32,878 nucleotides of DNA from Candidatus Amesbacteria bacterium (GCA_027371535.1 DAHXMV010000001.1:1-32878); one strand, 5' to 3'; counted from the stretch's first letter, positions 1 through 32,878 are shown. The notes: generated by a model from the sequence alone, not told the origin. A program made the numbers and translations.

Positions 1-81
1 TCAAACACCACAGATGTATGTTAAAACCTATTTACAGAAAGGAGGTCAACCGTTCTCTATCTAGGTGGCCAGCACAGTTAA

Positions 82-110
82 TTGATAAATGAATATAATT
101 ATGATATACA
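82..110 (+). promoter_or_regulatory. Putative promoter of the 222-residue secreted protein gene
   Basis: A -35-like TTGATA (82-87) and a -10-like TATACA (105-110) are separated by 17 bases, and the start codon follows 12 bases later at 123. An overlapping TATAAT at 94-99 has no well-spaced -35. Bases 1-81 hold no gene that I can see. Confidence 0.4.
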
Positions 111-122
111 AGTGATAAGGAC

Positions 123-791
123 ATGAAAAATAAAAATCTGGTGTGGATTGGGGTGGTAATTTTACTTCTGATTATCGGATTATTCATTTTTATAGGTCCA
201 AAAAATCACACTCCGCAAACCGCAAGTCAAAACAGTCTATCCGGTCAAAATACCGGCACCAACAATAACAATCAGCAATTGAGATCACTCGGAGAACTTT
301 TGGCCATGAACGTACCCCAGCAGTGCAGTGTTCTTAACAAAAATACGGATTCCCAATCACAAGTAAAAATAGTGATGAACCAGGGAAAAGTGAGGGCAGA
401 TATCAATGCCACGGTGAACGGAAAAAATTTGGTCTCGCACATGATTGTCACTGGCGGGGTAGACTACTTCTGGGTGGAAGGCCAATCCCATGGTTTTAAA
501 ATGGCATATAACCCGGTTAATCAGACCGGAACTTCACCCGGCGGTCTGCAAACGTATAATAATATCAACACCGGTGGGAAAATGAATTACAATTGTTCGG
601 GATGGACACCGGATGATTCCGTGTTTACGCTGCCTGCAAATATGGATTTTTCGGATTTTTCCGGAGTGATTCCGGGCACCTCGGCGGCGGGCAGCCCAAG
701 CGGGCTGGCTCCGGCGGATAAGTGCGCAGTCTGTGCCAATCTTTCCGGCACGCAGAAAACACAGTGTCTGGCAGTTATGGGATGCAAGTAA
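123..791 (+). CDS. Membrane-anchored or secreted Cys-rich protein of unknown function
   Basis: The 222-residue product has a positively charged start and a hydrophobic segment at residues 6-25, so it is probably anchored in the membrane with the rest outside the cytoplasm. A Gln/Asn/Thr/Ser-rich linker (about 30-52) follows, then a folded domain with Cys68 and Cys158 in a Cys-Ser-Gly-Trp context. The last 25 residues carry four cysteines in the pattern C-x2-C-x10-C-x5-C (201, 204, 215, 221), fit for disulfides or a metal. Residues 60-180 loosely recall LolA/DUF4412-like envelope proteins, but I cannot assign a family. It lies just upstream of a two-component system and export genes, so an envelope role is plausible. 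A weak AAGG lies just before the ATG. Confidence 0.8.
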   Translation: MKNKNLVWIGVVILLLIIGLFIFIGPKNHTPQTASQNSLSGQNTGTNNNNQQLRSLGELLAMNVPQQCSVLNKNTDSQSQVKIVMNQGKVRADINATVNGKNLVSHMIVTGGVDYFWVEGQSHGFKMAYNPVNQTGTSPGGLQTYNNINTGGKMNYNCSGWTPDDSVFTLPANMDFSDFSGVIPGTSAAGSPSGLAPADKCAVCANLSGTQKTQCLAVMGCK

Positions 792-834
792 TCTCCGGTC
801 TTAGTTAAAATTCAGGAATTTCTCAGAAATCCGG

Positions 835-840
835 TATAAT
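835..840 (+). promoter_or_regulatory. -10 box of the response regulator/kinase operon
   Basis: A perfect TATAAT lies 11 bases before the ATG at 852. The -35 region is weak (TTCAGG near 811). The predicted transcript would have a leader of only a few bases. Confidence 0.5.
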
Positions 841-851
841 CTGGAATAACT

Positions 852-1532
852 ATGAAAGTTTTAGTAGTGGAAGACGAACACAAAATCGCCAATTCAATCA
901 AAAAAGGTCTGGAACAGGAAAATTACGTCGTAGATGCGGTATATGACGGGACTAGCGGGTATGATATGGCCAGCGGTGAAACCTATGATGTGATAATTCT
1001 GGATCTGATGCTTCCGGATATGGACGGAATTGAAGTCTGCAAGAAACTGAGAGAAAATTCCATCCACACGCCGATACTGATGCTGACTGCCAGGGGTCAA
1101 TTGGAAGACAGGGTGGAAGGCCTGAATTCGGGAGCAGATGATTATTTAGTAAAACCTTTTGCATTTACGGAACTTTTAGCCAGACTGAAAGCCCTGTCCA
1201 GAAGACCCAAGGATGCTTCCGGCCCGGTGTTGTCAGCCGGCGATTTAAGTTTAAATACACTGACTTATGAAGTGAAACGCGGCAATAAACAGATTGATTT
1301 ATCAAGAAAGGAATATACCCTGCTGGAATATTTATTAAGACACCAAAATACGATACTGACAAAAGACCAGATCATTAATAATATCTGGGATTATGATTCG
1401 AATATTCTGCCCAATACCGTAGAAGTATATATCGGATATCTGAGAAATAAAATTGATAAAACGTTTCCGGAAAAAAGACCGATGATTTCTACAGTCAGAG
1501 GATTCGGATATAAAATTGAAAGTGAGAAATAA
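852..1532 (+). CDS. OmpR/PhoB-family response regulator
   Basis: The 226-residue protein has an N-terminal receiver domain (1-120) with the expected residues: acidic Glu7/Asp8, phospho-acceptor Asp51 in LDLMLPD, Thr79 and Lys101 in VKPF. A winged-helix OmpR-type DNA-binding domain (about 128-222) ends in the typical VRGFGYK. The length is normal for the family. Its stop codon overlaps the ATG of the histidine kinase by one base, so the two are translationally coupled and form a two-component pair. The downstream MacAB-like exporter and its accessory genes on the same strand are likely targets, but this is inference from position. Confidence 0.95.
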   Translation: MKVLVVEDEHKIANSIKKGLEQENYVVDAVYDGTSGYDMASGETYDVIILDLMLPDMDGIEVCKKLRENSIHTPILMLTARGQLEDRVEGLNSGADDYLVKPFAFTELLARLKALSRRPKDASGPVLSAGDLSLNTLTYEVKRGNKQIDLSRKEYTLLEYLLRHQNTILTKDQIINNIWDYDSNILPNTVEVYIGYLRNKIDKTFPEKRPMISTVRGFGYKIESEK

Positions 1533-2563
1533 TGTTTACCAAAGCTAGACTGACGCTCACCGGATGGTATGTGCTGATAATCATGGCTATTAGTATTTTT
1601 TTCAGTATAGCGGAATACCGCAGTTCATCTGCAGAACTGGAAAGGTCTTTTCGGAGACAGGTCTTCAGAAATACCCCTTTCATTACACCTCCCGTCCTCC
1701 CCGATTTCGAAAGTTCGCTGGTACAGGAAGCGGAACGGAGAATTGCCCTGGAACTTTTGCTAATTAACCTGATTATTCTGGCCGGTTCATCTTTTGCGGC
1801 ATATTTTCTGGCCGGGAAGACCTTAAAACCCATTGAAATCATGGTAGATGAACAAAAAAGATTCGTAGCCGACGCTTCACATGAGCTGCGGACACCATTA
1901 ACGGCGATGAAAACGGAAATTGAAGTTACCTTAAGGGATAAAAAGTTAGATATTAAACAAGCACGGGAACAGCTGAACAGCAATCTGGAAGAAGTTAATA
2001 AAATGCAATCATTATCAAACTACCTGTTATCCCTGTCCAAATACCAGGACAGTAAAAGTCATTTCGAATTTACAGATACCCCGATACTGGAGATTATTAA
2101 TGACGTTGCGGAAAAAACCAGGATTGTAGCTGATAAAAAACATATAGGCATTATAGTTGAAGGTGAAAACGTAACCGCCCAGATAAACCCGGTGAGTATA
2201 ACCGAGCTGGTAAACATTCTTCTGGATAATGCTGTCAAATACAGCCACAATGACGGTAAAATAATCGTTAAATTACGACAGGAAAACCATCTGGCGGTAA
2301 TTTCTGTACAGGATTTCGGAATGGGGATTAAAGCCAGCGATCTGCCATATATTTTCAACCGTTTTTACCGGGCCGACTCGTCACGTAATAAATCACACAT
2401 AGACGGTTACGGTTTGGGCTTAGCGATAGCCAAAAGCATCACTAATTTGCATAATGGAGAAATACAGGCCGAAAGTGTGGTGGATACCGGTTCGATATTT
2501 ACAGTCAAACTACCCCTGAAAATGAATAGGGTAAATTTAAGAAAGATCTCAGCAATTTCTTAG
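1532..2563 (+). CDS. Membrane sensor histidine kinase
   Basis: This 343-residue kinase has two membrane segments (about 12-27 and 73-94) around a short extracytoplasmic loop of some 45 residues, so its sensing domain is minimal. The H-box SHELRTPL holds the phospho-accepting His117. The ATPase domain shows the N-box LLDNAVKYS (Asn233), G1 box DFGMGI (261-266), an F-box near 275-279 and G2 box GYGLGLA (292-298). It should phosphorylate the coupled regulator just upstream. The small loop suggests that it senses the membrane or a partner protein, possibly the adjacent exporter, as in BceS/MacS-like systems. That analogy is inference. Confidence 0.95.
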   Translation: MFTKARLTLTGWYVLIIMAISIFFSIAEYRSSSAELERSFRRQVFRNTPFITPPVLPDFESSLVQEAERRIALELLLINLIILAGSSFAAYFLAGKTLKPIEIMVDEQKRFVADASHELRTPLTAMKTEIEVTLRDKKLDIKQAREQLNSNLEEVNKMQSLSNYLLSLSKYQDSKSHFEFTDTPILEIINDVAEKTRIVADKKHIGIIVEGENVTAQINPVSITELVNILLDNAVKYSHNDGKIIVKLRQENHLAVISVQDFGMGIKASDLPYIFNRFYRADSSRNKSHIDGYGLGLAIAKSITNLHNGEIQAESVVDTGSIFTVKLPLKMNRVNLRKISAIS

Positions 2564-2586
2564 TATACAAGCTTATATTAAAAACA

Positions 2587-3870
2587 ATGAAAAATAAATC
2601 CGGTATCATGGCCAAAATAATTAAACACAAAAAGTTGTTTCTGGTAACAGCGATTGTAGTAGCTCTGGTTATAGGTTGGAATCTTTCACACCAAAAATCA
2701 AATGCCATATCTTATACAACCGATACGGCTACAAAAGGCACGTTGATTACAAGCGTTTCCGCCTCAGGAAATATCACCTCGGGCAACCGTCTCTCTATCA
2801 CTACTGCGGCCACGGGGACAGTCACCGATGTTTACGTTAAAAACGGGGACAAAGTCACTACCGGACAAAAAATTGCCCAAATCACGCTGGACCAGGATTC
2901 GCTTCAAAACCAGGCTTCGGCACTGGCAAGTTATCTGTCGGCTAAAAACCAATTGTTTTCCGCCCAAACTAATCTGTATTCCCTGCAAAATTCTGAATTT
3001 TTGGCCAATCAGAAATTTATCAACGATGCGATTGCCAGAAACCTGGACACAACGGATCCGACTTATATAGAAGAAAATGCCCTGTGGCTTCAAGCCGAAG
3101 CAAATTACAAGAATCAAACCAATGTCATTAGCCAAGCCCAGGCATCCCTGACCAGTGCCTGGCTGAATTATCAGAAGCTGTCTTCGACAATACTTTCCCC
3201 TTCAGACGGGACAGTGAGCGACCTGTCCCTTGCTCCCGGTTTACCTTTGGTTAATCAGAATTCTTCTTCGTCAAATTCCAACGCCAATACTTCACAAGCC
3301 GTGGGAACAATTACCCTGCCTAACGGACGGTTGGAAGCAGTAGTGGATGTGTCGGAAATCGATTCCCCCAATGTCCAACCCGGCCAAAAAGTAACTCTTA
3401 CCCTGGATGCGTATCCCAGCAAAACTTTTACCGGAAAGGTGCTTTTAATCAATACCAACGGCGAGGTAAGTTCCGGGGTGACCACATATCCGGCGACCAT
3501 CCTACTGGATACTGACGCAGGCAATATTTATCCGAATATGGCCGTAACGGCAAATATTATAACCAGTGTCAAAGATAATGTTATTTTAGTTCCGTCGGCA
3601 GCGTTGGTAACAACCAACGGCCAAACGCAGGTCAGGGAATTGGTAAACGGCCGGGAATTACTGGTAAACGTGACTCTCGGGGGATCAAACGATACCCAAA
3701 CAGAAGTTGACTCGGGAGTTAAAGAAGGAGATACAGTCATTACCGGGACTTCATCTCCATCCACAAGTTCAGGTTCCGGTGGTTCAGCATCACCTTTTTC
3801 CAGGATCGGCGGAAGAAGCGGGGGGGGGTTTGGCGGAGGAGCGGTCAGAGTCATCGGCCGCGGGGGGTAA
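2587..3870 (+). CDS. HlyD/MacA-like membrane fusion (periplasmic adaptor) protein
   Basis: The 427-residue protein starts with a membrane anchor (residues 16-34). Two half-lipoyl (barrel-sandwich) pieces at about 70-100 and 201-222 flank a helical hairpin rich in Gln and Ala (about 102-200). Beta-barrel and membrane-proximal domains follow. This is the RND/MacA adaptor layout, and the next two genes supply the ATPase and permease. The C-terminus is unusual: Ser/Gly-rich (from about 390), ending in a Gly/Arg tail partly encoded by a run of nine G (3820-3828). The ATG of the ATPase follows the stop by two bases. In a cell with a single membrane it would act outside the membrane as a cofactor of the transporter. 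Confidence 0.9.
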   Translation: MKNKSGIMAKIIKHKKLFLVTAIVVALVIGWNLSHQKSNAISYTTDTATKGTLITSVSASGNITSGNRLSITTAATGTVTDVYVKNGDKVTTGQKIAQITLDQDSLQNQASALASYLSAKNQLFSAQTNLYSLQNSEFLANQKFINDAIARNLDTTDPTYIEENALWLQAEANYKNQTNVISQAQASLTSAWLNYQKLSSTILSPSDGTVSDLSLAPGLPLVNQNSSSSNSNANTSQAVGTITLPNGRLEAVVDVSEIDSPNVQPGQKVTLTLDAYPSKTFTGKVLLINTNGEVSSGVTTYPATILLDTDAGNIYPNMAVTANIITSVKDNVILVPSAALVTTNGQTQVRELVNGRELLVNVTLGGSNDTQTEVDSGVKEGDTVITGTSSPSTSSGSGGSASPFSRIGGRSGGGFGGGAVRVIGRGG

Positions 3871-3872
3871 AT

Positions 3873-4598
3873 ATGAAAAGCCGACCAATTATTGAAACCA
3901 GCCACCTGTCGAAAATATATAAAAATGATTCAGTAGAGACTGTGGCATTAGTCGATGTAACTTTTGGTATCAATGAAGGAGAATTTGTGGCAATAATGGG
4001 ACCATCAGGATCTGGTAAATCGACATTGATGCATATTCTGGGGGCCCTGGATCTGCCAACCTCCGGCACATATATTTTGGACGGGGAAAACGTAGAAAAA
4101 CTGACAGATGACGAACTGGCAGACATCAGAAACCGGAAAATCGGTTTCGTGTTTCAGGCTTATAATCTGCTGCCGAGAACCAGCGCCCTGAAAAATGTGA
4201 TGTTACCTATGGCCTACGCCGGTGTACCCAAGGAAGAAAGGCGGGATAAAGCTGATAAATTTCTGAAAATGGTAGGCCTAGGAGACAGAATTAACCATAC
4301 CTCGAACCAACTATCAGGAGGCCAGCAGCAAAGGGTGGCAATAGCCAGAGCATTGAGCCTGAATCCGGCCATACTCCTGGCAGACGAACCAACCGGAAAT
4401 ATTGCCACGACCCAGGCTGAGGAAATAATGGCGATATTCCAGCAATTAAACGACCAGGGCCATACCATTGTAATGATTACGCATGAGCCGGACATTGCTG
4501 AGCACGCAAAACGGATCATCCATATCAGGGACGGAAAAATCGTCAAAGACAGTGACGGACATAAGCAAAAATTAGTGAGCCACAAATCAACCAGTTAA
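3873..4598 (+). CDS. ABC transporter ATP-binding protein, MacB/LolD type
   Basis: The 241-residue ATPase shows Walker A GPSGSGKST (43-51), Q-loop Gln95, signature LSGGQ (147-151), Walker B ILLADEP (167-173, catalytic Glu172) and switch His204. It belongs to the MacB/LolD/FtsE-like group that pairs with FtsX-type permeases, and the permease is the next gene, seven bases on. One oddity is the D-loop: the usual GNLD after the Walker B motif reads GNIATT, so the D-loop Asp is replaced by Ala178. Function in peptide, lipid or antibiotic export is inferred from the family, and no substrate can be read from the sequence. Confidence 0.94.
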   Translation: MKSRPIIETSHLSKIYKNDSVETVALVDVTFGINEGEFVAIMGPSGSGKSTLMHILGALDLPTSGTYILDGENVEKLTDDELADIRNRKIGFVFQAYNLLPRTSALKNVMLPMAYAGVPKEERRDKADKFLKMVGLGDRINHTSNQLSGGQQQRVAIARALSLNPAILLADEPTGNIATTQAEEIMAIFQQLNDQGHTIVMITHEPDIAEHAKRIIHIRDGKIVKDSDGHKQKLVSHKSTS

Positions 4599-4604
4599 AA
4601 ATCT

Positions 4605-5828
4605 ATGGAACCGACAGAATTAATCAGCGAAGCATTAGGAACCCTGACCGTCAATAAAATGCGAACGGGCCTGGCCATACTCGGCATTGTCATCGGCATT
4701 GGCAGCGTGATAGCTCTGGTATCCCTGGGACAGGCAACCCAGCAGACTATTTCATCCCAAATAGAATCCCTGGGAGCGAATCTGTTAACCGTCGAGCCCG
4801 GAGCCCAACGTTCCGGAGCAGTTAGAGGAGCTTTCGGCGGGGGAACCACACTGACACTGGACGATGCCAACGCCATTTCCACATCACCCCAGGTGACCAC
4901 TGTTCAGAATGTTTCCCCGGAAGTCCAGAGGCGGGCCCAGGTGACCACCGGCAGCAACAATACCAATACGGAAATTGTAGGGGCAACCCCGGCATATCTG
5001 ATCGTTCATAAAATTACCCTGTCCTCGGGAAGTTTTATATCGCAAAGAGACGTGAAAGGCATAACCAAGGTAGCCGTAATTGGTCCGCAAGTGGTTTCGG
5101 ATTTATTCGGCGAAGGAACTGATCCAGTTGGCCAGGATATCCGAATAAACGGTAAAACCTTTACCATCATCGGGGTGACGGTTTCCAAAGGCGGAACAGG
5201 CTTTCTGAACCGCGATGACATTGTCTATATACCCCTGACTACAGCTATGAAAGAGATCTTTGGTATCAACTATCTGAATTCAATTGCCCTGGAAGCTAAA
5301 AGCCCCGATGTGATGACCCAAGCCCAAAATCAAGTCGGCTATCTGTTATTGGCCCGCCATAAACTGGGAGATCCCACGCAAGCCGATTTTTCAATATTTT
5401 CCCAGCAGGATATTCTAAATACCGCATCGGCTACTACGGGGACTTTTACTACACTGCTGTCCGGGATAGCAGCGATCTCCCTACTGGTAGGAGGTATCGG
5501 AATCATGAACATCATGCTGGTGACGGTAACTGAAAGGACCAGGGAAATCGGACTGAGGAAGGCTCTGGGAGCAAAAAAGCAAACCATTACCCTGCAGTTT
5601 CTGACGGAATCGATAATTCTGACTTTTTCAGGGGGAGTGATCGGAGTAGGGGTAGGAATTATTGCTTCCTATATAATTTCAAATCTGATCAGTTCACCTT
5701 TTGCAGTCTCTCTGTCTTCTATAGCCCTGGCTTTTATAGTTTCTGCCGGAATCGGCATCCTTTTCGGCTGGTATCCGGCCAAGCGGGCAGCTAATTTACA
5801 GCCTATTGAAGCCCTCAGATACGAATAA
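4605..5828 (+). CDS. MacB-like ABC transporter permease (FtsX domain)
   Basis: The 407-residue permease has the MacB layout. One membrane helix lies near the N-terminus (about 20-42) after a short amphipathic start, then a large extracytoplasmic MacB_PCD-like domain (about 43-280). Three C-terminal helices form the FtsX domain, which contains the conserved TERTREIGLRKALGA stretch just after the second helix. It works with the preceding ATPase and the adaptor protein. MacB proteins often fuse the ATPase and permease in one chain; here they are separate, as in Gram-positive and CPR homologs. Confidence 0.93.
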   Translation: MEPTELISEALGTLTVNKMRTGLAILGIVIGIGSVIALVSLGQATQQTISSQIESLGANLLTVEPGAQRSGAVRGAFGGGTTLTLDDANAISTSPQVTTVQNVSPEVQRRAQVTTGSNNTNTEIVGATPAYLIVHKITLSSGSFISQRDVKGITKVAVIGPQVVSDLFGEGTDPVGQDIRINGKTFTIIGVTVSKGGTGFLNRDDIVYIPLTTAMKEIFGINYLNSIALEAKSPDVMTQAQNQVGYLLLARHKLGDPTQADFSIFSQQDILNTASATTGTFTTLLSGIAAISLLVGGIGIMNIMLVTVTERTREIGLRKALGAKKQTITLQFLTESIILTFSGGVIGVGVGIIASYIISNLISSPFAVSLSSIALAFIVSAGIGILFGWYPAKRAANLQPIEALRYE

Positions 5829-5834
5829 AATATC

Positions 5835-5874
5835 ATAAGTTAAAAGTTACAAATTACAAATCAAAATAACTTAT
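5835..5874 (+). repeat. Inverted repeat between permease and DUF5666 genes
   Basis: ATAAGTTA (5835-5842) and TAACTTAT (5867-5874) are perfect 8-base complements around a 24-base A-rich spacer. There is no T run, so it is not a classical terminator. It could form an mRNA hairpin just ahead of the ribosome binding site of the next gene, or be a protein-binding site. Confidence 0.4.
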
Positions 5875-5891
5875 AAAGGGGGTGAAAATTA

Positions 5892-6302
5892 ATGAAAAAT
5901 CCAATAGTAATAGGACTTATAGCACTGATTGTCGGAACCGGCGGAGGTTTTTACTCCGGAATGAAATTCCAGCAAAGTAAGACCCCCACTTTTGCCAGAA
6001 GAGGAAATTTTACCGGCAGACAGGGCGGCAGCAGAAACGGTTTTATACCTATTAACGGACAAATAATTTCCGCTGATAGCAATTCGATTACCGTATCCAT
6101 GCAGGACGGTTCACAAAAAAATGTATTTGTGACTTCAACAACCCAGATTAATAAGGCCTCTGCGGGAACTATGGCGGATCTGACAACCGGGCAGCGCGTA
6201 GCGGTATTCGGAATCACTAATCCCGACGGCAGCATAACAGCCCAGAATATTCAGATAAGGCCGGTACAAAGACCTTTTGGTACACCGAACCAGGGACCGT
6301 AG
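5892..6302 (+). CDS. Membrane-anchored DUF5666-domain protein
   Basis: The 136-residue protein has an N-terminal membrane segment (about 3-22), a basic Gly-rich linker (32-48) and a small beta-rich domain (50-128). That domain matches the DUF5666 pattern of G-x-I-x5-SITV, DGS, T-x-I, DLTTGQRVAVFG and DGSITAQNIQI. Such OB-like domains are found outside the cytoplasm, and their function is not known. A near-perfect ribosome binding site, AAAGGGGGTG (5875-5884), lies seven bases before the ATG. This is notable because most genes in the window have none. It is the last gene of the export block and precedes the terminator. Confidence 0.8.
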   Translation: MKNPIVIGLIALIVGTGGGFYSGMKFQQSKTPTFARRGNFTGRQGGSRNGFIPINGQIISADSNSITVSMQDGSQKNVFVTSTTQINKASAGTMADLTTGQRVAVFGITNPDGSITAQNIQIRPVQRPFGTPNQGP

Positions 6303-6321
6303 CCAGAAAAGGCGTAAAAAC

Positions 6322-6352
6322 AAAAAAGAGGACCGCCAAAAGCGGTCCTTTT
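6322..6352. terminator. Intrinsic terminator, probably bidirectional
   Basis: An 8-bp GC-rich stem AGGACCGC (6329-6336) / GCGGTCCT (6342-6349) with a five-base loop is preceded by AAAAAAG and followed by TTTT. It can therefore end transcription of the plus-strand export operon and, read on the other strand, of the minus-strand operon that ends at 6366. Confidence 0.85.
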
Positions 6353-6365
6353 CAGATACAAATTA

Positions 6366-6527
6366 TCAGTGCAGCATGCCGGACCACTGGATCATCTTGA
6401 CCGTCAATGCCAATAAACAAACCAACACGGCCAGTATGGCCAACGTTACATTAGGCCTTTGGGACAAAGGCGCCAAATGTTTTGGCAGAGCCCGGACTTT
6501 TTTAGGAGCAACTTTTTTAACAGCCAT
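6366..6527 (-). CDS. Small single-pass membrane protein (53 residues)
   Basis: An ATG at 6527 opens a 53-codon frame ending in TGA at 6366. The product starts with a Lys-rich basic stretch (MAVKKVAPKKVRALPKH), followed by one hydrophobic helix (about residues 27-44) and a short tail ending WSGMLH. A basic N-terminus with one helix is typical of small inner-membrane proteins such as SecE. Its length and position would suit SecE, but I see no decisive SecE motif. It lies 35 bases downstream of the glycosyltransferase gene and just ahead of the terminator, so it would be the last gene of that operon. No clear ribosome binding site is seen. Confidence 0.6.
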   Translation of the reverse strand: MAVKKVAPKKVRALPKHLAPLSQRPNVTLAILAVLVCLLALTVKMIQWSGMLH

Positions 6528-6562
6528 ATCTGTATTTAGCGTAAACTTTTACCGGACGGTTG

Positions 6563-8227
6563 TCAAGGAGTTTTGGATAAGGATTTGAAAGCCACAAATG
6601 AATTCGTGTCATCGGGGTTTTTAATGGTGAAAAGCGGACTGACGGAACCAATATCCGGCTGATCCGCGGATGAAATCACCAAATTATGCCCTTTCAGGCT
6701 GATTCTGCTCCAGTCCCGGGTTCCGGGATACAGGATATCAATGTTACCGAAACGATATCCGGAAATACCCGGAGATAAGTCTTCCGAAGGCAGGGGGAAT
6801 GATTTCTGAAATACTGCCGGAGGGAATCGGCTGACAAATAAATACGCCATTAAGGCATTTTCATTATGTGCATCCAATATTACCCGGTCATAATTAACAG
6901 ACTGTTTTAAAGCTAATCGGACGGCCGGAATAAAACCGGTATTAAAGTGACTGCTGCTGTTTACCCTATAAATGGTAAAAAAATAATATCCGGTCAGACA
7001 AACAGACAACATATAAATTGTAAAATATATCAGCCGTACAGATTTTTTACGCAGCAGGAAAGCGATCCCCAGGGAAATGATAAAAACCAGGACCGGAAAC
7101 ATGAATAATAAACGCGGGCCATGGGTGCCGCCGTCGCGGGTAAACACCGATGGTAAGGGGGAAACCAAAAGCCAGAAAAGTAATAATCTTGATTTATGAT
7201 TCATAAAGTAAGATCTAAAAACATAAAATAAACCCAGGATAAAAGGCAAAAGTTCCACCAGATAAAATTGACCGGTATTGGGCTCGTTCAGATTATGACG
7301 CAGTTCCGGATCCCCTTTTAAAAACAAAAAAGTCGTCGATAAAGCCCGGGAATAATTGCCGATCAAAACAGTTCCCCAGGAAGAAATTTTATTAAAGACA
7401 ATCTTTTCGATCAGAGTCGGCTGCATACCCACCTGACGGGTCTTACCCGAACCCAGGGCGGCTTCCAGACGCTGGTAATTAACCTCAGATTGAGTGGTCG
7501 GGTCGGTAAAAACCGACAACTCCCCCACTCGCAGGCCGATATGGCCGAAGACAGTTTCATAAACCACGGGCAGACAAATTAAAATAAATAGAATTACCGG
7601 TAAGATAAAATTTCTAACTTCTAATTTCAAATTTCTAAACCGGTGCCAATGAATAAGAATTAAAACTAAAATGAATATCGGTAAAAAGACTTTGGCCGTA
7701 CCGTAAGACCAGAGGGTAAGGCCAAAACCAAGAGATGCCAGCCACAGATAACGGCCATTTTTTATAAATTCCAAAAATCCTATCAACCCCAAAAGCAGGA
7801 AAGGAACTACCAAGGTGGATTCGGCTGCAATCCGCCCCTGAATTAAAAGCCACGGGGCAAAAGCTGCCACCATAACCGAAACCCAGGAATATTTACCCAA
7901 ATGCAGCCAGTGATATGCCAGGTAGAAAAAGAAGAAGAGAGAGATAACGGAAAAAACAGCCGCGGTAATTCTGACGCTCATTACGGTCATGCCTAAAAGG
8001 CTGATCCAGGGAACAGTCAGATACATATACAACCCCGACCGGTAATCGGCAAAAGAATGCAGGTGGGCGGGAAACGGATCACCAAAATAGTCCCGGCCGG
8101 TATGCAACAGGGAATATGACTGATATCCGGTATCCAATTCATCCCAATATAAACCCGAAGGCTGAGAACCAATCTGCCAAAAACGAAAAACTGCGGCCAA
8201 AAAGGCGAAAATAATAAATATTTTCAT
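6563..8227 (-). CDS. GT-C fold membrane glycosyltransferase (PMT/ArnT-like)
   Basis: The 554-residue protein has about a dozen hydrophobic helices. After the first helix comes the motif LYWDELDTGYQ (residues 26-36) with acidic Asp29 and Glu30. This matches the catalytic first-loop Asp/Glu of GT-C enzymes that transfer sugars from polyprenyl-phosphate donors (PMT, ArnT and related families). The C-terminal part (about 430-554) is soluble and would sit outside the membrane. The expected role is glycosylation of surface proteins or lipids; the sugar and acceptor cannot be told. It starts seven bases after the rplS stop, so a surface-sugar gene rides in a translation/replication operon. Confidence 0.85.
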   Translation of the reverse strand: MKIFIIFAFLAAVFRFWQIGSQPSGLYWDELDTGYQSYSLLHTGRDYFGDPFPAHLHSFADYRSGLYMYLTVPWISLLGMTVMSVRITAAVFSVISLFFFFYLAYHWLHLGKYSWVSVMVAAFAPWLLIQGRIAAESTLVVPFLLLGLIGFLEFIKNGRYLWLASLGFGLTLWSYGTAKVFLPIFILVLILIHWHRFRNLKLEVRNFILPVILFILICLPVVYETVFGHIGLRVGELSVFTDPTTQSEVNYQRLEAALGSGKTRQVGMQPTLIEKIVFNKISSWGTVLIGNYSRALSTTFLFLKGDPELRHNLNEPNTGQFYLVELLPFILGLFYVFRSYFMNHKSRLLLFWLLVSPLPSVFTRDGGTHGPRLLFMFPVLVFIISLGIAFLLRKKSVRLIYFTIYMLSVCLTGYYFFTIYRVNSSSHFNTGFIPAVRLALKQSVNYDRVILDAHNENALMAYLFVSRFPPAVFQKSFPLPSEDLSPGISGYRFGNIDILYPGTRDWSRISLKGHNLVISSADQPDIGSVSPLFTIKNPDDTNSFVAFKSLSKTP

Positions 8228-8234
8228 GGAGCAC

Positions 8235-8561
8235 CTATCCGGTTGAGGAAATCTGAGCTACCTGTTTTGCCGATTTGGTACGGACATAGGTCAATTTTGC
8301 CCGCCTGACATTACCGGTCTTTTTGACTTCCACTTTGAGAATCCAGGGGGAGTTGACAGGAAAAATCCTTTCCACTCCGATACCCCCGGCGGATATTTTC
8401 CTGACGGTAAAGGTTTTGTCAGGATCCCGGCCCCGGATACCGATAACCAAGCCTTCAAAAATCTGAGTCCTCTCCTTATCGCCTTCGATGATTTTCTGAT
8501 GAACCCGGATAATGTCACCGGAACCCACCCGGACATCCCTGATATTAACCTCGTTAGCCAT
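8235..8561 (-). CDS. rplS: 50S ribosomal protein L19
   Basis: The 108-residue protein matches L19 over its full length. It has the [10 protein letters not shown]-like N-terminal region, the [11 protein letters not shown] core, [19 protein letters not shown], and the C-terminal [20 protein letters not shown]19 sits at the interface of the ribosomal subunits. It lies 20 bases after the dnaE stop and seven before the glycosyltransferase, so it is probably co-transcribed with both. Confidence 0.97.
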
Positions 8562-8581
8562 AGACTGATATTTTACCTTAA

Positions 8582-11500
8582 TCAGGAGTTTTTTAAAAGC
8601 AGGTCAATTTCCGTTTTCAGACTTTCATTCCAGGCTATGCCGTAGGGCAGAGTTACGGTTTTGGCTGAAGAACCGCCGGTAAAAACCAATTCTGCCGGCT
8701 GGCCATTCTGATGCTTTTGGAGCAGACTGTTTAAAGCTACCAGTCTGGAGGACGGTGTATGGGGGGGGATATATATGGAAACGGGGATTTTGGCATTACT
8801 CTGACGGTGATCGGAAGACGCAGGGAAAATATTCCGGACAGAATTCTGAACCTGACTGCCGTTTTTTATAAACGGCATCACCGTATCCGGACCGGCAAAC
8901 TCGGCAGCTGTGCTGACGATTAAAGACACTTCCTTTTTAACGTTATCCGGATCTTCATCGTCGCTTACGGCCAACGCCGGTTCAACCCGGCCCTGAAAAA
9001 TAATCAAATTATCAGTTTTCCAGACATTTTCCGTGGCCGCAAAAACCCGGGGAAAAACTATTACTTCCACACTTCTGCCCAAGTCGGAGATTTTGGCAAA
9101 ACACATGGGTAAATTATTGGTCTTGGTGGTGACATAACGACAGGTTTCAATAATACCGCCCAGAGTAACAGCCCTGTTGGAAAAGTCCTCATTGTACAGA
9201 TCGGTGATGCGATTGGTTACCAAATCCCCCAGTTTGGCCAGTTTTTCAGCATGAGGATGCTCTGTCAGATAGAAGCCGAGTAAATCTTTTTCCATCTCCA
9301 ATTTCTGCTTTTTTTCAAATTCCGGAATATCCGGCAGCTGGTCACTGATCCCGTTATTTTCAGCTTCACCAAAAAGACTAAACTGTCCCAGACTTTTCAT
9401 TTTACTAAGACTGGTACCCCTTTCCCTGATTTTATCCAGGGCTGAAAGTAAAGAAGATCGTTTGCCGAACTGATCCAAACAACCGGATTTGATAAGACTT
9501 TCCAGAACCTTGCGATTGACTTTTTGGTTGTCTACCTGGAGACATAAATCCGTAAAAGAAGTAAATTTGTGGTCAATTCTGGCTTTAAGTATTGACTCTA
9601 TGGCTACTTCACCAACATTTTTTATAGCGGAAAGACCAAATCGGATGGCTTTTCCATCAAGTGAGTCTTTATTGTCCTCAATTGTAAAATTTGTATCCGA
9701 ATTATTAATATCGGGCGGCAATACTATTATATTAATGCGTTTACATTCATCAACCGCCTCGACGACTTTCTCGGTGTTGCCGGACTCGGCCGTCAATAAG
9801 GCCGTCATATACTCTACCGGATAATTGGCTTTTAAAAAAGCCGTCTGATAAGAAACGAAACCGTATGAAGCCGCGTGGGCCTTATTAAAACCATAACCCT
9901 GAAACGGGACAAATAATTCCCATAATTTTTCGGCCTGGCTTTCGGTTAACCCGGAATTTTTAATACAACCCTGAACAAATATGTCGTGCTGCTGAGCCAT
10001 TTCTTTGGGTTTTTTCTTACCGATAGCCTGCCGGAGAGCGTCAACGGTATTCCAGTCATATCCTGCCAGAGCCAGGGCGGTGAATAAAATATCTTCCTGG
10101 TAGACCAGAATCCCGTAAGATTTTTCCAGAAAATCCGCCATTTTGGGATGAAGATAAGTAACCGGAGATTTTTTATTTTTACGGGCGATAAATTCAGGTA
10201 TGTTGGCCATCGGCCCGGGACGAAAAAGAGCAATCATGACCATGATATCTTCGATCCGGTTGGGTTTTAACTCTTTGAGCCATTTGGTCATCCCAGATCC
10301 GCCCAGCTGAAATACCCCCATGGTATCCCCCCGGGCCAGCATGGCGAAAGTTTTTTTATCATCCAGAGGCAAATGATCCAAATCCACTTTGATCTGCCGG
10401 GTTTTTTCCACCATATCCCTGGCAGCGCCTAAAATTGACAGATTGCGGATTCCCAGGATATCAAATTTGACCAAACCCACGTCTTCACAGGCATGCATTT
10501 CATACTGGGTGATGATTTTGGCACCATTCGGTTCCAACTGCAGCGGGGTGTAGTCGGTCATGGCAGTCGGGGAAACCACCGTACCGGCGGCATGAACCGA
10601 GGAATGACGCGAATTACCTTCGATTTCCTGGGCCAAATCCAGAAGCTGGCGGGCATTGACATCCGAATCGTATAAAACTTTCAGTTCAGGGGAAATTTCC
10701 AGGGCCTTGTTTATGGTCATGGGAAAACCCTGAGAACCCATGGGGATCAATTTGGCGATTTTATCCGGAAATGCGTACGGGTGTCCGAGCACGCGACCGA
10801 CGTCCCTGACAGAAGCCCTGGCTAACATCCGGCCGAAAGTGCAGATTTGGGCGACTTTGTCCGCACCGTATTTTCCGGTTACGTAGGCGATAAGTTCCTC
10901 ACGACGGTCATCAGCAATATCCAAATCGATATCTGGAGGTTTCGGCCTCCAGGGGTTTAAAAATCTCTCAAACGGCAGGGCATATCTTAAAGGATCTACC
11001 GTAGTGATGCCGATAACATATGAAACCAGGGAACCGGCGGCAGATCCGCGGGTATTGGTAATAATCCCCTGCGACGTACACCAATTAACCATGTCTGCCA
11101 TCATCAAAAAATAAGGAGCATAACCTTTGGAAATAATTACTTCCAGCTCAAAATCCAACCGGTCCGTAATAGTTTTATCCACCAGCGGGTAATGCGAGGA
11201 TAACCTGTCGACAGCCAGCTGACGGAGATAAACCGGGGCGGTCAAATTGCCGGGGATTTCGATATTCGGAAAGTACCACTTGCCCAATTCAATCCGGATA
11301 TCAATCTGATCCGATATTTTCAGAGTATTATTCAGGGCGTCGGGAAAATCGGAGAACAGGCTGGCCATCTCTTGGGGGGTGCGGACATAAAATGTCGGAG
11401 TATCCACATATCTCATCCGGTCTATATCAGTGACCACTTTGCCTGTCGAAATACATACCAGCGCATCCTGGGCCACGGCGTCTTTTTGGTCGATATAGTG

Positions 11501-12187
11501 GCTGTCATTGGTGGCCACCAGGGGAATCCCCAGATCCCGGCTCAATCTGGTGATACCGGTGATCCAGGATTGTTCACTCCGGTGGAAATTACGCAGACTT
11601 TCCAGCAATTTGGGCTCGTTTTTTACCGAATCATAGTAATCCGAATAGTTATGGCGCTGAATTTCCAGAAAATAATTGTCCCTGCCAAAAAGCTCCTGAT
11701 ACCAGGCGGCAACGGTTTTGGCTTTTTCATAGTCGCCGCCTATCAACAACTGACCGAGTTCACCTTTGGGACAGGCTGACAGGCAGATCAAGCCCGAACC
11801 GTATTCAGTAAGGATATTTTTATTTATCCGAGGCCGATAATAAAAACCTTCCACATGAGCGATGGTGGAAAGCTTCATCAGATTTTTATAACCGGTAAAA
11901 TTTTTGGCCAGCAATATCAGGTGAAAATTCTCCCGGTCGGATTTGCTTTCCTTGGAGTGGATATCCCCGTTAACGATGTAAGTTTCAATTCCCAACACCG
12001 GCTTAATATTTTCGGCTTTGCAATTCTTATAAAATTCGATCGCTCCGTACATGCTGCCGTGATCCGTGATGGCTACTGCAGGCATTTCCAGAGATTTAAC
12101 TTTCTCGATCAGCTTTTTGGTTTTTGATAAACCATCAAGAAGAGAATATTCCGTGTGATTGTGAAGATGAACAAAATTTGAGGCCAT
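8582..12187 (-). CDS. dnaE: DNA polymerase III alpha subunit
   Basis: The 1,201-residue replicase has an N-terminal PHP domain starting [13 protein letters not shown] (His7/His9/His11 region). The polymerase core has catalytic Asp419 and Asp421 in PPDIDLD, and the third Asp575 in VKFDILG. Tandem helix-hairpin-helix and beta-clamp-binding regions follow (about 830-930), then a C-terminal OB fold (about 1015-1095). This is the DnaE1 layout and length. The PHP metal-binding histidines look intact, so it may keep an in-built proofreading nuclease, as in Thermus DnaE; no epsilon subunit is in the window. A run of eight C codes for Pro-Pro near the C-terminus. The start at 12187 gives the family N-terminus. 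Confidence 0.98.
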
Positions 12188-12339
12188 ATTTTTACCGTTC
12201 GTTGACAGCCGACCAGCGGCAGTGTCTCGGTGGATTCAGATTAGTCAATTTGCCGTATCTTTGCAAGGGGAAATATCACATATGTTTGTTATAAATATTA
12301 GCTAGGCCACCTTTAAGGTGATACTTTCCCAAAATAAAC
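12188..12339. other. Non-coding gap between gatB and dnaE
   Basis: These 152 bases contain no ORF that I can support. They include one copy of the 23-bp repeat (12298-12320) in the half next to gatB. On the minus strand TTTATAAC is a possible -10 region for dnaE, but no well-spaced -35 is seen. No Shine-Dalgarno precedes the dnaE start. Confidence 0.5.
12298..12320. repeat. 23-bp interspersed repeat, copy 1 (palindromic core)
   Basis: The sequence TTAGCTAGGCCACCTTTAAG plus GTG is identical to 24714-24736, 12.4 kb away. It contains the palindrome CACCTT-T-AAGGTG (12308-12320). It lies downstream of the gatB stop and upstream of dnaE. No T run follows on either strand, so it is not a standard terminator. 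Confidence 0.75.
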
Positions 12340-13632
12340 CTATAACTGATGTTTTAATTCCTCCGTAATTTGACCGGCGTCGGCGTTGCCAAGCTCCCTT
12401 CTGACCATACCCACGAGAAAATATAAGGAAGCCTGCTTACCGGCCTGGTAGTCCGACACCGCCTTGGGGTTATCATTAATCACCCGGCTGACGGTCTGAA
12501 TTATAATTTGGGGATCAACTGACACTGCTGTTTTTTCCGAAATCCAGTTAAGCACAGCGGTAGGGTTGTCAACCAAATTCCCGGGGACATTTATTGCTGC
12601 CTCGGCAGCCTTCGGTGACGGAATCCGGTGATCTATTAATTGCTCATAGAGCGACAGTCTTTGCGGGTCGGCTACCAGCATGCCGGATTTTTCAGCCGTT
12701 ATGCCTAAAGCTGTCAATTCCCGACGTTTTTGGTCCGGAAGCTTAGGTAATTCGCTTTGCCAAACGGAAATTTGGTCTTTTGTGAAAACCAGCGGGGGGA
12801 TATCGGGTTCGGGGAAATAGCGATATTCGTTGGCGACTTCTTTCAGTCTCTGGGTAAAAGTCTCCCCGGTGGTTTCATTGAAACCCCTGGTCTCCTGGAC
12901 CGGAATTTTTCCGGCAGACAATATTTCAATCTGGCGGACAACTTCAAATTCGATGGCTTTTTTGACAAAACGAAAGGAATTAACGTTTTTGACCTCGATT
13001 TTGTATTTCGGAAGCGTTGCCTGACCGCCCTTGCGAACCGAGATATTGGCTTCCAGACGCATGGAGCCTTTCTCCATGTCTGCAGATGAAATCCCCAGGG
13101 TTCTGACGATTAACTGAATTTCCTTCAGATATTCCATGGCGTCATCGGTATTATCAAAATCCGGTTCGGTTACAATCTCCACCAGCGGAACACCGCTGCG
13201 GTTGAAATCCACCAGGCTAACCTTTTGACCGTCGATTTGGGCATGCTGAAGTTTGCCCGTATCCTCTTCCATGTGGACCCGGGTAATCCGGATGATTTTT
13301 CCTGACGAGAGGGTGAGTGAACCGGAATGACAAAAGGGCAGGTCATACTGGCTGATCTGATAGCCTTTGGGCAAATCCGGATAAAAATAGTTCTTCCGGT
13401 CAAATTTAGAAAAAAGATTAATCTGACAACCCAGGGCCAGGCCCAGCTTTATACACCACTCGATAGCTTTGGCGTTGGGCACCGGAAGGGCTCCGGGCAA
13501 GCCCAGACAGACGGGGCAGGTCTGGGTGTTGGGAGGTTTACCGAAATGATCCGCGGGGCAACCGCAAAACATTTTAGACCGGGTGGACAACTCCACATGG
13601 ACTTCAAAACCCAATACTGTTTGCCATTTCAT
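12340..13632 (-). CDS. gatB: Aspartyl/glutamyl-tRNA amidotransferase subunit B
   Basis: The 430-residue protein has the GatB start (GFEVHVEL), the zinc cysteines C23-x-C25 and C39-x2-C42, a signature region DFNRSGVPLVEIVTEPD, and a C-terminal GatB/YqeY helical tail that binds tRNA. GatB is the kinase and tRNA-binding subunit that activates misacylated Glu-tRNA(Gln) or Asp-tRNA(Asn) before amidation. It is somewhat shorter than the usual 470-480 residues, mainly in the C-terminal helical part, but the end looks complete. It follows the MFS gene by two bases. The usual partners GatC and GatA lie upstream of the MFS gene. Confidence 0.97.
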   Translation of the reverse strand: MKWQTVLGFEVHVELSTRSKMFCGCPADHFGKPPNTQTCPVCLGLPGALPVPNAKAIEWCIKLGLALGCQINLFSKFDRKNYFYPDLPKGYQISQYDLPFCHSGSLTLSSGKIIRITRVHMEEDTGKLQHAQIDGQKVSLVDFNRSGVPLVEIVTEPDFDNTDDAMEYLKEIQLIVRTLGISSADMEKGSMRLEANISVRKGGQATLPKYKIEVKNVNSFRFVKKAIEFEVVRQIEILSAGKIPVQETRGFNETTGETFTQRLKEVANEYRYFPEPDIPPLVFTKDQISVWQSELPKLPDQKRRELTALGITAEKSGMLVADPQRLSLYEQLIDHRIPSPKAAEAAINVPGNLVDNPTAVLNWISEKTAVSVDPQIIIQTVSRVINDNPKAVSDYQAGKQASLYFLVGMVRRELGNADAGQITEELKHQL

Positions 13633-13634
13633 AT

Positions 13635-14882
13635 TTACAATATATCAGATTTGCCAATTAACATCCGGTCACCCTGATAGCGGATTAACAGATATCCGCC
13701 CAAAAGAACCAAACCCATGGCAGCCAGGATGATCTGCGAACCCACCAAATCCGCCAGAGAGGAAATTAGAATTAAGGGAATGGAGGTAAAAATAGTCATT
13801 AAAAAGGCCAACACCCCATAAACCCGGCCGCGGAAATCTTCGGGGGTCTGTTCCTGTAACAGGGTATTGGCCGGGATCAGGGCCGAAGCAAAAGAGACCC
13901 CCAGACCGACGGCTGAAATCATGGAAAAAATGATCTTGGGGATCACCGGCAGGAAGGCCGAACAGGTGAGAGCAATCAGGGAAAATCCGGCTGTCAGCAG
14001 GCCGTTTTCAATAACCAATTTTTTGCGGATAGTTCTTAATGTCCGGGGCAGGCTGAAAGTGGTAACCAGCGCCCCCAAAGCCCCCGGAATTACCAGGATT
14101 ACCCCCGCCCGGTAGAGGCCAATTCCCAGGGAATCCCCGGTAAAGGAGGCAAAGATAATGGCAATGACGGTAATAAAAGTCTGCAGAAAGATAAGCAGAA
14201 AAACCGGAAATTTGATGCCCGGATGGTTTTTTAAAAACTTGTAACCTTCACCGACATCAGAGAGAAAATCGTCAAAGGATTTGGAAACCCGGGATGCCTG
14301 CGGCCGGGGTTCGTGGGGCAGACGGAAAGCAAAAAATGCCGCCAGCAAAAGAAAACCGGATGAAAAAATAATCGTCAGGCTGCGACCCATCAAGCTTAAA
14401 AGCAGACTGCCTAAACCGAAACCGATGAGAAATGATGTCTGCTGAGTAATAAGAAAAACCCCGTTGGCCAGAGTGAGGAAATTTTTGGGGACCACCTCCG
14501 GAACCGTAGCCTGCTGGGCCGGAATATATAACTGATCAAAAGCGGAATACAGAAAAGCCAAAGAATAAAGAAAAAATATCTTATTGCCGGGCAACAAATA
14601 TGAAGCCACCGTGACGGCCTGTAAAATGTTGGCAATCATCATAATCCGTTTCCGGCTGAAACGGTCAACAAGGCTGCCGGTAAAAGGGCCGAACAGAAAA
14701 GCGGGGAGGGAATACGACAACCATAACAATGAAACCGCGACGGAGGATTTGGTCGTCCCATAAATATGCGTTAAAAGGGAAAAATTGACCAGATTAATCG
14801 TCAGCTGCGAGAACAACTGGGAAGCCCAGAGATAATTAAAATTTTTAAAATATAAAAGCTGTTTAAAGCCGGGGTTTTGCAT
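13635..14882 (-). CDS. MFS transporter (MFS_3-like exporter)
   Basis: From the ATG at 14882 the product is 415 residues with about twelve hydrophobic helices. An MFS motif A (GPFTGSLVDRFSRKR) lies between helices 2 and 3. It is closest in style to MFS_3/EntS-type efflux proteins. A longer frame runs to 14963, but the extra 27 residues lie inside gatA and look unlike a transporter start. The chosen start gives MQNPGFKQLLYFKNFNYLW, typical of the family, and overlaps gatA by 20 bases. Its position between gatA and gatB is unusual; the substrate is unknown. Confidence 0.88.
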   Translation of the reverse strand: MQNPGFKQLLYFKNFNYLWASQLFSQLTINLVNFSLLTHIYGTTKSSVAVSLLWLSYSLPAFLFGPFTGSLVDRFSRKRIMMIANILQAVTVASYLLPGNKIFFLYSLAFLYSAFDQLYIPAQQATVPEVVPKNFLTLANGVFLITQQTSFLIGFGLGSLLLSLMGRSLTIIFSSGFLLLAAFFAFRLPHEPRPQASRVSKSFDDFLSDVGEGYKFLKNHPGIKFPVFLLIFLQTFITVIAIIFASFTGDSLGIGLYRAGVILVIPGALGALVTTFSLPRTLRTIRKKLVIENGLLTAGFSLIALTCSAFLPVIPKIIFSMISAVGLGVSFASALIPANTLLQEQTPEDFRGRVYGVLAFLMTIFTSIPLILISSLADLVGSQIILAAMGLVLLGGYLLIRYQGDRMLIGKSDIL

Positions 14883-16251
14883 GGTGCCACTGGGTTGCCT
14901 GCTGATAATTTCTGGCGGCAGATAAAACCAACGCTTCTGAAAACTGGGGACCGATGAGGCCAAAACTGACCGGCAAACCGTCTATAAAACCACAGGGAAC
15001 CGAGAACCCCGGCAGGCCGGCTATGCTGGAGGGTTCTACCAGAATATCCTGCATTTCCCCGAACATGGGCTCGTTTAAGGTGGCATTTACCTTTAATGCA
15101 GGGCCAGGGGAAGCCGGATTAATAATCAAATCGTACTTTTCAAATGCCCTGGTGAAATCATCAACGATTAACGTCCGGACTTTCTGGGCCTGATTGTAAT
15201 ACTGGTCATAGTAGCCGGATGACAAGGTATAAGTCCCCAGCATGATCCGGCGCTTGGCTTCTTCACCGAAACCGGACCGGGGACTACCAAAGCGCAGGCC
15301 GTCATACCTGGCCAGGTTAGATGAGACCTCGCTTCGCTGGACCACGGTATATACCCCGATCGAATATTTGGGATGAATCAGCGAAATACTTTCGACCTGA
15401 TGGCCCATCCGGATAAATTCATCGGCGGCTTTTTCCACCAATCTCCTGGTATCCGGCTGCATAACCTCCAGATATTCCCACGGCAAGCCGATACGTAAAT
15501 TTTTAATTTTTATTTTTAAATTATTAAAAAAATCCGGAACAGGCCGGGGGGAGGAAGTGGCATCGTACGGATCGAGACCGGCGATTATCTGCAATACCAG
15601 GGCAGCATCGGCGGCAGTTTTGGCCAGCGGACCCGGCGAATCCGTGGACGAAGCCATGGCGATAACACCATAACGGCTGACCCGGCCATAAGTAGGTTTG
15701 AAACCGGTAACCCCGCACCAGGCGGCCGGCTGGCGGATGCTGCCTGCGGTTTCACTGCCAATGGCAAAGATACACATATCGGCAGCGACAGCCGCAGCCG
15801 AACCTCCCGATGAACCTCCGGGGAGATGAGCGGTGTTCCAGGGATTTAGAGTGGCCCCGAAATCGGACGTTTCGGTAGAAGAACCGTGAGCCCAGGCATC
15901 CATATTGGTCTTGCCGATAACGATAGCCCCGGCAGCTTTTAATCTGGCAGTAACAGTGGATTCATAATGCGGCAGGTAACCCTTCAAAATATTTGAGGAG
16001 GCAGTAGTGGTTAAGCCGGGTGTTAAAAAATTATCCTTGACGGCAACGGGGATGCCGGATAAAGGTCCGGGACGGGGGCTTTCGGCCTCTTTCAAGGCTT
16101 GGTCATTCACCTCTAAAAAAGCATGAATACCGGAATCATATTTTTTGATTTGGTCCAGACAGGCAGACACCAGGTCGTGGCTGGTAAAGTCCCGGTTTTT
16201 CAGACCGGCTAAGGCCTCTTCCAGAGTCAGCTGGTGTAAAGCTTTGGGCAT
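14863..16251 (-). CDS. gatA: Aspartyl/glutamyl-tRNA amidotransferase subunit A
   Basis: The 462-residue amidase carries the Ser-cisSer-Lys triad: Lys72 in PVAVKDNF, Ser147 in GGSSGGS and Ser171 in GSETAGSIRQPA. The spacings (75 and 24 residues) are those of known GatA enzymes. It releases ammonia from Gln or Asn for amidation of Glu-tRNA(Gln)/Asp-tRNA(Asn) in the GatCAB complex. The start lies three bases after the gatC stop, and the 3' end overlaps the MFS start. Presence of gatCAB implies that the cell makes Gln-tRNA and/or Asn-tRNA by the indirect route. Confidence 0.98.
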   Translation of the reverse strand: MPKALHQLTLEEALAGLKNRDFTSHDLVSACLDQIKKYDSGIHAFLEVNDQALKEAESPRPGPLSGIPVAVKDNFLTPGLTTTASSNILKGYLPHYESTVTARLKAAGAIVIGKTNMDAWAHGSSTETSDFGATLNPWNTAHLPGGSSGGSAAAVAADMCIFAIGSETAGSIRQPAAWCGVTGFKPTYGRVSRYGVIAMASSTDSPGPLAKTAADAALVLQIIAGLDPYDATSSPRPVPDFFNNLKIKIKNLRIGLPWEYLEVMQPDTRRLVEKAADEFIRMGHQVESISLIHPKYSIGVYTVVQRSEVSSNLARYDGLRFGSPRSGFGEEAKRRIMLGTYTLSSGYYDQYYNQAQKVRTLIVDDFTRAFEKYDLIINPASPGPALKVNATLNEPMFGEMQDILVEPSSIAGLPGFSVPCGFIDGLPVSFGLIGPQFSEALVLSAARNYQQATQWHHAKPRL

Positions 16252-16254
16252 TTG

Positions 16255-16584
16255 TTACAAGGCAAAAACAGCCGGGACGACGATATAATTCTGATAGGTT
16301 TTAGCCGCCTGACCTAAAACCTTCGAAACCGAAAGCAGACGACTATGATCTATGACGTCCTCCCGGGTAATATTGGTCAGGCCGGTGACCTGGGATGTCG
16401 GGGTAACCTCTGATGTGTCCAGTTCCCGCATCAAATTGATCATTTTCAAAGTTTCGGAAAACTGGGATGAAAATTTGGTTTCTTCCGAAGGGGTTAAGGT
16501 GAGATTTGCCAATTTGGCAATATGGCGGACTTCGGCAACCGAAAAAACCGGTGCCGGTTTTGAGGAGACTTTTTTGGCCGCCAT
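16255..16584 (-). CDS. gatC: Aspartyl/glutamyl-tRNA amidotransferase subunit C
   Basis: The 109-residue protein has the GatC core: VRHIAKLANLTLTPSEE and FSETLKMINLMRELDTSEV, then the extended Pro/Thr region that wraps around GatA. The N-terminal 14 residues are a basic Lys/Ser-rich extension (MAAKKVSSKPAPV) not found in most GatC. It starts 23 bases after the clpB stop and is followed directly by gatA. Confidence 0.95.
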   Translation of the reverse strand: MAAKKVSSKPAPVFSVAEVRHIAKLANLTLTPSEETKFSSQFSETLKMINLMRELDTSEVTPTSQVTGLTNITREDVIDHSRLLSVSKVLGQAAKTYQNYIVVPAVFAL

Positions 16585-16607
16585 GAGGCTAGTTTAACAC
16601 AAGATAA

Positions 16608-19166
16608 TCAGGAGATTTGGAAGTCTTCGTTTTTGGCGTCCACGGTGACAGTTTGTCCGGGAATAATTTTTCCTTCTATTAATTTTAAAGACAGCTCATC
16701 CAATATCCGGTCCTGGACGGCACGTTTGACGGGCCGGGCACCGTAGTCGGGATCGAAACCTATTTGGGCCAGTAAATCCCTGGCTTTGGGGGTGACAACA
16801 AGATGAATATTCTGCTTCTCCAAACGGGCTGCGACGATTTCCAGCTGCAAATCAACAATCTGACCGACCTGCTTTTTGGTCAGGGGATCGAAAACGATGA
16901 TCTGGTCCACCCGGTTCAAAAATTCCGGTTTGAAGGTAGATCTTAAAAGCTGCCAAAGCCGGTCTTTGACATCTTTTCCCGATTGGATTAAATCCGTGCC
17001 CAGATTGCTGGTCATAATAATGACAGTGTTTTTAAAATTTACCACCCGGCCTTTGCCGTCGGTCAGCCGGCCGGCGTCCAGAATCTGCAGGAAGAGGTTA
17101 AAAATGTCGGGATGGGCTTTTTCCAGTTCATCAAAAAGAACTATGGAATAGGGTTTCCGGCGCACGGCTTCGGTCAGCTGGCCGCCTTCCTCATATCCCA
17201 CATAACCCGGAGGCGAACCGATCAGCCGGGCCAGGGAATGTTTTTCCTGGTATTCAGACAGGTCTATTCTGACCAGAGCATTTTCATCGTTGAATAGTAC
17301 CTGAGCCAGGGTTCTGGCCAGTTCAGTTTTGCCGACACCGGTCGGGCCTAAAAAAATAAAGGAGGCCACCGGACGGTTTTCCTCGGATATCCCGGCCCGG
17401 GAACGGCGGATGGCGTTAGCCACTTCCACCACAGCTTCCTGCTGTCCGATTAAACGTTTGCCGATTTCCACTTCCAGACGGGCCAGTTTCTGCTTTTCGG
17501 AACCCACCAGATTGGTAACGGGGATGCCCGTCCAGCGGGAGACTACTTTGGCCACATCTCCTTCGGTGACTTCTTCCCTTAAGATTTTATCCCCGGCAGG
17601 GATGGCTGACCATTTATTTTCCAAATCCCGGAGTTCTTTTTCCACCTGCGGAAGGCGGCCGTATTTAATCTCGGCCGCAGTCTCCAATTTTATTTCACGC
17701 TCTGCCCGTTCTAATTCCGTGCGTAATTTGTCTCTTTTTTCACGCAGATCATGAATACCGGAAATTATTTCCTTTTGACTTTTCCAGGCCAGATCTTTGG
17801 CCCGGATATTCTCTTTCAAATCCGCCAGCTGCTTTTGCAAATCTCCCTGCCGCTTTTTCACAGCCTCACCGGTTTCTCTTTTCATTGCAGCCAGTTCAAT
17901 TTCTATCTGTGTGGCCCGTCTTTTGAGGGCATCCAGATCGGCAGGCTGGGAGTCGATATCCATCCGCAAACCGCTTGTAGCTTCGTCAATCAGGTCGATG
18001 GCCTTATCCGGCAGGAACCGGTCGGGAATATATCTTTGTGACAAATTAACGGCAGCGATCAAGGCATCATCGGTTATTCTGACCCCGTGATGGAGTTCAT
18101 ACTTTTCTTTCAGGCCCCGGAGAATGGCGATGCTGTCTTCCAGGGAAGGCTGGTCAATTAAGACCGGCTGAAAACGTCTCTCCAGAGCGGCATCCTTTTC
18201 GATATACTGACGGTATTCCCTGATAGTCGTAGCACCTATAGCATGTAATAATCCCCTGGCTAAGGCCGGCTTTAAAATATTGGCGGCGTCCACCGCACCT
18301 TCGGCAGCCCCGGCCCCGACCAAAGTGTGCAGTTCATCCATAAAAAGGATATATTTCCCGGAGGCGGATTCGATTTCCTTTAGGATGCTTTTGAGTCTTT
18401 CTTCGAACTCCCCGCGAAACTTGGAACCGGCCAGTATACCGGCGAGATCCAGCGACAAGATCTGCTTGTTTTTGAGCGACTCGGGGACGTCCCCGCTGAC
18501 TATTCTTTGGGCCAGGCCCTCGACAACGGCAGTTTTACCTACTCCGGGGTCCCCTATCAGGACCGGATTGTTTTTGGTCCTCCGGGAAAGGATCTGCATG
18601 ACCCGGCGGATTTCCTCATCCCGGCCAATAACGGGATCCAACCCACCGGCAGCAGCTTTTTGAGTCAAATTCAGGGTATACTTATCCAAGACATTATATT
18701 TCCCCTCCGGGTCCGGATCAGTGGCTGACTGGTTGCCTCGCAGTTGCATAATATTTTTCTTCAATGTGTCATAATTTAATCCGATATCACGAAGAATAAC
18801 CGAACTTTGGCAGTCTGTCAATAAGAGTGCCAAAAAAAGGTGTTCCCGGCTTATGTAAGTATCATCGAGCTTTTTTGACTCTGATAGGGCATTATTTAAC
18901 ACAACCTGAAGATCTTGGCCTATATTACGGGTATTTTCCTGACTGACTGCCGGTAAAGCCCGGATTTGGCTTAACAAGCGGGCTTTTAAACTGCCGATAT
19001 TCACCTGACTTTGTTTTAAAGTCTCTCTGACTATGCCTTCCGGATCATCAATCAGAGAAAGCAGTAAATGTAATGATGTAACCTCCGGATTTTGAAATTT
19101 TTCCGCCAAAGAAAAGGCCCCGGCTAAACTTTCCTGAGACTTTAAAGTTAATTTTTGCGGATCCAT
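16608..19166 (-). CDS. clpB: ClpB disaggregase (Hsp100)
   Basis: The 852-residue AAA+ chaperone has a ClpN repeat domain (1-145), NBD1 with Walker A GDPGVGKT (205-212) and Walker B ILFMDE (273-278), and a long coiled-coil middle domain (about 405-525) typical of ClpB. NBD2 has Walker A GPTGVGKT (607-614) and LFDELEKAH. The middle domain, together with the lack of any ClpP-binding loop that I can see, favours ClpB over ClpC. It reactivates aggregated proteins with DnaK. It has its own promoter and heads an operon that continues into gatC-gatA-MFS-gatB. No CIRCE element is visible. Confidence 0.96.
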
Positions 19167-19183
19167 AAATCTTATTCCCCCAT

Positions 19184-19189
19184 ATTATA
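19184..19189 (-). promoter_or_regulatory. clpB: -10 box of clpB
   Basis: TATAAT on the minus strand lies 17 bases before the clpB ATG, with a weak TTGTTT/GATTTG -35 region near 19205-19212. A G-rich GGGGGA between the box and the ATG may serve as ribosome binding site. An inverted repeat CCGGA-gtaa-TCCGG (19234-19247) lies upstream and could be an operator. Confidence 0.5.
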
Positions 19190-19383
19190 TACGAAACGAC
19201 GGTAAAACAAATCTTTTTTTGTCCTTTTGTTATCCGGAGTAATCCGGCGCGGTTTTTATAACCAGTGCCCAATCATTACTATATTCTATAGGCCATATTA
19301 TTTTAAATACGAATTCCAGACTACAGGATATGACTTCAGAAGCAGGGAAAAACAAAAAATTAGATGCTTTCAGGTGAATATTT
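19190..19383. other. Non-coding gap between htpX and clpB
   Basis: This stretch holds the upstream region of clpB. I see no gene in it, no hairpin with a T run for htpX termination, and a short direct repeat TTTCAGGT near the htpX end. Confidence 0.5.
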
Positions 19384-20310
19384 TCAGGTCATCTGTTCCA
19401 ACAATTTAATCCTTTGCGCCAAAGGCGGATGGGTGTTGAACAAATTAGCAAACCATCCTATAGCATCGGAGCGATTTTTCAACGGATTGACGATGTACAA
19501 ATGAGCAGTGGCTTTGTTGGCGGCTTCCAAAGGTTCGGTGTCCGATTCCAGTTTTTTGAGAGCATTAATCAGTCCCTCCGGCTGACGGGTAAGTTTAACT
19601 GAGGAGGCATCTGCCAAAAGCTCCCGGCGCCTGGAAATGGCAAGCTGGATCAGCTGGGCAATAATAGGCGACAGCAGGGCAAACACTATACCCAGCGCAA
19701 ACATAACCGCCCCGGCATTCCCCTCCTCATCGCGGCTCCTGCCCCGGCCAAACCAGGTCGACCGTAAAAGCCAGTCTCCCAACAGGGTCAGCAGGCCGAC
19801 CAGGACGGTGACGATGGACATCAGCCTGGTGTCGTAGCTCGTAATATGGGAGATTTCATGGCCGATAACGCCTTCCAGTTCGGTGCGGTCCAGCCTGGAT
19901 AAAAGACCGGTGGTGGCACAGATCACCGCATGCTGAGGATCCCGGCCGGTAGCAAAAGCATTCATGGCGGTATCGTTGATCTTGTATAATTTGGGCATCG
20001 GAATTCCGGCAGCTAAACTGAGGTTTTCAACCACTGTGTAAAATGTGAAATCAGTCCGCCGGTCTGCCGGAACGGCTCCGGAAATGGTTAAAACCACCCG
20101 ATCGCTATAATAATAGGAAACGAAACTCATGATACCGGAGATAACCAAGGCCACCCCGGTAAATTCAAATCCGGTTGAGGAATAACCGTAATAGTAAGCA
20201 AATGCTTTTGTGATCAGCCAGGTCGCCACCAAAATAAAGCCTATGAAAAAGGCTATAACCACCCAACTCCGGCGCTTATTGGCATCGACTGCTTCGTAAA
20301 CGTTGACCAT
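19384..20310 (-). CDS. htpX: HtpX-like membrane zinc protease (M48)
   Basis: The 308-residue M48B peptidase has membrane segments at about 17-36, 49-67, 163-181 and 201-223. It carries the zinc motif HEISH (His151, Glu152, His155) and the third ligand Glu230 in RRRELLADASS. HtpX degrades misfolded membrane proteins at the cytoplasmic face. It follows lemA by eight bases; lemA-htpX pairs are widespread, and the two products are thought to work together. Confidence 0.96.
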   Translation of the reverse strand: MVNVYEAVDANKRRSWVVIAFFIGFILVATWLITKAFAYYYGYSSTGFEFTGVALVISGIMSFVSYYYSDRVVLTISGAVPADRRTDFTFYTVVENLSLAAGIPMPKLYKINDTAMNAFATGRDPQHAVICATTGLLSRLDRTELEGVIGHEISHITSYDTRLMSIVTVLVGLLTLLGDWLLRSTWFGRGRSRDEEGNAGAVMFALGIVFALLSPIIAQLIQLAISRRRELLADASSVKLTRQPEGLINALKKLESDTEPLEAANKATAHLYIVNPLKNRSDAIGWFANLFNTHPPLAQRIKLLEQMT

Positions 20311-20318
20311 AAGCTTCC

Positions 20319-20897
20319 TTACAATTTCACCTTTGGCGTAACTAATTCATCCGGCGAAACTGAAAGCTGGGGCCCGGTTGTCGGAGTCGATAACCCCGCC
20401 TCGGGCTTAAAAGTAAAAACATCCGCCACCAGCTTGCTGGGAAAGGTGGAAATTTTAATATTGTAATCAGCCGTGAGGTCGATAAGGGTTCTCCGGGCAT
20501 ACATGACTTTGTCCGAGGTATCCCTTAATTCTTCCATCAGCTGGGTGACCACATCGGCACTTTTTAATTGGGGATTACTCTCCAAAACCGCCTGGAATTT
20601 GGGCAGCAAATTGGCTACCTGTTCCCCGGCCGAACTCAACTTGTTCAAATCTCCGGAGGCGACGGCCTCGGTGACAGTCTTTCTGGCATCAGTCAGCATT
20701 TTGAAGATATCTTTCTCCTGTTTTAGATAACCCTTGGTGGATTCTTCCAGATTGGGAATCAACTCCGCCTGACGCTTCAATTGGTTACCGATTTCCTGAA
20801 TGGAAGCACCGATCCGCGTTTTGGTGGTCACCAGACCGTTATAAACGGAGACCACATACAGGACCGCCAAGATCAATAATATAACTATTAGCCACAT
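20319..20897 (-). CDS. lemA: LemA family protein
   Basis: The 192-residue protein has an N-terminal membrane anchor (2-19) followed by a helical domain with the LemA pattern (VYNGLVTTKTRI, then ELIPNLEESTKGY and the QLMEELRDTSDKVMYARR region). LemA proteins are anchored helical bundles exposed outside the membrane with no known catalytic activity. The gene lies six bases after polX and eight before htpX. The C-terminus is a Pro/Thr-rich tail. Confidence 0.95.
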   Translation of the reverse strand: MWLIVILLILAVLYVVSVYNGLVTTKTRIGASIQEIGNQLKRQAELIPNLEESTKGYLKQEKDIFKMLTDARKTVTEAVASGDLNKLSSAGEQVANLLPKFQAVLESNPQLKSADVVTQLMEELRDTSDKVMYARRTLIDLTADYNIKISTFPSKLVADVFTFKPEAGLSTPTTGPQLSVSPDELVTPKVKL

Positions 20898-20903
20898 AAT
20901 ATT

Positions 20904-22694
20904 TTATTCACCTCCCTTATTTAGTAATTTTCTCATCTGAGTCAATGGTAACGTATTCACTATATCATTTTTGGCAGCCCAACCGCGACGGGCAACCCAT
21001 ATCCCGAATTCCAGATAGTCCATTTCAGCTACCGAGTGGCTGTCCGTATCAATGACCAAACCTATACCGTTGTTGACGGCTTCTTTGACTAACACATCAG
21101 GCAGGTCCAGCCGGTTTGGCCAGGCGTCTATCTCCAGCCACTTTGAATGGGTTTTACAAAAGTCAAAAAGGCGATCCCAATCCAAATCGATACCTTCCCG
21201 CTCCTGCAGCAGACGGGTAGTGGGGTGGGCAAAGAACCTGACTTTGGGATGGTCCAGAGCGGACAGAACCCGGTCAGTCATTAATTTCTTCGTTCCCTGA
21301 AATGATGAGTGAACGGAAACGCAGGCGTAATCCAATAAATCCAGACAGGAATCCGGAACCGACCGGCGGCCGTCAGGGCCGATATCTATTTCCAAACCGT
21401 TGAAAATATACGGAAATCCTTTTTCATGATCTTTTTCATGTATGTGGTTGGCTTCCGAAATCTGATGCGTTTTTATTTTGATAATTTCCAGCATCTGCCC
21501 GGCTGTATGGCCGGAGACGCTGGGGTTGTGTTCCGTCAGACCAAGATATTCGTAACCCAATTCCCGGGCCTTTTGGGCCATCTGGTCCGGGGTACCGGTT
21601 CCCAGATCGTGGCCAGGCTCGACGTTGATGTTGCTATGAAGCTGGAGATCCCCCCGGATATCCGAGAGTTCTACCAGCCGGGGCAGGTGATGATCCAGGG
21701 CTACCTTGATTTCCCCGGTATCCTCCCTCAGTTCGGGGGGAATATATTCCAACCCCAAATAGTTATAAAAAGATTCCTCTGTGGAGAATTCTTTCATGCC
21801 GGTTTTAGTTTTGATACCATACTCCGAAAGCGACAGCCCTTTTTTCATGGCATATTCACGGAGGGCAATATTGTGATGTTTGGAACCGGTAAAGTGCTGC
21901 AGCAAACTGCCATATGACGCTGACGGCTGAACCATGAGATCGATCTGACAGTCGCCGGGTAAAACCAAAGAAGCGGTATGCTCACCGGCTTCCAATACCC
22001 GGATCTTTTTGGGGTAGGCGGAAAAATGCGCGATAACTCCTTTGGGGTGATTGGTGGCGACAGCAATATCGATATCACCGACGGTAGCACAATGCCGCCG
22101 GAGAGAACCCAGAGGATCTGCCCGTAAAACATGCGGATCCTTTTTTAACCAGTCGGTAAGTTCGGAGGTAATTTTTAAGGCCCGGGGTAAAAGCATGCGA
22201 ACGGACCGGCCACGATATTCCTTTATGGATTTGAGAATCTGGGCCTGGGAATCGGCTCCAAACCCCTCAATTTTGGCGATGTGGCCGTGTTTGGCGGCTT
22301 TTTCCAATTGGGAAACCGCAGTATGGGCTTTATTAAGACCTAAAGCCTTACAGAGCCTGAATGCGGATTTGGGCCCGATACCCGGAATCTCCAGAAGTTC
22401 GAATAGGGCGGGAGGATAATGGTTTAAAATTTCTTCAAAATGTCCGACTTTACCGGTATTAAACAATTCATCCAGGTGGGCAAACAGATTGGCGCCGATA
22501 CCGGGCAGGTTTTTCAGTTCCCCGTCATCCCATAAATCTTTGGCCTCCGAAGTGGCGTGTTCGACAGCATCGGCTGCCCGGTTGTAAGCAATGATGCGAA
22601 AGCGGTTATCGCCGGGTTCCAGTTCCAGGGCGGCGGCCACCGCCCGCAAAAGCCCGGCAATCTGCAAATTGGTCATGGTTTTGGAAGTAATCAT
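20904..22694 (-). CDS. polX: Family X DNA polymerase with PHP domain (PolX)
   Basis: The 596-residue protein has N-terminal helix-hairpin-helix regions (LPGIGANL near 63, IPGIGPKS near 103). The Pol X catalytic site is GSLRRHCATVGDIDI (Asp207, Asp209) with a third Asp252 in QIDLMV. A C-terminal PHP phosphoesterase domain starts near 347 with GDLQLHSN and TEHNPS. Bacterial PolX fills short gaps in base-excision repair, and the PHP domain gives 3'-5' exonuclease or AP activity. The residues after the first PHP strand differ from the common SDG turn. A second ATG seven codons in (22676) is also possible. Confidence 0.95.
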   Translation of the reverse strand: MITSKTMTNLQIAGLLRAVAAALELEPGDNRFRIIAYNRAADAVEHATSEAKDLWDDGELKNLPGIGANLFAHLDELFNTGKVGHFEEILNHYPPALFELLEIPGIGPKSAFRLCKALGLNKAHTAVSQLEKAAKHGHIAKIEGFGADSQAQILKSIKEYRGRSVRMLLPRALKITSELTDWLKKDPHVLRADPLGSLRRHCATVGDIDIAVATNHPKGVIAHFSAYPKKIRVLEAGEHTASLVLPGDCQIDLMVQPSASYGSLLQHFTGSKHHNIALREYAMKKGLSLSEYGIKTKTGMKEFSTEESFYNYLGLEYIPPELREDTGEIKVALDHHLPRLVELSDIRGDLQLHSNINVEPGHDLGTGTPDQMAQKARELGYEYLGLTEHNPSVSGHTAGQMLEIIKIKTHQISEANHIHEKDHEKGFPYIFNGLEIDIGPDGRRSVPDSCLDLLDYACVSVHSSFQGTKKLMTDRVLSALDHPKVRFFAHPTTRLLQEREGIDLDWDRLFDFCKTHSKWLEIDAWPNRLDLPDVLVKEAVNNGIGLVIDTDSHSVAEMDYLEFGIWVARRGWAAKNDIVNTLPLTQMRKLLNKGGE

Positions 22695-22699
22695 ATGAC

Positions 22700-23191
22700 T
22701 TACATTTTAGCCAATATGTCATTGGCTTTAATTATCAGATCGGATTCACCTTTACGTTTTTTTAATAGCGACGGCGCCTCTTGTTGAGTCACCCATCTAA
22801 TCTCGGATGTTTCCGAATCAAAACCTTCCGGTAAATCGCGGACATATTCCATAAGAAAATAAATAACTGTTTTGAAAACCTTTTCGTGATGGTGATCAGT
22901 AAAAACAAACTTAACGTCGCCCAACCGCGACAAGATTTCCGCTGCCACACCCGTTTCCTCCCGGACTTCCCGTAAAGCGGCTGCCCGAACCTGGTCTGAT
23001 GTGGCCCGTTTTTGCCCCAGGGTAAAGGGGCCAGGCTGGTCAGGTCCGGCATCATCCAGCCATCCTTTGGGCAGACTCCACTCACCCGCCGCATAGTAAC
23101 CCGGGGTAAGGCTGCTCTTTTTAAGTAAAAACAAAATCCGGCTTTGGTCTTTTTTAAAAACTACACCACCAGCGGAAAATTGACGAATCAT
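22700..23191 (-). CDS. NUDIX hydrolase
   Basis: The 163-residue protein has the Nudix core REVREETGV preceded by AAAL. Most of the Nudix box is present, though the upstream Gly and the first Glu (Asp here) are not canonical. The N-terminal strand SAGGVVFKKDQS and WSLPKGWLDD are typical of Ap4A or (d)NTP-cleaving NUDIX enzymes, so it probably cleans up a nucleoside diphosphate derivative. It heads the operon with polX, five bases apart, and has a near-leaderless promoter. Confidence 0.88.
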   Translation of the reverse strand: MIRQFSAGGVVFKKDQSRILFLLKKSSLTPGYYAAGEWSLPKGWLDDAGPDQPGPFTLGQKRATSDQVRAAALREVREETGVAAEILSRLGDVKFVFTDHHHEKVFKTVIYFLMEYVRDLPEGFDSETSEIRWVTQQEAPSLLKKRKGESDLIIKANDILAKM

Positions 23192-23198
23192 AAAATAA

Positions 23199-23228
23199 AT
23201 AATAACAGATTAAGTGATAGGCTTGTAA
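23199..23228 (-). promoter_or_regulatory. Promoter of the NUDIX-polX-lemA-htpX operon
   Basis: On the minus strand TTACAA (23223-23228) and TATTAT (23199-23204) are 18 bases apart. The ATG at 23191 follows the -10 box after seven bases, so transcription would begin at or next to the start codon. Confidence 0.55.
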
Positions 23229-23291
23229 TTAAGTAAATTTGTGGTATTTTATATACGTATAAAAAAATCCTGCCGATAAGAAAATAACCGG

Positions 23292-24314
23292 ATGAAAAAA
23301 GTTTTAGGAGTGATAATTATTGTTTATTCGGCAAGTTTAATCACCGCCACCGGCGTGAGGGCGAACAACGGCGCGGTCGATGTCGATTTCGGATCCTGTC
23401 AATCGGTTTTAAATATTCCCGGAGATGTAGCTCATTATGATCAGGGCAATCACCAGATTGCAGGAGGAACTCTGATGTCCGGCAGCGACAATGTATTCAG
23501 TATTTCCGGTGGGAATTTCCGACAATGTTTTTGCCCGGCCTCCGGGAGTAACGGCATCCAGACCAACTTTCTGAAAACTGACCAGCCGGTTGAAGGGTGG
23601 ATGTTTTTGAACGGCAGCCAATGGGGACTTAGTGATCATAATTATGCCGCCCAGAACAGCAGTTTCAACTGCCAGCCGCAAACGCAGGTCACGCCCACTC
23701 CCTTTCCTGCTCCCCAACCCTGCAATGGCTGCAGCGGACCACCGACGGCGCCGGTTTGCAATTCCCAACAACTCCTGCCTCCGACTAATTTTACCGTAAT
23801 CCGCACACCCACTTCGGCAAAGCTGTCCTGGAATAAGGTAGATAACGCAGACCATTACTCTATCGTATACGGCACCAAACCTGACGTTTATGAATTCGGG
23901 GTAGTCAATACCGGAAATACCAACAATTTCACCGTCGGCAGCCTGGATCCGAAACAAAAATATTATTTTGCCATTTACAGCGTGAATAATTGCATGCCTT
24001 CAAACATCACCACCGGAGGCCAGGTATTGGGTCTGGCCAGCACAGGCAGTGCCGAACAAATAATGTTTTCATTTGCAGCCGGATTCGTATTTCTGTTATT
24101 ATTTGCGGGAGTCAGCAAGTTAATCCGCGCTTGTGAAAACAATGAAAATATCCAAACGATCATTAATTTTACTCAAAAGCTTACGATGGATACTGCTTTC
24201 AGCCTCCATTGTCTGCTTCGGGATGGGATCCTGGTTTATGTGGGCCCGATACTACAACCCAGCCCGCCTCAACTTTGCTACCCTGCCTTACCAGCCCCTC
24301 CGGGGATTAACTAA
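23292..24314 (+). CDS. Surface protein with fibronectin III domain and LASTG sorting signal
   Basis: The frame is 340 residues long. Residues 1-24 look like a signal peptide. A Cys-containing domain (25-130) is followed by a Pro/Cys-rich linker (130-160) and a fibronectin III-like domain (about 163-243). Then come LASTG (248-252), a hydrophobic helix (257-275) and the basic KLIR. That is a complete cell-wall sorting signal of the LAxTG type. The frame runs on for some 60 residues of poor character that overlap the sortase gene in another frame, so the natural protein may have ended near residue 285. The next gene is a sortase, so this is its likely substrate. Confidence 0.82.
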   Translation: MKKVLGVIIIVYSASLITATGVRANNGAVDVDFGSCQSVLNIPGDVAHYDQGNHQIAGGTLMSGSDNVFSISGGNFRQCFCPASGSNGIQTNFLKTDQPVEGWMFLNGSQWGLSDHNYAAQNSSFNCQPQTQVTPTPFPAPQPCNGCSGPPTAPVCNSQQLLPPTNFTVIRTPTSAKLSWNKVDNADHYSIVYGTKPDVYEFGVVNTGNTNNFTVGSLDPKQKYYFAIYSVNNCMPSNITTGGQVLGLASTGSAEQIMFSFAAGFVFLLLFAGVSKLIRACENNENIQTIINFTQKLTMDTAFSLHCLLRDGILVYVGPILQPSPPQLCYPALPAPPGIN

Positions 24315-24717
24315 GGCTCCGGCAGGTGTTATTCCCGAACGTTTATTGATTCCCTCACTGAAGATTGACCTGGCGGTTGCGGAGTCAGACATTGTCGGCG
24401 GAGTTTGGACGGTAAACACCAAAGGGGTATCCCATCTTTCCCGTTCCGTTTCCCCGGGTATGCCCGGAAACAGTATTATTTACGGCCACAACTGGCTGCG
24501 TTTGCTGGGCAATCTGTGGAAAATTAAGAACGGGGACAAGATCATTATCTATGATAAAGAGGGCAAAAGCGTTACTTTTGCAGTGAACAGTATTATCCGG
24601 GTTGATCCGACCGACGTTTCGATTCTGGACAGCACATCAGAAGCCAAACTGACCCTCTATACCTGCGCCGGATTTATGGATACCAAAAGATTGGTGGTTA
24701 AGGGTGTGTTGATTTAG
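24142..24717 (+). CDS. Sortase
   Basis: From ATG 24142 the product is 191 residues (a GTG at 24133 adds three). It has an N-terminal membrane helix (about 12-33) and a sortase domain with the triad His116 in IYGHNW, Cys175 in TLYTCAG and Arg183 in TKRLVV. It would cleave a sorting signal and attach the protein to the envelope or to another protein. The gene overlaps the end of the fibronectin III gene by about 173 bases in a different frame. The LAxTG signal of that neighbour suggests class E/D-like specificity. The TAG stop lies inside the second copy of the 23-bp repeat. Confidence 0.92.
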   Translation: MKISKRSLILLKSLRWILLSASIVCFGMGSWFMWARYYNPARLNFATLPYQPLRGLTKAPAGVIPERLLIPSLKIDLAVAESDIVGGVWTVNTKGVSHLSRSVSPGMPGNSIIYGHNWLRLLGNLWKIKNGDKIIIYDKEGKSVTFAVNSIIRVDPTDVSILDSTSEAKLTLYTCAGFMDTKRLVVKGVLI

Positions 24718-24736
24718 CTAGGCCACCTTTAAGGTG
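24714..24736. repeat. 23-bp interspersed repeat, copy 2 (palindromic core)
   Basis: It is identical to 12298-12320. The palindrome is one base pair longer here: CCACCTT (24723-24729), T, AAGGTGG (24731-24737). The repeat overlaps the sortase stop codon. No T run follows. Confidence 0.75.
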
Positions 24737-24737
24737 G

Positions 24738-24852
24738 TATATCCAATTGTCCCCGTAATTTAGCCTTGTGGCCGCCACTCCTGAACGACGTTAGGACCTG
24801 GTGGAAGGGTAACTATGCGGAACAAAAACGGTTAAAATCGATATTAATTTGT
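24738..24852. other. Non-coding gap after the sortase gene
   Basis: No gene is seen. The middle is GC-richer than its flanks (near 24765-24820) and contains GCCGCCAC, whose complement GTGGCGGC occurs at 25214-25221 after the next gene. This may reflect a structured RNA or only chance. Confidence 0.35.
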
Positions 24853-24858
24853 TATAAT
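24853..24858 (+). promoter_or_regulatory. -10 box of the 113-residue orphan gene
   Basis: TATAAT ends seven bases before the ATG at 24866, so the message would be leaderless. The -35 region (TTAAAA near 24832) is weak. Confidence 0.6.
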
Positions 24859-24865
24859 TAAGGCG

Positions 24866-25207
24866 ATGGAGCCACAAGATAAAGATCTAATGTTGACTAT
24901 TGGAAAAAGCGAGTCGGCATTAAAAAAATTAAATCCATCAATGATTGTATTCGGAATTATTGGTGACCTCAAAACAAGAGCAGGAAAAGACCAGGATTTA
25001 ATTTTAGACATAGCTTCTGCTGAAGCTATTATGAGACAGAATCCCGATAAGAATGGTAAGTTTGCGGGTTCAGAAGATGCGAGATTAGCGTTGGCTTCTT
25101 TTCACAAAATATTACAAAGATTTAAACAGCAAACAACCGACCCAGTTGAATTAGATAAACTTTTAAAGGAAGAAGAAGCTTTATTTAGAAACTCCAGGGA
25201 TATTTAA
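24866..25207 (+). CDS. Hypothetical protein, 113 residues
   Basis: I do not recognise this protein. It is soluble, mostly helical by composition, charged, and free of Cys. Its C-terminal half (about 60-110) reads as two amphipathic helices rich in Lys, Glu and Leu. A strong -10 box seven bases before the ATG supports expression as a leaderless message. Codon use is AT-richer than in the core operons to the left. No neighbour explains it; the next gene is a HAM1-like pyrophosphatase on the same strand, 135 bases on. Confidence 0.65.
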   Translation: MEPQDKDLMLTIGKSESALKKLNPSMIVFGIIGDLKTRAGKDQDLILDIASAEAIMRQNPDKNGKFAGSEDARLALASFHKILQRFKQQTTDPVELDKLLKEEEALFRNSRDI

Positions 25208-25342
25208 AGTTCCGTGGCGGCGACTTGTAGACTATGCCGGTAACTTTTACCGAACTCATTCTACAATACTTCTCTTCTATCCATCAAAACTGTAGATCAG
25301 ATCAGGTTTAGCTTTGGTAATATAGTGTTATCATTTAAAAAT
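25208..25342. other. Non-coding gap with hairpin and -10 box before the HAM1-like gene
   Basis: A hairpin CGGTAA-CTT-TTACCG lies at 25238-25252 without a T run, so terminator function is doubtful. TATAGT (25321-25326) is a likely -10 box, 16 bases before the ATG at 25343. No gene is seen. Confidence 0.45.
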
Positions 25343-25954
25343 ATGAAAGAGATTTTAATGGCAACTACAAACCAAGCCAAGATTGATCAAATAGGTGGGG
25401 CTTTATCTGGTATTGGAGTATCTGTGGTAGGTGTGGAAAATAAGGAAATGTTACCTGAAGTCATTGAAGATGGGAAAACAGCCATGGACAACGCCAAAAA
25501 AAAGGCATTGGTATTTGCCAAAGCTTTGGGTAGGGTTGTCCTTTCCATGGATAACACTCTATATTTTGATAAATTAGATGGTGATCCAAGGCAACCAGGA
25601 CTGAATGTTAGAAGAATTACTAGCGCGGCTGGCAAACCCACTGACGAAGAAATGGTCAAATACTACTCCGGATTGATCAAAGAACTTGGAGGAACCGCTG
25701 AAGCCAGGTGGGAATATGGGGTTTGTATTGCAGACCCAAATGGTGAGTTGGGTGAGGCAACATTCGGATACAAAACTACCTTTGTTAGTCAGCCTAGCCT
25801 CAAAATGATGGATGGTTATCCTTTGGAGTCGTTACAAATGGACGAAGTTACAGGTAAATATAGGTCTGAAATGACAAAAGAAGAGTTAGAAATACTTTGG
25901 CAAAGAAAAATAGGAGAACCGTTGTCAGCCTTTGTTAAGTCGTTAAATTTCTAA
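25343..25954 (+). CDS. HAM1/RdgB-like non-canonical purine NTP pyrophosphatase
   Basis: From ATG 25343 the product is 203 residues. A GTG six codons earlier is less likely, because MKEILMATTNQAK is the normal start of the family. It shows the TTN-x2-K nucleotide-binding motif (8-13) and LSMDNTLYFDKL, which aligns with the ADDSGL region of RdgB and keeps the key Asp70. PRQPGLNVRRI follows. Such enzymes hydrolyse ITP, XTP and their deoxy forms to monophosphates, keeping them out of DNA and RNA. The sequence is divergent, so substrate preference is uncertain. Confidence 0.82.
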   Translation: MKEILMATTNQAKIDQIGGALSGIGVSVVGVENKEMLPEVIEDGKTAMDNAKKKALVFAKALGRVVLSMDNTLYFDKLDGDPRQPGLNVRRITSAAGKPTDEEMVKYYSGLIKELGGTAEARWEYGVCIADPNGELGEATFGYKTTFVSQPSLKMMDGYPLESLQMDEVTGKYRSEMTKEELEILWQRKIGEPLSAFVKSLNF

Positions 25955-26003
25955 TTCAAAGTTGAGGTCAATGAAAACCTTGTTATGGGAAATATCTATG
26001 TGC

Positions 26004-26076
26004 GGGACCGACGGGTCTCGGACCCGCAACCTCGGCCTTGACAGGGCCGCGCTCTAACCAATTGAGCTACGATCCC
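26004..26076 (-). tRNA. tRNA-Asp (GUC)
   Basis: A full 73-base cloverleaf is present. The acceptor stem GGGATCG pairs with CGGTCCC (one G-U pair). The D arm is GCTC/GAGC. The anticodon stem CGGCC/GGCCG has loop CTGTCAA giving anticodon GTC. The T arm is GCGGG-TCCGAGA-CCCGT, and the discriminator base is G, as expected for Asp. CCA is not encoded. TAAAAT on the minus strand, ten bases upstream, is a likely -10 box. The first 19 bases and four bases of leader are repeated at 26430-26452. Confidence 0.96.
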
Positions 26077-26100
26077 AAACGGAATTATTTTATCTTATTT

Positions 26101-26366
26101 TCAGAACTTTTTCCTGACAGATTCTGATTTAATTATTTCTTCGATCAATATCCTGCTTTTTTGGGTTTTTAACCATAATTCGGCTCTTCTGGCAAAAATT
26201 AGCCCGGAATAATTTTGTTGAAAGACCAAATCGTATGGACCAGTTTCTCTTGTATATTAGGATTTCCCCGATAATGCTCTTCCAACCGCCTGTTTATATC
26301 GTTTGTACTTCCAACATAAAATCTGCCAGTGCTCAGACTTTTCAAAATATAAACACAGGGTTTCAT
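26101..26366 (-). pseudogene. GIY-YIG endonuclease gene broken by a one-base deletion
   Basis: From ATG 26366 the frame reads MKPCVYILKSLSTGRFYVGS and then INRRLEEHYRGNPN, the N-terminal half of a small (UPF0213-type) GIY-YIG nuclease. It then hits a stop early. One frame over, the C-terminal half continues as GPYDLVFQQNYSGLIFARRA, then ELWLK, with the conserved Glu, and ends at TGA 26101. The total of 266 bases is one short of 89 codons. The break lies near 26250-26258 (around residue 39). Either the gene is inactive or the base is missing by sequencing error. It lies between tRNA-Asp and a duplicated tRNA-Asp 5' half. Confidence 0.85.
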
Positions 26367-26379
26367 ATTACCGCAACCT

Positions 26380-26397
26380 GTCCGATGGACATCGGAC
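26380..26397. repeat. Strong inverted repeat upstream of the GIY-YIG gene
   Basis: GTCCGATG and CATCGGAC (8 bp) are separated by two bases. TCCGATG occurs again close by at 26406-26412. The block lies between the tRNA fragment and the GIY-YIG start and may be a transcript hairpin or a nuclease/operator site. Confidence 0.5.
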
Positions 26398-26429
26398 CGC
26401 TTTAACTCCGATGCTTCGATCCGAGCAAG

Positions 26430-26452
26430 CCAATTGAGCTACGATCCCAAAC
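26430..26452 (-). pseudogene. Duplicated 5' half of tRNA-Asp
   Basis: These 23 bases are identical to 26058-26080: four bases of leader plus the first 19 bases of tRNA-Asp, up to the GG of the D loop. Downstream of that point the sequence no longer folds as a tRNA, and no matching acceptor 3' strand is present, so this is a fragment. The upstream flanks of both copies also share TAAGATAAAA, so part of the promoter was copied as well. Confidence 0.85.
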
Positions 26453-26528
26453 ACAAGTAACCATTCCAAACGATGGATGTTTTATCTTAAATTTCTAAAA
26501 TTTTCTCAGGAAACTTAAAATACTTGAA

Positions 26529-26572
26529 TAACGCTGTAAAAAGCCTATTGCAAAATAAAAAAGGCAGCGTTA
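26529..26572 (+). repeat. Inverted repeat upstream of the LysM gene
   Basis: TAACGCTG (26529-26536) and CAGCGTTA (26565-26572) are perfect complements around a 28-base A-rich spacer. It lies 37 bases before the GTG start of the LysM gene and may be a regulatory or terminator-like structure. The rest of 26453-26608 shows no gene. Confidence 0.45.
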
Positions 26573-26608
26573 TATTCAGTCCAATCTCCTGCCCGGAAAG
26601 ATTTTGCA

Positions 26609-27154
26609 GTGAAGGATTTACTAAAAACTCTCAAACTCAACGAGGACACTTTAAGCAACGCCCTCACTTTACTGGTACTGGTGTTGGTGGGAGTACTGAT
26701 CTTCAACTACTTTAAATCGGTAAACAAAACCTCCCGACAGCAAACTACCTCCGCAAACACCGAGGTGACGCCCGAAGCCCAGGCCAAACTGAACGTTTCC
26801 CAAGTGGTAGGCCAGGGGCTGCCGGCCGAATACACGATAAAAAAAGGAGATTCGCTATGGAAAATTGCCCAACAGGCTTACGGATCGGGATATGCATGGA
26901 CAAAAATTTACGCAGCCAACAAAGCCGGCATCAAAAATCCGGGAGTAATTTCGGAAGGGACCCGGATCACCCTGCCAAATGTCCAGGTGCAAAAAACCGA
27001 ATATACCGTGGCCAAGGGCGATAATTTATGGAAAATCGCCAAGAGTACCTGCGGCAGCGGATTTGTTTACCAGAAGATCGCCACGGACAACAATCTGGCT
27101 AACCCGAGAATCATCGCGCCGGGACAGAAACTGACGATCGTGTGCAAATTTTGA
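26609..27154 (+). CDS. Membrane-anchored protein with two LysM domains
   Basis: The frame opens with GTG at 26609 and gives 181 residues. A short cytoplasmic start is followed by a membrane helix (about 18-34) and a Thr/Ser-rich linker (40-70). Two LysM domains follow: 74-123 (YTIKKGDSLWKIAQQAYG) and 131-178 (YTVAKGDNLWKIAKSTCG). LysM binds N-acetylglucosamine polymers such as peptidoglycan, so the protein probably tethers the membrane to the cell wall. Cys148 and Cys179 in the second domain could form a disulfide. No catalytic domain is present. It converges with the next gene, 18 bases apart. Confidence 0.9.
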   Translation: MKDLLKTLKLNEDTLSNALTLLVLVLVGVLIFNYFKSVNKTSRQQTTSANTEVTPEAQAKLNVSQVVGQGLPAEYTIKKGDSLWKIAQQAYGSGYAWTKIYAANKAGIKNPGVISEGTRITLPNVQVQKTEYTVAKGDNLWKIAKSTCGSGFVYQKIATDNNLANPRIIAPGQKLTIVCKF

Positions 27155-27172
27155 TTCTGCAGTGTTGCAAAT

Positions 27173-27832
27173 TTAAGCTGCTGTGACAGTGGGAATCGGA
27201 GTAGTAGTTTTTATCTCGCCCACGTTTTTATCAATTACAGCACCTAATTTTTGAGCTATTTCAGGGTGCTCCTGATTTGATTTGTCCAACCATTCTCCGA
27301 TATCTGTCAGAGCACCGTGAAGCCGGGGGTTGGATTGTTCAAAACTTACTGCAACTTTTTTTAGCAATTCACCGCTGTTTTTAACCAGATTTTCTCCTTC
27401 TAGAACCTCAATTATTCCCTGGACGGGCGCATCCACCACACCTAAGGTTGCCAGGTCCAGAACAAGCTCAAGTCTGCCTTTATAATCCTGCAGGAAACCT
27501 TTGGACCAATCCAGGAAACTGTCCGTTACAGTATCCCAGTCTTTGTCCCTGACAGCCCGGATACCCTGCTGAAAGGCCTCCTGTTGTTTTGCCTGGCCTT
27601 CAAACATATCGCATCCGGCATTGAAAAAAGGTACCATGCCCAGAATATAATCGACCTGGGCACGTTTATCTTCCGGTACCAAACGATCGTATTGATTTTT
27701 TACCTCGTCTATAAACTTATACATAAACGTGATCCTGTCTTTTTTCGGAGCAGATAAAACCTGTGAGAAGTTTTCCGGTTTTTTCACTTCAGCCGTTATT
27801 CCAGACTGTTGCTCTTCACCATAATCTGCCAT
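27173..27832 (-). CDS. Hypothetical helical protein, 219 residues
   Basis: I do not recognise this family. The protein is mainly helical by composition, with no signal peptide. The middle contains a mildly hydrophobic stretch YILGMVPFFNAGCDMFEG (residues 63-80) that loosely recalls the pre-toxin TG region, and LVLDLATLGVVDAPVQGIIE (about 122-141). The C-terminal tail is Thr/Pro-rich. TATAAAGGAAT directly before the ATG could serve as -10 box and/or ribosome binding site. It is divergent from tRNA-Gly and convergent with the LysM gene. Confidence 0.75.
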   Translation of the reverse strand: MADYGEEQQSGITAEVKKPENFSQVLSAPKKDRITFMYKFIDEVKNQYDRLVPEDKRAQVDYILGMVPFFNAGCDMFEGQAKQQEAFQQGIRAVRDKDWDTVTDSFLDWSKGFLQDYKGRLELVLDLATLGVVDAPVQGIIEVLEGENLVKNSGELLKKVAVSFEQSNPRLHGALTDIGEWLDKSNQEHPEIAQKLGAVIDKNVGEIKTTTPIPTVTAA

Positions 27833-27865
27833 ATTCCTTTATACTACACTATTTATAAATTTTGG

Positions 27866-27871
27866 TAAAAT
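27866..27871 (+). promoter_or_regulatory. -10 box of tRNA-Gly and the GNAT-like gene
   Basis: TAAAAT lies 13 bases before the first base of tRNA-Gly. The protein gene starting at 27964 has no promoter of its own that fits in the 8-base gap, so this box probably serves both. Confidence 0.45.
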
Positions 27872-27884
27872 GGCTTCAGAGCCT

Positions 27885-27955
27885 GCGGGATTAGTTAAAC
27901 GGCTTAATATCTCCTTCCCAAGGAGAAGACAGGGGTCCGACTCCCCTATCCCGCT
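27885..27955 (+). tRNA. tRNA-Gly (CCC)
   Basis: A 71-base cloverleaf is present. The acceptor stem is GCGGGAT/ATCCCGC (7 bp). The D arm is GTTA/TAAT with a G-U pair. The anticodon stem TCTCC/GGAGA has loop TTCCCAA giving anticodon CCC. The T arm is AGGGG-TCCGACT-CCCCT. The discriminator base is T, usual for Gly. CCA is not encoded. Confidence 0.95.
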
Positions 27956-27963
27956 CTTAAATT

Positions 27964-28464
27964 ATGTTTGTACCCAAAGACTTTAATCCCAAAAACCTGG
28001 AAAAGGAGAAATACACGGCCAGAAAGCTGACGGCCAGGGATGTATATCCGGATTTTATAGCCGTCATGTCCAGCATGGATATTATCCACCTTACCCGTGG
28101 CGGCAAATGGCCGACACCGGATATAACGATCGAAGAAGATCTGATAGATCTTTCCTGGCACCAGCGGGAATTTGAGTTTAAGACCTCTTTTGCCTTCACC
28201 GTGATGAATAAAGACGAATCCGAGTGCCTGGGGTGTATCTATTTTTACCCGCCCAAAACCGGCATGTCCGATGCCGCCAGTACAGATGGCTATGAGGTGA
28301 ATGTATCCTGGTGGATCACCCAAAAATTTTACGATCTGGGGATGTATGACGAGGTTTGCCGGGATATCCGCGACTGGGTTGATAAAGATTGGCCTTTTAA
28401 GAGAGTTTTCTTTGCCAACAAGCAGCTGCCGGAGGGATTTGAGAGAGAATTGGTGAAAAGTTAA
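27964..28464 (+). CDS. GNAT-like acetyltransferase family protein
   Basis: The 166-residue protein starts eight bases after the 3' end of tRNA-Gly and has no ribosome binding site. It has the look of a small GNAT-fold family: TARKLTARDV near the start, a Trp/Pro region (GGKWPTPD), ECLGCIYFYPP as a central strand and motif region (about 91-101), VSWWITQ (beta 5 region) and DWPFKRVFF near the end. I cannot name the substrate, and the acetyl-CoA loop is not clear-cut. Its last 78 bases occur again, diverged, at 32695-32772, so the genome has or had a paralog, and the two ends bracket the accessory island. Confidence 0.65.
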   Translation: MFVPKDFNPKNLEKEKYTARKLTARDVYPDFIAVMSSMDIIHLTRGGKWPTPDITIEEDLIDLSWHQREFEFKTSFAFTVMNKDESECLGCIYFYPPKTGMSDAASTDGYEVNVSWWITQKFYDLGMYDEVCRDIRDWVDKDWPFKRVFFANKQLPEGFERELVKS

Positions 28465-28581
28465 GCAGATTGACAGGAAGGCTGGTATAGCTTCACAGAC
28501 ACGCATTGCACCAAGGCACAAGCCCCTTATAACATTCATCTGACTTGGTTATTAACCGAAATGTGAGAAAATCAACCGGAT
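28465..28581. other. Non-coding gap with a possible promoter of the dNMP kinase-like gene
   Basis: TTGCAC (28506-28511) and TATAAC (28528-28533) with a 16-base spacer form a fair promoter about 48 bases before the ATG at 28582. Nothing else is seen here. The gap is the left edge of the accessory island. Confidence 0.35.
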
Positions 28582-29241
28582 ATGGAAATTGATAAACCAA
28601 CTAACCATGGAATACTTATTGAGGTTGAAGGTGTGGATGGTTCAGGTAAAACGACATTTATTAATAATTTCAGGTCGGAACTTAATAAGACCGGTATTAC
28701 CAATGCCGTATTTAAAAACCATTTGGGTATGGAATCACCGTTTTGGAATTCATTCGTAAAAACACGCAGTCAGTTAGATGAAAAAGGGCTAAAGATTTCT
28801 GATGATGCAAGCAGAGTATTGCAGACAGCAGAATTTTTAATGTTTACGAGGTTTGTTCTTCCCGAGTTACTGATAAATAATCAAGTGGTTTTAGCCGATA
28901 GATATTCAATAGCCAAACGGGTTGATTCCAAGGTAAGTCTTGATGGAAAAACCGGATCTGCAGAACTGATGCTGGATGTCGCGGATGATATTAAAAAACC
29001 AGACATAATTTTTTACCTCAGGGTAACTGCTGAAACCGCATGGAAGAGGCTGGCCGGCAAAGTATCGAAAGACTGGAAAGAAAACCTTAATATATTATCG
29101 ACTGCAGTTTATTATTATGACCATATAATGGCTGAAACTCCAAATGTTGTGGTACTTGATTCAGAAACAGAACAAAAAGACATTCAAGTAATCGCCTTAA
29201 GAGAATTCCGTGAAAAATATCCGCATCTTTTTAAACCCTGA
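28582..29241 (+). CDS. Thymidylate kinase-like (d)NMP kinase
   Basis: The 219-residue P-loop kinase has Walker A GVDGSGKTT (17-25) in the typical EGVDGSGKTT context, a DRY motif (Asp106-Arg107-Tyr108) as in thymidylate kinases, and PDIIFYLRVTAETAWKR, matching the conserved strand and basic helix before the lid. TMP kinases phosphorylate dTMP to dTDP. The body of the sequence is divergent, and the region between the P-loop and DRY is not standard, so another nucleotide or a small-molecule substrate is possible. It is AT-richer than the core genes and converges on the minus-strand operon with a 15-base gap. Confidence 0.8.
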   Translation: MEIDKPTNHGILIEVEGVDGSGKTTFINNFRSELNKTGITNAVFKNHLGMESPFWNSFVKTRSQLDEKGLKISDDASRVLQTAEFLMFTRFVLPELLINNQVVLADRYSIAKRVDSKVSLDGKTGSAELMLDVADDIKKPDIIFYLRVTAETAWKRLAGKVSKDWKENLNILSTAVYYYDHIMAETPNVVVLDSETEQKDIQVIALREFREKYPHLFKP

Positions 29242-29256
29242 TATTGCTTAGGTGTT

Positions 29257-29927
29257 TTAAATATTTTGAAGCATTTGTTTGAGCGCAATATTTTTTGTTT
29301 TACTAATAGCGGACGTGTATTTTGTATTTTTATAAAGTGTTTGGTAGTCGCCATCAAGACGCCCCTGATAATATTTTAATGCACCAAGCAACCGGATTTT
29401 TTCTCTGGGCAATATCGAGCTATAGTCATCCAATGCTATACCTTTTATATAAGAAAGACCCTCAATTGCTATGTTTTGGTTAATATTAAATAATCTGACT
29501 ATATAAAATATCAAAATGTTAGTTAATTTAAAATATCTTTGGTAAACAGTCTTCAGGTCATAGTCATATTGTTCTTTAAGCAGATGGGTGTTATTTAAAA
29601 TGAAAGGATAAAAATCAACAAAATATTGTCCTTTTACGCCTAAAAAATTGTTTGGATTTGAGTCTATTCCGAACTTCTTTAAGGATAATAACCTTATGCG
29701 GTCAATTATTTTAACCGCGTCAATGAGGGTTTTTCATTAATTTTTTCCTGGGAGAAAGTCAGATATGGTTTATTATAAAATAGTTCTGTTTCGGGAGTCA
29801 GGAACCCGGCTTGATTGAGCCAATGGCAGTAAGCTGGTATTTCTTTGGAAATGATCTCAAATACCAAAGGTGATGTTATGACTTTCTTTAAGATTTTATT
29901 ATTTTCTATAAAAATTTGACTTCTCAC
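29257..29927 (-). pseudogene. Unrecognised gene with a one-base frameshift, last of the island operon
   Basis: ATG 29927 overlaps the stop of the nucleotidyltransferase gene by four bases. The frame gives about 67 sensible residues (to KINE) and then meets a TAA at 29706. One frame over, an open frame continues without stop from about 29734 to 29257 (TLIDAVKIIDRIRLLSLKKF and on to KNIALKQMLQNI). Joined, it would be a 223-residue, mostly helical, Tyr/Leu/Lys-rich protein of no family I know. The span of 671 bases is one short of 224 codons. The break maps to the A5 run (29730-29734). It may be a true mutation, a sequencing error or a programmed slip. Confidence 0.7.
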
Positions 29928-30946
29928 AGCAAATTCATCGGAAGCAAGTAATCATTGCTATCTCTAAGATATAAAAAATCATCGTGATCACCGGTTATCT
30001 TTGCACCTTTGAATAAATATCTATGACCAAACTTGGCACCATCATCCCCCATCCCCTGATGCGACCAAGAAAAGCTAATTGCATCAATAATGTTATGACC
30101 AAGGGCCAATTTCCAAACTTTAGGAAAATTATAAGAATCATCAGCAGAAATAACCCGACATTCAGATACAATATCACTGCTTTCCCAATCTTTATCAATA
30201 CCCTGTAAAAATTTTTTAGCAGGTGTATGGTTATAATCTGAATTAATACATTGCAAACTTGTGGGAACACCTTCCGAGCTTATCCATCTCATTCTCTTGT
30301 CTGCCAAATAACATCCTGCCTGAATCGGAATTTGGAACTTTCTGGAATAATGCGCAGCATATTCCACATCCTTACCTGTTTCTTTTGTAGTTTTGTACCC
30401 CATTTCTCTAAAAGTTTTATGAATTTTGTCTAAAAATTCCGATTTATTGAGGATACTTACCCAGGCGATCAAATCCATGTCCGAGTCCACAGAGTTCAAA
30501 CCCGGTTGATTTGACCCAAAAACCCCCAATTGATATTCGTGATTAAACCCTGATCTGAGCATATTATTCTTAATATTTGTGGCTAGCTTATCGGACCCGG
30601 AAGACAGAAAATCGTTTGACTCAAAGTGACTGGAATACCAGGTTAATTCCGGGTTATCCTGTAAGAATAGCAGCGGCTTGTGGTAAATATTCATAAGGAG
30701 CTCGTTTACCTGAATTTGGCTAGAAAAAGCCGCCTCCTCGTGAATTAACCTATTTCTACGATATAAAGACGGAAAATGAATATTTCCCCTATTACCTTGA
30801 GCATCGGGAGAATAACTTCTATTGACCGGTAAAACAGCCCCGATGCTAGTAATTAGCCTGTATAGACCTTTAAAATGATAGATGTCTCCGGAAAGATTTC
30901 GGATAGCCGATAGTTCCGGATGGGATGAAACTTCATATTCGATCAT
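29924..30946 (-). CDS. Nucleotidyltransferase-fold protein
   Basis: The 340-residue protein carries a clear Pol-beta-type nucleotidyltransferase motif: GVFGSNQPGLNSVDSDMDLI (residues 141-160), that is Gly144-Ser145 followed by Asp156-x-Asp158. A third acidic residue may be Glu204 or Asp202 downstream. The N-terminal 130 residues and the C-terminal half match no family I recognise, so the enzyme is not a plain minimal toxin-antitoxin NTase. Its start overlaps the stop of the metallo-hydrolase by four bases (ATGA), and its own stop overlaps the next gene likewise. It could transfer a nucleotide to RNA, protein or a small molecule. Confidence 0.72.
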   Translation of the reverse strand: MIEYEVSSHPELSAIRNLSGDIYHFKGLYRLITSIGAVLPVNRSYSPDAQGNRGNIHFPSLYRRNRLIHEEAAFSSQIQVNELLMNIYHKPLLFLQDNPELTWYSSHFESNDFLSSGSDKLATNIKNNMLRSGFNHEYQLGVFGSNQPGLNSVDSDMDLIAWVSILNKSEFLDKIHKTFREMGYKTTKETGKDVEYAAHYSRKFQIPIQAGCYLADKRMRWISSEGVPTSLQCINSDYNHTPAKKFLQGIDKDWESSDIVSECRVISADDSYNFPKVWKLALGHNIIDAISFSWSHQGMGDDGAKFGHRYLFKGAKITGDHDDFLYLRDSNDYLLPMNLL

Positions 30947-31905
30947 AAGTCTAATTTCCGCCCTAAATAATGGGGCAGAATTAGATGATATGGCTGATCA
31001 CCAAAAAACAATTTGTAGAGATAATTACTATCTTCGCCTTCTGCATTGACGGGTGAAATATGCTGTAAGAGAACTTGTTTTACCAATGAGTCTTTGAATA
31101 AATCCAATAAATCCCACCCGCTCAGATGATATTTGGAATGTTTGTTGTATTCCAAAGCATTTATATTAACCAACGCAATATCAACATCAGAGTAAAAATC
31201 CTTTATATATTGATGTTTTTCTTCAATCGAAGCGAATTCCCCTTCGGTTTTATCGGAATCATAGTTACCTAAATCCGTTTTAACTTTAATCGCATAACCG
31301 GTGTCGGTGACATAACCGAATACTTTTCCGTCTATATCAATTTTAAATCCGAATGTGTCCGGACAACTATGGTACAAAGGGATAAACTTGGCCGGATACC
31401 GATCCAGAATTTTATATTCCTGAACCTGTCCAGAGTCCTTCAAAAGATGAAAAATAATGTGTTTGGCTTCCTTTAACTTATTCTGATAATATTCGGGGAT
31501 TTTGGTCTTAAAAGCATCGTCAGAAATATAAAGGGTTATTTTCTTTGATTCGTTTCTGAGGACCTTTTCCAAAAAAACCAGGGTATCTGCGGTGTGATCG
31601 ATGTGGTTATGAGTAATAATTACGGTCTGAATGTCATTCGCAGACAATCCGGTTGCGGTAAACCTGGTGTAAAAATCAACCCCCGGATCTACCAGTATTA
31701 AACTTCCATCAAGATCAAGTATGAAACCGTTAAAATACCACTGATCACTTTGAAATTCTTCAGAAGTGTCAAAAAACTGCTTCGGAATGAAAACCCTATA
31801 TTTGGTAATGTTTTTTTTAAGATCGCCGGATTTGACCAACTTTTTAAGGTTGTTCTTTTTGAGATAAATTTCTTTGGAAATATTAATCAGGTCATTTTTA
31901 TTCAT
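30943..31905 (-). CDS. Metallo-beta-lactamase-fold hydrolase, RNase Z/PhnP-like
   Basis: The 320-residue protein has the metal motif THNHIDH (His99, His101, Asp103, His104), then His179 in PLYHS, Asp201 in YVTDTGY, and HLSGWDLL (His260) followed by LLQHISP (His282). The last two match the HST-type and final-His motifs of RNase Z and PhnP-like phosphodiesterases, so a dinuclear zinc phosphodiesterase is likely. The N-terminal 50 residues are an extra helical part. It follows the kinase gene by one base and overlaps the nucleotidyltransferase gene by four, so all are made together. Substrate (RNA 3' end, cyclic phosphate or other) is open. Confidence 0.85.
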   Translation of the reverse strand: MNKNDLINISKEIYLKKNNLKKLVKSGDLKKNITKYRVFIPKQFFDTSEEFQSDQWYFNGFILDLDGSLILVDPGVDFYTRFTATGLSANDIQTVIITHNHIDHTADTLVFLEKVLRNESKKITLYISDDAFKTKIPEYYQNKLKEAKHIIFHLLKDSGQVQEYKILDRYPAKFIPLYHSCPDTFGFKIDIDGKVFGYVTDTGYAIKVKTDLGNYDSDKTEGEFASIEEKHQYIKDFYSDVDIALVNINALEYNKHSKYHLSGWDLLDLFKDSLVKQVLLQHISPVNAEGEDSNYLYKLFFGDQPYHLILPHYLGRKLDL

Positions 31906-31906
31906 A

Positions 31907-32485
31907 TTAATTTATATTATCATCCAATAACCCATTTAAATGAATAATGACTTCGTGATAGGTATTATCCAGCCTTCCTTCATTGTTAACTATTTTAAAT
32001 TTGGAATTTGCCCAATATTTGATGTGTTTAAGATCTAACCTGCTTAACTGACGTTTAAAATGCGTATCCGGCTTATTCCCCCTGTATACTGAAAGCGTTG
32101 GGCTTATCTTTAAAACCACCACTCCAATTACCCTGTTTTCTTTCAGCATTTCTTTGGTATCAATTTGAACGCCATCAATGATCAGATTTACTCCAGTACC
32201 AGAATATGCCCCTATGATTACCCGGACCAGGTTTTTAAAGATAGATGTAGCTTCATTACCGTCGAAATTTTCCAGACTACTGGAATTTATATCCGGCCTA
32301 AAATATCGAATCATTTTGCTCACAACGCCCAAATTGATAGACTGATAAAAATCAAAGTCCTGTATCAGTTTTCTGCAAATAGTTGTCTTTCCTGCCGAGT
32401 TGTTACCTGTCACGATAAATATTACCGGTTTACCTGTGAGATTAAGCTGTTTAATTTTTTTATTTATGTCGGTTTTCAAACTCAC
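31907..32485 (-). CDS. P-loop kinase, first gene of the island operon
   Basis: I place the start at GTG 32485, giving 192 residues, because a strong promoter ends seven bases before it. A longer frame runs to ATG 32593, but the promoter lies inside it. The protein has Walker A VTGNNSAGKTT (26-36 region), an IIDGVQ stretch like the Walker B/substrate strand of 2-phosphoglycerate kinase and related kinases, and an Arg/Lys-rich lid region (RGNKPDTHFKRQLSRLDLKH). I would call it a small-molecule or nucleic-acid-end kinase; the exact family is not certain. Its stop is one base before the next gene. Confidence 0.75.
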   Translation of the reverse strand: MSLKTDINKKIKQLNLTGKPVIFIVTGNNSAGKTTICRKLIQDFDFYQSINLGVVSKMIRYFRPDINSSSLENFDGNEATSIFKNLVRVIIGAYSGTGVNLIIDGVQIDTKEMLKENRVIGVVVLKISPTLSVYRGNKPDTHFKRQLSRLDLKHIKYWANSKFKIVNNEGRLDNTYHEVIIHLNGLLDDNIN

Positions 32486-32492
32486 AAATTTA

Positions 32493-32521
32493 ATTATATC
32501 AATAAACCTATAGTATTGCAA
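32493..32521 (-). promoter_or_regulatory. Promoter of the island operon
   Basis: On the minus strand TTGCAA (32516-32521), a 17-base spacer and a perfect TATAAT (32493-32498) are followed after seven bases by GTG 32485. This is the best promoter in the window and points to a leaderless message. Confidence 0.7.
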
Positions 32522-32593
32522 AAACATTATTTTCTTTATCTCAAATAATTTATAGAGTTTCCAAAGACGGGATGACAGAGACCAAGTTTGCAT

Positions 32594-32694
32594 ACTTCTG
32601 AAAAATGGTTAATCTCTTTAAAAATCCCGTATATACAAAAAAAATAAATTATTTTTACCTAAACCGAAAAACTTTACATATAACCCCTGTATAG
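32594..32694. other. AT-rich non-coding right edge of the island
   Basis: About 100 bases of A/T-rich sequence with no gene that I can support. It ends exactly where similarity to the GNAT-like gene begins, after an in-frame TAG. Confidence 0.5.
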
Positions 32695-32772
32695 GACTGG
32701 CCGTTTAAGAGGGTTTTCTTTGCCAACAAACAGCTACCGGAGGGATTCGGGAAAGAATTCATTAAAAATTAA
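32695..32772 (+). pseudogene. 3' remnant of a second GNAT-like gene
   Basis: These 78 bases encode DWPFKRVFFANKQLPEG and then FGKEFIKN plus a stop, and align without gaps to the last 78 bases of the GNAT-like gene (28387-28464). I count 66 of 78 identical bases and 20 of 25 identical residues; several of the changes are silent third positions. A stop codon precedes the first matching codon and no start is present, so only the gene end survives. Confidence 0.85.
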
Positions 32773-32776
32773 ACTT

Positions 32777-32782
32777 TATAAT
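32777..32782 (+). promoter_or_regulatory. -10 box of the gene at the right edge
   Basis: A TATAAT lies 16 bases before the ATG at 32799. The -35 region is not clear. Confidence 0.4.
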
Positions 32783-32798
32783 ATAAATAATATTTACT

Positions 32799-32878
32799 AT
32801 GAAAGCGGTTAAGTACACTCAAAACGAGGCTAACAAAATTGACCTGGGTACAAAGGTGATATTCAAATATCCTACCCC
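32799..32878 (+). CDS. Start of an unidentified gene, cut by the window end
   Basis: ATG 32799 opens a frame that stays open to the end of the window (26 complete codons: MKAVKYTQNEANKIDLGTKV, then IFKYPT). A -10 box lies upstream. The beginning would suit a small cupin-like protein, but this is too short to call. Confidence 0.5.
   Translation, partial: MKAVKYTQNEANKIDLGTKVIFKYPT

Follow-up and report, generated by a model that had tools for sequence, protein, structure and literature searches.

MBL-fold phosphodiesterases of the RNase Z, PhnP and Apyc1 branch share the metal ligands HxHxDH, His, a DTG Asp and a C-terminal His, with an HS/HT motif ahead of the last His. 2-Phosphoglycerate kinase (2PGK) is a P-loop enzyme acting on a small molecule. 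Inositol-phosphate glycosylation of the mycothiol type involves MshA and INO1, together with MshB, MshC and MshD. Drug-modifying enzymes make use of protein-kinase-like, nucleotidyltransferase and CPT-like P-loop folds. An RNA 2'-kinase, ArkI, has been described in archaea (PMC9095486).

Here we describe a cassette from a Candidatus Amesbacteria bacterium that encodes a P-loop kinase, an MBL-fold hydrolase, a Pol-beta-type nucleotidyltransferase (NTase) and a fourth protein. Judged by their sequences, these components belong to known superfamilies, while their combination has no named counterpart in Pfam, NCBIfam, PADLOC, PHROGs or the open literature searched, as a preliminary description of this DNA had supposed. 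Nor does any of the genes pass a curated cut-off for a single-function family, so that the cassette does not dissolve into ordinary unrelated genes.

The island and its cassette

The window, i.e. the whole stretch of 32,878 nucleotides that was analysed (GCA_027371535.1, DAHXMV010000001.1:1-32878), contains an island at 28465-32694, which fills precisely the space between the copies of a 78-bp direct repeat. The left copy (28387-28464, plus strand) corresponds to the 3' end of a GNAT gene (27964-28464) and the right copy (32695-32772, plus strand) is 85% identical to it. Of the 12 differences 8 are found at third codon positions, and most are synonymous. Boundaries of this kind, direct repeats at the 3' end of a gene, are a mark of integrative elements, and the layout would be the expected trace of an insertion at the gene's 3' end, by which that end was replaced. 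The GC content is 0.355 inside the island and 0.462 to its left. Since other nearby 4.2-kb stretches are as low as 0.317, GC alone is insufficient to prove a foreign origin; together with the repeat, it strengthens the earlier view of an accessory island. We recognised no integrase-like ORF within the island's 4.2 kb. An empty site was sought via the GNAT homologues in four relatives and could not be demonstrated, because these have other neighbours than the window's gene.

The cassette occupies 29257-32593 on the minus strand, in the order P-loop kinase, MBL hydrolase, NTase and gene 4. The kinase and MBL genes are separated by one base, the MBL and NTase genes overlap by ATGA, and the NTase gene and gene 4 by GTGA, in agreement with the one-base gaps and four-base overlaps previously reported. 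The first three genes are intact and tightly coupled; gene 4 is not intact. The single strong promoter proposed for the cassette was not confirmed: 16 promoter-like sites were counted, compared with 18.2 expected in shuffles, which is not above chance, and the best one (32522-32493) falls within the annotated kinase ORF. The island cargo further includes a thymidylate-kinase-like gene (28582-29241, plus strand; PF02223, 9e-16), which converges on the four genes as described before. It scores 62 bits with TIGR00041, below the dTMP-kinase equivalog cut-off of 83, and was not found beside the other three cassettes described below. Elsewhere in the window, at 26199-26366, a short ORF resembles a truncated GIY-YIG endonuclease.

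The same four families are found together in three further genomes (G023, G702 and G766), where the proteins keep their motifs and are about 22-33% identical to those of the window. Absence of the set from every other genome, named beforehand as an outcome that would refute the preliminary reading, was therefore not what we observed. G023, from another family of the window's class, was found by one weak match in an NTase search. At its locus the MBL homologue is 33% identical, the P-loop gene lies on the other strand and the fourth gene encodes 246 aa. The MBL profile then led to G702, which belongs to another class, and to G766, from the genus of G702; both have intact operons in the window's order, and the three proteins compared between them share 65-73% identity. 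The MBL-profile searches covered 374, 380, 197 and 384 genomes in overlapping draws and gave matches in four genomes only, the window genome included; the cassette is therefore rare and scattered. The four-gene block is genuine and conserved, recurring in four distantly related small-genome (CPR-like) bacteria. Single-sequence scans of genome contigs and viral contigs with the NTase revealed no relative, and MBL-profile scans of contig sets returned generic MBL genes only, mostly from Micrarchaeota and without partners. Nothing was found in NTase and gene-4 scans of viral contigs, nor by tblastn in phages (MBL) and plasmids (NTase, gene 4).

Affinities of the encoded proteins

The superfamily assignments previously made for the first three genes were correct, and the motifs Walker A GNNSAGKT, HNHIDH and GS-x11-DxD are all present. 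The P-loop kinase (31907-32593, minus strand; 228 aa) is 2-phosphoglycerate-kinase/zeta-like and has an acidic DGVQ motif; we take this DGVQ/EGVQ motif to resemble the EGVH motif of 2PGK. The closest curated model is that of 2PGK (NF003259/PRK04220), with 1.2e-8 for the G702 homologue (L024). This copy reaches 34.7 bits, whereas the equivalog cut-off is 343, and the likeness is confined to short stretches around the P-loop in a domain that is shorter than that of 2PGK. There is also a weak CPT match (0.0026).

The MBL hydrolase (30943-31905, minus strand; 320 aa; Lactamase_B_2, 1.3e-16) has the complete binuclear metal-site motif of RNase Z (HxHxDH, His, Asp, His) as well as the HS/HT motif of the RNase Z/PhnP/Apyc1 branch. 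Its metal-site residues H99, H101, D103, H104, H179, D201 and H282 are invariant in the four copies. The protein differs from this branch by a KHxKYH signature of its own, likewise invariant, and by its scores with the RNase Z model TIGR02651, which are 41.4 bits for the window copy and 43 bits for that of G702, compared with an equivalog cut-off of 292.95.

The NTase (29924-30946, minus strand; 340 aa) contains GS-x11-DxD, which corresponds to the Pol-beta motif GS-x(8-12)-DxD. The motif is conserved among the CPR copies; the aligned Asgard copies show it in the form GS...DxD. At the strand aligned with the third catalytic carboxylate the CPR copies have no acid, and a Glu is present in some archaeal copies only. 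The C-terminal domain is predicted to be an OB fold, aligning with the OB folds of SSB, RPA and editosome proteins at a Z of about 11, in a model whose mean pLDDT is 51 and higher in parts of this domain. In the Foldseek list for this model, OB-fold matches masked any NTase relatives.

An archaeal family of this protein was found in Asgard genomes. The alignment with a Lokiarchaeota protein has an hhalign E of 4.5e-7 over 243 columns, and the NTase profile recognises members in 71 of the 167 Asgard genomes, where they frequently stand in tandem pairs. The homology is collinear over the full length (N-terminal domain, GS...SDID core and C-terminal OB region). We presume that the archaeal family is COG1665. 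The Asgard copies differ from those of the cassette in that they often form tandem pairs near pterin/C1 genes. Such pairs were seen at loci L055, L056, L059, L062, L063, L065 and L070, and genes for FolE2/GTP cyclohydrolase, a DHPS-like protein, and FTR or F420 ligase lie near Asgard copies. The 53 neighbours include FolE2 (3), FTR (2), F420 ligase (2) and a KTI12-type kinase, immediately behind which one NTase pair is situated. Such neighbours suggest that the archaeal proteins take part in pterin/C1-cofactor synthesis. Beside the NTase genes at 16 Asgard loci, neither an MBL nor a kinase-like partner was found.

Gene 4 had been regarded as an unrecognised helical protein. Its reading frame is broken upstream of the catalytic motif by a -1 frameshift, which falls in an A-run (29733-29745; GAAAAACCC). 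The 5' part (29706-29927, minus strand) begins with GTG at 29927 and reaches a premature stop after 73 codons; the remainder (29257-29733, minus strand), a 158-codon open stretch with the signature DSNPNNF...YFVDFYP, is in the -1 frame. When the two parts were joined, the alignment with the fourth gene of G023 (locus L003) reached the C-terminus and scored 66, whereas the best of 1000 shuffles scored 64. With the G702 and G766 copies the score was not above shuffles, and a profile built from the three remaining copies missed the window gene at E below 1. For these reasons the homology is moderate and not strong, and it is at this strength that pairwise shuffles, signature and position argue for placing the window gene with the other fourth genes. 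Scanned against 1.3 M six-frame residues, the pattern D-x-x-P-x-N-F ... [YF]-x-D matches the four fourth genes and nothing else, the pattern being derived from these very sequences. It contains a catalytic-loop D..N and a DFG-like Asp, as in protein kinases, at all four loci.

Database comparisons of the family gave matches below the thresholds. The fourth gene of G023 matches DUF6206 (PF19709) over the catalytic-loop signature at 5.3e-5, with 23 bits compared with a gathering cut-off of 30.4, and that of G702 matches ABC1 across the same signature at 1.6e-3, also below the gathering cut-off; the window gene matches neither. The best PDB profile match is NEK2 (E 1.1), and structure prediction gave no usable model for the family (pLDDT 36). 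On its signature, protein-kinase-like is a better description of gene 4 than the earlier one of an unrecognised helical protein.

Neighbouring genes and a possible function

In G702 and G766, the cassette extends an operon in which an NDP-sugar epimerase/dehydratase gene precedes one for a GT4 glycosyltransferase, and the P-loop gene overlaps the latter. Since both genomes are of one genus, these shared flanks count once. In G702, gene 4 is followed by a myo-inositol-1-phosphate synthase (MIPS; PF01658, 3e-31; TIGR03450, 433 bits), which is absent from G023 and the window genome; in G766, a histidine phosphatase gene lies directly behind the fourth gene. A GT9 gene adjoins the cassette of G023, and the window genome has, within about 4-13 kb, ORFs judged by eye to be of polysaccharide type, which begin about 3 kb past the island. 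The G702 operon resembles the mycothiol pathway in having GT4 and an INO1-type MIPS. It differs in that genes like MshB, MshC or MshD were not recognised in it, and the mycothiol pathway does not include the kinase-MBL-NTase-kinase core. Between the epimerase and GT4 of the same operon, a transglutaminase-like protein is encoded (L024, 5611-6531).

We propose, at a probability of about 0.42, that the cassette specifies a phospho- and nucleotidyl-transfer pathway on a small molecule, feeding glycan or cyclitol chemistry. In this scheme a single small phospho-metabolite, probably the phosphate of a sugar or cyclitol, would pass through the four enzymes in turn: both kinases would phosphorylate it, the NTase would attach a nucleotidyl group, and hydrolysis of a cyclic phosphate or phosphodiester would fall to the MBL enzyme. 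Glycosyltransferases would then take up the product, which would end in a surface glycan or glycolipid. This proposal draws on the recurrence of the four families, with their motifs, in three other genomes, on the apparent closeness of the P-loop protein to 2PGK, on the epimerase, GT4, MIPS, phosphatase, GT9 and polysaccharide-type ORFs near the cassettes, and on the archaeal NTase relatives near pterin/C1-cofactor genes in Asgard. Against it stand the extra neighbour genes, which are not common to all four loci, and the predicted OB fold of the NTase, which resembles OB folds binding ssDNA or RNA. Moreover, proximity to glycosyltransferases may be due to chance, because CPR genomes carry many of them. 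The idea of a nucleotide-linked metabolite, one of those raised in the preliminary description, fits the sugar and cyclitol neighbours in two genomes, while that of defence did not gain ground.

It is possible, though doubtful, that the cassette is a self-contained pathway without a described counterpart, in which the archaeal-type NTase works together with the kinase-like protein, the 2PGK-like kinase and the RNase Z-like hydrolase, and which makes a new nucleotide-linked molecule or a new RNA mark and is carried between CPR bacteria on small repeat-flanked islands. Whatever their product, the four genes form a defined set open to experiment, intact in G702 and G766, and belong to a radiation with poorly known metabolism. 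Through them a CPR nucleotidyltransferase is linked with an archaeal family for which our searches revealed no assigned function, and the substrate of either, once solved, would inform both.

Alternative explanations

The same enzymes could act on RNA or nucleotide ends, the NTase adding nucleotides to RNA (perhaps tRNA), the kinases phosphorylating ends or the 2'-OH, and the MBL trimming or opening phosphodiesters. This idea, also contained in the preliminary description, is based on the OB domain of the NTase and on RNase Z being among the nearest models of the MBL; the Asgard NTase pair directly behind a KTI12-type kinase would fit it as well, and ArkI may serve as a precedent. However, OB folds are known also in proteins that do not bind nucleic acids, the MBL is far under the RNase Z cut-off (41 versus 293 bits), the P-loop protein is 2PGK-like and not polynucleotide-kinase-like, and an RNA-repair gene was not recognised beside any of the four loci. 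We consider such a role rather unlikely. Modification of a protein or an aminoglycoside-type drug by the kinase-like protein and the NTase, giving resistance or regulation, has very little probability: the folds are those common in drug-modifying enzymes and the CPT match points the same way, but no cassette protein passes an ANT, APH or CPT family cut-off, the NTase belongs to an archaeal family of different architecture, and the MBL resembles RNase Z rather than a lactamase. Just as improbable is a part in anti-phage defence or conflict, in which the island would produce or degrade a nucleotide signal. The cargo is mobile-looking, sporadic and repeat-flanked, and the MBL distantly matches the anti-Pycsar enzyme Apyc1 (5e-5); yet PADLOC has no match for the MBL, the NTase or the kinase-like protein, no effector (nuclease, pore or NADase) was recognised in or beside the cassettes, and the NTase resembles an archaeal family near cofactor genes. 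Weak P-loop cross-matches in PADLOC are all that it returned, and the defence-type modification suggested earlier thus received no positive support.

A different question concerns the window copy itself, for which it is quite conceivable that it is a decaying remnant without present function; this would be compatible with a function of the family elsewhere. Gene 4 is frameshifted ahead of its catalytic motif and, barring an assembly error, is probably inactivated in the window genome, and in G023 a different gene is frameshifted, also at an A-run. On the other hand, genes 1-3 retain their reading frames and motifs, the large neighbouring genes in the window are intact, as are the cassettes of G702 and G766, and assembly error or recoding are alternatives for the break in gene 4. 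The gene concerned in G023 is that of the P-loop kinase (L003, 6058-6720), likewise split by a -1 frameshift, at GCAAAAAATTAAG, with an in-frame A AAA AAT; the A-run lies at L003 6466-6473. A shared programmed -1 frameshift was considered and is unlikely, because the window sequence at this point, GAA AAA CCC, does not form a canonical slippage heptamer, though G023 has A AAA AAT. In the same region of G023, a methyltransferase-like gene (L003, 11847-12570) has an apparent frameshift near an A-run, a hint that homopolymer errors or decay of the region may be involved.
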